From contig NC_089453.1 in NCBI RefSeq assembly GCF_026210795.1, forward strand, positions 436,501-500,500: 64,000 nucleotides of DNA, in the 5' to 3' direction. Positions within the stretch are counted from its first letter, which is position 1, and the number at the start of each line of letters is the position of its first letter. This document shows positions 1 to 64,000 of this stretch, in pieces. Position numbers and translations under genes: made by a program. The notes under the pieces were generated by a model. That model ran no database searches, was not told the origin of the DNA, and saw only the letters and a program-made list of their open reading frames with translations. Source of the DNA: Rhizophagus irregularis (Eukaryota; Glomeromycota; Glomeromycetes; Glomerales; Glomeraceae).

Positions 1-364
1 AAATTTAATTTTTTAATCAAATTTTTTTTTTTGTGAATAAAATATTTACCCATTGAATAACTTGACTTCTCAATTTAGGATCATTCTTTGGTAATAATTT
101 TTCTTCAGTATCATAATTTTCACAAAGATAAATCGCAATTGCGGTACTTTCAAATACAGGAAAATCATCTTTACTATGATCAACAATAGCAGGAATTTTC
201 CCATTCGGATTAATTTTTAAAAACCAAGGTTCAAATTGTTCATTCTTTCTCAATTCAATATTTTTTACTTTATAAGGAATTCCTAATTCTTCAAGAATGA
301 TACTAGGTTTTCCCCCATTTTGACCTCCGGTAGTATAAAGAGTAATATCAGGACTAGTAGTCAT
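1..364 (-). CDS. Ure2-like glutathione S-transferase, copy 1 (5' exon only)
   Basis: First exon (50-364) of a GST; the rest lies beyond the left edge of the window. It encodes the whole thioredoxin-fold glutathione-binding half: an N-terminal beta strand (ITLYTT), the QNGGK loop, the cis-Pro segment GKIPAI and the VFESTAIAIYL helix with the glutamate-serine pair that binds the gamma-glutamyl group. The exon ends at codon TGG followed by a GTAAAT donor at 49-48, exactly as in the four other copies here, so the missing helical exon 2 is expected just outside. The SxxDFPVFES style and the NG loop match the fungal Ure2p/nu-like GST class, which conjugates or reduces peroxides and disulfides with glutathione in the cytosol. 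Closest to copy 2. Confidence 0.85.
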
Positions 365-1357
365 TTTTTCTTTTTTTTTTGTGATAAAAAAATAAATTTT
401 TTTTTTGATTCTTTATATTAATTCTAGATCTGTGATTACGTAATAATGTAGTAATCGTTTAATTTATCTATTTATCTATTAAAGGTTACTTTCTTTTTCT
501 AAAATTACTCACTTCTTCATCCTATTTGGATATTCATAATAGATAATGAAAATTCTTCCTCCTTTCTAAAATTACGTATTTCCCATCTAATTTGGCTAAA
601 ACCCCTAAAAACCTAGTACGTAATTTAACTAGCGTTTATGTAAGGTACAAATCAATAAAGTTAATGTACTGCGAATAACGGTAATATTTTATTATTTTTT
701 TGCTACTTGAAAAAGCAGATAAATAAACTTGACTAAATAACAATAACCCATTAAATGTATATATATCCTTTTTAGATTTTGATCTTTTTTATCCCAACGC
801 GCAGTTTTTGCGTGAGATTAGCATGTGAAATATCGAGCAAATTGACTGTCCTTTTCTACTAGTCAGTCATTTTGTAATTCGTGGTATTAGTGTACATTGT
901 GTACATTTTTAATTTATTTAATAATAATAATAATAATGTGGGTTAAGTAGGATAAGTATTTTACATTGTGTACATTAATATTAATTATTCAAAACGTGGG
1001 ATAAATAAATACATTGTGTACATTTATAATAATTAAGACTATAAAAAATGTGGGTCAAATACATTTGTGTACATTTAATTTATTTAATAATATTTATTTT
1101 TTTTATTTTAAAAAATGTGAGACAAGTACATTGTGTATATTTATAATATTTATTTATTTAAAATGTGTTAATGACTGTAATCCAGATGATCGTGTCAAGT
1201 AGCTAAAGAACACCATCATCAACTTCATCTCATCTTAAACCCAACCCAATCTTCTTCAAATTATAACCATTTTTATAAAGTAACATATTTTCTTTGTATA
1301 ATGTTACAAAAAAAAGAATGTTAAAACGCGTGATCAATATGAATCGTGTGATCAATA
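365..1357. repeat. Left arm of segmental duplication (upstream of GST copy 1)
   Basis: About 1 kb of non-coding DNA that matches 2655-3660 closely, for example 'GTACGTAATTTAACTAGCG' and 'TATCGAGCAAATTGACTGTC' in both. Together with the GST first exon beside it, this shows a tandem block duplication of GST plus its upstream region. It holds a TGTACA motif array annotated separately. No gene seen. Confidence 0.8.
889..1170. repeat. Degenerate array of TGTACATTGTGTACA-type motifs (array 1)
   Basis: About five units, each a near-palindromic core ACATTGTGTACATT followed by AT-rich filler and a GTGGGTCAAGTA-like spacer, spaced roughly 55-65 bp. The same array is present upstream of GST copy 2 (3226-3490), and a single exact core lies in the LTV1/F-box promoter. 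Function unknown; it could be an old minisatellite or protein-binding sites. Confidence 0.6.
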
Positions 1358-1375
1358 GATAACATATAAACTTTG

Positions 1376-1467
1376 AACTAATTTAGCAAATCCTTCCAAT
1401 TTTTCAGGATTCTCACAAAATTCTTTAACTCTATCAGGAATTGGTCTGATAGGTGCATTTAGGTATT
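1376..1467 (-). pseudogene. GST exon 2 relic (3' end only)
   Basis: On the minus strand this reads as the C-terminal tail of a GST (PIPDRVKEF, NPEKLEGFAKL), aligned to the end of copy 2 exon 2. Only about 90 bp survive; upstream it breaks into unrelated poly-T sequence. It occupies the same relative place as the longer relic at 3688-4546, so it is the duplicated and further truncated version of that relic. Confidence 0.65.
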
Positions 1468-1847
1468 ATCGATTTTTTTTTTTTTTTTGGCGCGTGTAAA
1501 AAAAAAGTCACGGGATTCAATTAACCTTTGTGGTACAATTAATTTTTCGTTTCATCGTTGGTTACATAAATACTTTATATGTATATATAAATTATTACGA
1601 AAAATGATGAAATTTTGTATATTTATCCATTATTATTTCCTTAAATTTAATGTTTATCCTTATTAAGATTAAGGAAATTTTAATTAATTATTAATAAATT
1701 TTATTTGTATCATTTAATTTTTTTTTATTTAATGATTTTTGCATCACTATCGTCACTTGCCATTGTTTAACATTACAAAATTCAAATCAATAACAAACTT
1801 TATTTTATTTATGATAAAGTATACAATAAATTGAATTCATCTTGTTA
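1468..1847. other. Intergenic, nothing recognised
   Basis: AT-rich stretch between the GST relic and the 3' end of GST copy 2, with poly-T and TTTAATTATTAATAAA-like tracts. No open frame or structured repeat that I can support. Confidence 0.5.
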
Positions 1848-2654
1848 TCAAATTTTAAATCGATCTTTGAAATAAATGTGCATTAATTTTTCAAATTCTT
1901 CCAATTTTTCTGGATTTTCCTGAAATTCTTTCATTTTATCAGGAACTGGTACATTTAACCCTTTTTGAGTTGCTGGTCTTGCATCAATACGTTCGATCCA
2001 AGCTTTTAAATTTGGAAATTCATCAATACTTTCTACTCCAGAAAAAAAATGCCCTCTGACCATAGGATAACTCATGGCATCCGCCAATGTAAATTTATTT
2101 CCTACTAAATATTCTTTTCCTTCCAATGATTTATTCAAAACTCCGTAAATTCTTTTGATTTCATTGGCACATTTATTAATGGCGAATGGAACTTTTTCTG
2201 GGTTGAACCTACAATAAAAGTTGGATTGTCCTTGCGTAGGTCCAATTCCTGACGCTTCGAACATAACCTAATATTTTGATAAAAAGTTTTAATTTTTTTT
2301 TTTAGTTAATCAAATTTTGTTATGTGAATAAAAAATATTCACCCATTGAATAACTTGACTTCTTAATTTAGGATCATTCTTTGGTAATAATTTTTCTTCA
2401 GGATCATAATTTTCACAAAGATAAATGGCAATTGCGGTACTTTCAAATACAGGAAAATCATCTTTACTATGATCAACAATTGCAGGAATTTTCCCATTCG
2501 GATTAATTTTTAAAAACCAAGGTTCATATTGTTGATTCTTTCTCAATTCAATATTTTTTACTTTATAAGGAATTCCTAATTCTTCAAGAATGATACCAGG
2601 TTTTACCCCATTTTGAGTTCCGGTAGTATAAAGAGTAATATCAGGAGTAGTCAT
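1848..2654 (-). CDS. Ure2-like glutathione S-transferase, copy 2
   Basis: Two exons: 2343-2654 (thioredoxin fold) and 1848-2267 (helical domain), joined TGG|GTT in phase 0 across a 75-bp GT-AG intron, giving 243 aa, a normal GST length. Exon 1 shows ITLYTTGTQNG, PWFLKINPNGKIPAIVD and VFESTAIAIYL, the glutathione site of Ure2p/nu-type enzymes. Exon 2 shows the linker GPTQGQ, EYLVGNKFTLADAMSYP (the N-capping box) and PNLKAWIERI. The ATG at 2654 follows a poly-T stretch and is the only in-frame start. Likely a cytosolic glutathione-dependent detoxification enzyme; the substrate cannot be read from sequence. Tandem neighbour of copy 1, whose first exon is nearly identical. Confidence 0.92.
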
Positions 2655-3660
2655 TTTTTCTTTTTCTTCTTTTTTTTAGAAAAAAAAAAAGAATTTTTTT
2701 TTTATAACTCTCGATCTATGATTACGTAATGATGGAGTAAATCGTTTAATTTATCTATTAAAGGTTACTTATACATGCATTTTCTATATTTACGATTGAC
2801 AATATGTCATAATGACAATTCTTTTCCTAAAGCTACTTTCTTCTTTATCCTATTTGATATTCATAATAGAAAATGAAAATTCTTCCTCCTTTTTACAAAA
2901 TTCTGAAATTACGTACTTCCCATCTAATTTTGGCTAAAACCCCTAAAAAACCCAGTACGTAATTTAACTAGCGTTTGTGTAGGGTACAAATCAAGAAAGT
3001 TAATGTATTGCGAATAACGGTAATATTTTACTATTTTTTGCTACTTTAAAAAAAGCAGATAAATAAACTTGACTAAATAACAACCATTGAAAAATGTATA
3101 TATCCTTTTTAGATTTTGATCTTTTTTATCTCAACGCGTGAGAGTAAAATTGATTAGCATGTGAAATATCGAGCAAATTGACTGTCCTTTTCTACTATCA
3201 GTCATTTTGTAATTCGTGGTATTAGTGTACATTGTGTACATTTTAATTTATATAATAAAAATGTGGGTTAAGTATAAGTATTTTACATTGTGTACATTAA
3301 TATTAATTATTCAAAACGTGGGATAAATAAATACATTGTGTACATTTATTCTATTTAATAATAATCAAGACTATAAAAAATGTGGGTCAAATACATTTGT
3401 GTACATTTAATCTATTTAATAATATTTATTTATTTTAAAAAATGAGAGACAAAGTACATTGTGTATATTTTTATTTAAAATGTGTTAATGACTGATATCC
3501 AGATGATCGTGTCAAGTAGCTAAAGAATACCAACATCAACTTCATCTCATCTTAAACCCAACCCAATCTTCTTCAAATTATAACCATTTTTATAAAGTAA
3601 CATATTTTCTTTGTATAATGTTACAAAATGTTACAAAAAAAGAATGTTAAACGCGTGATC
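2655..3660. repeat. Right arm of segmental duplication (upstream of GST copy 2)
   Basis: Homologous to 365-1357 with small indels. It carries the same landmarks in the same order: GATTACGTAATG, the CCCATCTAATTTTGGCTAAA box, the TGTACA array, then CTTCATCTCATCTTAAACCC. No gene seen. Confidence 0.8.
3226..3490. repeat. Degenerate array of TGTACATTGTGTACA-type motifs (array 2)
   Basis: Duplicate of the 889-1170 array with slightly different spacer lengths, so copy number or length has drifted since the duplication. Confidence 0.6.
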
Positions 3661-3687
3661 GTGATCGATAGATAACATATAAAACTT

Positions 3688-4546
3688 AGCAAACTCTTCC
3701 ATATTTCTCATTCTCATGAAATTCTTTAACTCTATACATTTAAACCTTTTCGAATAGCAGGCCTTGCTTCAATACGTGCGATCCAGGCTGTTAAATTTGT
3801 AAATTCATCAATACTTTCTATACCAGAAATAAAATGAGATCTGACCTAAGGATAACACAGAATCCGCCAAAGTAAATCTATCCCCTACTAAATAATCTTT
3901 CCTTCCAAAAATTTGTTCAAAACGGAGTAATATCATTTGGTTATCGTTTAATGGTGGAACTTTTTCTAGTGAGTACCTAATATTGTTCTTGTGTACGCCC
4001 AAGACATCCCTCTTCGAACATAACCTATCATTTATATAAAATTCAATTTTTTTTGTGTGAATAAAATAAAATATTTACCCATTAAATAACTTGACTTTTT
4101 AATTTAGGTTCCTTTGGTAATAATAGTTCACAATCGCATCACTTTCAAATACATGAAAATCTTTCTTTACTATGAACAGTAATAGCAGGAATTTTATCAT
4201 TCGGATTAGTATTATTTATTTCACGGGGAGTTGGAAATAATAGGGTTTTTTTCCCTTCGGGAAAAAAGCCCTATTGTTTTCCCTTCCCAGGAAATAAATG
4301 GGTAATCCCCTGGAGCGTGTCACTCATTAAATATTAACTATTTTAACTATTTTAAACTAAAATTAGTAATTTCCCGGCTATCTATATGAGACCGGGAATA
4401 ACTAAACGAAGATTCCCGGTCATTTATAAACTCAGCTAATCACTCGCAATTTTTAAAAATTAGTATGAAGGTGATCATGAGTGACACTTAGTGCAACAGG
4501 GAATTAATTTTTAAATACCAAGGTTCATATTGTTCGCAATCAGTTG
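3688..4546 (-). pseudogene. Decayed GST copy, interrupted by a mobile insertion
   Basis: Both exons of a sixth GST can be recognised: exon 2 remnants at 3688-4025 (EYLVGN-type capping box as DYLVGDRFTLAD, then a damaged MFEE start) and exon 1 remnants at about 4080-4208 and 4503-4546. The frame is broken at several places, exon 1 has lost a segment around the KLLPK region, and a 294-bp insertion separates GKIPA from FLKIN. It cannot encode a functional enzyme. It is the fuller version of the relic at 1376-1467. Confidence 0.8.
4209..4502. mobile_element. Composite MITE-like insertion with 4-bp target duplication
   Basis: Intact GST copies read TCGG-ATTA-ATTTTT here; in this copy the ATTA is doubled (4205-4208 and 4503-4506) around 294 extra bases, a clean insertion footprint. 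The left part (4214-4299) is a long hairpin with matching ends ATTTATTTC/GAAATAAAT and a CCCTTCGGG tip. The right part (about 4306-4502) has imperfect terminal inverted repeats, CCTGGAGCGTGTCACTCAT against CCCTGTTGCACTAAGTGTCACTCAT. No coding capacity, so non-autonomous; superfamily not assignable. Confidence 0.65.
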
Positions 4547-5287
4547 GTATTGTGTTATTACAGCAAATCCGATCACTCCAAAAAATGGTGTAAGAATAAA
4601 AAACCAAATAAACTACTTTTTTTGGATTCATTATGTTAGCCTTTCAATATTTTGGTCTTCTCATTTTTTTTAATTGATTCTTTTTTTTCTTAAAATGGAA
4701 TTTTGGCGTAAAACTTTGTGAATCATTAATGTAAAATGTAAATATGATTGCGTTTGACAAACCTTTATTTCAAAATTGCCTTTTACAGAAAGTTGAAAAA
4801 TCGTAAGGTTTGCATTTCGAAAATTTCGACATAATTTATTTTCTCACCAAAAATGTTTAGTTTTTTTAGAAACAAAGTTTTTAACAAACTTGGCATAGGG
4901 ACAAATAAGATAAGTCAATGAATAAAAAGTATATTATAAAATCCTCCGATATTATTACGAATTTCGAATTTGACATTCATTAAATTTTTTTTAGCGTAAA
5001 AACTTATTATTATTAACATTTGAAATTAGAGAAAATGATAAATTTTTTGGACAAATAAAAAACTGAAAAATCGAAAATGTTATCAAAAAACTTAAATTTC
5101 ATTATAAGATAATTTTATGCTGATCAGGAATACAACTATATTTTTACGTTTTGCATTTTATTATGTTTAATATAAATGGCAAAATTAAATTTTACGAAAA
5201 AAAACAATAAATAACAGAAATCACACATAAAGAAATTTCAAACAAAAAAAAAATTGTATTTACACTATCTTCATTCAAAATTTAAAA
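4547..5287. other. Intergenic, upstream of membrane-protein gene
   Basis: About 740 bp, strongly AT-rich, with no conserved coding signal on either strand. It should contain the promoter of the gene starting at 5288. Confidence 0.5.
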
Positions 5288-6441
5288 ATGTCATCAAATG
5301 ATACTCCATATAATCCAGCTGAAGAAACAATTAATTCAATTCTCACTGGATTACTTCCAGTATTGATATTTGGTCTGTTTAATGGTTTTGAAGATGATAA
5401 AAAAAAGATAATATCCATGATAAATATATTTGATGATTTTGTCATATTTGCGTCTATTACCATATACCCTTTGATCACAGCATTTGAATGGTATCAATAT
5501 TATACTAAGTCTAACAAAATAATGGTTATTAGAATTTACATCATTGCAGCAATATTTGGAATAATTTCATACAGCTTTTTCTTGTTTATTCGATACAAAA
5601 GCAAAATAATTGGAGTTAAAGAAAATGAAAACAACGAACAAAAAAACGAAGAAAAGAAAAAAAAATAGAAGAGGAAAGAAATGATGAAACAAGTATAAGT
5701 CTTGATGAAGCAAATGAAAATAAAGATAATGAGAGAGAAAACAATGAAGATGGGAGGAAAATAAAACATATACTAGTTAATGAAATTTTAGTTTGTTTCT
5801 TCTTTATAATACTAACCATTATACCAGTTTTTGGGTATACCACCTTCGTCAAAGGTGATCTTGAGGATAATGGTGTTTCAAACGTTGACATTAAATACGT
5901 AAGTAATTATTGCACAAAAATCTTTGGAGTTAACAAATGCAACAGTTTGAGGATAGCAAATATCATAGTATATGTTTGTAGTATCGGATTACACATTTTA
6001 CAGCTGATTTATATCTGTTATAAAGCAAGATTATACAAACTACACAAACGTGAAAATAAAATTTTGAGATGGTTCACAAGTATTTTAAAACATATCAATA
6101 TAATTACATTAATTGTTTATCCAGCTATTATATCGGGATATTTAATTAGCACCAACCTTATTACTACAAAAATAGCCTTTGGAATTTGTACTATATCTTT
6201 TACTAGATTAGTTAACCATTTTAATGAAAAACCTGAAAAAGTCAATACATTAATCTCTTTTTATCTGAATAGCAATAATACCAATAATTATACAGCTAAA
6301 GAACAAATAGAAAAGGATATTGAAGATTTAACAAAAAAGTTAAATGACAAAATAGGCGAATTGAAAGAACTAAAAAAGGGTGATGGAAGAACAAAGGACG
6401 AAAAAGAATATATTCTCAATATACTGAATAGTCTTTTATAA
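5288..6441 (+). CDS. Polytopic membrane protein of unknown function, frame break at A9 run
   Basis: Frame from ATG 5288 encodes about 126 aa with three hydrophobic segments (near ILTGLLPVLIFGLF, FVIFASITIYPLI, IIAAIFGIISYSFF), ending at TAG 5666. A second frame, open from 5620 to TAA 6441, continues without interruption into an acidic linker, three or four more membrane segments (VCFFFIILTIIPVF, IIVYVCSIGLHIL, IITLIVYPAIISGYLI) and a C-terminal coiled coil (EKDIEDLTKKLNDK). The frames overlap in a lysine-rich stretch with a nine-A run (5657-5665); one more A would give a single 384-aa, roughly seven-span protein. So this is a homopolymer error, a recent null allele, or -1 slippage. No family recognised; not obviously a known transporter or receptor. 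Confidence 0.6.
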
Positions 6442-7125
6442 AATATTAATTTGAAATTCAGGTTTTTTTTCTAGCTATCGTTTGTGTTTCACCTTCACCT
6501 TAATATTACCACTTCTGGCCATTTATTACTTATAGTTAAATGTAATTTAGTCTATAAAAAAAAGTTTTGCTCAGAGTTAAATAACCCAGGGTTAAATCAA
6601 CCCCCTAAAAATTTATATTTTACATGGTTTTTTTGCCAATCAATTTTGATTGGTCAATTTTCGTTAAAAATTTGCAACACTTTTTTATTCGCAAAATTTT
6701 TTCTGTACTATAATGGTTTAAAAACATTTAATTAAAGTTTATTAATTAGAAAAAACTATCAAATTCATACTTTATTAATTTTTAACAGGACTAGTAATTA
6801 TGGTACTGTACACAAAAAAATACAAGACAATAGCAAACAAAAGAACAAAGCTATAAAGATAAAGAGTGAAACACATGAAGAAAGTGTTTTCCTGTATGAC
6901 AGTAACGTTTTTTATCGCAACGGGTTCAACGACTAGTTTTAAAATAAATTTAAAAAGTATCTTACATAAAAGCCTAATTTGTTATCAATAATTGTAGTTT
7001 AATGACCAGTTATAATAACTATTTATTATTGTCATCCCTAATCCTTAAATAAATGGCTTGTTATTTCTATTCAATTTCTTTATTTAATAGCCTAAAATAA
7101 AGTTATACTTTCATTAATTACAGTA
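6442..7125. other. Intergenic between convergent genes
   Basis: Terminators of the membrane-protein gene and the triple-kinase gene meet here. A palindrome, CCAATCAATTTTGATTGG, lies near 6633-6652. The small open frame around 6484-6735 shows no protein-like signal. Nothing else supported. Confidence 0.45.
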
Positions 7126-10100
7126 TTATGTATTTATGCTAAATTCCTTTCGGGTAAAATTTTTATTAGAGATATGTAGTTCTGATTCATCATTAGTACT
7201 TTGAGGGGCCGTAACATCGTCTTGTTTGTTTGATGATTGAAGACCCTCGTTTGTTTTTGTGATGATCGCTTTTAACCAATCAACTACTTGATTTATGGTT
7301 GGGCGATTTTCTGGTTCACCATCCCAACATTCTAAAAAAATAAATAAATAAATATAATAAATAATATTTAAATAATTAAATTTAAAATTTGCTTACTTGT
7401 ATAAATATTTTCATAATTTTCAGGTGTACCGGGAACAACGGTTTCTCTAAGACCTTGTGAAATTTCACGAATTAAACCAATATCATATCGTTCACCTTCA
7501 ACATAAAAGGGAGGTTGTCCATTAGAAATTTCCCATAATAATACGCCAACACTGTAAACATCACTTTTTTCATTTAATGAATACATTTGTGTTGATTGAT
7601 TATTGTTGTTTCTCCGTCTGATAAAGATTTTTGGATCAATATAAGGAGCTATCCCAAATATTTCACCTTGAAGATTGGATAATGTTCCAATCTTTTTTGA
7701 CAATCCAAAATCTGCTAATTTAATCCCTTTTTGATGGACTAATACATTTCCGGAGTGCTATTAAAAAAAATATATTAAATAAGTAATTTATTCTTTAACA
7801 GTTAAAGTAATAAAATGCTATTAATAACTAAATAACGTATCTTACCAAATCACAATGCACAATTTCTTTACTATGTAAGCATGATACACCACGAGCTAAC
7901 TGGTATGCTAAATTGTATTTATCATCCCACGTAAGATTACTAAAATTATTCTTCAAATAGCTTCGAAGATTACCACCATCCGCGTACTCCATTACTAACA
8001 TATAATTTTTATTATTATGATTTTCTAAAGAATGACCTGATTCAGATTTTGTTATTCCAAAAAAACGAATAATATTATTATGAAAATCAACTTTAAGTAA
8101 AATTTTTAACTAAATAAATAGATTCAAATTTTTAAAATAAATATAATATACTAAAAAATAATAGACTAAAAGAATATATATAGATATATAGATATCACCT
8201 CATTAATAATTTCTTCCTTAGATGTATTGTTAAGTTTAAAAGATTTCAACGCGAATTGTTGCTCTGAATTTTTCAAATTTGCACGGAAAACTGTTCCAAA
8301 ACCTCCAGTACCAACTTGTCGAATATCACTAAATTGTTTATAATCATAATATTGTAAATATTCTTCTTCAATAGCTTTTTCAATCCAATCGATCCGTTCA
8401 TTTGTATTTTCGTTAGTCTGGCTTTCAAAATTATCTGGCACATTTGTTTTTAACCAATCAACTACTTGATATATGGTTGGACGATTATCCGGTTCACCGT
8501 CCCAACATTCTAAGAAAAATATATATATAATTTAAGATTAATTAATATTTATTTATTTAAAGCTTAAAATTTAACTTACTAGTATAAAGATTTACATAAT
8601 CTTCGGGTGTACCAGTAACAGGCGTTTCTCTAAAGCCTTGTGAAATTTCCAGTGCTAATCCAATATCATATTCTTCATCTTCAACATAAAAAGGACGTTG
8701 TCCACTAGATATTTCCCATAATAATACGCCGATACTGTAAATATCGCTCTTTTCATTTAATGAGTATCTTTTATTTTCCAACTTTTTTGGATCAATATAA
8801 GGAAGCAATCCAAATACTCTGGATTGGGAATTGGATGACGTTTCAATTCTTTTTGATAATCCCAAATCTGCCAATTTGATCGTGTTTTGATGGACTAATA
8901 CATTGTCTGAGTGCTATTAAAAATGTATATATTAAAGTAAATGCAAATATAACATTACTATTAAAATGATTAAATAATAATAAATAATTACCAAGTCATT
9001 ATGGACAATTCCTTCATTATGTAAGCATGATACACCACAAGCTAACTGGTATGCTAAATTGTATTTATCATCCCACGTAAGGTTACTAAAATTATTCTTC
9101 AAATAGCTTCGAAGATTACCACCATCCGCGTACTCCATTACTAACATATAATTTTTATTATTATGATTTTCTAAAGAATGACCTGATTCAAATTTTGTTA
9201 TTCCAAAAAAACGAATAATATTATTATGAAAATCAACTTTAAGTAAAATTTTTAACTAAATAAATAGATTCAAATTTTTAAAATAAATATAATATACTAA
9301 AAAATAATAGACTAAAAGAATATATATAGATATCACCTCATTAATAATTTCTTCCTTAGATGTATTGTTAAGTTTAAAAGATTTCAACGCGAATTGTTGC
9401 TCTGAATTTTTCAAATTTGCACGGAAAACTGTTCCAAAACCTCCAGTACCAACTTGTCGAATATCACTAAATTGTTTATAATCATAATATTGTAAATATT
9501 CTTCTTCAATAGCTTTTTCAATCCAATCGATCCGTTCATTTGTATTTTCGTTAGTCTGGCTTTCAAAATTATCTGGCACATTTGTTTTTAACCAATCAAC
9601 TACTTGATATATGGTTGGACGATTATCCGGTTCACCGTCCCAACATTCTAAGAAAAATATATATATAATTTAAGATTAATTAATATTTATTTATTTAAAG
9701 CTTAAAATTTAACTTACTAGTATAAAGATTTACATAATCTTCGGGTGTACCAGTAACAGGCGTTTCTCTAAAGCCTTGTGAAATTTCCAGTACTAATCCA
9801 ATATCATATTCTTCATCTTCAACATAAAAAGGACGTTGTCCACTAGATATTTCCCATAATAATACGCCGATACTGTAAATATCGCTCTTTTCATTTAATG
9901 AATACATTTGTGTTGATTGATTATTATTGTTTCTTCTTCCCCTGATAAATCTTTTTGGATCAACATAAGGAATCACTCCAAATAATTTGGATTGGAAATG
10001 GGATGATGTTCCAATTCTTTTTGATAATCCAAAATCTGCCAATTTGATCGTGTTTTGATGGACTAATACATTGCACGAGTGCTATTAAAAATGTATATAT

Positions 10101-10785
10101 TAAAGTAAATGCAAATATAACATTACTATTAAAATGATTAAATAATAATAAATAATTACCAAGTCATTATGGACAATTCCTTCATTATGTAAGCATGATA
10201 CACCACAAGCTAACTGGTACGCCAAATTGTATTTATTATTCCAAGTAAGATCAGTAAAACTTTTCTTCAAATAGTTTCTAAGAGTACCACCGTCTGCATA
10301 TTCAATTACTAACATATAGTTCATACGATTTTCTAAAGAACAAAAGAAATAAATATTAAATTGAATTTGAATATTACAATAAATTTGTTATCATTAAATA
10401 ATATTCATAATACCTGACTTAAATTTTGATATTCCATGGAAGCGAATAATATTATTACTATAATCTGCATCTCGTTGTAATTTAATCTAAATTATGTAAA
10501 TTTGAATATTAAATATTACAATAAAGAGTAAAAGTTATAGAAATATTGAAAATGCATTACGTATTTCATAATTACCTCACGAACAATTTCTTTCACGGTG
10601 TTGCTTTCAGGATTAATAAAAGATTTTAACGCTAAATGTTCAAAATTTTTCCACTTTGCACGGTACACTTTTCCGAAACCTCCGCTACCAATTTGTTGAA
10701 TGTCATTAAATTGATTGTATTCATAATATTTTAAATGTTCTTTAACAATAGCTTCTTCGATCCAATTAATCCATTCATTTGCCAT
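7126..10785 (-). CDS. Tandem triple protein kinase (three TKL-like domains in one protein)
   Basis: Eleven exons, minus strand: 10576-10785, 10414-10486, 10160-10332, 9718-10081, 9337-9647, 8992-9255, 8580-8913, 8199-8509, 7846-8109, 7397-7757, 7126-7331; all junction phases agree, giving about 956 aa. Only the first domain has an ATG (10785). Domains 2 and 3 start inside exons that run in frame from the preceding domain's ECWDGEP-NRPTI-VVDWLK end, so the domains are fused. Domain 1 (about 20-295): GSGGFG, ALK, HNDL..N, DFG. Domain 2 (about 328-598): GTGGFG, ALK, HNDL..N, DLG instead of DFG. Domain 3 (about 632-910): GTGGFG, ALK, HCDL..N, DFG. All three keep the ATP lysine, catalytic Asp and metal-binding Asn/Asp, so none is an obvious pseudokinase. 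Style matches the expanded tyrosine-kinase-like families of Glomeromycotina. Substrates unknown; no signal peptide or membrane segment. Confidence 0.85.
7900..10220. repeat. Tandem ~1.14-kb intragenic duplication
   Basis: About 7900-9050 and 9045-10220 are head-to-tail copies covering one kinase module each, introns included. Introns and exons 8110-8585 and 9256-9725 are almost base-for-base identical apart from an 8-9 bp indel in a TATAGA tract, and the intron at 8914-8991 matches that at 10082-10159. Near-identity in introns means the duplication is recent or kept alike by gene conversion. Confidence 0.85.
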
Positions 10786-11611
10786 TTTGATATTATCGTG
10801 TTAATCGTGTTAAAAAAGTGTTGAAATTTTACTTTTACTGTCCAATCCAGGTATTTATATCGGAAAACGCAATTAATTTTTCCTCCGATCATAGTCACAC
10901 AGTGTTACAAACAATATCTCAGCCACAACACCGACAAAGATCTGCATTCTCTTTTTTCGACCAAGGTGACAACACATGAATTCAGTACGTGTTTTGATCA
11001 TAGTTACTTTCTGCTTTAGTTTATAGGGTCCTTGTAATTTTTACTGTAACTTGGTTCACTTTGTGATTAAAAATAAAAATAAAATAACAATAGAAATTTT
11101 CATTAAAAATCTAAAAAATAATCCTTTTTAACAAAAATTTTATAATAATACATTAAATTTATTAGCAATACTTGATATTTAAACTACTTAAACCTATTTT
11201 TGTTAAAATATAATCAGTTAATGTAATATAAATATATATATTTTTGCAATACGAATAAAACCGAAAAATATCAATAACTGATAAGCAAATACACGTCAAA
11301 AGTATATCGGAAAAGACTATGAATAATTTGTATACATACATGTATAGTCTAATTATTCAAAGTAATTAAAGAAATGGTCTCCAAATAACCTTTAAAATTA
11401 AAGTTACTTAATATCAATCGAATTTGTGTAGCTAAAATAAAACCTTGTTTTATATACAAAAGATAATGAACGTGATGAGAGGATAATGGTCATTTGTAGT
11501 TATTGCTAACTTCGTCCTAAATTCACCTTATTTATTATAAAATACAAACATTTTTATACGATAACATTTACAGTGTTTACATAACGTAAATAATGCGGCA
11601 AAAAAAAAGGT
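10786..11611. other. Intergenic, kinase promoter and GST copy 3 downstream flank
   Basis: Kinase promoter on the right side of the gene, then a flank (about 11290-11610) that is homologous to 15720-16078 and, more weakly, 17985-18090 (shared ATATTGGAAAAGA, TTATTCAAAGTAAT, AATATCAATCGAATTT). This marks the unit that was duplicated with the GST genes. Confidence 0.55.
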
Positions 11612-12419
11612 TCACATATTAGAGTTCCATTTAAATGCAATTCGAGCATTTTTAATAGATTCATCCAATTTTTCAGAATTATCCATCAATTCTTGAATAT
11701 TATCAGGAACGGGCACATTTAAACCTTTTTGAACAGCAGGTCTTGCACCAATACGTGCAACCCAAGCTTTTAAATTTGGAAATTCATCGATACTTTCTAT
11801 ACCGGAAAGGAAATGAACTCTGACCCACGAGAAATTTATAGCATCCGCTAAAGTAAATTTGTTTCCTACCAAATATTCTTTACTTTCCAAAGCACCATTC
11901 AAAACGGAGTAAAGTCTTTTGGTTTCATCGGTATATCGTTTAATGGCGTATGGAATTTTTTCTGGTCCGTACCTATTAAAGAATCCAGCTTGTCCTTGCA
12001 TAGGCCCAAGACCTCCCATTTGAAACATAATCTATTTATTTTATAGTTATGAAAATTAATTTTTTAATTCATCAATTTATTTTATTGCGTAAAAAAAAAA
12101 AGATATTTACCCATTGAATAACTTGACTTTTTAGATTGGGATCTTTTGGCAATAATTTTCCTTCGGGATCATAATGTTCACAAAGATAGATCATAATCGC
12201 GCCACTTTCAAATACATGAAAATCTCCTCTACTATGATCAGTAATAGCAGGAATTCTGCCATTCGGATTGATTTTTAAAAACCAAGGCTGTTTATGTTCA
12301 TCATCTTTAATAGAAATTTCTCTTGCTTTATAAGGAATTCCTAATTCTTCAAGGACGATGCTTACTTTTACCCCATTAGGAGACTTAGCAGTGTAAAAAG
12401 TGATATCAGGAGTAGTCAT
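11612..12419 (-). CDS. Ure2-like glutathione S-transferase, copy 3
   Basis: Exons 12111-12419 and 11612-12031, joined TGG|ATT in phase 0, giving 242 aa. N-terminal half has ITFYTAKSPNGVKVSI, FLKINPNGRIPAI and VFESGAIMIYL, the Ure2p-like glutathione site. C-terminal half has MFQMGGLGPMQGQ, EYLVGNKFTLADAINF and PNLKAWVARI. Compared with copies 1 and 2 it carries the PNG (not QNG) loop and the MGGLGPMQGQ linker usual for this class, so copies 3-5 form a second subgroup. The C terminus ends early (RIAFKWNSNM) and lacks the STDEK tail of copies 4 and 5. Cytosolic detoxification enzyme by family; substrate unknown. Confidence 0.92.
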
Positions 12420-13253
12420 TTTTTTGTTTTAATTATTAAATCTTAATTATTCATTCGTCAAAAAAAATAAAAGTAAAAAAAAAATGTGATGATATTTATA
12501 ATTTTTTTTCAAAAAATGAGGAGTGCAGTAAAGCAATTATCAATTTTTGATCTCCTAAGAGTTCCTTAAATTATTTCTCTTTCTCCTATTTTGGGCCATA
12601 AGGTAGTCATTGTTAATACTTAACATATTTTAGAATTAGTATTGGCTACATCTCGTTACTATTCAAATATTTAGGGTAATAGAGTAATTGGATTTTTATA
12701 ATTCTAGATTCATTACATTTATCTTATTAAAAGGATTTGAATGATAATTTTGTATTTGTGAAATCAATATTTGTCATATAACTGATAATTACACTTTAGA
12801 TATTCTCCATCTTTTAGATTTAAACAAATGGTAGTAAATTCACAATAATCCAATAAAAAAGTATTTATACTTATTATCTATTTAAAATATACTTGATTTT
12901 CTTATTTTATACTTAAAATATACTAAAGTTAAATTTGCACAAATTATAATTAATACATACTTAATTATATTTAATTTTTCCATTTCAGTATATTTTTATA
13001 TGTTTTAAGTATAAAATAAAATTTAAGTATATTTTAAATATATTTTAATAAAAATACTTTTTATAGGGATATTGATCAAATTATGATAAACTAATATTTC
13101 CAAAAAATTCTGAAATGATACGAAGCAATTGAAATATGGAAAATTTGTTTATTGTAATTATCAATACAAAATTATATTTTTTTTATATACATATCAACAT
13201 GCAAAAAAAAGTGGCCGGGTAATTTCGGCCTCCCTCTGTATATACAGTATAAC
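12420..13253. other. Intergenic between GST copies 3 and 4
   Basis: Promoter of copy 3, one inverted-repeat element (12848-13070), and the 3' flank of copy 4. No additional gene seen. Confidence 0.5.
12848..13070. mobile_element. TTAAGTATA-rich palindromic MITE-like element
   Basis: About 220 bp whose two halves are inverted copies: ATCC(A/C)(A/T)(A)TAAAAAAGTATT on the left and the complement of AATACTTTTTATAGGGAT on the right, with internal TTTAAAATATACTT boxes mirrored. No coding capacity. Related TTAAGTATA-type palindromes lie at 17253-17367 and 30104-30337. Confidence 0.55.
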
Positions 13254-14071
13254 CTATTTCTCATCTGTTGAGTTCCATTTAAATATACTTCGAACATGTT
13301 TAATAAATTCATCCAATATTTCAGGATTATCCATCAATTCTTGAAGTTTATCAGGAACGGGTACATTTAAACCTTTTTGAACAGCAGGTCTTGCACTAAT
13401 ACGTGCAACCCAAGCTTTTAAATTTGGAAATTCATCGATACTTTCTATTCCAGAAAAAGCATGTGCTCTGACCCACGGGAAACTTATAGCATCCGCTAAA
13501 GTAAATTTGTTTCCTACCAAATATTCTTTACCTTCCAGAGCACTATTCAAAACGGAACAAAGTCTTATGGTTTCATCAGTATATCGTTTAATAGCGTATG
13601 GAATTTTTTCTGGTGCGTACCTATTGAAGTGTATAGCTTGTCCTTGCATAGGCCCAAGACCTCCCATTTGAAACATAACCTATTTATTTTATAGTTATGA
13701 AAATTAATTTTTTAATTCATCAATTTATTTTTATTGCATAAAAAAAAGAAGATATTATTTACCCATTGAATAACTTGACTTCTTAAATCAGGATCTTTTG
13801 GCAATAATTTTCCTTCGGGATCATAATGTTCACAAAGATAGATCATAATCGCGCCACTTTCAAATACGTGAAAATTTCCTCTACTATGATCAGTAATAGC
13901 AGGAACTTTGGCATTCGGATTGATTTTTAAAAACCAAGGCTGTTTTTGTTCTTCATCTTTAAAAGAAAGTTCTCTTACTTTATAAGGAATTTCTAATTCT
14001 TCAAGGACGATGCTTACTTTTATCGCATTAGGAGTTACAGCAGTGTAAAAAGTGATATCAGGAGTAGTCAT
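13254..14071 (-). CDS. Ure2-like glutathione S-transferase, copy 4 (variant glutathione loops)
   Basis: Exons 13763-14071 and 13254-13679 joined in phase 0, giving 244 aa. Domain layout is as in copy 3, with MFQMGGLGPMQGQ, EYLVGNKFTLADAISFP and PNLKAWVARI. It departs from all its neighbours at two glutathione-site positions: the PNG loop is PNA (TPNAIKVSI) and the INPNG loop before cis-Pro is INPNA (INPNAKVPAI). Both are Gly to Ala beside the Asn/cis-Pro residues that contact glutathione in Ure2p-like and nu-class enzymes, so altered substrate use is plausible. The gene is otherwise intact. Confidence 0.9.
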
Positions 14072-14399
14072 TTTTTTTTGTTCTAATTATTAATATTCTA
14101 ATTGGCTAATCTTAATTATTTTTTCATTACAAAAAAGTAAAATTCAAAAAAGAATGGGATAATATTTATTCAAAAAATGATGAGTAATTAATTTTTTTTT
14201 GATTTGTAATAATTTCAAATCATCAGAAAACGAGATAAACAATCATCAATTTTTGGGACGATCTTCATAACGGAACTGGCGAATGTAGGATAATTAATGA
14301 CGTCAAGGTTTAATCTAAAATTTGAACTATCAAAGTAGGAAAAGATATCTCAAGAAAATTTCACATTCTAACATAAAAAGAGTAAGGAGGAATTTTTTC

Positions 14400-14468
14400 T
14401 CGGATTCGATAAATTCCGTGATATAACCGGAAATATGATATAAAACACTGATCGACTTTTTTATAGGA
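14400..14468. mobile_element. CCTATAAAAAA-family MITE, internally deleted copy
   Basis: Shares TTCGATAAATTCCGTGATATAA and GATCGACTTTTTTATAGG with the fuller copies at 15178-15364 and 30628-30811 but lacks the left half. Confidence 0.5.
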
Positions 14469-14551
14469 ATAGGTCTAGTTAGTTTTTGGAATATCTTAAA
14501 GGAAAAGTTTGTTATCAGTTATGAATTATAAATTATATTAATATATTTTAG

Positions 14552-14740
14552 GAAGAAATAGAAGATTATGATATAATTAATGATCTTAAGAATACGAAGA
14601 CAAATATATCTGTTCCACAGTTATGGAAAATGAATCCAAGATTAGCAAAACAAGTACATAACTTTGTATTAGAAATAAAAAAAATAAAAAAAGGGAATAA
14701 AAAAATAAAAAATAAAAATAAATTAAAATAAAAAAGAAAA
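14552..14740 (+). mobile_element. Fossil fragment of an LTR-retroelement polyprotein (possible)
   Basis: A short plus-strand stretch reads like the segment just before the aspartic protease in Ty3-type polyproteins of related fungi. Only this fragment is visible, with no LTRs or other parts, so it is broken and old. The family assignment is by resemblance alone. Confidence 0.3.
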
Positions 14741-14789
14741 AGCAGGTAATTTCATAGGATTTAGTTTTACTTCACTCGCATGTTTTAAT

Positions 14790-15180
14790 AAAGTACCGTG
14801 AAGGATCTCCACGATTTCAAGCATAGGTTTTACTTCCAGCAATGTATGCGGACGTTAAAATCGCTAGCCCTTCAGAACTATTTTGTAATAAGTTTGTTAG
14901 AAAATCCTCACTGATAATTTTTGTTCTGACTCAAGCTCCTTAACCAGTTTATTCGCCGATTCAAGAGATAAATCCAATTTTTAAGCTTATTCTCAGCATG
15001 TTGAGAACATCAACGACATTTGCTGCTGCATATTCCGGACATTTTTGCGACTAAGCATTTCCTCAAATTAAAGAAGTTTGGACCTGAAATCTTTATGAAC
15101 TAAACATTGTTTTCGCCAAGGTTCAAGGCTTCCATGTTATTGCGCAAGCATATCGATTATTTCAGAAGATGCTCATTCCC
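14790..15180 (-). pseudogene. Decayed coding fragment, family not recognised
   Basis: Less AT-rich than its surroundings, and several minus-strand stretches look protein-like, such as LESANKLVKELESEQK (coiled-coil character) and SSEGLAILTSAYIAGSKTYA, but frames shift and stops intervene. It may be a dead gene or part of a transposon cargo. No function proposed. Confidence 0.3.
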
Positions 15181-15364
15181 TTATAAAGAATTTTATCTGT
15201 TATTTCTGTAAAAACTCCGTAAAAATGAGCCTTTCACGGATCCATTCACGGAAAATGTAAATAATTCGATAAATTCCGTGATATAAGGTTATTAATTCCG
15301 GAAATATGAGCCTTTTACTGAAAAAAGATGGAATATGAAAAACGGATCGACTTGTTTTACAGGG
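15178..15364. mobile_element. CCTATAAAAAA-family MITE, CpG-retaining copy
   Basis: About 187 bp; ends CCCTTATAAAG and GACTTGTTTTACAGGG are imperfect inverted repeats. Contains about nine CpG sites (CTCCGT, CACGG, TTCGAT, TTCCGTG, TTCCGG, ACGGATCG), nearly all lost in the copy at 30628-30811. Confidence 0.6.
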
Positions 15365-16078
15365 ATTACATCTCAACATTGAAGAAAAAATTTTAAATTA
15401 GAAATAGTTTGTCCAAATACAGAATAGGATAGAAATCAGAATAATTAATCACAATTGTAACAATTAAAATAAAAAAACAATTTCACACTTTGTACTGTTA
15501 AGAGATTATACAAATATGTTTTTTTTAAAAAACAATAAAATTCTATTTAGTACTTTCTTACAAAGTAATAAATTTATAAAGTGGAACAAAAATGATAAAA
15601 ATTTCTAAATGATCGACTCAAGCGGGACATTTTGTACCACCATTGCTAGAACATATATAGTTCTTCGCTACGTTCCGGACTAATAAAATTTAATTTATCA
15701 AGATAATAGGCGATTCCTTTACAAAAGCATATTGGAAAAGATCTAATAAATGATTTTTATACTTTAATCTATTATTAATTAATTATTCAAAGTAATAATC
15801 TCCAAATAACCTTAAAACTTAAGGCTTAATATCAATCGAATTTATGTAGACCAGAATTAGGATTTAGGACGGAGATAAATATTATGAATAATTTAGTCAA
15901 AATTATAACTTTATTTATAATAAATCTTCATATGACAACATTTACAGTGTTCACATAACGTTTACAAAATAAAAAATAAAATACATCCGGTAAAAAATAA
16001 AAAAATAAAAAATAATAAAAAACGTAAGAAAGAAAAATTGATTGAAGGGTAACTCACGTTCATGTTTGTATATATAAC

Positions 16079-16896
16079 CTATTTTTCATCTGTTGATTTC
16101 CACTTAAATGAATTTTGAGCATTTTTAACGAACTCATCCAATTTTTCAGGATTATCAAGAATTTCTTGAAATTTGTCAGGAGTGGGTACATTTAAACCTT
16201 TTTGAACAGCAGGTCTTGCACTAATACGTGCAACCCAAGCTTTTAAATTTGGAAATTCATCGATACTTGATACACCGGAAAGGAAATGAACTCTGACCCA
16301 CGGAAAACTTATAGCATCCGCTAAAGTATATTTGTTTCCTACCAAATATTCTTTACCTTCCAGAGCACCATTTAAAACGGAGTAAAGTCTTTTGGTTTCA
16401 TCGGTATATCGTTTAATGGCGTATGGAATTTTTTCTGGTGCGTACCTATTAAAGTGTCCAGCTTGTCCTTGCATAGGTCCAAGACCTCCCATTTGGAACA
16501 TAATCTATTTATTTTATAGTTATGAAAATTAATATTTTAATTCATCAATTTATTTTTATTGCATAAAAAAAAGAAGATATTATTTACCCATTGAATAACT
16601 TGACTTCTTAAATCAGGATCTTTTGGCAATAATTTTCCTTCGGGATCATAATGCTCACAAAGATAGATCATAATTGCAGCACTTTCAAATACATGAAAAT
16701 CTCCTCTACTATGATCGGTAATAGCAGGAATTCTGCCATTTGGATTGATTTTTAAAAACCAAGGCTGTTTTTGTTCTTCATCTTTAAAAGAAATTTCTCT
16801 TGCTTTGTAAGAAATTCCTAATTCTTCAAGGACGATGCTTATTTTTACCCCATTAGGAGTTCCAACAGTGTAAAGGGTAATATCAGGAGTAGTCAT
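16079..16896 (-). CDS. Ure2-like glutathione S-transferase, copy 5
   Basis: Exons 16588-16896 and 16079-16504, joined TGG|ATT in phase 0, giving 244 aa. Shows ITLYTVGTPNGVKISI, FLKINPNGRIPAI, VFESAAIMIYL, then MFQMGGLGPMQGQ, EYLVGNKYTLADAISFP and PNLKAWVARI, all the expected Ure2p-like features with unmodified PNG and INPNG loops. Intron and promoter sequence are nearly the same as copy 4, so these two are the most recent pair in the right-hand group. Cytosolic glutathione-dependent enzyme by family; regulation unknown. Confidence 0.92.
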
Positions 16897-17252
16897 TTTT
16901 TTGTAATTATTAATCTTAATTATTATTTCGTTAGAAAAAAAATCAAAAAAAGAATGATAATATTTATAATTTTTTCAAAAATTGATGAGTAATTAATTTT
17001 TTTGATTTGTAATAATTTCATATATCATTAGAAAAAAAAGAAAAAATTAAGGTAAACAAATAAACTATCAATTTTTGGGGTGATCTACATAAATAATTTA
17101 ACGAATTAATATAAAGTATTCAATGTATAATAATGTCCGCAAGTCATTAGATAAATAAGAACCCTTGATGCTCTCTTTGATTAATAATATATAGAACTGA
17201 TTCGTTTTTTAATAATCAGGATTTCTTCTATGAATAAATAAATGTATATGCA

Positions 17253-17367
17253 CTATGAAAAAAAAATTTACTTAAAACGTATTTATATACTTAAAGTATA
17301 TTGAATTGCAATTTTAAGTGTATTTTTATATTTTTAGTAAATTTTAAAGAAATTTTTTTTTCATATA
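17253..17367. mobile_element. Short palindromic MITE-like element
   Basis: About 115 bp with terminal inverted repeats TATGAAAAAAAAATTTA and AAATTTTTTTTTCATA, and interior ACTTAAAGTATA boxes like those of the 12848 element. Confidence 0.5.
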
Positions 17368-17514
17368 TGTTTTTATACGCGATTTCATTTTATATGCTCA
17401 ATAAATTCAATTATTCAAATATAACATATATAACAATTCTCTCAATTCTCTTATAATCCGTCAATCCGAATTTAATTTTCCAAGACTACATCTCAATGTA
17501 AATTAAAAATAGAA

Positions 17515-17750
17515 AATAAAAATTTATCATCCGTCCGGATTAACATTAGTCCGTTTTTAATTCTTCCTTACTTTTTTTTTATTGAAATATCTTCAAAAAA
17601 TCAAAATGTATTCATTTTCGAATCGGGCTCTGTTTCAATCTGGTGATCCGTTTATCCGTCCGGTTAAATTCAGATCGGATAAACAGATCGGGTATCCGGA
17701 TAATTGTAAATGGACATCCGGATAAATTCGGATCGGATACTCGGATAATG
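17515..17750. repeat. TCCGGATAA / GATCGGATA simple-repeat patch
   Basis: Repeated near-palindromes (ATCCGTTTATCCGTCCGG, GGATCGGATA, TATCCGGATAA, ACATCCGGATAAATTCGGAT) give a local CpG-rich island in AT-rich DNA. No coding frame. Confidence 0.55.
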
Positions 17751-18195
17751 GAGAAACCTTGATATTTTTGGGTCAAAAGGTAGCTCCGTTAGCAAAATAG
17801 TTAGCGAATAGTTCTTTCTCTGATATAGTTAGTATATTTATTTTTACTTCTTATATCACGTGACTATTCGCAGTAATGTAACTATCAAGTAAATTGATGT
17901 CAATCCTTGCCGGGTAAGTCATTTGCAAGTTGTATTCATTAAATAACTACATTTCTTGTTTATTTTAATTTATCAGAATCCGTATTGGAAGGGATCTATG
18001 AATAACTAGTGTATATTTAATCTATTATTATTATTAATAAATTATTCAAAGATAATAAAAAAAGTGTATAAATAACAACCATTGTTCGTAACAATAAAGT
18101 CTTGTTATTTGATGAAACCTCTAACTAATATAAATATTAATTCCTTCTCAAATAATAATATAGTAAGAAAAAAAAAAATTAATAGTATAAACAAA

Positions 18196-20289
18196 TCATT
18201 TACACCATAGTTTATGATCCAATACAGCAATAGCAGCTCCCAGACACCACCCAGTTTCAATACCTTTAATTTTTTTAGCAATTTTTACTTCCCTATCAAG
18301 TGGTATTTCATATCCAACATGTAATAATGCATAAATAAATGTTAAATCCATACAATAATGTGGATTCTTTTTAATTTCTTTCATAGCTTCCGGTAAATGA
18401 CTAAATTGACTGACATTTCCTGCACACACTGCATCTGTTAAATCTCTGAGTTCTTTAAGGGAAAAATCAGCCGGTATTCCTAAGGGACTCATTCGATCAT
18501 AAAAATACGAAAATGCATAAATATCATGTAAGGAAAAAGTTACTTCCAGTGATGGTTGATATATCCCATTAAATGAACATGGAGATAGCGGACATTCATT
18601 TGTTTTGTTAAGTACTTGTTCAATAATAAATCTACATTGAGCGTGACCTGCACCAGTGCCAACAATAGTTATAGAATCTTCATCCCTAGAATGTGAAATA
18701 TCAGAAAGTGAAAATTCTTCAGTATAATTCTTGGGCAAGCAAGGATTTGGAATATGATCTTCTGAAATATCCAGTTCAGATGATATTCCGGAAATTAAAT
18801 CATCTTTCTTATTAGGTGTAGAAATCCATAATTTCGCCATGAATCTTTTAATTGCTTTTCTTGCTTCCATGAGTCCATAATGCAAATATGAATGCTGGTA
18901 AAGAATATATTTGTGGCCACCAAACTCTAGTTCGTGTTTATGTTCTCCTGGTGCAACTTCAAAATTTGCTTCAGGTTCAAAAACGATCTGAGTTGAACCA
19001 CCTCCGAGATCAAATATTGCAGCTGTAGGCAATTTTTTTCCGCTACCTAATCTGTCCAATAAATAATTTACCGTAATCCATGCATAAACACCTATAAATA
19101 ACAAAACTTTTTATGAATCTTCGTTTTTGTTTGATATATACTTATTTTAGAATTCTTTACATACCTTCATCTTTACCGTCCATGATCACGACACCATCTT
19201 TTTCTATTATAGGGAAGGGATAATTTGTCTCTAAATGCTCTCTAACAGCTTCCAAAATACGTTCACTTTTTTTAAGTCCCAGCAAGCGTAACCCAGCTGT
19301 TGCTTTAACAGCTACTGGAGTACAATGTTGTAACTCTTTTGGAACATTCTTGAGAGCTACTTCCATCAAATCATTCAAACTATTTGCGGCTGCTTCCGGA
19401 TTGTCCCCATACGAAGAAAGGCCTGGTTCTATATGAGCAAAAATCTCATCTTCTAGTTCTGGTGAGGCTTTACAATAGTTAAATCGATATACATGTATGC
19501 GTGAACCTGTAGACCCAGCGTCAATCATAAGCGCATATTGAACAAGCGGACGACCAGGATGAGGCACAGTACAATGTTTTGAGGTGATTTTTGAAGATGG
19601 AGTTTTTGTAGCCTTTTTAGGACTACTTACTTTCGATTTCGTAGGAACAGCAGGATTTATTGATGTAATGTCTTCTATATTATCTGATTTGGAGTGTTCT
19701 AAATCTACATTTATATTAGAACTCGGATCTGGATCTGTTTCTGGTGGTAAACCGACTGACAAAGTATAAGAATAAAGTTAGTTAAAATTATAACTGCTTG
19801 TTATTGCCGTAACTATATTTATCACTAATACTAGAAAATATCCTAAATCCAAAAATCTCCAAATCTCACTTGAGAAAAGGTCTTAAGAATTTTAATTCTT
19901 AGTAATGGGACTTGGGTTAGGCTTGAATTTTATGAGATGAGATATGGACAGCAAGTACGTAACTAAACTCCAATCATTAAATAATGATAAAAAATTTTAA
20001 ATGATAACTTACGATCTGATTTGAAGTTAAATTTTTCTTCAGGAACAAAAAATAATATTACGCAGCCTAAGAATATTAAAAAGGCAGTTGTTCTCATCCA
20101 CATTCTATTTCTAGGTTTATTGTTCGGCATTTTGGGATCAATTAAAACATCTAATGGTTTCTCGTCTTTCTCCAATGTTTTTCTCCGAGAACGAGTCTTT
20201 GGGATGTCTCTGTTTTCTTTTGCGGTTAGATCTGCAAACGCTGCCGACGATGTAGTAGATGTATTTTCGTTTCGTTGAGAGTTCTGCAT
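18196..20289 (-). CDS. GDA1: Golgi guanosine/nucleoside diphosphatase, GDA1/CD39 family
   Basis: Three exons (20013-20289, 19165-19755, 18196-19091), phases consistent, 587 aa. The ATG at 20289 is the first in-frame ATG; the N terminus is a short basic cytoplasmic tail followed by one membrane anchor (TTAFLIFLGCVILFFV) and a Ser/Pro-rich stem, a type II Golgi topology. Apyrase conserved regions are visible in order: DAGSTGSRIHVY (ACR1), KATAGLRLL (ACR2), GKDEGVYAWITVNYLL (ACR3, spanning the intron), FDLGGGSTQIVFEP (ACR4) and GWCLGAAIAVL (ACR5). The family hydrolyses GDP/UDP released by glycosyltransferases so that GMP can leave in exchange for more GDP-mannose. Somewhat longer than the yeast enzyme because of the stem. 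Confidence 0.92.
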
Positions 20290-20836
20290 TAGTGTAACGC
20301 AAGTACTAAAAATGGACTTTTTGCACAACGTTGGGCGTGAACAGGTAAGTCAATTTTGATATGTAATTTCACTTTAATAGAAAAATTCAAAAAATATCCG
20401 CCATCATTATATGTATTTATATTGCAGTAGAAATAATTGAATCATCCAATAGAGTCACAGGAAAATAAATTGCCGGCGGATCTATATTTGGTATCATTAT
20501 ATCAATAAAAAACCTTTATTGGATCTTAATCCTGCCGGTATTATGGACTAATAAATTCGCCGTTTGGAAAAAATTATAGTGATACGGAGACAAAGTAAAA
20601 TAAAGAATATTGAGAGAACTCTATTTTGATTATATTGGCAATTATAATTTACGATCAATGCTTTTCTAACTAAGTTTAGAGGGATAAATTATATATCCCA
20701 TCTAATAATAAATTATAAAATTAAATCAATTTATTTGATTCTTTAAAATACAAAAATTGTAAATGTGTGAATTTGAACGTTGTTTTTTGAAGAAAAATAC
20801 CAATACCAATCACTAATAAAGTTGAAATTAATGATG
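20290..20836. other. Intergenic, GDA1 promoter side
   Basis: About 550 bp between the GDA1 start and the end of the ATP19-like gene. AT-rich; no further gene or clear repeat seen. Confidence 0.5.
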
Positions 20837-21131
20837 TCACTTTTTTTTTTCTTCCTCCTCAGCATGCTTTAAGAATTCTTTGATGAAAGCTTCTTCATCC
20901 GCAGAAGATGCATTAATTGGTGGAGTATTTGGTTTCTTTGACTTAATCCTTTTAGATATAGCAAAGGCTCCAAGACCAAATGTTGCCAATGTTGTGATCG
21001 CAAGCTATAATAGCAAATATATTTTTAATATATTTATTGTTCGTCCATTTTTTCGCCCGAAAGTTAATACAAAATTTTCTTACATAATGAGACGATACAT
21101 TGCGGCCTGCAATCAAATAACTACCTCCCAT
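20837..21131 (-). CDS. ATP19: ATP synthase subunit k (Atp19-like)
   Basis: A very short two-exon gene: exon 1 21084-21131 (MGGSYLIAGRNVSSHY) and exon 2 20837-21004 (LAITTLATFGLGAFAI... ending AEEEEKKK), joined in phase 0, 71 aa. The layout matches mitochondrial F1Fo-ATP synthase subunit k: a GxxYxIxGR start, the 'H-LAIxTL' junction into a single membrane helix, then a lysine/proline segment and a DEEAFIKEFL tail (yeast: DEEKFIENYL). Subunit k is a small dimer-interface component of the Fo part in the inner membrane. Divergently paired with the F-box/LRR gene over a 298-bp shared promoter region. Confidence 0.85.
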
Positions 21132-21429
21132 GGTATTATTAGGCTTTTTCTAAAATAAACAATTATATTAAATAAAATATTATTCGAAGAATTCCTATGT
21201 CTGGAAACAACTTTATTAACCTTAATTAATTACCTATAATGATACAGAGCTGCTCTGAAAAAAAAAATTTTTTTTTGGGGTTATTTTATATTTGTCTATC
21301 ATCCAATCAAATCTGAGCTGATTATCTGCGGATATCTACTGATATTGACACGTAACCGAAATACGCGAATTTAAACTTGCGTTTTCAGTCTTCAGTCTTC
21401 TAGAGAAGCTAACGAAGTATTATAATAAA

Positions 21430-23443
21430 ATGTATAAAAGAGGAAATGAGACTCAAGAGATAAACCAAAAATACGCTTTGCAGTGTTTTAATGAAGCAAA
21501 AGATGCTTTAAAGAATAACGAGCTTGCAAAAGCACAAGAACTACTTACGAAAGTTTGTTAAATAATTATTTTTATCTTTTGATTTATTCTTGTCTAATTA
21601 ATTCGGTTTTAATTTTTTAACTCAAGGCAATTAATTTGGTACCGACTTGTATCCCATTCTACGACTATCGCGCCTCAACGTTGGAAAAACTTGGCCAATT
21701 AGATGATGCATTACGAGACGCGTTGTCCATGATTAAATTGGACAAAACTGCAGTAAAAGTAATTATTAATTGTGGACGAATTTATCTAAATATTAAGTTA
21801 GGATCAAGATTTTACTTCATTTTTTTTAGGCTTATCTTCGTACTGGCAAAGTTTATAGATTACTGAATCAGGCAGATAAGGCAATCAAAATTTACAATAT
21901 TGGATTATCACATGTTAAAATCAAAGACCAATATTATAAGGTAACATTTTATTTCGAGTTATCACCAATATAATCAGAGTCTCACTAACTTTACTTAATA
22001 CAGTTGCTACAAAAACAGAGTGAAGAATTACAAAACAAATTTCTTGTAAGTTTGGTATTTTGATAATAAAAGAATCAAATATGTAAGATTATTACTCACC
22101 ATTAAACATCCTTTAAGAAGTCTGATTCCTCTAAAACATGTGACATGATGCGCTTTCTTCCGCCCGAACTTAGAGATGATGTTTTGAAGAGACTTCCGTT
22201 TGCAAGTCTTTGCAAAGCTACAGCCGTGTCCAAAACTTGGCGGAATTATATCCTTTCGTCAGAAGTTTTATGGCGTGATATAAATTTTGAGAGACCACTT
22301 CGTAATACTAATGCTCTTGATGACCAGACAATCCGCGTTTACGCTAAACGAGGTGGAAGACGCCTTAGAAAATTGATTTGTGGTGATTCTCCAAAAGTAA
22401 CAGATAAAGCATTGTTGGCTCTTAGAGAAATTCCGTGTGACCGCTTACAGTGCATAATTCTGTCAGACTCAAATATTTCTGATGAGAACATAAGAGCGTT
22501 TGTCAAGACGATTGGTTTAAATTTGAATACAATTGATTTTTCAAAATCGGACATCACTAATATGACATTATCTGTCATATTATCGAGATGTAGGCACCTG
22601 GAATCTTTAAATCTATCGTTCTGTAATAGTCTAACCACAGAGGCGTTCAATCCAGCAATTGTGGATAATAAGGCTTCAAAACTGAATGATATCAACTTAC
22701 AATGTTGTGACCAAGTAATGGGAAATGTGATCGATTATTTTAATATCTTATTTCCGAAGCTTGTTCGACTTGATTTAGCTGGAATTAGTGGATTAACCAC
22801 CAAGTCTTTGGATAATATGAAAAATTTTGTAAGTTTGAAATTCTTACGGATAAGAGGTGATTTACCGACGGAAGAATATCTTACATTAGATGATGCTTTT
22901 GAGACATTTGCTAGAAATTGCATACATTTATGCACCTTTAGCTTGAATGAATGTCAAAGTTTAACGGACAGTTGTATCCGAAAACTGGTTCAATCATGCA
23001 GTAAATTGAAAGAACTCGACATTATGTCGAATAATTATTTGACGGATGTGACAATGCAACTTATTGGAAATTACTGCAAACAGTTAAGGGTACTATATAT
23101 TGGAAAATCTCCAGGAATTACCGATGCTGGCGTTATAAATGTCATAAAGTCAGATTGTGGGCCTTTATTGGAAGTGATTGATTTACGAAGAAATTCAAAC
23201 ATTACCGATGAAACCTTAAAAGAAATGGGTTCGCATTGCAGAAGTTTAAGGGAAGTTAACTTCACATGGTGTAAAAACGTGACTGGAAGTGGTGTTGGAG
23301 CTTTGGTCAGACAATGTGGTAGTACTTTGAAACATTTGGTCTTGCAAGAATGTTATAATGTTGCCCCTGATGCGATAGAATATGCAAGAAAGATTCTTGG
23401 AAAAAACGGTATTGTTAGTTATGAGTTTCGGGGAAAGTTTTAA
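21430..23443 (+). CDS. TPR / F-box / leucine-rich-repeat protein (Pof3/Dia2-like)
   Basis: Five exons (21430-21552, 21627-21758, 21830-21940, 22004-22045, 22118-23443), all phase 0, 577 aa. The first 130 residues form about three TPR-like helical pairs (ALQCFNEAKDALKNNELAKA, YDYRASTLEKLGQLDDAL, YLRTGKVYRLLNQADKAI). Next an F-box (FLPPELRDDVLKRLPFASL ... WRNYI), then about ten leucine-rich repeats of the LxxLDLxxCxxLTD type to the C terminus. The TPR-F-box-LRR order is that of fission-yeast Pof3 and budding-yeast Dia2, SCF ubiquitin-ligase receptors linked to genome stability and replisome disassembly. Assignment rests on architecture; Glomeromycotina have many F-box/LRR proteins but few with N-terminal TPRs. 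Confidence 0.85.
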
Positions 23444-23740
23444 TTGTTAATAAATGCGCATGATATTTTTTATATGCTTTTATAAAATTGAAGACACGTT
23501 TAACACGTGAATTATGCACGCGTGAATTATGTTTTCACTACTTGATTAATCTAACTAGAAACACGTGCCAAATTGATATGTGCTTATGAAATGCTTTTTT
23601 TCCATTTAAAGTTAACAATGTTCAAATTTGTGTGGCATGCGAAGATCAGCCGACGATCATAAATATTACGTATCATTGGCTTCGAGGTTATAGAGGTTAT
23701 ATAAAGACGAGAAATTTTCGCGCGTTTTCTTATTGAAAAA

Positions 23741-24992
23741 ATGACTTCAATAGCTAGAAAAGTTTGGTCAGTCCCAACCAAAGGTACATTTGAAAATTTA
23801 GTACTGGAAGATGATTTACTTCCACCGCCCCCTCCAAAACACTTAAGGGTACAAGTGAAAAGTATAGGATTAAATTTTGCGGATATTTTTTCAATATTTG
23901 GCCTTTATTCTGCTACGCCCAAAGGAAAATTTATACCAGGATTAGAATTTAGTGGTATAATTGAAAGTGTAGGAGATGACCTGGAAGAAAGTGAATGGTT
24001 AGGTAAAAGAGTATATGGTGCTACAAGATTTGGTGGATTCGCTACTTTCTTGAACGTCAGTGAAGAATATGTTAAGAAAACTCCCGATAATTGGACAGAT
24101 CAACAGGCCGCTGCTTATGTGGTAAATAAAGAATAACTATGATTAATTAATTGTTATTATTTACTAATAAAAAAAAAAATTTTTTTTTAAAAAAATAGGT
24201 TCAAGCATTAACATCATTTTACGCTTTAACAGAATTAGGTGGAATTAGTGATAATAAAACAGTTTTGGTTCATTCAGCAGCAGGAGGATGTGGATTATTA
24301 GCACTTTCTATATGTTCAAAATACAAAAATGTTAAAGTTGTGGGTACAGTGGGTAAACCTTCTAAACTTGATTTACTTAATCAGAAATATGCAGCAAATG
24401 AAAATTTTACATTTATATTACGTGATCCTTCAAGTGATTTTGAAAAAAGATCGAAACAAGCTTTATTGGGAATAGGATTACAAGAACAAGATGGTTATGA
24501 TATTATTTTAGATAGTGTTATGGGCAAATGGTTTTGGCCAAATTATAATTTATTAGCTAAAGAAGGAAGATTGGTGTTGTTTGGTTCAGCTAGTTTCACT
24601 CCTACCGGTAATTTACATCCTATCTGGAATATTTTTGAATGGTTAAAACTAGGTTGGAAATACATTTGGAGACCTAAAATTGATCCAATGGAAATCATAC
24701 AAGAAAATAAATCGGTAATATTCGATTTTAAATAGTATATTAATATTTAATGTAATATTTTTTAACATTTATTTTATTTTATTTATTTAATTAGCTTCTT
24801 GGATTCAATTTAATTCATATTTATGAAAGAGCTGAAAGATTAAATCAAATTTTTAATAATATGCAAACTTTGCAATTAGAAGCTCCTCACGTTGGTCATG
24901 AATTTGAATTTGATCAGCTTGTTGAAGCTCTAACTTTACTTCAGTCTGGTAACACTGTTGGTAAAGTTGTACTTAATGTAAATTTTAATTGA
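23741..24992 (+). CDS. VAT-1-like zinc-independent quinone oxidoreductase (MDR family)
   Basis: Three exons (23741-24121, 24199-24714, 24795-24992), all phase 0, 364 aa. N-terminal GroES-like domain (VKSIGLNFADIFSIFGLY ... PGLEFSGIIESVG), no zinc ligands, then a Rossmann domain with NADPH loop HSAAGGCGLLALSIC and VGTVGKPSK. The 'GLNFADI', 'AALTSFYAL' and C-terminal GKVVLN signatures resemble VAT-1 and its fungal relatives rather than classical QOR. Likely an NADPH-dependent oxidoreductase; VAT-1 itself is membrane-associated, but no membrane segment is seen here. Last exon starts right after an AG in ATTTAATTAG. Confidence 0.85.
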
Positions 24993-25285
24993 GACTTTGA
25001 TTTAACTTCTAATAATAAATCTTTACATATCTATTTTTCTTTACCTTATAATTGTTTTGCAAGTATTTACATACTTTTTTTTGATAATAGCTATAAAAAC
25101 AATTAATTAACTACGAATAATCATTAGACATATATATATATAAAATGATTGTCCACAGGAAACTCACTAATATATTTTCTTGGGAGTTTCCGTCTACAAA
25201 AAAAGTAATAGTATTGAAACATAAGAAATTTTTTAAGTAAAAAAGTTCGTTTTTTTATCGATAACAAAGAAAAAAGCAAGTTTTT

Positions 25286-27418
25286 TTATCCGTTGCATTC
25301 GGTTTTGCGTCTCCAATACACTCGCTTTGATATACAAAGCAAGCTATGTTGTGGGTTAGTTTTATCAGCAACAATAACTCCAACAACATTCCATGTCATT
25401 TCCCTCAACTCTAAATCATCGCGGATCAATTCATCCAGGTTAGATCCTTGAAGAGGAAAGACTGTTGCTTCTTGGTCTTTGAAAATTGTTCGTGTTCCTA
25501 AATATGCATTTGTTGCTACAATAGCAAACCGATATTTTCTACGTTCAGCATGATATGATATCTCATACCTAATTAACAAATATTATTATTTATATATTTG
25601 TGTTTATCTTACTAAATATAATTCGATAAATATAATAAATGATTTTTTTGTTTACCGTTCTTCATCGTTTTCCAGATATAAGACGTTTGTCTCGAGCTGT
25701 TTTCGAAGTTCTTCTTCATCCGTCATCATGTGCTGATTATATTTATAGCTAAAACGGGAGAATAATAAATACGGATTATATTTATAGTTATGATAAACAA
25801 TAAAAATATATACCAAGGATCTCCTTCATTGTTAAAAACGAGAACGTATATATCGGACGGATTATCAGGAACTTCACTAAATGCTCGCTTTCTCATTTCG
25901 TGAAATCTTCGCAACCGTTCTTTTCTTCCTTTACCTCTGGATCGACCAATAGCTTCTCCCTTCTGTAAAGTTTTACATTATTACAGAATCATTTATCTTA
26001 ATGCAGGAATATAAAATCCTTACCTTCATCTTGCGAACACTTTCAATCTTATAACTAACGCCATGATGATTACCCCATGAGCGGCTTTTATATCCTTCAC
26101 GCACAGTTGAGGTATATTGGACTAATTTGGGCAAGACACGAATCGTAACACATAAATCATGATTGGGATAATTAGGAGTCCATTCAGATATAGACGGAGG
26201 AGGGGTATAGTGACCAGTATGGATGAGTACTTTAGAGTAAAAAAGTTGTCAAATTATTAAATAATCTAAATGACAAAAATTAAAATCAGATAAGTTAATA
26301 CCTGCTACAACATCAGAATCGTCACTATATACATCTGTGCCCCATAAAAAGTGCTTTCTAACTTTCTCATTAAACCAAGTCAAATACTTCGACTCAATCC
26401 ATATTTCTAATAGTCCGTTTTCATGAAATTCGAGTGGAGGCAAAATTTCCTTGGGATTATAGATTACATGGCCTAATTTGAATGATAATTTTAATAGAAA
26501 AAAACATATTTAAAATATTTAAGTTACTTTTTTACTCAGATCATTCTATTACTTAAAAACCAAAGAAAATATCATACCTAGATGGCGTTCCTCTCGACCT
26601 TCCATGTTTAAAGTTTCATCATTTTCAACAACTACTTGTGGTTCCATGAAGCTTGATTTATCATGATAATCATAACTATGCAGCTCATTGTCATACCCAT
26701 TTTCTTCCTCATCATGTTCTTCCTCATCATATTCACCTTCGTTTTCTCCTTCATTTTCGCCTTCAACTCCGTCATCCCCTTCGCTGTCATTGGATGCGAA
26801 ATTTTGATTAACATTTTCGATTCCACTCTGATCTTGATCTCTAACAATGTTATTTTCCCTTTCCATCCGTCGCTTTCTATGCATATTTTCAATTTCGCTC
26901 ATCCCCTCAATGATGGCCTGAGCTTCTTTGAGAGGTGTAGGTAATGAGGAAGATAATTCTTTGGTAGCAGGGCTCATACTTGGCGACGTACGATAATCGA
27001 GTGGACCAATTTCGTTGCTATTAGTATCAGCTCTCCTAGCAAATGGTTCTTCATTTGAAAGAATGGCTGAAACTGACATGGGATTAACTGGAGGCGCAGT
27101 TGGTTGAATAAAATTAGTTAAAGGAGGTAACGAACATAATGAATCAATCGAAGGTAACTCATGTGGTGGATTCAACAACATTGGTGAGTACGGAGGTAAA
27201 ATAAAGTTGTTATTATCGTGTATTGATGGAGGAAAAGCTGGTTTGTATGATGAGTAAGAGTTTGAGACATTTGGCGGTGGAAAAGCAGAGGAAATTGGAG
27301 GTAGAGTAAGTCTGATTCGTTTAGCTTGTGATTCAGACAAAGGGATGTTATTGGAGTCAGGTAAAGGTAAAGATGACTCTTCTAACAAAGGACGTTTATG
27401 CGTAGAAGAACGTTCCAT
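25286..27418 (-). CDS. RXT3: Rxt3-domain protein, Rpd3L histone deacetylase complex subunit
   Basis: Six exons (26578-27418, 26302-26472, 26024-26229, 25814-25962, 25656-25748, 25286-25568), phases consistent, 580 aa. The first 280 residues are low complexity: Pro/Ser-rich, then an acidic run (EGENEGENEGEYDEEEHDEE). The Rxt3 domain follows: LGHVIYNPKEILPPLE, ENGLLEIWI, FLWGTDVYSDDSDVVAVLIH, ITIRVLPKLVQYTS, SRSWGNHHGVSYKI. The GTDVYSDDSDVVA core is the family signature. Rxt3 is part of the large Rpd3/Sin3 deacetylase complex that represses transcription; its exact biochemical role is unclear. Divergent from the capping-protein gene across 424 bp. Sds3, another subunit of the same complex, lies about 5 kb away. 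Confidence 0.9.
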
Positions 27419-27842
27419 TTTTAAAGATATTTAGTGTCAATATCTTTTCAAATGAAACGAAGAAAATTTGATATTTGTAATTTGAGACTTCTAAATTGTC
27501 AAAGTGGATCACTATTAAACATTGGCTAAACAAAAAATTATTGATCAACATTGAAAATCAAATTTAAATGTACACCGACAACATACAATCGTATAAATGC
27601 TGATAACCGGATAAGGAAATGGTTACAAATTTATACTTTTATCAGATATTACGATAAATCAATCTAAAGCTTTATCATAAGTATGACAAAAAACGGCACC
27701 ATACCATTTTTTTTAATTTAAAAATGCGTCATTGTATGATATAATAAACAAATGGAATAGTATTGTGATAGTAAGAATGTGATAATGCGAAAATGTACTG
27801 ACATTCTTATCACTTAATGAAATCAAAATTTCTTTCTTAAAC
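27419..27842. promoter_or_regulatory. Divergent intergenic region, RXT3 and CAP alpha
   Basis: The 424 bp separating two start codons must hold both promoters. AT-rich with no motif I can name. Confidence 0.5.
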
Positions 27843-29360
27843 ATGGAAGAATTGAGGGATTTGAGTACGGAAGAAAAACTCAAAATCGTCACTAATTTCT
27901 TACTAAGTAGTCCACCTGGTGAAGCTGATGAAGTTTTCAACGGTAAGTCTTCTTAGTTTAAAAAAATAATTGGATGTGTGTGACGTATTTACTCTGTAAT
28001 TTTTTCATAAACATGAATGAAGGTTTTCATAAGTTCCAGTAGTTAGTCGGGAACTATAACTTGCATTCAGTTCTATAATAATTTTTTTTAGCATAATTTT
28101 AATTTTGGTTCGCTTCGGTGACTTTTTAAATTAAAGTTCTTTTTTTTCAAATAATTAAATTTAGCAATTTAATCAAATTGTTAAATCATCTTTATTACTT
28201 AGATGTTCGTGTTTTGATGGCCGATGACCCCGCACTTCAAACTGGAATTCTGGATGCCTTACGGGAATACAATACCGAACAGTATATCACTGTAAAACTT
28301 CCTGGTCAAGAAAATCAAGTAACTTCTTAACTTTTCAATTTACATAAATTCATTGGAAGTTCTTTATTCAGAACAAATAATTATTGCGACTCCAGGTTTT
28401 AGTATCTAAGTTCGGACAAATCGAAAATGATTTATATTTAGATCCGAAATCTCACCAAGCTTTCAGGTTTGATCATATGAATCGAGTAAGGTTATAATTC
28501 AATTAATATGCTGTAATTTTGTTGATCTATGCGTTATCAATGTCTAATTTATAAAAATTTGAATTATTGAGAGAGCTACAGAAGTTGAACCACGCCCTCC
28601 TGTTGAAGAAACCGAACCGCTTAGAACTGCGGTAGAAGCTGCTATTACAAATTATGTTGAAGACCATTTCAAGGATGGTGTATCAAGTGTTTATTCTACA
28701 GAGAATGGAACAATAACAATTGCTATTGTGGATAATAAATATAACTCATCTAATTTTTGGTATGTTATTTCTTAAGATTATAAGACCCTTGCAATTACTA
28801 AACTTCATATACTATTTATAGGAATGGTCGATGGCGTTCAACGTGGGTCGTAAATCCAGAATCTGGTAAATTGAAAGGGAACATAAAGGTGAACGTACAT
28901 TATTATGAAGATGGAAATGTTCAGTTGGATTCTAATAAAGATATTGAAGTTGAAACTTCAACAACTGCGGAGGTAAATATAAACTAAAATAGACGTTATA
29001 TACGTAAAATAACTAATTAAGTGTAATTGAATTTCTATAGAATCCAGCCGCTGCAGCAGCCGCGTATGTTAGATTAATTGGAAAAGCCGAGAATGAATAT
29101 CAAACAGCCGTTAATGAATCTTATATTGAATTATCAGAAAATACATTCAAAAGTTTGAGACGTTCTCTTCCATTGACGCGTCAAAAATTAGACTGGGATA
29201 AGGTCAGAACGATAATGTGATGTTTGATTATGTCTTTTATTGTTTATTAATTAAACGTCTTATTCTTTGTTTATGGTTTATCTAGATTTTGAATTACAAG
29301 ATTGGACAAGAACTTTCATTTACAAAGATTGCCGAGCCGGGTCCTACATCAAACAAGTAA
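27843..29360 (+). CDS. CAP1: F-actin-capping protein subunit alpha
   Basis: Seven exons (27843-27942, 28203-28318, 28396-28485, 28572-28759, 28822-28972, 29041-29202, 29286-29360), phases all consistent, 293 aa, close to the usual length. Recognisable CapZ-alpha stretches: KLKIVTNFLLSSPPGE near the N terminus, FDHMNR, VEDHFKDGVSSVYSTENG, NGRWRSTWVVNPESG, KVNVHYYEDGNVQLDSNKD, LRRSLPLTRQKLDWDK and the basic/hydrophobic C terminus ILNYKIGQEL (the 'tentacle' that touches the barbed end). With the beta subunit it caps actin filament barbed ends. Exon 4 begins AGAGCT after TTGAG; other nearby AGs would break the frame. Confidence 0.95.
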
Positions 29361-30103
29361 TAATGCATATTTCATAAAACATAATGATAAGTTATTGTTA
29401 AGTTGCAGGTTAATTAAAAAACATTTTATTTATTGTCTTATGTTTATGAAAATTTTTCGTGATTCATTGCTAAAAATATATAATAAATCTATTTCAATAA
29501 ACTAATTTCAGTTATTTATTAAAATTCTACATATTCTTGTTACATATATAATGCATAATTCTTCAATAAAATTCACCTTAAGAGTAAAAAGTTGGTTCAA
29601 CAAATGATAAGATCGAATTCGGAAAATTACCAAATCTAATTCTGATTTTAATCAGATAAAAGCACGTAGACTGTAAATATATAAAGTTTACAGCAAACTG
29701 TGCGATAAAAATATGTATAGGCATCATCAATTGAAGTAATCAGCTCTATTTCAAAACTATTCCGACTTTTTTTAGCTCCTTGCTTTGGATTGGTCCCATT
29801 AATCATTTTATTGTATTGTTTTTTCTTCATAAAAAGCTTTTTTTAAAAGAATTATTTAAAATTCATCAATAATGAAATTTTTATTCAAATTATTGTTGGT
29901 AATTTTTGGAAACCACATACATGAACTATTTCTTTTATGGAGTATTATATTAAGGAGGATTTATATGAATCATACAAGTTGTAAAAAGCAATTAAAAAGT
30001 AGAAAATTGAAATCAATTTAAATCAATTTTTTCACCATAGCATTTAGTTTAGTTTTTTTTAATAAATAGGCACATTTTGATTTATTTTCAATAAATTACA
30101 TTT

Positions 30104-30337
30104 TAAACATGTAAAAATACACTTATATTGTACTTAAATTCTAATTTAAGTATATAAGTATAATTTTTAAAGTACTTAGATAAAATACAAGTATATTAAA
30201 AATATATTTCAAGAGTATTTTAAGTATATTTTAGGTATAGTATAAGTATATTACAAATTAAAATTGATACTTATTTTAAGTATATTTTAATAAAATTTTA
30301 AGTATATTTTTAAGTATAAATATTTTTCATAAGGAAG
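30104..30337. mobile_element. TTAAGTATA-rich palindromic element
   Basis: Many copies of TTTTAAGTATATTTTA-like boxes in both orientations, with a left end AAACATGTAAAAATACACTT and a right end AAGTATAAATATTTTTCAT. Same family character as 12848-13070. Confidence 0.45.
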
Positions 30338-30627
30338 ATAATATAAAAATATTTAATCTAATTATAATATATCATATGATACAAATTATATGATACCAAT
30401 TATGAAATATATATACTAATTCTAATAAACAGTAGTATAAAGTTCAAAAATCAATTTTAAATATGATTTATATATATTCTAATAAATCTGCAGATAGTAA
30501 AAAAAATTGATAATACTTTGAAATAAATGAAGAAGGAAAAGAAATAGACTTTTTTGAGTAATGAAAATTACATGAAAAAAGTTTTTAATTTTGCATATAA
30601 ATATTTGGATATTTGTATAATACCCAT

Positions 30628-30811
30628 CCTATAAAAAATTTTATCCATTATTTCTATAAAAACTCTGTAAAAATAAGCCTTTCACAGATCCATTTATGGA
30701 AAATATAAATAAATTGATAAATTCTGTAATATAAGGTTATTAATTCTGAAAATATGAGCCTTTTACAGAAAAAAATGGAATATAATAAATGGATTGACTT
30801 TTTTTATAAAA
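30628..30811. mobile_element. CCTATAAAAAA-family MITE, CpG-erased copy
   Basis: Aligns over its whole length to 15178-15364. Ends CCTATAAAAAATTTT and GACTTTTTTTATA are inverted repeats. Nearly every CpG of the other copy is TpG or CpA here. Confidence 0.65.
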
Positions 30812-32418
30812 CTATTCTTTTTAAAACTACTTTTTTCAAATATTAATAATAACATTACTAATAAGTAAATAAATATTAATTAATTTAATTGAACAAATGC
30901 TTTTTTTAAAGTAAAATATAAATGTATTAGATAATATTTTGATTATTTTCTTTCTACTTGAATTTTAATTTTTGTAATATTGTAAATAATTAATAAATAA
31001 ATTAAAAATTTAAGTTTATGTATTAATTTATTTAATTTATTTGAATAAACTATATAATTATTCGTTCAGATAAATTTGTTGTTATTATTCAAATAAAATT
31101 ATTAACATTATATTTAAATACACTTTTTAAATTAATATAAATATTCAAATATATTTAAATATACAATTTCAAACACTAAATTATATATAGAAAATTTTAT
31201 AATCTTTATATTATATATTTAGATCCTATATATTATAATTTTATTTTTAGCTTTAATATTTACTAAAATACAATATAAAGTAATATAAATAATTTAAAAT
31301 TCTAATTAAAATTTTATTATAAGTTTTTGCATATTTTTAAACATTTAATATATATTAGTTTAGTCTAGTTACAGTAAATATACTTATTTTTTTATAATTA
31401 AAATTAAGTAAATTTAATATAAGTATCAACATAATTTTACCTAATATTATAATATTATATTAAAATAAATACTTAATAAATTACTAAATTTATTTATTCA
31501 ATTATTACTTTAAATAATATATTTTTGATAAAAATTAAATAAAACTTATATAAAAATGAAAAATATTTATAATTTACATATATTAAATATTCCAGTTAAT
31601 AGAAACTATTTACATAACTTTATAATAAAATCCAAATATTATTCAATAATTTAAGTATTAAACCATCTGTATATAATAATTTATTAAATAATCATATTAG
31701 AATCTGCATAAATAATTAATTTTTTATATAGCTTGTATTTTGCAATTAAAATTATAATACTGTATTAAAATTATAGTTTTGACTATAATTATAAATACTG
31801 TTCATATTTCTTATAATTTCTAATTCGTGATCATATATAAATTTAATATTTTTTTTTAGTAATCTGAGGAAAAGTAGGATTATACAAAAGGTGACTACTA
31901 TAGTGGATAAAAGTTAAATTTTTTTATGCTATGCTTGATGGACAACATCATGTGATTATCAGCAACAATAGTATTTTTAGTACTATTACCAGTTTATCCG
32001 TGTACTGGGTAACAGAAATTCATTTCCAAAATCAGTCATTTCCAAAACCTGTCATTTCCATGTATATATGGCATATATGCTAGTATCCAAACAAAAAAAA
32101 AAAACAATAAAATAATAGCTTTGCAGTTGTGCAAAAGAAAACATATAAAATACAAATATTATTTAACCCTCCCTACAAAAAAGACACATATTTGTCTTTT
32201 CAAGCATAATATTACAGATCCAAACATTTTTTTTTTGGGTTTTTTTTTGTCTTGTGAAAGCGAATACGATTATAATATATCTTCTATATTTAATCCCTAA
32301 CTGAAAAAGATGATGTATTATTACCTCTTCTCCAAAGTCCAATTTATTTCCTAAATTATTATATTCTATTATTATTATTATTTATATATATATAACAAAT
32401 GTTATGATAACGATTATA

Positions 32419-34392
32419 TTATTGATCTGAATCATTATCTTCTGTGCCTTCAGCAAGCCATCGATCAAGAATAGGATTTTTCGATGTATCTATAGATAAA
32501 TCTTTTGAACCCTCTCGTAGTGGTTCCCTAGGTCGTTCTCTAATCACTTCCCGAATTACTTGTTCCCTGGGAGCCTCTCTGTACAAACTGACTTCTTTTG
32601 ATGATAATATTCTGGGTAACTCTTTGGGTAACTCACTGCTATGAACCGTTTTAGGAACTTTGGACAACTCTCTTAAAGAAGCCTTAGGAAACTCTTTGGG
32701 TGCTAAAATAATAGGCGTTTCCCTACGTGTTTCCGAAACACTTTCTCGGTTAGAACTTCGACGAATTCGTTTTGCTCGAGGTTCTTTTTTCCGTCGAGAG
32801 GAGGAGATACTAACACTGGAAGTAGGTGGAATTATGTTAGGGTGTGAAGCCATGGGATGAAACTGGGAAGATGAAGAAATTTGTAGTGGCTGTGGTGGCG
32901 GTAGTTGCGGTCTTATTGGTTTCCGCAATTGCATTGCCATTAAATCCTCTGCCATTTCTTCTTCATTGGTCCCTGTCGGATGGAAACGTATAGAAATAGC
33001 AAAATAATGGTTAAGGATAATTGCAAACAACAAATAGAATTTATTAGATTAAAGAATGGGTTATGATAATAAAGGATATTTAAATTGAATAATTGACTAT
33101 ATTGAATGTCAATATTAGTTTTCGGTGAACGTGGTTGGCCATTTTGTAATCTGCTATAAACCGGTGAAGATATACGAACATCTGATCCTTTATTAACTAC
33201 TTTATAATTTGGATCGAATGGTGTTCCTTCTATTTTTTTCATCACCAAATCCAGTAGATTATCCTCAGGTTCTGACGTTAAATAGGAGCAAAAAGATTTT
33301 AAAAATGAAATAGACACAAGAGCAACATTAATTTTACGAAAAAAAAAAGAAATACTTACTCTTATAATACTCCCTCTTAAGTTGACTTTTTTTCATTTCT
33401 AGCTCTTCTATCATCATTGTCCTCAGTCTATGTCTGTCGTTCTACATTATATAAAATATAAGAATAAAATACTAAATTATACAAAGAATACTGGTTGTGA
33501 CTTAAAAATACTTACCAAAAATTCGTCCCGTATCTGTTTTTCCTGTGCAGCGAATACAGTTTCTATTGCATTTTTATGGTGGTCCCGGCGTTTTTCGGCT
33601 CTTAATGTAAGAGCCCTATGTTTCTCTTCAATATCATCCATCTGTTTTGATAATGTTGGATGAAGACCTTCTTGAATTGCGCTATTCTCTTCGTCGAGAT
33701 CATTTAACCTTGAAAAATATACCCTATATGATAAAAAAAAAAGTTTTAAATAAACGTACATATTTATGTATTGTCTGAACTATGTGTTTAAAGAGAGAAT
33801 TTTCTTTTTTTTTACCTTTCTTTTAGTGACTTGAATTGAATAACAATTTCGTCCGCACGCCGCTTTTGAGTTCTATAGGTGCGTTTCAAGTTTATGGCGT
33901 CCTCGTCATCTGAGGAATGACTGTCGAAAAGAATTTCAGTATCTTCTGTACATATGAATTATAATATTATGTTAATAAACTAAAAATGCTTACAAAACAA
34001 TAAGTTCAACGAATATTACCCATATGTTCCTTTTGTAATATAGAGCGTCGAGTCATAACACCATCGCTTTTATTGTTGTGGCAAGAGCGGGTGCTTGTTC
34101 GTGAAGAAGCTTTACGGTGAGTTGCTTCCCGCGCGGATTCAACAGAACTTGCACGCGTCGTTGAAGGGGAACCAGTAGACGAAGGTGTAACAGCGTTAGG
34201 ATAGGACCTCAAACGTTGCTTAACCGCATAGTCACCTTTAACGAAAAAAAGAGTAAAAGGTTAAGGGTTATTAAAGGGAGTTTTTTTTTGTAATAAAAAC
34301 TTTTTAATTCTTATACCGTTAGTATGTGCTGTTTTTGTTGAAGCTCGTGTTGTCGGCCTCTCAGGAGCTTTGCGAGACTTTGAAGCCGGCAT
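32419..34392 (-). CDS. SDS3: Sds3-like protein, Sin3/Rpd3L histone deacetylase complex subunit
   Basis: Seven exons: 34317-34392, 34020-34235, 33816-33945, 33516-33723, 33360-33441, about 33098-33271, 32419-32972; roughly 479 aa. The exon 6 donor is uncertain: GTCAAT at 33097 fits, but two upstream GTs also keep frame. Start chosen at 34392 (AAAATGCC context); an in-frame ATG lies at 34420. After a Ser/Thr/Arg-rich N terminus comes the Sds3 coiled-coil domain: YRTQKRRADEIVIQFKSLKE, LNDLDEENSAIQEGLHP, EEKHRALTLRAEKRRDHH, EKQIRDEFLNDRHRLR. In yeast Sds3 and mammalian SDS3/BRMS1 this region dimerises and binds Sin3, holding the deacetylase together. The C terminus is basic and Pro/Arg/Glu-rich. 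Confidence 0.88.
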
Positions 34393-36059
34393 TTTGGTTA
34401 TTTCACTTCCGTGGTTCATAGGAGAGAGGAAAATAAAGGAAAAATTCAAAACTAAATATTAAGATAGAACGGTTCATAATTTATAATGAAAAAATTATAT
34501 TTTATATCTGACGGGCATATCTATAAATCAAATTTAGTGGCTTAGCTAAGTTTATATGGACATTGTATCGAATTGCAGGTAACTTGTGAGACGGTGAATT
34601 AAATTCATACAACGAATCGGAGACTGTCAGCCATGTTAAGTATGACACGTGCACGATTATCGATATGAAATTAGATCAACTTAACTTTTTACATTTTTTA
34701 ACAAGAAATATAATTATGATTACAAAAGAGAGGAGAGTAGATAATTATATACCTCTAAAAGAAGAATATCACGAGTTTTATATTAAAACAAAGTTAAGGA
34801 AATATCGAAAATATCGCATCAAGTGATTAATACAATAGTTACTATTTCACTAATCATAATATAAAAAATTTATAATAGTATATTTATTTTATTTATTTTC
34901 AAAAATATCAAAAATAACAATCACACATTTCTTAAAGTATTTTCAGCGCGAACGAAATTATATATGAACAGATATAAGGCATATCGAGAATATTTAATGG
35001 TAGTAGAGATAAATTAGTTGTGGAGATCGGACGCATTCAAATACTAAACAAGGCAAAGATTTGTGTAACATATATTTTTTCTGCCTATAAAACTACAATT
35101 TTTACGGAACGATTTGTATGAGGTTAGTCTGGTTAACTCTTGTATAATATAATATATATATTATATTATATTATTTAGAAAGGGAATTTTTATAAAAAAA
35201 CCACTACAAAGAAGGATAACAGCGAAACTAAAAATTAGTTTAAAATAATTTTTCCATATTTCCTTTGATTTTTTCCTTTTTAGTAATTGTCTAATATTTG
35301 AAAATCGCCTATTATTTACCAATTCTTCTTAAGTTACTTTACCAATTCGAGTAATTTGGATATAAAAAAAAAGTGGAATAATAAGATTTAAATCTGTTTA
35401 GTAATTTAATATTTGGCCGAATAAGAAAGTCTTTAAACCTTTAAATTTTAACTTTAGCATATCCGAAACCATAAATACTCTGTCGTAATTACGATCATAC
35501 GATGTAAAATTTGTTTCTGGCAAATCATGTGATTTTATTATTTCGTGGTACGTTCTTTTTGAAACATGGTTCACGGAACCCCGCAGGCTACAAAAGTTAT
35601 TCTAAATTTAGGTTCAATATAAAATAATTTAAATTTTAAAATGCTATAAAGAGTAAGAGAACGATCATCGTGTGATCTGGTATCGAAAAAAAATAAATTG
35701 CGTAATCATCGCGCTAAATCTTTGTCAAAAAGAAACGTATAATACGCTTAACTTTCGCACAACGGGAAATTTCATCAAACATCAATAATTTTTTTGACCA
35801 CAATTAATAAACAACAAAACAAATACACGTGATGAAGTGACAAGTTTACTTGATTAATTATATACTAATCTTTAAATGGATAATTTAATCCAGTTGTGTA
35901 AAATTAGTTAATGCATAATTTATTGTAACAATTTAATTATTAAACTTCCCTCGACAATATAAAAAGATATCTTGTTTTCCTCCCCAAAAAAATCTCATTG
36001 TTTACATTAAATTTTGTAAATAAAATTATTATTAATCTTTAAAAATCAAAAACTACAAA
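34393..36059. other. Divergent 1.7-kb intergenic region, SDS3 and lipase
   Basis: Both promoters lie here. The only simple structure is a TATATTATA-type microsatellite around 35139-35175. No gene or inverted-repeat element supported. Confidence 0.5.
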
Positions 36060-37920
36060 ATGCCGCCAGAACTTTTTGATAATGAATTGATTCAATATAA
36101 ACTAACAGAAACGGAACATGATCTTGTTAGATCATTAAATATGAATGAAGATGAAACATTTGTTGAACCAACTCCAGTAGTTTTCGTTGAAGGATTTTTA
36201 GGTCCTGGAAAACCTGCTTATTGGGGTCCACTTGAAAAAATATTTTCTTCTTCCGATGATAGAAATAATAAAAATCAAAAATTAAAAAATAGACGATGTA
36301 TTTATATTACTCCTGGTTGTGTAAGTTCTTTACACGATAGAGCCATCGAAATTTTTTATCAAATTAAAGGTGGAAGAGGTATTTATTAATTATCGGAAAA
36401 ATAAGTCCACAAATATATTGTTTTCTGTTAAAAATTACTAAAATCTTTTTTTATATTAATAATCGAAGTTGATTATGGTGAAGAACATTCTAAAAAATAT
36501 GGTCATTCTCGTTATGGTCGTGAATACCCAGGTTCAAAAAAATATTGTTTATTAAGTGATTATGTAAGATATATTCACGTGACTTCAAAATTCTTAAACA
36601 TTTGTATCTTAAAATTTTTTTAGGGTTATATCCGGAATGGAGCGCGTCCAAACCATTACATTTTCTTGGCCATTCTCTTGTATGATTATAAAAAAAAAAA
36701 AAATACTTTTTATTTAATTGCTGTTTTTTTCGTTGATTTAATTACTCATTTTTATTATAATTATAGGGTGGTGTAACCATTTGGAAACTCCAACAGTTAT
36801 TGGCTAGTGACATTTTTCCCAATTACCTTAATCCACATCCTGATATGATACTTTCTCTTACTGCAGTATCTTCTCCATTAAAAGGTGATCAATTCAATTC
36901 AATTCAAAAAAAGGGATTCCAAATGATATTTATAATATAACACGTTTTAAAATTTTATATAGGAAGCCAAAGTGTATATCTTTTAGGAGCCACAACTGAT
37001 TCAACTGGAAAAGTTCGTCCTTTCTCTTTCGGTGCATGGCTTGGTAGACTCGTTCATATTTATGAGTATTTAGATATTAAATGGTTAAAAAGTATAACTT
37101 ATGATTTTAATGTAGATCATTGGAATTTAAGTTTTCGTAAAAATTGGGATTTTTCTTCATTATTACCTTGGAATATCAAAAAAGCTACCAACACTTTAAT
37201 AGAAGAAAAGAATGAATTGATGCAAGAAACGGCAAATTCATTGTGTTTAACATATGGTTTATTACAATGTTTGTATAAAAGCCCTTGGTTTAATTGTGTA
37301 GATAACGCTCCTTATGATATGACTATACATGCTATGAAAGAACTTAATGTTACAAGTAAAACTTTCGAAAAAACATTTTATAGGACTTATGTCGCGTCTA
37401 TTGTAAGTTTAAAAATATAATAATAACAAATATTACTAACAAATTTTTTTTTTTTTAAAAAAAAAAAAGTATTTTAATTTATCTTATCTATTATTTCTTT
37501 TAGACGTGTGAAGATCATGTAACAAACTATCATCAACCGAAATTTTCATTTTCTCTTCCAATTCCAATTTACTTTCTCTCCAAATATACTGGAAGTTTCA
37601 AATTTCCTGAAAATACACCAGATCCACCAATTTCATATGAAGAAATGTATAAATGGTATGAAAATGATGGAATATGTCCAAAATATTCCCAAGTACATCC
37701 TCATCATGATTGTTCACCAGATAAATGTAAACATCAAAAAGGATTACCCGAAGGCGCTGCTTTGTGTAAAATTGAAGCCGGTATATGGGACGTTTGGGAA
37801 AATGACAATACTTCTCATTTTGGTCTCATATCTGTTTGTTATGAATCACATAAACAAAAATTATTTTTTAAAGGTTATAAAGAATATTTAGATCAAATAG
37901 ATAAATTATATAACAGGTAA
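36060..37920 (+). CDS. Alpha/beta-hydrolase lipase, bacterial family I.5-like
   Basis: Six exons (36060-36378, 36469-36531, 36624-36679, 36767-36884, 36963-37402, 37504-37920), 470 aa. The N-terminal block PVVFVEGFLGPGKPAYWG is the oxyanion/first-strand region; VDYGEEHSKKYGHSRYGREYPG matches the zinc-binding histidine loop of family I.5 lipases; YPEWSASKPLHFLGHSLGG contains the nucleophile serine; ENDGICPKYS and TSHFGLIS supply the likely Asp and His. The exon 2 donor at CCA-G|GTTCAA was chosen over a better-looking GTAAGA downstream because only it restores YPG-LYPEW and the GHSLGG frame. No signal peptide is obvious. Such lipases are chiefly known from Gram-positive bacteria; homologues exist in some fungi and plants, so transfer cannot be judged here. 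Confidence 0.85.
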
Positions 37921-38205
37921 CATGTGGTACACGATATTTTTTTCTTGATAAATTTTCTTCAAACTATAATTAATATAGCTTATGATCATTTGGCATACAA
38001 GTTTTAATAGAATAAAAAAATTTTATGCATAGACATGTCAAAATATAAATTTATTATCTGTTATTTAACTATTTCCTTAAATTTTTTTATACCAAAGCAC
38101 TTAAGGACTTGCCCTATTTAGAATCTAAATAAAATATTATATAAATAACTTTATATATTCAAGAATTTCTTTTTTATCGTCTAATGATTAAAACTGTTGG
38201 TAAAA

Positions 38206-39781
38206 CTAAACATTATCTTCATTATCATTTTCTTCTTCATCACTGCTAGATACAGCAATTGCCAATTCACGTTGAAATTGTTCAGCAAATTCTGCAATAG
38301 TTTGTCCTTGCGATAAATCGAAAATTTCTCGCGGGTAGCGATTTACAGCAAATGGTCGACTACGTGATTGACTGGCCTCAGTTTGAGAAGTGATAAGTCG
38401 AAATGATGGTGGCCCAGTTGCTTAATTTATGTGAAAGAATTTCAGTTACAAGAATTAATTGAGTGAACTAATATCTCACTGAACAAACCTGTCAGAATTT
38501 CTTCCCAAGTATACATAAGACCATCCGTCATAGGTCCAAAAGGATTGAAATCAATCAACCAAACTCTCTCTCTATTCCGTGTCACATATACATCAAAAAC
38601 ATCTGAAATGATAATAAATGATTAGTTTATAACAGATATTAAAAGTGTATAAATTTTATACATACAATCTCGATTAAAAAATTTATTTTGTACGTGAGTT
38701 TCAAAAAATTGAATAATCTTCGTTTCCAATTCTTCTTTTATGTCATTCAAAAAAGAGTAATAATTGACATCCCGCTGTGATATGGCTTGAATTTTTAAGG
38801 GACAATTATGAAAATATATTAGTAATTGAAAGTGAGTTTGTGTGTCTTTACTAAAATCATATTAATTGCACGAAATTGACACACCTTTCATATTAAATCA
38901 AATACGCGCTTACCAACTAATTCTTCCTCTTTTACAAAACATCGAAATTCCATGGAAGGAGCCACATCATACCATTTTCTCAACACCAACTCAAATTCAT
39001 TTGGTCGATGTCTCCTACTATCACTTTGATTATCATAATAACAATCATCAAATGCATGATCAAGATCATGAGCAATAAAATCGGATGATTTAAGGAGAAG
39101 AAATATGTCAGAAGGTGAATTACATTTGAGTGTGTTAGTAGCTGAAATCCATGTGGCATCCTAAACCAAAAAAAAAAAAAGTTAACGAAATATGTCATTA
39201 TAAATGAAGTGTATAATATTAATTACCCTGGGAGAGCTCCAATTGAGTTTTGGAAAAACTGACCCATCAAATTCATCAATTATATCCCAAATCTGCTGTT
39301 CCAAATCTGGAAAACTTGGAAGTGGTTGCTTAATCGGTTCACAATATAGATATTAGATAAAAGAATTAAATGATATAAGAGTTTATTCAAGCTAAAAATG
39401 CATACATTTTCATCATCTTCATCGATATCCGTTTCATTAGCATTGAAATCATCATCATCATTATCACTAATTTCTCTCAGGTGACTTCCTTCAAGATAAC
39501 TAGATAAATAATAAAGTCAATTTTTCTAAAAATTTAAAATTATATACATTTGTTAACATTTACTTTTGTTCAGGGAGAAAAACTCCATCAGCATGTAAGT
39601 ATTCGACAAATTCTTCTGGCAACGGTTTAATTATTTTTGACTTTATACTGACACGCCGAAAGTTATTGTACCAGGAAGAAAACGTACAATTAAGAATATG
39701 TTGTTCCGTGAGCGGAGGGAAAGGAAGTGAGGTTTCTGTTAAGTGCGGTTGTGATGCTCGATTTCCTGTTGGTACAGGCAT
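38206..39781 (-). CDS. CDC123: Cdc123/D123 family protein, eIF2 assembly factor
   Basis: Seven exons (39564-39781, 39406-39499, 39227-39328, 38914-39160, 38666-38785, 38489-38602, 38206-38420), phases consistent, 369 aa. Hallmarks of the D123 ATP-grasp fold: [36 protein letters not shown] (with the ATP-contacting lysine and the conserved SPRDA), [20 protein letters not shown], and VFDVYVTR...[10 protein letters not shown] (metal ligands D/N). Cdc123 binds eIF2-gamma and drives assembly of the eIF2 heterotrimer, so it is essential for translation initiation and cell-cycle entry. Two acidic insertions ([26 protein letters not shown] tail) are typical. It ends convergently with the lipase and starts 228 bp from the LTV1 stop. 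Confidence 0.95.
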
Positions 39782-40009
39782 GCTTTTGAGAAAAATTAAG
39801 AATTAAAGATTCGAAGTGCTATGTAATTTTGATGTAAATTCGATCATAATTTGTGAAACCTAAATGAACACAGTAATTTACAAAATTTATAGTGGTTTAA
39901 CCAGCTAGTTTTTTTTTTTGCAATTTTAGTAATTCAAGATTAAAAGTAAATAAATTTGAACATGGATGACAAAAAATTTTCAAGCTCGAAATATAGCAAT
40001 AGATAACGT

Positions 40010-42468
40010 TTAATCTAAATGAATGGCATCAAGATGATTTTTTGATATATTGTGCGAAATTTTGTTTTGCTTCGTGTGCTCTTTAGCAAAAGCTTGTTTA
40101 AGTGACTTTTTCTCAGTTCGACGTTTCTTTTAAAAAAAAATTCAAAATTAGTTTGGGCTAGAAGATTAACAATAATTCAAAAATAAGTCAATGAGTTTTA
40201 CCTTTCTTTCAGACTTGATATTCTGTTTACGTAATTTCTTTTCTTCTTTTGGTTCATTTTTTGATCTTGCTTTGCCGAAGTTTACTACAATATAAAGTAA
40301 ATGATTTTAGAATATACATTTTAAAATATGTTCTAAATAGTAAGAAATCATTTTATTTACCTTTTTCATTTTCTTCTTTTTCTTGTTTCTCAATTCCTTT
40401 GTCCCTTTCCTCCTCCTCTTCCTCATCTGTTTTGTTCTCAGTAGACAATTTAACTATAGGCAAACCAGTCTTTTGATTTATATTAATCTTCTGACTCTTT
40501 TTGCGAGACTTCTCTCTTATTAAAGTAGGATGATTTTCAAGATTTGAATACGTGCCTTATATTTTATATACATATATATATATATTATTAAAAATTTTAG
40601 AGGTGTTTGTACAAGAAAAGACTCTTCCTACTTACTCAATATAGATTGACAATCCCAATTTTGACCTTCATCTTTTTCCTCACTGTCAACATGGACAAAA
40701 ATATCTCCCCTTTTCTCTTCTTTAATTGTTTCATTTTGACTTGAATTATCATCATTAACGATTACTTTTCCTAAACCTTGTCTTATGGTTTCTAACTGGT
40801 CTTGTGCATTATCGCCTTCCAATTTTTGTACAACTTTACGACCGTTAATTTCATACTTGTCAAGAAATTCATCAAGAATTTGTGAAAAATCTTGACGTAT
40901 CTGCGAAGATGTTGATTCGTCATCAGATTCATCATCATCATCTATATATTCTTTTGAAATCTATATCAATTAAAAGAAATATATTTTTATTATCGTTACT
41001 GTTAATAATAATTAATAAATTTTTAATTTTATACCTTTTCAAATTGCTCATCCAATAAACGAAGTTTATCATTTCTAAACATAATAGAACTTGTCATTGA
41101 ATAACCACCAGTTGTTCTTGATCTCTTATCATCATCATCATCATCATCATCATCACTTTCTTTTTCACGATTTTTATTTTTCCTGAATTTTTTATATTCT
41201 AGTTCCCAATTTTCAGCTTCTTTTTCATCATGTTCAGAATCTTCTTCTTCCTCTTCATAGAATTCGATATCTTCAGCATTTAAAGCTGCAAAGAAATCAT
41301 CATCTAAATCATCATTTATATATGCACCATCTTCAAGTGCTTCCAACGTTTCCCGAAGTTTTGGATCCATATCAGGCTGAAACCCCTGTATATCTATTAA
41401 AAATTTTTATTCTTAGATTAACGGTATCTTTAATTAAATGAGCAAGTTAAATACCTTCGGGAATTGCTGATTGATTTAAAAATCCCACTGGTAATTCTTC
41501 TTTTGATGGCAGAACTTCTTCTGGCAATGATATTTTAACTTTTCGATCTTTCTTGGAAGAAACCAGAACATCCTTAATATATTCCAAATAAGTATGTTAG
41601 AAATTTATAACTAAACTTTTACTTAAATGTAGAATTGAATTTTAATGATTTTTCACTCTGACTCAGTAGGAACAATTGGTTAAAAAGATATATAAATTCA
41701 CATATTTCATTCAAATATCATTTTAATAATGCTCATCATAATCCGATAAAATCGATAAAATCATATTCTTTATAAGGAAAAGAAATGTTAAAAAATTCTT
41801 TATCATCTTACTTTATTATCATCTGATTTTAAACTCTTTTTTAATTCAAAGTTTCCGACTGTCTTCTTTTCTTTCTTTGAAGCATCAACAAATACTGCTT
41901 CACCTTCATTTTCACCAATTTGTTTTAAATGCTGAAGATAATCATATTCTGTATCATCAAAGTATACTCCATATAATGCTGCTTGTCCAACCCGACTTTA
42001 TTTATCATTTGTTTAGTTAATATATGTGTGTGCAAGAATATAATAATGAAAAAATGAAGGAAAACCTTTCAATTTCCTTTTGTCTTCTTTGATAATCATC
42101 AAAATCATTATGTTCGACAATTTGTTTGCTCTTACCCTATTTAAAAAGACAATACCAAAATATTTTATATTGAATTTTTTTCAAAAATGTATATAAATTG
42201 TTTTATTTAAATAAAGATTAATTACAAATGTGATTAAGGATTTTTTTTAAAAAAAAGGAAAAGGAAAGAAAAAAATATCTGCTTTTCAACATAAGTTTCT
42301 TCAATTTGTAGAAATAAAAAATAATGTTACCCTCAAATTCGATGGAACAACTTCAACTAATACTCTAGAAGACGCTTCATTGTCATTTATCAATGGATCT
42401 CTTTGTGATCTATGAACTACTTGAAAGTATTTTGCGTTCTTACGATCAATAAAAGGTTTTTTACCCAT
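40010..42468 (-). CDS. LTV1: Ltv1, 40S ribosomal subunit assembly factor
   Basis: Nine exons (42331-42468, 42066-42136, 41812-41995, 41455-41572, 41035-41393, 40636-40960, 40361-40555, 40202-40284, 40010-40126), every phase consistent, 529 aa. The N terminus GKKPFIDRKNAKYFQVVHRS, followed by QRDPL and RVLVEV, is the Ltv1 signature; FDDTEYDYLQHLKQ follows. The middle is acidic (runs of Asp/Glu encoded by ATC/TTC repeats on the plus strand), and the C terminus is basic (KRRTEKKSLKQAFAKEH). Ltv1 binds the beak of pre-40S particles with Enp1 and uS3 and is released after casein-kinase phosphorylation. Divergent from the F-box/ankyrin gene. Confidence 0.93.
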
Positions 42469-42801
42469 TCTTGAAAGCGAGAAGTTGAAAGTCACAATAG
42501 TTCCACTTTAGAAATAATCCACGTGATAATGATCAGCCATTCATTTAATGTACACAATGTACACAATCCTTTGCATCTTAATGAGCTGCTTAAAAGAGCA
42601 AAAATTTTCATTGAAAGATGATCCGGGAAATTTCCGTAATCTCTAAATATTGTTTCAATAATTCCCATAATTAGCAAATCAGATAATCAGATGACTCTCC
42701 CTTTGCACATTTCTATAAATATATAAAAGTTCAAACTTTGCGATTGCAAAAGTTCTAGAAGTTATTCATCTTATTTTATAGTCAGTTTACACTTCAAATA
42801 A
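42469..42801. promoter_or_regulatory. Divergent promoter, LTV1 and F-box/ankyrin gene, with TGTACA motif
   Basis: 333 bp between two start codons. At 42548-42568 it contains AATGTACACAATGTACACAA, the reverse complement of the core repeated upstream of the GST genes (889-1170, 3226-3490). Confidence 0.5.
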
Positions 42802-43503
42802 ATGGCGAATAATAATTTAAAGATACAACAGCTTCCATTCGAAGTACTTCAACAAATTTTTATATTTTCATGCAATCCAGCATTTGCTTCTGTATCACGT
42901 TTGTTTCATTATATTGCAAATTCTCAAACAAGTGTGAAAACTCAATGGCTTTTAAATAAGTTTAATCATGATTGTCCTAAAGCATTATATCGTGGATTAA
43001 AATGGAGGTTCTTTAATAAAAACATTTTATATCAATTAGATTCGATCTATTATCAATCTAAATGCAAAAGAGGCGAAACTTTAGATAAAGTAATTCCATA
43101 TAAAGGTCGCCCAATTCCCCAATGGTTTTTTAGCGTTCCCGATCCGAATAATGTATATTATGAATTAGTAAAGATTCTTCTCGATCGTGGTGCTTCCCCT
43201 AATGAACCTGATGGATATCCAATCATCAAATCTGCTCAGCTCGGACGACTCAAAATGGCAGAACTTCTAATATCTTTTGGCGCTAAAGCTGATATCAAAG
43301 ATAATATGGCTTTGACAGTGGCTTCAAAATCAAATGATTTCGATATGGTTAAATTATTGTTAAATAATGAAGATGTAAAAGCTGATTCAATTGCGTTGAA
43401 GGTTGCCGTGGAAAAGAAAAATTGGAAGATGGCTGAATTTTTAATGTCAAAAGGAGCTAGTCCTACTCCCGAAGTTGTGGAGGCCTTTGAGAAAAACAAA
43501 TGA
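42802..43503 (+). CDS. F-box-like / ankyrin-repeat protein
   Basis: Single exon, 233 aa, ATG 42802, stop TGA 43501-43503. The first 40 residues (IQQLPFEVLQQIFIFSC ... SRLFHYIAN) look like a short F-box, usually an adaptor to SKP1/cullin ubiquitin ligases. From about residue 120 three to four ankyrin repeats follow (LVKILLDRGASPNEPDGYPI, AELLISFGAKADIKDN, MVKLLLNNEDVKAD, MAEFLMSKGASPTPE). This architecture is common in early-diverging fungi in large families of unknown substrates. The F-box call is weaker than the ankyrin call. Confidence 0.8.
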   Translation: MANNNLKIQQLPFEVLQQIFIFSCNPAFASVSRLFHYIANSQTSVKTQWLLNKFNHDCPKALYRGLKWRFFNKNILYQLDSIYYQSKCKRGETLDKVIPYKGRPIPQWFFSVPDPNNVYYELVKILLDRGASPNEPDGYPIIKSAQLGRLKMAELLISFGAKADIKDNMALTVASKSNDFDMVKLLLNNEDVKADSIALKVAVEKKNWKMAEFLMSKGASPTPEVVEAFEKNK

Positions 43504-43719
43504 TAGGTTTAAAATTAATGAATTGTATTTTTCCTATAATTTAAAAAAAAAATCTTTATTTGTAAAAAAAAAAATTTTTAAATTTCCCATTTTTTAATAC
43601 TATGCAAAGTTAATAGTTAATGATATGATATATGTAAGATATAAGATAAAAAAAACTATGACAATTAAATACATGAAATACATGTATAAAGATTTATTTA
43701 TATTATAATGTATTTCCAA

Positions 43720-45429
43720 TTATTTCCCAATTGGATTGCAGCCACAACTGATCGCAAGCATTGGAAAAGAAAAGATAGAACCAAGAACTAATCCAAAAAC
43801 TAATCCAAATGACATAATAGTTCCAGCAAGGTCTCTTGCAACACCTTCAACTTGTGGTGCAGCCATCATTGTTAAAGAACCCATATAACCATTAGTTATT
43901 GCAAACAGCAACAAGATCAAGAAATATATTAAATCGCTGTTAATAAATAATGGAAAGGTTCTCATTCCAATTGAACCAATATCCACGTTGCACATTAAGA
44001 AAAGTGGCAAAAATATAATACGTGCACTCGACATGCGTGCAAGTTTTACAGAATCTGTTATAATAAAGAACTGTAGAGAAGGTAGAGATCGACCGAGCAA
44101 ATCTCCAAGGTTAAATATCAAGAAATGTAAAGGAATAAATAAATAATCTTGGCGGAATTTATTTTTGTTTTCATCCTTAACAGTTGATTTGATATATGCA
44201 GTTATTGAGGGATAAACAGACAGGGTCACAGTGAAGACAAATCCCACTGCAAATACGAGAATACGGATATTATCAAATGTTGCTCTAATTGAATTTATAT
44301 CACATATAGTTTCTACTCTTCGCGCTTGCTCTCTGTGATGTAGATAAAGAGGCGAGCGAATCAGAATAAAATAAAAAGATATTAAAGCCAAAATAACAAT
44401 TATAAAGGCACAAAGAAAATATAAAAGTGCACTGCGTGACAAATCATTTTCTTCCAGCGTGTCAAATGTTGTTGATGGTGGGGCGGCCAAAGCACTGAGA
44501 ATTTGAAAGATAGCAACTGCAGACCCGGCCAAACCTTAATTAAAAAGCAAAGTTTTAGAAATGTTACATTCATTAAAAGATACATTATTATTTCCATAAG
44601 TTACCTTGACCGCTAAATATTCGAATCAAATGAAAAAAAAGAATTTTTTTTCTTTAGAGAAAAAAGGAGAAAAAGAAGAGAAGGATAATTATAGATATTG
44701 GGTTCACCTCATGACCGATACAGTATAATTAGGTGAAAATTGAGAGACGAGAGCGAATATTTCATTTTGAAGAAACGCAGTTGTCACACCCGCGATACCA
44801 ATCAATGCGATAACAAAATAGAAATAATACGTAGGGCCAAACGACTCAACATATTGGGTAGATATTGCAATTAATAAAAATTTTAATACCATAAATATAA
44901 GCGTTATGGTTATTCGGCGAGGAATATTTTCCTAATGTAATTATAAAGAAGTTTTTGATGATAAAATTAACATTAAAATTAAAATAAGGTATTAATTCTA
45001 TAATTGGAATTACTTACCAAATTATGAGTATATAAGGCAAGCCCAAGAAAGAAAAAATTAAAACTTGTGAATACAATGGAAAAGTAGTTTTGGAAGTTAT
45101 TTTCGTATGCTGAACCACGAAAACTTTCGTGAAAGAATACAGAAGCAGTAATGAATACTACCGAAACAAATAATAATTTACAATAAATAATCATAAAAAT
45201 CACTTAAATTATAAAATTACATATATCATTATTCTATACCGTTCCATCCCAAAAGCATGGTAACACCCTGTAATAAAAATGTCAAATACACAATTCGATA
45301 ATTATCTCTGGGAGGCACGTCTTCTCTTGCTTGTGAAGAACCTTCATGATTCAGGATAGGAGTATACGCTTGTTCTTCTTCCCGGTGGCCAAAAACATTA
45401 TTAAGTAATTGAATAAGTCGCGAATACAT
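43720..45429 (-). CDS. Equilibrative nucleoside transporter (ENT/SLC29) with 8-nt micro-exon
   Basis: Five exons: 45240-45429, 45018-45202, 44708-44931, a micro-exon 44605-44612 and 43720-44534, total 473 aa. About eleven membrane segments; the ENT signature GVTMLLGWN ends exon 1, RRITIT lies at the start of exon 3, and the MSGQGLAGSAVAIFQ motif of helix 5 is produced only if the 8-base CGGTCAAG exon is included (ATG AG|C GGT CAA G|GT TTG). Skipping it breaks the frame. Late segments include GDLLGRSLP and SNGYMGSLTMM-like (ITNGYMGSLTMMAAP), also family landmarks. Facilitates nucleoside movement across plasma or vacuolar membranes; direction and substrates cannot be read from sequence. Tail-to-tail with the ankyrin gene. 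Confidence 0.9.
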
Positions 45430-46253
45430 TTTAATAGAATTTATTTCAGTATGGAAATTTTTGAAATCTAATCGAGGTAGTTAGTCAATTGATGATTAAA
45501 AATATTCTATATTTTGATTTTTGTACCAGTTTAGAAGTTAAGATACACATACATAAAATATATAAACTTCAACTTTGGATACAGCTATGGAGTTTAAGCA
45601 GAAAATGAATCCTAAAAAATGAAATTCCGAATTTTCGTGAATTAAAAAAAATTCTATTTCTTTCCAGATCTAATCTTCATAAATACATCCAATACCACCA
45701 ACAGTAATTACCTTCCCTGCAATATTGAGAAATACTTAATATTTTAAGTGTGAACTTATGACTTAGAGAGGTGCATTATGATTTTTTCAGATTTATTCCT
45801 ATAAATCTATTCATGAGGAAAATTTTTTCTTTAATAGTAGATATAAATGAAATAAACATTTAAATATTTCGATAAACAAAATTTCTTTCGGAGTTGCCTA
45901 TTTCAATTTAATAGCCCGATTATCATATCTGATGTCCGTTAATAATGATTAATATATAACTTATTTTCAGAAGGCTCGACTAAATATGAATATAGATACT
46001 AATTTACATGAATCTATCCAATCTTCTATTTATTTATAATGAATTCGTTTTTCAAATTCGGATTCACATAGTTAATAACATTAAATGTGAAAAAAATACA
46101 ACGGCATGAAAATAAGACGACAACTTTACTAATCAGCTGCGCAGGGATTGCAAATCACCATTTATGATCGCTAACGATATTTTTTTTCACACCAATTACG
46201 TAATTCAATGCTCGCCGAACTCTTCGTTGTTTTTGTAAACTTAAAAAGTCAAT
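45430..46253. other. Intergenic between ENT and UTP15
   Basis: About 820 bp: promoter of the transporter and terminator of UTP15. AT-rich, nothing recognised. Confidence 0.5.
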
Positions 46254-48495
46254 TTATTTTTTGGTTATTTGATGATTTGTTTTATTTCTTAATGCACCAC
46301 CAGCAAATATCATTTCTACAGAACCTATTACTTTCGCAATCTCTTTTTGTAATGAGATTTCATTCTTTACTTTTTGATGCAAGATATTTATAAGCTTTGT
46401 TATTTCCGAAGATTGCCCAATTACCGGGGAATACAGTCCTAAAATAACAAAATGTTAGTATAAACGCTTAAAATGTTATTCTATTATTACGTATAAGAAA
46501 TATACCTAATATAACTTGCGAAACATCAATCATGAGACTTGTATATTTTGGATCAGTAATCCAAGTATTCACAAATTTGATTAAAGGTGCCAAGGAGGTT
46601 TCATCTCGTCCGGCGATTGCTATTGCTAAAGCATCGCGAAGTATGAGCTCTTGAATTAACGAAACCGTTAAAACTGGAAGTGTATTCTGTAAATCGCGTA
46701 AAAAACACTTCTTAAGGAATTGACCATATATTAAATACAAAAATCACAAATATACATATACGCACGGGTCTTAACACAGCATCGAGTGCGTTCGAATATT
46801 GAAAGTTCTTCAAGTATTTATCATACTTTGCTAATCTTTCCTTTCGCTTTGCTTCTATTACATGATCGTCCTTGTTTAAAAAAATTATAACGTCAAAATC
46901 CTAACAAAAAAAAATAAAAAAAAAAACGTTTAAGGATATTTGTCTCACTATCCGATATACCTTATTTCCACTGTGATTAAACCCACGGATAAAGTATTGA
47001 TAAGTGCCCGGTTTTGGTTGTTTTTTTTCATGGTTTGACGCAGTTTTTACGTTTCGGATTCGTACAGTTAAAGAACCAGATGTCATCCCGGCTACAATGT
47101 GTGTTTCATCAGGCTGAGTTTAATATTTAATTAGAGACATAATTTTATCTGGTTCATTAAATGCAAACTTATTGTGAACCGTCCCTGGCCTCAGGCCTCT
47201 ATAAATGACTTACTGAAATTGCAAGGCTTAAAATTGGATCGGAATATGTTAAATCATGCACAACTTCAAAATTTTTAGTATCATAAACTTTAACGTGGTG
47301 ATCTAAAGATCCAGTAAGAAGTCGAGAATGTATTGAATTAAAGCACATCGAAGTAACCGTTTTTTGATGGTTTGATATGGAATGAACAACTCGACTTCCA
47401 CCATTAATATCCCAGACCTTTATAATTGGTCCACCTTAAAATATTAAGGTCACAAGTAAGAATGTCAATGACTTTTTATATAGTGGAAAAAATCCTTTTT
47501 TAAAAACCTGCTGAAATTACTGTTCCACCACTAGGAAATATTAAAACTTCTTCCACAGGCATTTCATGAGTCAAAGTCATAGTACAAGTATTTGTGCGCA
47601 AATCCCAAAGTTTTACTGTTTGATCATAAGAACCAGATAATACTAAATGAGGATTATCGTTGCTTATCAAACCAGCTCGTACATAATCCTTTATTTTAAT
47701 TTATTAAATTAAATTAGTAAGTTAATTTCAAAAATCACTTGTTGAAAAGAAATACTAACCTGGTGTCCTTCAAGAACTGATACCGGTTCTTGTCCGGATA
47801 TATCCCAAATTTTAACAGTTTTATCATCTGAACAAGAGAGAATTTGTGTTTTCACAGGGGCAAATTTAGTTATCTGCACAGGACTAATGAAAAATTGTTA
47901 ACATTTTATAATTATAATTCGGTTATAATAATATTATGCACGCATAATTTACAGTTTATGTCCTTTCATTGTTCTTAATATTGCTCTGCTATTAATATCG
48001 AAAATCTATGCAAAACGGATTTACTTAACATTAATACATCATTGAAAATTAGAAAAGAAAAATATGATTATTAAATGTATACCTGAATCAACCCAGTAGC
48101 GTCTCCAGCGACAAGAAGTTTACTATCATTTCGAATATTCCCGCTATATGCGATGTCATTAAACCTTGATATTGACTTCGTTACTTGATAATTTTTCGAA
48201 GAATAAACTTGAACATGTGTGGATGACGTTACGGCGAAATTATATGGTGCGAGAGGAGAGAAACAAATTGAAGTTACGGACGCAATTTCTTTCAATTTTA
48301 CTTTTGTCTAGAAAATAAAGTATATGTTAATTTATTTGAATTAATAAAATAAAATATTTTTTGTTAATAACGTGTTTATTCCATGTTCAAGTAAAGAATC
48401 ACCTTAAATCCTTTCCAGTATCTTGACTCATTTGTATTGCTATCAACAGGTTTTGCAAATTTTCTTATTGATAATTTTTTGTACGGAGCAGCCAT
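46254..48495 (-). CDS. UTP15: Utp15, U3 snoRNP / SSU processome WD40 protein
   Basis: Ten exons (48403-48495, 48083-48307, 47953-48005, 47883-47760, 47508-47688, 47214-47434, 46961-47113, 46766-46900, 46506-46686, 46254-46438), phases all consistent, 516 aa. Seven WD repeats: SSTHVQVYSSKNYQ, AGDATGLIQIFDINS, SCSDDKTVKIWDISGQ, SGSYDQTVKLWDLRT, GGPIIKVWDINGG, TGSLDHHVKVYDTKNFE, GMTSGSLTVRI. The UTP15 C-terminal helical domain follows (YDKYLKNFQYSNALDAVL, LIQELILRDALAIAIAGRDE, KFVNTWITDPKYTSLMID). Part of the t-Utp/UtpA complex that binds nascent 35S pre-rRNA early in 18S maturation. The start lies only 130 bp from the uL23m gene on the other strand. Confidence 0.95.
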
Positions 48496-48625
48496 TTTTT
48501 TTTTAAAAAAATTTTTTTTTTTGAAATTTATATCTGTATTACCAAATTTTGATTGGTTGCTTACATCTTTTTTAACGAGAATTAAGACGAATTATTTTGG
48601 GTGAATTAATTTCATATTAAAAAAT

Positions 48626-49105
48626 ATGAGCGGATGGAAACCTGGTTTAAAAAAAATTTATCTACCTAACGTAATTTTCCGTTTGATGCGAACACCCTCT
48701 CTACCTCCAAATAAAGTGGCATTTCGAATTCCAACTAATATTAATAAACTAGATATAAAAGATTATCTAACAAATATTTATAAACTTGATGTAGTTGATG
48801 TGCGTACTATGGTTTATGCTGCAGAATCCCAAATAAATAACCAGAGATATAGACCTAGTTATAAAAAAGCTATTGTCACTTTAGGTGATGATTTTAATTA
48901 TCCTCCAAGACCTATAGAGTTAAAATATTCCGATGCCGAACTTTTTCGGGAAGATAGAAAATCTCGATATAGAAAGTTGGCCGGTTGGAAATCTAGACCT
49001 ATTAGAGTGCTCGTAAAACAAGAAGAAAATTATAAACTAAAAGAAGAGAAGGATAAGCAAATCAAAGAAAGAAATCTTGATGTAGAAAAATCCGAAGGAA
49101 ATTAA
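48626..49105 (+). CDS. MRP20: Mitochondrial ribosomal protein uL23m
   Basis: Single exon, 159 aa, ATG 48626. KKIYLPNVIFRLMRTPSLPP, followed by NKVAFRIPTNINKLDIKDYL, then YKLDVVDVRT, is the uL23 core as found in mitochondrial L23 (the yeast protein is Mrp20): the beta-hairpin that lines the exit of the nascent-chain tunnel. The C terminus is a basic/acidic helix (YKLKEEKDKQIKERN) as in other fungal copies. No strong cleavable presequence, but the family often lacks one. Shares a 130-bp divergent promoter with UTP15. Confidence 0.88.
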   Translation: MSGWKPGLKKIYLPNVIFRLMRTPSLPPNKVAFRIPTNINKLDIKDYLTNIYKLDVVDVRTMVYAAESQINNQRYRPSYKKAIVTLGDDFNYPPRPIELKYSDAELFREDRKSRYRKLAGWKSRPIRVLVKQEENYKLKEEKDKQIKERNLDVEKSEGN

Positions 49106-49192
49106 TATGATGAATTCATAATTTTAATTATCATTTATTTCAACAAATAAATTTTATTTATAAATAAAATTAAATAAACAAATTATTAAGAT

Positions 49193-50665
49193 TTATAGTT
49201 TGCTTCTTTTTGGTACAAGTTTCTTATAAACATCTGAAAATAAATAGTCTTTTGGTATAAAAACATGATCCGTCAGATTTTTGATATCTACCATCTCAGG
49301 TCGAATATCAGCAAGCGTATTTGCTCCTGCGAGTCGCATAGCCAATTCCAATTCATCTTTTAACAATTGAAGTGCGCGTTCTACACCTGCCTGTCCATAA
49401 GACGACATTGCATAAAGCAATGGCCTCCCGATTCCTACGGCTTTTGCTCCTAAAGCTATTGCTTTGAAAATATCGGTCCCGCGCCGTATACCACCATCCA
49501 CGTATACTTCCATTTTGTCATATAAACCTTCTTTTTTTAATACTTCAACAACCTCCGGAAGAATCTCAATTCCAGAACGAGCGAAGTCAAGCTGGCGACC
49601 TCCATGATTTGAAAGAACTATTCCCTCGCAGCCATATTTGGCTGCAAGTACTGCATCCTCAGTAGTTTGGATACCCTTGAGTATAATAGGCATTTTTGTT
49701 ATCGATCTGAACCATTCCAAATCTTTCCAACTTAGGCCTGTATCAATAAATGAAGAAATCGCCCTCGCGGTCCCTTGATCACGTCTTATATCCTTTTCGT
49801 CTTGAAGGTGAGGTGGTTCATGTACGAATTTTACGCGCATATCTTTCTCACGACGACCCAGCTGTGGTGCATCTACAGTGATAAAAAGAGCTTTACAACC
49901 TTTCCGCTCTGCTGCTTGAACAATCTTTCGTGTAATGTCTCTATTCTTATTAACATATAACTGAAAAAATTGAATTTGACCTTCATGTTTAGCATTTGTC
50001 ATCTCGTCTAAAGAACAAGAAGCGAGAGTAGGTAACATTTGAATTATTTTTTGTGTATGCGCAGCACGAGTAAGAACTACTTCCCCCTCGGGATGACCTA
50101 ACTTTCCCAGTGCAGTGGCAGTTATATACACAGGGAAAGATGAATCGTAACCTAAAAGTTTTGTTCTCGTATCAACGTACGTTACATCTCTCATAACTCT
50201 AGGTCGTAACCAAATACGTTGAAAAGCATTATGATTTTCTCTGAGAGTAATTTCATCATCTGAACCTGAACTGTAATAAGCCCAAGTCTCAGCTGATAAT
50301 ACTTGTGAAGCTACCGCTTCAAAATCGTACAGATTTAACATTTCGCCTAATTTAGGCTTATTTTCAATTGCTTGACGGCGTCTTTTATCCACTTCAGTTT
50401 CTACTTTAACGGTTTTCACAACTGTAGCGTGGTCAATACTCCCAAGACAAACTTCGGGAGGCAAATAATGGTCAATAATGTCTGGGGGATGAACTGGATC
50501 GAATGCCGCTGTAGCATCCTTGCCAGCCTGATTAAGAATTACTCTAGTTCCGCCTGGATGTTCAGGAAGAAATTTTGTTAAATCATATACCTTATCGTGA
50601 ATAATTACCCAACAGTCTTCACGAGTGTTGTGCTTGCTAACTTCTTGAGCTGAAATCAGCTTCAT
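49193..50665 (-). CDS. CYB2: Cytochrome b5 / FMN-dependent alpha-hydroxyacid dehydrogenase (flavocytochrome b2-like)
   Basis: Single exon, 490 aa. Residues 1-80 form a cytochrome b5 domain with heme ligands in FLPEHPGG and PVHPPDII(D)HYLP. Residues about 110-480 form the FMN barrel: LRPRVMRDVTYVDT, ITATALGKLGHPEGE, LPTLASCSLDEM, FQLYVNKNR, LFITVDAPQLGRREKD, ILKGIQTTEDA, LSNHGGRQLD (catalytic His and substrate Arg) and VYVDGGIRRGTDIFKAIALGAKAVGIGRP. The order matches yeast L-lactate:cytochrome c oxidoreductase. Unlike that enzyme the protein begins directly with the b5 domain, with no mitochondrial presequence or sorting helix. No intron in a neighbourhood of intron-rich genes. Substrate could be lactate or another 2-hydroxyacid. 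Confidence 0.9.
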   Translation of the reverse strand: MKLISAQEVSKHNTREDCWVIIHDKVYDLTKFLPEHPGGTRVILNQAGKDATAAFDPVHPPDIIDHYLPPEVCLGSIDHATVVKTVKVETEVDKRRRQAIENKPKLGEMLNLYDFEAVASQVLSAETWAYYSSGSDDEITLRENHNAFQRIWLRPRVMRDVTYVDTRTKLLGYDSSFPVYITATALGKLGHPEGEVVLTRAAHTQKIIQMLPTLASCSLDEMTNAKHEGQIQFFQLYVNKNRDITRKIVQAAERKGCKALFITVDAPQLGRREKDMRVKFVHEPPHLQDEKDIRRDQGTARAISSFIDTGLSWKDLEWFRSITKMPIILKGIQTTEDAVLAAKYGCEGIVLSNHGGRQLDFARSGIEILPEVVEVLKKEGLYDKMEVYVDGGIRRGTDIFKAIALGAKAVGIGRPLLYAMSSYGQAGVERALQLLKDELELAMRLAGANTLADIRPEMVDIKNLTDHVFIPKDYLFSDVYKKLVPKRSKL

Positions 50666-51238
50666 TTCTGTATGTTTCTCGAGATTTTTCCAAAAAGGCT
50701 ATAAAATGAATAAATTCAGTTAAATCAATCTTGTGTAGCAATAATTAGGGTAGTCTTACCACACCACCCTCGGTTACACAAATATTTGTTGGGTGTGATG
50801 TCCGAGGTGTTGTGATAAATAGAGATCAGGCTAGTGTCTCCCTCAGATAAATATAAAAAACGCGAACGCGGATATCACGTGACAATGTGACGCTAAATGA
50901 TTTACCCCAGTATCACCGACACTTTTATAATTAAAATTCCACCCCCACGTGACCGGTAACATTTAAAGGGATGTGAAAAAAATAATTTTGTGAGGCAAAA
51001 AAAAACTAAGTCCCTCAGATAAATATAAACAGTAAAAACGCGGTGGGGGTGATGCCGGTGATGAATATTACAAAATCACGTGGGGTGGAAAAAGTGTCGG
51101 TGATACTGGGGAAATACGCTAAATGTCATTGTGTACCCGAGGGTGGTGTGCCAGGTGTGGTAAGATTTACCCAATAATCATGTGATTTGTCATTTCATAT
51201 AAATACGTATAAATTCGCACTTCATAACGACTTCAAAA
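50666..51238. promoter_or_regulatory. Divergent promoter region of CYB2-like and NUP54 genes, occupied by a MITE
   Basis: 573 bp between two start codons. Most of it is the inverted-repeat element below, which carries two CACGTGA boxes (near 50876 and 50946) and ATCACGTGGGG on the right arm, possible bHLH/bZIP sites. Confidence 0.5.
50744..51172. mobile_element. Inverted-repeat element with CACGTG boxes
   Basis: Outer ends GGTAGTCTTACCACACCACC and, on the opposite strand, GGTAAATCTTACCACACCTG; both arms continue with CACCACCCTCGG(G/-)TTACACAA, CGCTAAATG, CCCAGTATCACCGACACTTT and CACCCC(C)ACGTGA. The left arm has about 85 extra bp, and a TCCCTCAGATAAATATAAA block occurs twice (near 50847 and 51012). 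About 430 bp, no coding capacity. Confidence 0.65.
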
Positions 51239-54200
51239 ATGTCGTCTTTTGGAAGATTTACTTCTACAACGAGTAGCTCTCCTTTTGGTACCGGTTCTAC
51301 AGCTAGTCCTTTTGGGCAATCCACCACAACAGGCTTTGGGAATTTTCCAGGTAGGTTGATCGATCATTTCCGGGTTTTTGTGGCGTTTTAGTTTAGCGCA
51401 GACAGCGCAGACAGAGATCTCGTGTCCAAGATCTTTTGCTAGTAGTCTCAGTAAGTTATGCATTTTTTTTTAGCAACAACTGCCCCAGGATTTGGTGGTA
51501 GCTTTGGTTTCGGTGCGCAATCTTCAACCGCAACAAGACCTCAGTTTGGCTTTGGAGGTTTTGGTCAAACAACACAACCAGCTGCTGGTGGTTTTGGTTT
51601 TGGTCAGGCAACACAACCAGCTGCTGGTGGTTTTGGCTTTGGTCAGACAACACAGCCTGCTGCTGGTGGATTTGGCTTTGGTCAGACAACACAGCCAGCT
51701 GCTGGTGGATTTGGCTTTGGTCAGTCAACACAACCAGCTGCTGGTGGATTTGGATTCGGACAGTCAACACAACCAGCTGCCGGTGGATTTGGATTTGGTC
51801 AAACTACTACAACACAACCGACTGGATTTGGATTCAATACGTCAAGGCCTAGTGGATTTGGATTCGGACAAACCTCACAACCAACAGGATTTGGATTTGG
51901 ACAGTCGACACAACCAGCTGCCGGTGGATTTGGGTTTGGACAATCAACACAACCAGCTGCTGGTGGTTTTGGATTTGGTCAAACGACACAACCGGCTGCC
52001 GGTGGTTTTGGATTTGGTCAAACGACACAACCAGCTGCTGGTGGTTTTGGATTCGGCGCAACAAGGCCTAGTGGTTTTGGATTTGGACAAACGACACAAC
52101 CAGCAGCTGGCGGATTCGGATTTGGTCAAGCTACTACAACACAATCGACTGGATTTGGATTCGGTACAACAAAGCCTAGTGGTTTTGGATTTGGGCAGTC
52201 GACACAACCAGCTGCTGGTGGATTTGGATTTGGTCAAACTACTACATCACAATCGACTGGTTTTGGATTTGGACAGTCATCGCAACCAGCCGCCGGTGGA
52301 TTTGGATTTGGTCAAACTACTACAACACAACCGACTGGTTTTGGATTTGGTCAGTCGACACAACCAGCCGCTGGCGGATTTGGATTTGGACAAACTGCTA
52401 CAACACAACCGGCAGCTGGTGGTTTTGGATTCGGTACAACAAAACCTGGTGGTTTTGGATTTAGTGGTTTTGGACAGTCAACCCAACCAACTGCTGGTGG
52501 ATTTGGATTTGGTCAAACGACACAGCCAGCTGCTGGTGGATTTGGATTTGGTCAAACCGCTACAACACAACCGGCTGCTGGTGGTTTTGGATTTGGTGCA
52601 ACAAGGCCTAGTGGTTTTGGATTTAGTCAAACGACACAACCAGCTGCTGGTGGATTTGGATTTGGTCAAACCGCTACAACACAACCGGCTGCTGGTGGTT
52701 TTGGATTCGGTACAACAAAACCTGGTTTTGGTTTTGGACATTCGACACAACCAACCGCTGGTGGATTTGCTTTTGGACAAACTACACAACCAGCAGGATT
52801 TGGATCTTCAGTAGGTGGCTTTGGTTTTGGATCTTCACAACCTGGCGGTGGCTTTGGTTTTGGATCTTCACAACCTGGTGGTGGCTTTGGCTTTGGACAA
52901 TCATCACAACCCAGTATGTTTAGCTTCGGCCAAACTTCACAATCAACTGCAGCGCCTCAATTGAATCTTGGTGGTGGCGCCTTTGGATTTTCAACTCAGC
53001 CGGGAACTTCGATTGGTATACAACTTTGAATACTTTCGTTATATAAATTTTTTTATAAGCTATTACTTTAATAATCTTATTATGTTAGTTCCAGCCTTTG
53101 GTATTGGTACTGGCACTAGTACTATGCAGCCGACTAGTTTAGTCACAACACAACCAAGTAAGGATTATATTTAACCTTCAACTAGTAATAATTTATATAA
53201 ATTTTTGTTTCGGATGACAATACCTAATGGTATCACAGGTCAACAATTACAACAACATCGGACACCCGTTCAAGAACTACATGAATTGATGAATTCTTGG
53301 AATACGTACAGCCCCCAGTGTCAGTTTATTGTAAGTACATTTAATTACAATATGTGATTTGCTCGCTTTTATCGTATGTAAATAATTCTAATTGTATTAT
53401 GATCTTTGTCAGACTTATTTCTTCAATTTATCAAATCCTGGTTCAGTGCAGTATTTCCAACCGCAACAGCAACAACGTTGGACACAGGAACTTTGGGAAG
53501 AAGCACAAAAAAATAATCCAGATAAAACGATGTAAGTAATAATATTGGTGTGAGATATATTATAATTATGGTGCAAATTATATTTATATTAAAATATGAC
53601 TATTATTAGAATGATGCCAATTGTTGCTGTTGGGTTCGAAGACTTAAAAAAGAGGATTATAGAGCATTTAAACGGTAAAAATGAAATTTCTGCAAAATTA
53701 AAGGTACATTTAATTTAATAACTATTATTCTTTTTCCGAGATTTATTTATATTGAAAGTATCATTATAGGATATCGGAAATAAAATAGAGACATTGCAAA
53801 TTAAACATAACTTAGAAACCTCCGTAAATTTGGAAAATCAAAAACGGAAGCATATGGAATTGACGCAACGAGTTATTAAGGTTTGTGAATTAAGTTTAGT
53901 AAAATATTTAAAAGGTCTAATTATTTAATTTATGTTAAATCGATATAGCTTATGAAACGAATTCAAGTAGTACGTCTTAGGGGAACTATGACCCGTTCAG
54001 GTGAAGAGCAACTCAAAGGACGTTTAGAGGAAATCAAACAAAATTTGTTAAGGCCAATGGTTAGACTTGACCATATCAAGACACAATATAGTATATTAAA
54101 AATACATTGGGATAATCGTGAACCATCAGTAGCTCATAAATACAACACTGTTGATGCAAATCAATTAGATAATATCGTGAAGGCAAGTATTCGTTATGTA

Positions 54201-54361
54201 TTCAATTTAATGATCAATGAATTTGAAACAACTTTTAAACCCATTTTTAGGTTCTTGGCGCTGAACACACAGGAATAGTACATGGTATTGATACCCTGAA
54301 GAAGGATTCAAAAGATATTGATCTGATCATTAAAAACTTTAATGAAGTTGTTAGATCATAG
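51239..54361 (+). CDS. NUP54: FG-repeat nucleoporin Nup54/Nup57-like
   Basis: Nine exons (51239-51350, 51474-53015, 53089-53157, 53239-53330, 53413-53531, 53610-53703, 53770-53880, 53949-54182, 54251-54361), 827 aa. Residues 1-560 are more than thirty GFGFGQ-TTQPAAG units, the phase-separating FG domain that fills the pore channel. The C-terminal third is the Nup54 alpha/beta plus coiled-coil region: VQELHELMNSWN, CQFITYFFNLSNPGSVQYF, QQQRWTQELWEEAQKNNPD, MMPIVAVGFEDLKKRI, QVVRLRGTMTRSGEEQ, which pairs with Nup62 and Nup58 in the central channel. The last intron uses a GC donor (AAG|GCAAGT at 54183) with a normal AG; only this keeps frame. The N terminus (SSFGRFTSTTSSSPFG) is also FG-like. 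Confidence 0.92.
51540..52800 (+). repeat. Coding minisatellite of the NUP54 FG domain
   Basis: Units of about 39-45 bp, GG(T/A)GG(T/A)TTTGGATTTGG core plus CAAACGACACAACCAGCTGC, repeated with third-position and Ser/Thr variation. Because units are multiples of three and purine-biased, long open frames appear in other phases and on the other strand; they are shadows. Confidence 0.85.
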
Positions 54362-54923
54362 AAATCATAGAAGCCTAAAAAAAAAAATTTATTATTATCG
54401 AGGCGTAAAGTTTTCACGGAATTGGATGATAATTATGACTGGCAAATTTTGAAATATTAGTTGAGATTTCCGGTTATTATTTTTAACCTAATTAATGTTA
54501 ATAATGTTAATTAATCCATCAAAATAGAGAAGAAATAAATGTTAAAAATATTAAAATAATAAAATAAATACTAGTGTAAATTTATGTAATCACAAATTTA
54601 CAAATTATATTTTTAAGGGGTGTATCAACTGTACAACTTATTCCAAATGGATTCATCCTCATGAAAATCCAATAATTAAATTAAACGTATATTGGCTCGC
54701 TAGTGGCTCGCTTTCCTGTTTCACAAAAACAAGTTAAACATTTGCCCCAAATTGCGCAATTTATGATCATCTTTGATTAAATGATTAAATGTAACATCTA
54801 GATTAAAATTTTTTTCGCGTAAAATTATTATTGATATGTAACAGTATAAATACACCCATTTATTTATGAATTACATTTTACTAACGTTTATAATCTAGTA
54901 ATAATACCTAGTAACGAATCATA
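54362..54923. other. Intergenic, SAM synthetase promoter
   Basis: About 560 bp between NUP54 and the SAM synthetase start. AT-rich; no further feature seen. Confidence 0.5.
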
Positions 54924-56662
54924 ATGTCTGACGACGGAACTTTTTTATTTACCTCAGAATCTGTTGGTGAAGGACATCCAGGTAAAGTCTTATTTAATTT
55001 ATTTAAATAAATGAAATGTTCAAATCTAAAAGGACAAATTGTTATATACTTTAGCATTTTGCTTAAATTAATAATAATAATAATAAATATAACCGTAATA
55101 CACTCTAGTACTTTTGCATATTTATACTTAACATTATAAAAAAAGAATTATAGCCATTTAAGAATTTATTTCGAAATAAACCTTTTGAATTAATCGCTAT
55201 TCTTTCTTAATATATAGATAAAATTGCTGACCAAGTATCGGATGCCATCTTGGATGCCTGTCTCAAAGTCGATCCATTTTCCAAAGTTGCTTGTGAGACT
55301 GCAACGAAGACTGGGTTGATTTTTGTATTTGGAGAAATTACAAGCAAGGCTACTCTTGATTATCAACAGATTGTCAGAGATACTATTAAACGTATTGGTT
55401 ATGATGATTCATCCAAAGGATTTGATTACAAGACATGTAATGTGCTTGTAGCTATCGAACAACAATCGCCCGATATTGCACAAGGTCTTGTACAAAAAGG
55501 CGAAGACCTTGAAGAAATTGGTGCTGGTGATCAAGGTATGAATCAAATTTTTTTCTTGCTATTTTTTATTTTTATAATTTTAATTATTTATGTTATTTAG
55601 GTATTATGTTCGGGTATGCTACTGATGAAACTCCTGAGTTAATGCCACTTAGCCTGGTATTAGCTCACAAGTTAAACAAAAAAATGGCGGATCTTCGCAG
55701 AGATCAAACTCTTAACTGGTGAGATAACATACATTTCATTATTTCATTTTTTTGTACATCATTTTAAATTTCACCGATGATTACAGGCTTCGACCAGATT
55801 CCAAGACCCAAGTTACCGTACGTTATAAGAAAGAAAATGGCGCATTAATCCCTATTGAAGTTGATTCCATCGTAATTTCTATACAACATTCTCCTGAAAT
55901 TGATACACCCGAACTTCGAGCTCAAATAAAGGAACACGTTGTCAATGCAGTTATACCAGCAAAATACCTCACGGAAAGAACTACTTATCATATGCAACCT
56001 TCCGGAAAATTTATTATCGGTGGACCTCAAGGTGATGCTGGTTTGACAGGACGTAAGATTATTGTTGATACGGTAAGATATTATGATACTATGAATTTAT
56101 TTTTATTTGATTCTTACATTACAAAAAAAAATCAACGGCAGTACGGTGGTCATGGTGCCCACGGTGGTGGTGCTTTCTCTGGCAAGGATTGGTCCAAAGT
56201 TGATCGCTCTGCTGCATACACTGGTAAATTGAAATTTTTTTTCCTTTTTTTTGTGTAATTACGATTTATGTGGTTTTATTTCATTCAGCTCGCTGGATTG
56301 CCAAATCTCTCGTTGCGGCTAAGTTGGCGCGTCGCGTATTGGTTCAACTTTCTTATGCTATTGGAGTTGCTGAACCCCTTTCTATCTTTGTTGATACCTA
56401 CGGTACTTCAACTATAAAAGAATCCGAGATATTGAACATTATTAAAAAGAACTTTAATTTGAAACCAGGTGTTATTGTACAACAACTTGGTCTTCATAAA
56501 CCAAGTGGTTGGAGTTATGAACAAACTGCCGCTTATGGACATTTTGGTCGTGAAGAGGTAAATTATTATGCATTTATTTGTTGATCATTCCAAAATATTT
56601 TTATTAATAAGAAATACTTTTAATAGTTTCCATGGGAAAAAGTCAAGCATTTGGACATTTAA
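54924..56662 (+). CDS. SAM2: S-adenosylmethionine synthetase
   Basis: Seven exons (54924-54981, 55218-55535, 55601-55718, 55787-56072, 56142-56223, 56289-56557, 56627-56662), all phases consistent, 388 aa. The last exon is only 12 codons ([11 protein letters not shown]). Landmarks in order: [18 protein letters not shown] (ATP/Mg, signature), [45 protein letters not shown] (GDQG motif), [40 protein letters not shown] (glycine-rich P-loop-like signature), [15 protein letters not shown]. Makes S-adenosylmethionine from methionine and ATP in the cytosol, the methyl donor of the cell. It marks the right edge of the gene-dense part. Confidence 0.97.
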
Positions 56663-56974
56663 TAAAATCTTATTTATTTATTTTAATATACATAATCACT
56701 AAAGAATTGACTCCATATTAATGTAACCTAAAAAGCCTGATATTACCTAAGATTAGATAAAATTTACACTGTGTATTTGCTCAATGATTAATTATAATTA
56801 TATAAAATAATTATATTGTAATTAAATTAATAACTTTAGACGGTTACATATAATAAATAATATTAATCCAGAATTTGTACAGTTTTTTTAGTTTTTAATT
56901 GCAAAATATTGTGATTTTTTAAAAAACCATTTGACAAATTTGGAAAATTTTCATCATTTTGTATGAATAAATAT

Positions 56975-57055
56975 TAGTTGTTTGATAGGGGGGTTAGAAT
57001 ATCACCGAACTGCAGCAGTTCGGATGATATTTTAACACCCCTATCAAATAACTGT
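56975..57055. mobile_element. Compact hairpin element
   Basis: An 80-bp near-perfect inverted repeat: left arm AGTTGTTTGATAGGGG, right arm CCCCTATCAAATAACT, with CGAACTGC/GCAGTTCG at the tip. Could be a tiny MITE or a structured RNA/cruciform; no flanking duplication was established. Confidence 0.6.
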
Positions 57056-57500
57056 GTTATTCTGCAGTCGCCAATGATCATCTTATAAATACAACGTCAA
57101 AAATATCAATAATAATTATGCAATGTAGTCTATTTATAGCTTAATAAAAAATATCAGCATGATGAAAAAAGCATGATCCTATTTGGCTGTAGGATAATTC
57201 CTAATATTCTTTATTCTTACATCCGAAAAATAAAAATAAGTAGGATCAAAAATTTGACATGCTTTAAATAATTCTCATGCAGGAGGATTTGGAATATGTA
57301 AAGAAATTTTCTAAAAGCAGCTTCAAGTGCGGCCTGAACTTCAAATTTATAAATCATAAACTAATAGTAAAGGAAAAAATTGAAGAAATTACAATTGGTT
57401 TATAGGTAACAGCCATTATACTAGATATTTGGCAAAACAAATATTTTTATAGTATTATTGCTTAATATAAATTTATATTAAAGTCAATACGAAATAAAAA

Positions 57501-57613
57501 CATATCAGCTGATCAGAAAAGCCCCCCATAGCTAATGACAATAAGTAACCCATCAGTTATATATCAACTGAGCTTAAATATTAATTGGCTTGATTTTCCA
57601 ATCAGCCGATATG
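57501..57613. mobile_element. Short inverted-repeat element
   Basis: 113 bp with ends CATATCAGCTGAT and ATCAGCCGATATG, 12 of 13 bases complementary. Interior without coding. Confidence 0.45.
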
Positions 57614-57874
57614 ATTACATCTATTGCAGCTTATTTTTATTGTACAGTTTTTAAAAAATATTTCATTAAAAAAATTATCATGAAAAAAAGATATATTTTA
57701 AAGTACTTGTGAAAGCTTCTTTTATTAATAAATAAAATTTAAAATAAAATTCATAAATTCATCCATAAATTTGCCATATACTTAATAAATAAATATAACA
57801 GGTTTATAAATATATATGATTTATATATTTTTATTGTTACTTTAACTTTTTATTTTATATTTAATATTAATATA

Positions 57875-58755
57875 CACCCACCTGCCAAAAGTATCCAGCA
57901 CTTCTAAAAAATGACCATTAAATCACATTATCTCGACATCCAGTGATCAGAATTTAATGATTTATAATTCATTGGATTCGTCTAATTGAGACGCATCTAA
58001 CCGCAGTATTTTCAAGTCTGTAGGTTCAATAGATCAGAAGTTATTATTGAATGTCTAAAAACAGTAAAATGCAAATAACTTTTGATCCATCAATCCTAGA
58101 GACATGAAAATAATAGATACAATGTACCTTAACAAGACAAATCTAATGAGTCATATTTCATTTTACTAGGTTTAATAGGGAAGAAAACGTTATGAAATTT
58201 GCATTTGCTAAATTTTTAAAAATGAAAAATGAATTACTTCATAAAGTTAAATCACATTATTTCAATAACCAGTGATCAGAATTTAATTATTTATGATTCA
58301 ATGAATTCATATTATCAAGATGCATCTAATTGCAGTATTGTTATGTCTCTAAATTTGATGGATCAGATGTTATTCTCAACAGTAAAATGCAAATAATTCA
58401 TTTTTCATCTTTAAAAATTTAGCAAATACAAATTTCATAATGTTTTCTTCCCTATTAAACCTAGTAAGATGAAATATGACTCATTAGATTTGTCTTTTTA
58501 AGGTACATTGTATCTATTATTTTCATGTCTCTAGGATTGATGGATCAAAAGTTATTTGCATTTTACTGTTTTTAGACATTCAACAATAACTTTTGATCTA
58601 TTGAACCTACAGACTTGAAAATACTGCGGTTAGATGCGTCTTAATTAGACGAATCCAATAAATCATAAATCATTAAATTCTGATCATTGGATGTCGAGAT
58701 AATGTGATTTAATGGTCATTTTTTAAAAGTGCCAGATACTTTTGGCAGGTAGATG
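57875..58755. mobile_element. Tc1/mariner-like foldback element with ~350-bp inverted repeats
   Basis: Flanked by TA on both sides (57873-57874, 58756-58757). Ends CACCCACCTGCCAAAAGTAT and its inverted partner ATACTTTTGGCAGGTAGATG resemble Tc1-type termini (GGCAAAAGTAT). The arms stay complementary for about 350 bp. Between them, about 58245-58400 is an extra, diverged direct copy of the left-arm sequence (AAATCACATTATTTCAATAA, then CCAGTGATCAGAATTTAAT). No transposase. Confidence 0.75.
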
Positions 58756-58814
58756 TATTAGCTAAGCTATTTTCATTTTGCAGTAAATAATTTATTATTA
58801 TTATTTTAGTAAAT

Positions 58815-58990
58815 ATAGTTAGATCTCTATATATTCATCTAATTGGTTAATAAAAAACAGTGGTTATATAAAGTTGTAACTATATAGAAGTCAATTTATT
58901 ACTAAAAATAATATGTAGATTAAGCAAAAATAGTTGCTTATAAAGAGATGTTCTTATATGGAGAGTGATTATATAGAGATCTAATTATAT
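58815..58990. mobile_element. Possible short TA-flanked MITE
   Basis: TTAGATCTCTATATA near 58819 and its inverse TATATAGAGATCTAA near 58970 bound about 175 bp. Imperfect beyond these ends. Confidence 0.4.
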
Positions 58991-60295
58991 AAATAAATTA
59001 GATATAAAAACAAATAATATTCAAAATATATAATAAATTCTAAATATATTGTTATAATTTGGCAAAATAAAATGTACAATTTAAAAGAACAGAATATTGT
59101 AAAGATAACAGTTATATAGGAGGAGATTGACTACATTTTTCACCTACCAATCATTTGACCATTTTCCAGCAGAAGTTGCTAAAGAAAAAAATATAGTTTT
59201 TCTTACTTGAGTGGTTGTAGAATGCTTTTTTTTATTGTTTATAGACTTTTTAAGAATTCTTTTAAGACTTAAACAGGCTTTTAACTCAAAGTTTTGGTGA
59301 AGTTACAAAACTATGGAGCAGTTTTTACCAAAGATAATTTTACTTCTGCAAAACTTTTCTCTTACTGGGTTTCTAAAAGTTGTAACAGTTACATATTAAA
59401 TGGCTGGATTTTGAACTCTGCAATAGTGTAAAGTTTCCTGTTAGTTTCTTTATTTTTAAAAGCTTTGTGAAGGTTTTTCCTTTAAATACAAGTTGAAGTA
59501 GAGGTAGTCACTTAGAAAGCAGACTTCTTCTTTATTATCAGTTGACGTTTTAAGGGGTTTTAGTTGTAGATGGAGGCTTAGTGTTTATTATCTTCTTTAC
59601 TTAATTTTTCCCTTAGAATTTTCTGAAGTTATGACTTCCTTTTTGTTTTTTTTAGTTTTTTCTTTTTTTTTCTAAAATTTCAGCATTTTTACTCTTGTTT
59701 TTCTTTTAAAAGGACTGAAATATTGATTATCTGCGCTGAAGGTTTAGTGTTATTTAACTTTTTTGGATTTATGTAGATCGGTCATTTTAGAAAAGCTGAT
59801 GGGATTGGTGGATTTTATTTTTTAATTTTTACTAATTTAAGTTGATCAGCAGAATAATCATTAAAAGTAAAAATATTAGATTATTTAGAAGCATATTTGG
59901 TCTTACCTGATGTATTTAACTGGATTAAGATGAATTACTACAGCCATTGGATTTTAGATATTAGAATTTAGAAGAGCTTTGCCTTCTCTATGCTTACAAA
60001 TTTCCATCTCTATAAAGTATACTAATTCTTTATACAGTATTTATCTTTGATCAAGTACATTTATTAATAAACAAGACCTAAAATGAAAAGTATTGAATTT
60101 GGCCATTCATATGGGATTTTGCTGATAGGTAAAGGAACCCTGTGAGGATTATAGAAGGGTTTGACTTTATATATTACTTTTTTATTTTTGATGTTTTTAT
60201 AATAATAATGTGATCCATATTGGAATTAGTTTTGTAGTTTGTTTAGTTTAGACTATAAGACTCAGAAAGCTAAAAAAAAGTTCATGATTATACTA

Positions 60296-60979
60296 GGATC
60301 CCAGACATCACATATATAACTCACATTTGAGTTTTAGCAAATTCAATTAAAATTAGATTAAACTCATAATTTTAGATAGAGCAAATTGATTGAAAATTAA
60401 TTAAAAGTCATAATTATAAGTTTTAGCAAATTGTGTTAATTTTACAAAGTCATATTTTATATTTGAGCAAATTGGTACTTTTTTTTGAATTTAACTTATC
60501 CTTTTTTTTTAACTTTTATTGATAATATTTTAAAAATATTAGTTTCGGGGTCCGGGCTATATTTTGGCCAAAATTAAGTATAATTCTGGTCAAAATTAAG
60601 CATAATGCAGGCCAAAAACCGTCTGATTAGTTTCGCAACATTTTTTTATTTTCAGTTTTTTGCAATTATCTCGGCATCCAGTAATCCGATTTATGCAGAT
60701 TTTTTTTAATTTGTAGAGCTTGATAAGGACTACAAAACAAAAAAAAGTTCGCATAAATTGGACTACTGGATGCTGAAATAATCGCAAAAAACATGATTTT
60801 TTTTGAAATTTAGGCCAATTTGCTAAAAAGTTATACTCATATTTTGAGTTTTAGCAAATTAGTATAGATTTAAAATGTGATAATTTGATTTTTAGCAAAT
60901 TAGGTCTATTTTAGCAGGAGCAAAAAGTGCTAAATTCATGTAGATCAGTTATGAGTTATATATGTGATGTCTGGGGTCC
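60296..60979. mobile_element. TA-flanked inverted-repeat element A
   Basis: 684 bp between TA dinucleotides. The terminal repeats GGATCCCAGACATCACATAT and GGACCCCAGACATCACATAT (inverted) continue for 28 bases with one mismatch. The interior has about eight TTTTAGCAAATT boxes in both orientations and a smaller inverted repeat (about 60652-60795, CATCCAGTAATCC / GGACTACTGGATG). No coding capacity. Confidence 0.75.
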
Positions 60980-60981
60980 TA

Positions 60982-61382
60982 TGGTGCGGCGCATCTATAC
61001 TCATCAAATGAAAATTGGGTATTTTTAAACTTCAATAACTCATTAAAATTTTATGTTAAACTGAAAAAGTAAACTGATACAATTATAGATTAAAGGATTC
61101 TCTTTCATTCTATCGGATTTAATTTCCTCTAACTTTTATAGATTAAAAGTTATTAGCTTTTTAAGTTGGAGTATTTTTTATATGTTTCATGTAAAATAGT
61201 GAAATTTCAGAATCAATTTTCCACGTGATTACGATTTGAGCCAATCAGGTAAATCTAATTTAATAAATCATGCAATGATCAATGGGGATGTTACCAAATA
61301 AGGCTAAATTATTACTTAATTTGGTAAAAATCGGCCTAAAATAAATTTTTAAACTGTTGATGAGTATAGATGCGCTGCACCA
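60982..61382. mobile_element. TA-flanked inverted-repeat element B
   Basis: 401 bp. Ends TGGTGCGGCGCATCTATACT and inverted TGGTGCAGCGCATCTATACT, about 26 bases with one mismatch, flanked by TA at 60980-60981 and 61383-61384. The left TA is the same dinucleotide that ends element A. Non-autonomous. Confidence 0.75.
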
Positions 61383-61714
61383 TATTATACTTAACTATAT
61401 TTATATAGCTATATAACTGCCTGACTGTATATACGTAAAGTTTTTGTAAGAAAATAACAAGTAGTTTATTTTGTTTTTTTAGTCTCAGTTAGTCCTCTAA
61501 TGTACTTTTGTTAGTTTTGTATATAAAGCTCCGCATGAGCCTTGAACTTGAGAACCACAGTCTGGCTCGGCTCAGCTTCGAAAAAAAAATTCTGGCCTGA
61601 AGCAGAATAAGCCGAAAGTCATCAAAATTTCGAAATTTCCAAGTAAATGAAATTTGCGTGAGCCATGATTTTCATATTGGCCTGGCTCCAAGCAAAATCG
61701 ACTTTATCTTCAGA

Positions 61715-62245
61715 AAAATGTTTCGCAACGTTTTTTTATTAAAGAATTAAAAAAAACGTTGCGAAATATTTTTTTCTAAAATAATATTGTGAAAAAAACG
61801 TTTTTGCAACGTTTTTTATTAAAGAACTTAAAAAAATGTTGCGAAACATTTTTTTCTAATATAATATTGTGAAAAAAACGTTTTCGCAACGTTTTTTTAC
61901 TAAAGAATTTAAAAAAATGTTGCGAAAACATTTTTTTCTAAAATAATATAGTGAAAAAAACGTTTTCACAACGTTTTTTTATTAAAGAACTTAAAAAAAC
62001 GTTGCGAAACATTTTTTTCTAAAATAATATAGTGAAAAAAATGTTTTCGCAATGTTTTTTATTAAAGAACTTAAAAAAACGTTGCGAAATGTTTTTTTCT
62101 AATATAATATAGTGAAAAAAACGTTTTTGCAACATTTTTTTATTAAAGAATTTAAAAAAACGTTGCGAAATGTTTTTTCTAATATAATATAGTGAAAAAA
62201 ACGTTTTCGCAACGTTATTTACTAAAGAATTTAAAAAAACAGGAC
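61715..62245. repeat. Palindromic ~81-bp satellite, block 1
   Basis: About six and a half units. Each unit is a hairpin: TTTTCGCAACGTTTTTTT, an ATTAAAGAACTT loop, then AAAAAAACGTTGCGAAA, joined by TTTTTTCTAATATAATATAG. CpG to TpG/CpA differences distinguish units. Confidence 0.8.
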
Positions 62246-62504
62246 TGGGAAAACTATATATAAAGGTCACCAGAAAAAAATCAGAAAATCATATGAATGC
62301 GAACCATCTTATGATTGGTCAATTGACTATTTATTCACATGTTTCCGCTCCAAAAACAGAAAAAGGAAAGATCTTCACTCAAATTTTCTTATTCTTGCGA
62401 ACCAACACGTGACTTTTATTAATTATTTTTACGGTGACCTTTTTGAAAATTAAATATAGGTTCAAACCAAGAAAACTGGTGACCTTTATTAGTAGTTTTC
62501 CCGT

Positions 62505-62985
62505 TCTAAAAAATGTTGCGAAACGTTTTTTTCCAATATAATATAGTGAAAAAAACGTTTTCGCAACATTTTTTTATTAAAGAACTTAAAAAAATGTTGC
62601 GAAACATTTTTTTCTAATATAATATAGTGAAAAAAACATTTTCGCAACGTTTTTTTATTAAAGAACTTAAAAAAATGTTGTGAAACGTTTTTTTCTAATA
62701 TTAGATAGTGAAAAAAACGTTTTCGCAACATTTTTTTACTAAAGAATTTAAAAAAATGTTGCGAAACGTTTTTTTCTAAAATAATATAGTGAAAAAAATG
62801 TTTTCGCAACGTTTTTTACTAAAGAATTAAAAAAATGTTGTGAAACGTTTTTTTCCAATATAATATAGTAAAAAAAACATTTTCGCAACATTTTTTTATT
62901 AAAGAATTAAAAAAAAAAATTGCGAAACGTTTTTTTAATATAATATTATACAAAAAATGTTTTCGCAATGTTTTTTGTATGATAA
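62505..62985. repeat. Palindromic ~81-bp satellite, block 2
   Basis: About six more units of the same repeat, after a 260-bp non-repeat spacer (62246-62504). The 27-codon period makes long minus-strand open frames that are by-products. Confidence 0.8.
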
Positions 62986-63218
62986 CTCAAGCCAGCTCGA
63001 GCTTTTTGAGCCGAGCCTATCACCGGCTCGAGCTCATTTCAAGCTGGCTCGCGAGCCACTGAGCCAATTTAATCGTGGTTCAGCTCGGCTCAGATTAAAA
63101 AGCTCGAGCCAGCTTGTGAGCTGGCTCGGCTCATGCGGAGCTTTATTTGTATATTTGTAAAAACTTTGACTTTATTTTAATAAATATGCAGCAGTTAATA
63201 AAAAAAAAATAACAGTTA

Positions 63219-63788
63219 TATATGGTACCAAAAGTTTATACTTGACAATCATATGATTTTGTTTTAATTTACTAAGCTAATTTTATATTATATGATTCAG
63301 AATTCAGCCAATAAAAACTGGGATTTCTTATATAAAGTATTAATAAAATGCAGATTTTGAAAGTTTTTTATTACAAACAAGATAAAATATAAGAAAAGTA
63401 AATTTTAGCAATAAATCATAACTACCATTTTATAAAAGTCATATATTGATAAAAAATTTTTTTAAAAAAATTACATTTGATTTATATTATAATAATTTAG
63501 GTTAGTATTATCATAATGCATAAAGTCAGCTCAAATTATTATTATTATAAATTCTGGCTAACATATTTTATTTCAAATTTGGGCTGATCATATAAAAATC
63601 ATACAATTTCAAATGCTTATAATTTTTTACATATAACTTCTTTTAAAAATCTGACTGGTAATTTGATAGAACTTACTTCAAAAAATAAAGTTACCAGTTT
63701 ATTTTTTCTAAATTGTATTTTTTTTAAGGAATTAAAAGATTTTTAAATGTTATATTTTTATTGTCAAGTATAAACTTTTGGCACTATA
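63219..63788. mobile_element. Tc1/mariner-like MITE with CCAAAAGTTTATACTT ends
   Basis: 570 bp; left TATATGGTACCAAAAGTTTA, continuing TACTTGACAAT; right end inverted TAGTGCCAAAAGTTTATACT, continuing TGACAAT, next to TA. Interior AT-rich, no coding. It lies about 75 bp right of the satellite element. Confidence 0.65.
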
Positions 63789-64000
63789 ATAGGAATTTTT
63801 TATTATATTACTATATAAATATAAATATTTGCAATATAAAAAAATAGTATTAAATTATTTTTAAAAATATTAAGCAATTTTAATTAGTATAAACTTAACC
63901 ATAATTTTTTGATAAAATATATTATCATTATAGTATTTAAATAATTTATTCAATTTTAATTATAAATTATAAAGTAAAATTTTTTATAAAGTATAAATTA

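Follow-up and report, generated by a model that had tools for sequence, protein, structure and literature searches.

The kinase gene and its surroundings

A gene predicted to encode a protein with three kinase domains lies on the minus strand of the window, a 64,000-nt stretch of Rhizophagus irregularis DNA with a G+C content of 29%. This low value and the intron-rich genes fit an arbuscular mycorrhizal fungus. The kinase gene extends from 10785 to 7126 in 11 exons, the boundaries of which were set by reading the sequence and not by a gene predictor. The introns are of 65-89 nt each, 10 of 10 run from GT to AG, and their phases agree. Once spliced, the gene is an uninterrupted frame of 2871 nt (956 amino acids plus the stop codon). 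It is flanked by glutathione S-transferase-like genes, all of them also on the minus strand (17-412, 1848-2675, 11612-12428, 13254-14086, and 16079-16974). Four exon frames from two of these genes match GST_N or GST_C in Pfam, and the others were judged from their translations. On the plus strand, 5231-6441 holds two overlapping stop-to-stop frames of 145 and 270 amino acids, in different frames and hydrophobic by eye; neither has a Pfam match at E 0.001. Elsewhere in the window, a long coding repeat of the GFGFGQ type (51455-53029, plus strand) looks FG-nucleoporin-like by eye, and 61714-62240 and 62508-62976 are tandem arrays of an 80-81-bp repeat, with 6.6 and 5.8 copies and AACGTTTTCGCAACGTT-type cores.

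Domain 1 begins in exon 1 (10576..10785), which carries the start codon and the sequence from the glycine loop to the alpha-C glutamate, and continues through exon 2 (10414..10486) and exon 3 (10160..10332). Its catalytic-loop asparagine, activation segment and C-lobe are in exon 4 (9718..10081). Exon 5 (9337..9647; 311 nt) then contains the end of domain 1, a linker and the start of domain 2. Domain 2 occupies exon 6 (8992..9255) and exon 7 (8580..8913), the latter with the catalytic-loop asparagine, activation segment and C-lobe, and exon 8 (8199..8509) repeats the arrangement of exon 5 by containing the end of domain 2, a linker and the start of domain 3. Domain 3 fills exon 9 (7846..8109) and exon 10 (7397..7757) and ends in exon 11 (7126..7331), together with a C-terminal tail and the stop codon. 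Exons 5 and 8 are of equal length, and there are zero differences between them in the lists of module differences.

How the domains are joined is clear from these two exons. In both (9647-9337 and 8509-8199) CWDGEPDNRPT..VVDWLK is followed in frame by IEKAI..GTGGFG. Both linkers are therefore within exons, and no stop codon separates the modules. In-frame methionines are found at residues 1, 98, 101, 211, 414, 417, 717, 720, and 826, but neither domain 2 (from residue 311) nor domain 3 (from residue 614) begins with one. The original prediction had been of one gene with eleven exons of agreeing phase, and splicing reproduces this, down to the gene ends and the coordinates of the linker exons. 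It had also described those exons as joining the domains in frame and the downstream domains as having no ATG of their own, both of which are confirmed, by the spliced sequence and by the list of methionines respectively. Its central claim, that one gene encodes three complete kinase domains, is borne out by the 956-residue frame and by three stretches of Pfam similarity (see below). As read from the DNA, one open and spliceable frame encodes three kinase domains.

Domain identity and known multi-kinase proteins

The domains belong to the protein kinase superfamily. PF07714 matches the spliced protein in three stretches (E 1.2e-138; 461.1 bits against a curated cut-off of 23.1), as does PF00069 (E 1.7e-137; 457.5 bits against a cut-off of 31.7). 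At E 0.001 all 8 of the Pfam families found are kinase-type, and no family beyond these was found in the protein. The three domains all retain the glycine loop, the ALK lysine, the alpha-C glutamate, the catalytic aspartate and asparagine, and the DFG aspartate, and the alpha-F aspartate and NRPT are also present in each. These motifs were located with patterns that we wrote from the kinase consensus, and their placement in domains 1 and 2 agrees with PDB alignments.

Kinases in which an arginine precedes the catalytic aspartate (HRD) are known as RD kinases, and most kinases have an APE motif. None of the three domains has the arginine, the corresponding residues being HND, HND, and HCD in domains 1, 2, and 3, and DPK replaces APE throughout. 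Domain 2 also has DLG instead of DFG. The absence of the HRD arginine and the replacement of APE therefore make these non-RD kinases that are likely, but not certainly, active. The original prediction spoke of apparently competent TKL-like domains. The retained catalytic residues and a TK/TKL-like character agree with this description, but it left out the missing arginine of all three domains.

The class of the domains can be resolved as far as TK/TKL-like. When the kinase profile, domain 1 and domain 2 were used as queries, the best 60 of more than 2500 PDB sequence matches were a mixture of tyrosine and TKL kinases. An EGFR chain, a Src-Abl ancestor, CTR1, and a 1173-residue chain described as a tyrosine-protein kinase were among the best 60 for all three queries, LIMK1 was among them for the profile and domain 1, and B-Raf for domain 1. 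Between domains 1 and 3, dS is 0.54 and dN 0.20 over 305 codons. The resulting dN/dS of 0.37 is in the range that translated sequence should show, and indicates that selection has maintained both domains as protein.

The 1173-residue chain (PDB 7t6f), which we take to be JAK1, matches with two stretches, again among the best 60 of more than 2500, and JAK1 chains are also among the best 60 matches of the kinase profile. Janus kinases consist of FERM and SH2 parts followed by a tandem pseudokinase and kinase. The presence of two kinase folds on one chain resembles the tandem layout seen here. However, Pfam finds kinase-type families alone in the Rhizophagus protein, whereas Janus kinases include FERM and SH2 parts as well as a pseudokinase.

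Plants offer another parallel in layout, since tandem kinase proteins formed through duplication or fusion have been described there as a group (PMC6170490, PMC11153570, in the portions available). Of the 92 listed in one of these sources, 52 were ascribed to duplication and none was given other conserved domains (PMC6170490, available text). The same text classes KinI of WTK1/Yr15 as non-RD, and the two kinase domains of Pm57 have likewise been ascribed to duplication (PMC11153570, available text). WTK1/Yr15 and Pm57 have tandem kinase domains on one chain, as does the protein described here. However, they are kinase-pseudokinase pairs in which one domain lacks catalytic residues, whereas here there are three domains and the catalytic residues are kept in all of them; the DLG of domain 2 is a departure of another kind. 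Proteins with more domains are also on record in plants. The accessible parts of two kinome surveys count 74 soybean genes whose products have two or three kinase domains (PMC4378628), and 54 grapevine proteins with two and 2 with three, the printed identifiers of the last two being identical (PMC5878832). Some of these proteins thus reach the three domains seen here, but they are plant proteins and the origin of the third domain is not given in those parts of the surveys (PMC4378628, PMC5878832).

In Rhizophagus irregularis itself, PF07714 is reported as the most frequent motif in the inflated gene set, and expanded families occur occasionally in tandem arrays of duplicate genes (PMC6123716, PMC8647823, in the portions available). 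The expanded kinases thus belong to the same Pfam family as this gene. However, the available text of those papers does not mention several kinase domains per protein (PMC6123716, PMC8647823), and the duplication described here is intragenic. Another survey, as far as its available text goes, covered a range of fungi and reported homologues of MLKL-type kinases that carry Sel1 repeats from Glomeromycotina alone. Searches of open-licence papers brought up no three-kinase protein from Rhizophagus or from arbuscular mycorrhizal fungi; this is weak evidence of absence, since the original genome papers are outside that scope. Because both tandem kinases and three-kinase proteins are on record in plants, the arrangement is not new in kind. 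The gene is an unusual member of a large and well-known kinase superfamily and not a new kind of system.

A hybrid middle domain

What sets the gene apart is the relationship between its domains. When the three modules are aligned and compared in blocks of 60 columns, the first half of module 2 is almost identical to module 3, introns included. Its second half is almost identical to module 1, once again introns included, with the exception of one patch (discussed below). The change takes place at a 12-bp core, TACCAGTTAGCT (9040..9051, minus strand, within exon 6), which is identical in all three modules. Informative sites were defined as ungapped sites where the middle module matches one neighbour but not the other. 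Upstream of the core, modules 2 and 3 agree at 125 of 126 such sites and modules 1 and 2 at the remaining one. Downstream of it, modules 1 and 2 agree at 109 of 109 and modules 2 and 3 at none. These counts exclude the patch and one site in each part where the middle module alone differs. The contrast has a Fisher p of 7e-68, a value that is descriptive rather than a test because the sites are linked. At the level of the sequence, then, the middle domain is a hybrid, the 5' part of which matches the last domain and the 3' part the first.

The same relationship can be expressed as a duplicated segment. If the breakpoint is placed at 9046, inside the core, the first copy (9047..10214; 1168 nt) comprises the 3' part of domain 1, the linker and the 5' part of domain 2, and the second (7901..9046; 1146 nt) comprises the 3' part of domain 2, the linker and the 5' part of domain 3, both on the minus strand. 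Over the approximately 1000 columns compared outside of the patch, the copies differ by three substitutions (9792, 9191, and 9082 in first-copy coordinates) and one 8-bp intron indel, and the longest identical run is 458. Correspondingly low values of dS were obtained for the 5' part of domains 2 and 3 (0.013) and for domains 1 and 2 after the patch (0.017), compared with 0.54 for domains 1 and 3. By this measure the extra domain arose far more recently than the pair formed by domains 1 and 3. On this reading of the alignment the middle domain is a recent recombinant, so the three domains have not diverged independently, a point that the original prediction did not recognise.

The patch is the one stretch that does not fit. 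It lies within exon 7 (8764..8908, minus strand) and covers domain 2 from its catalytic loop through its activation segment. Compared with domain 1 in the three-module alignment, it has 22 substitutions, and 30 nt are missing from it; in a two-copy alignment, in which the gaps are placed differently, there are 24 substitutions. Yet the intron before it is identical to its counterpart in domain 1, and downstream of it exon 7 has just one further difference. At the protein level, the patch has HSDN for HSCN, the DLG for DFG already mentioned, and 10 residues fewer than domain 1. From 8913 to 8751, 41 of 163 ungapped sites vary. At 12 of the 41 the middle module is private, at 6 all three modules differ, at 19 modules 1 and 2 agree, and at 4 modules 2 and 3 agree. 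The balance of 19 to 4 suggests a donor more like domain 1 than domain 3.

Where might such a sequence have come from? Within the window, blastn of the patch returns the patch itself and its counterparts in modules 1 and 3, everything else being at E 0.028 or worse. A tblastn search of the window with the three domains gives four rows outside of the gene, at E 0.43 or worse. The sequence might have come from a close paralogue by conversion, or the crossover might itself have introduced a divergent allele. Over the patch, dN/dS between domains 1 and 2 is 1.52 (49 codons) as opposed to 0.27 between domains 1 and 3. However, positive selection is not claimed, because the higher estimate rests on 3.5 synonymous changes.

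Origin of the third domain and its possible consequences

A middle copy that is last-like at its 5' end and first-like at its 3' end, with the junction exon repeated, is the pattern that unequal crossing-over produces, and it is found here except in the patch. We therefore favour, with a probability of roughly 0.7, a recent unequal crossover in a two-kinase ancestor as the origin of the three-kinase gene. The older ancestor would have had the order domain 1, linker, domain 3. Mispairing with its own copy, so that domain 3 was aligned on domain 1, and a single crossover within 9051-9040 would then have generated domain 1, linker, domain 3/1 hybrid, linker, domain 3. The reciprocal product would be a one-kinase gene. 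This origin needs a second event for the patch. Perhaps the middle activation segment was overwritten by domain-1-like sequence from outside of the window, either later or already in one parental allele.

Collections of viral, bacterial, and archaeal sequences were scanned for relatives, and blanks in these say little about fungi. A protein alignment query gave 126 pattern matches in viral contigs and 28 in genome contigs, none of which was confirmed in either case. A DNA pattern gave none in genome or viral contigs, and a further protein query gave 7 in viral contigs, with none confirmed. No relative showing a two-kinase ancestor was therefore seen in those collections. As to the linker, one proposal was that it is the former 5' UTR of domain 3. 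Comparing the 66 nt that end with ATGGCA of domain 1 with the 45-nt linker gave a local score of 21, which was reached in 153 of 1000 dinucleotide shuffles, and the proposal was dropped.

Other explanations for a hybrid middle domain must be weighed. What if the third domain is a product of the assembly? A two-kinase locus, or its two alleles or paralogues, might have been falsely joined into a three-kinase array. A false overlap join would also yield a hybrid, the repeated copies hardly differ over a length of more than 1.1 kb, and PF07714-family kinases are high in copy number in Rhizophagus (PMC6123716, PMC8647823, in the portions available). However, joining identical copies would not create the 8-bp intron indel between them, nor a patch with 30 nt missing, 12 of 41 variable sites private and 6 more differing from two unlike neighbours. 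Joining two different alleles could do so. On balance we regard an artefact as unlikely. Gene conversion alone is improbable for a different reason. An old three-domain gene in which the middle domain was overwritten from the domain 3 side and the domain 1 side should likewise show a hybrid there, and conversion may occur at the locus, to judge from the patch. However, two long tracts from two donors would have to meet within one 12-bp core and would also have to include the introns and both linkers, all of which is covered by one unequal crossover.

The remaining alternative concerns expression and is compatible with a crossover origin. Each module, being a self-contained kinase domain, might have a start or end site of its own and be transcribed separately. 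Between the modules there are AATAAA words (9695, 9691, 8557, and 8553) and TATA-type words (9667-9663 and 8529-8525). However, these words are in introns of an A+T-rich window, and the counts come without a shuffle control. AATAAA is also present inside the modules (10237, 9159, 8775, 8013, and 7792) and past the stop codon (7084 and 7027). Together with the exonic linkers and the lack of a stop codon or in-frame ATG between modules, this makes separate transcripts very improbable.

If an unequal crossover did produce the gene, what would the protein gain from it? The product would probably be a cytoplasmic, non-RD, TK/TKL-like kinase. Tethering near-equivalent domains would raise their local concentration and might let one act on another, or several on the same partners, in cis, by phosphorylation between domains or repeated docking. 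The original prediction had likewise proposed mutual phosphorylation or a signal-receiving platform. In our view the recency of the middle domain means that what the extra unit contributed at first was dose or avidity. It would thus add these together with an altered activation segment, and not a new activity, and that segment would be the likeliest place for domain 2 to diverge in regulation or substrate. As a whole, this scheme is tentative, its odds being somewhat short of even. A recent hybrid also implies that the present number of domains may be of recent date and possibly variable. This leads to the idea of an "accordion" kinase, in which domain number is a recent and still changing copy-number trait (1, 2, 3 or more among nuclei, isolates, or alleles), activation segments are swapped with relatives by conversion, and new multi-kinase signalling proteins emerge from recombination within one gene. 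We consider so broad a generalization doubtful. The locus, if real, is a multi-kinase protein caught soon after the gain of a domain, with a breakpoint that can be read to 12 bp. It would be a natural test of the effect of an added kinase domain, and a direct reason to ask whether, in fungi of the arbuscular-mycorrhizal type, variation among the high-copy kinases arises inside single genes as well as between genes.

One other difference between the domains involves an intron. Domain 1 has an 81-nt intron (10413-10333) where domains 2 (9182-9171) and 3 (8036-8025) have a 12-nt in-frame stretch, GTCATTCTTTAG. This stretch begins with GT, ends like the domain 1 intron (TTCTTTAG) and is translated as GHSL. 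The domain 1 intron would introduce in-frame stops if it were retained. The stretch looks like an intron that has shrunk to a translated remnant, or else the domain 1 intron has grown from coding sequence.
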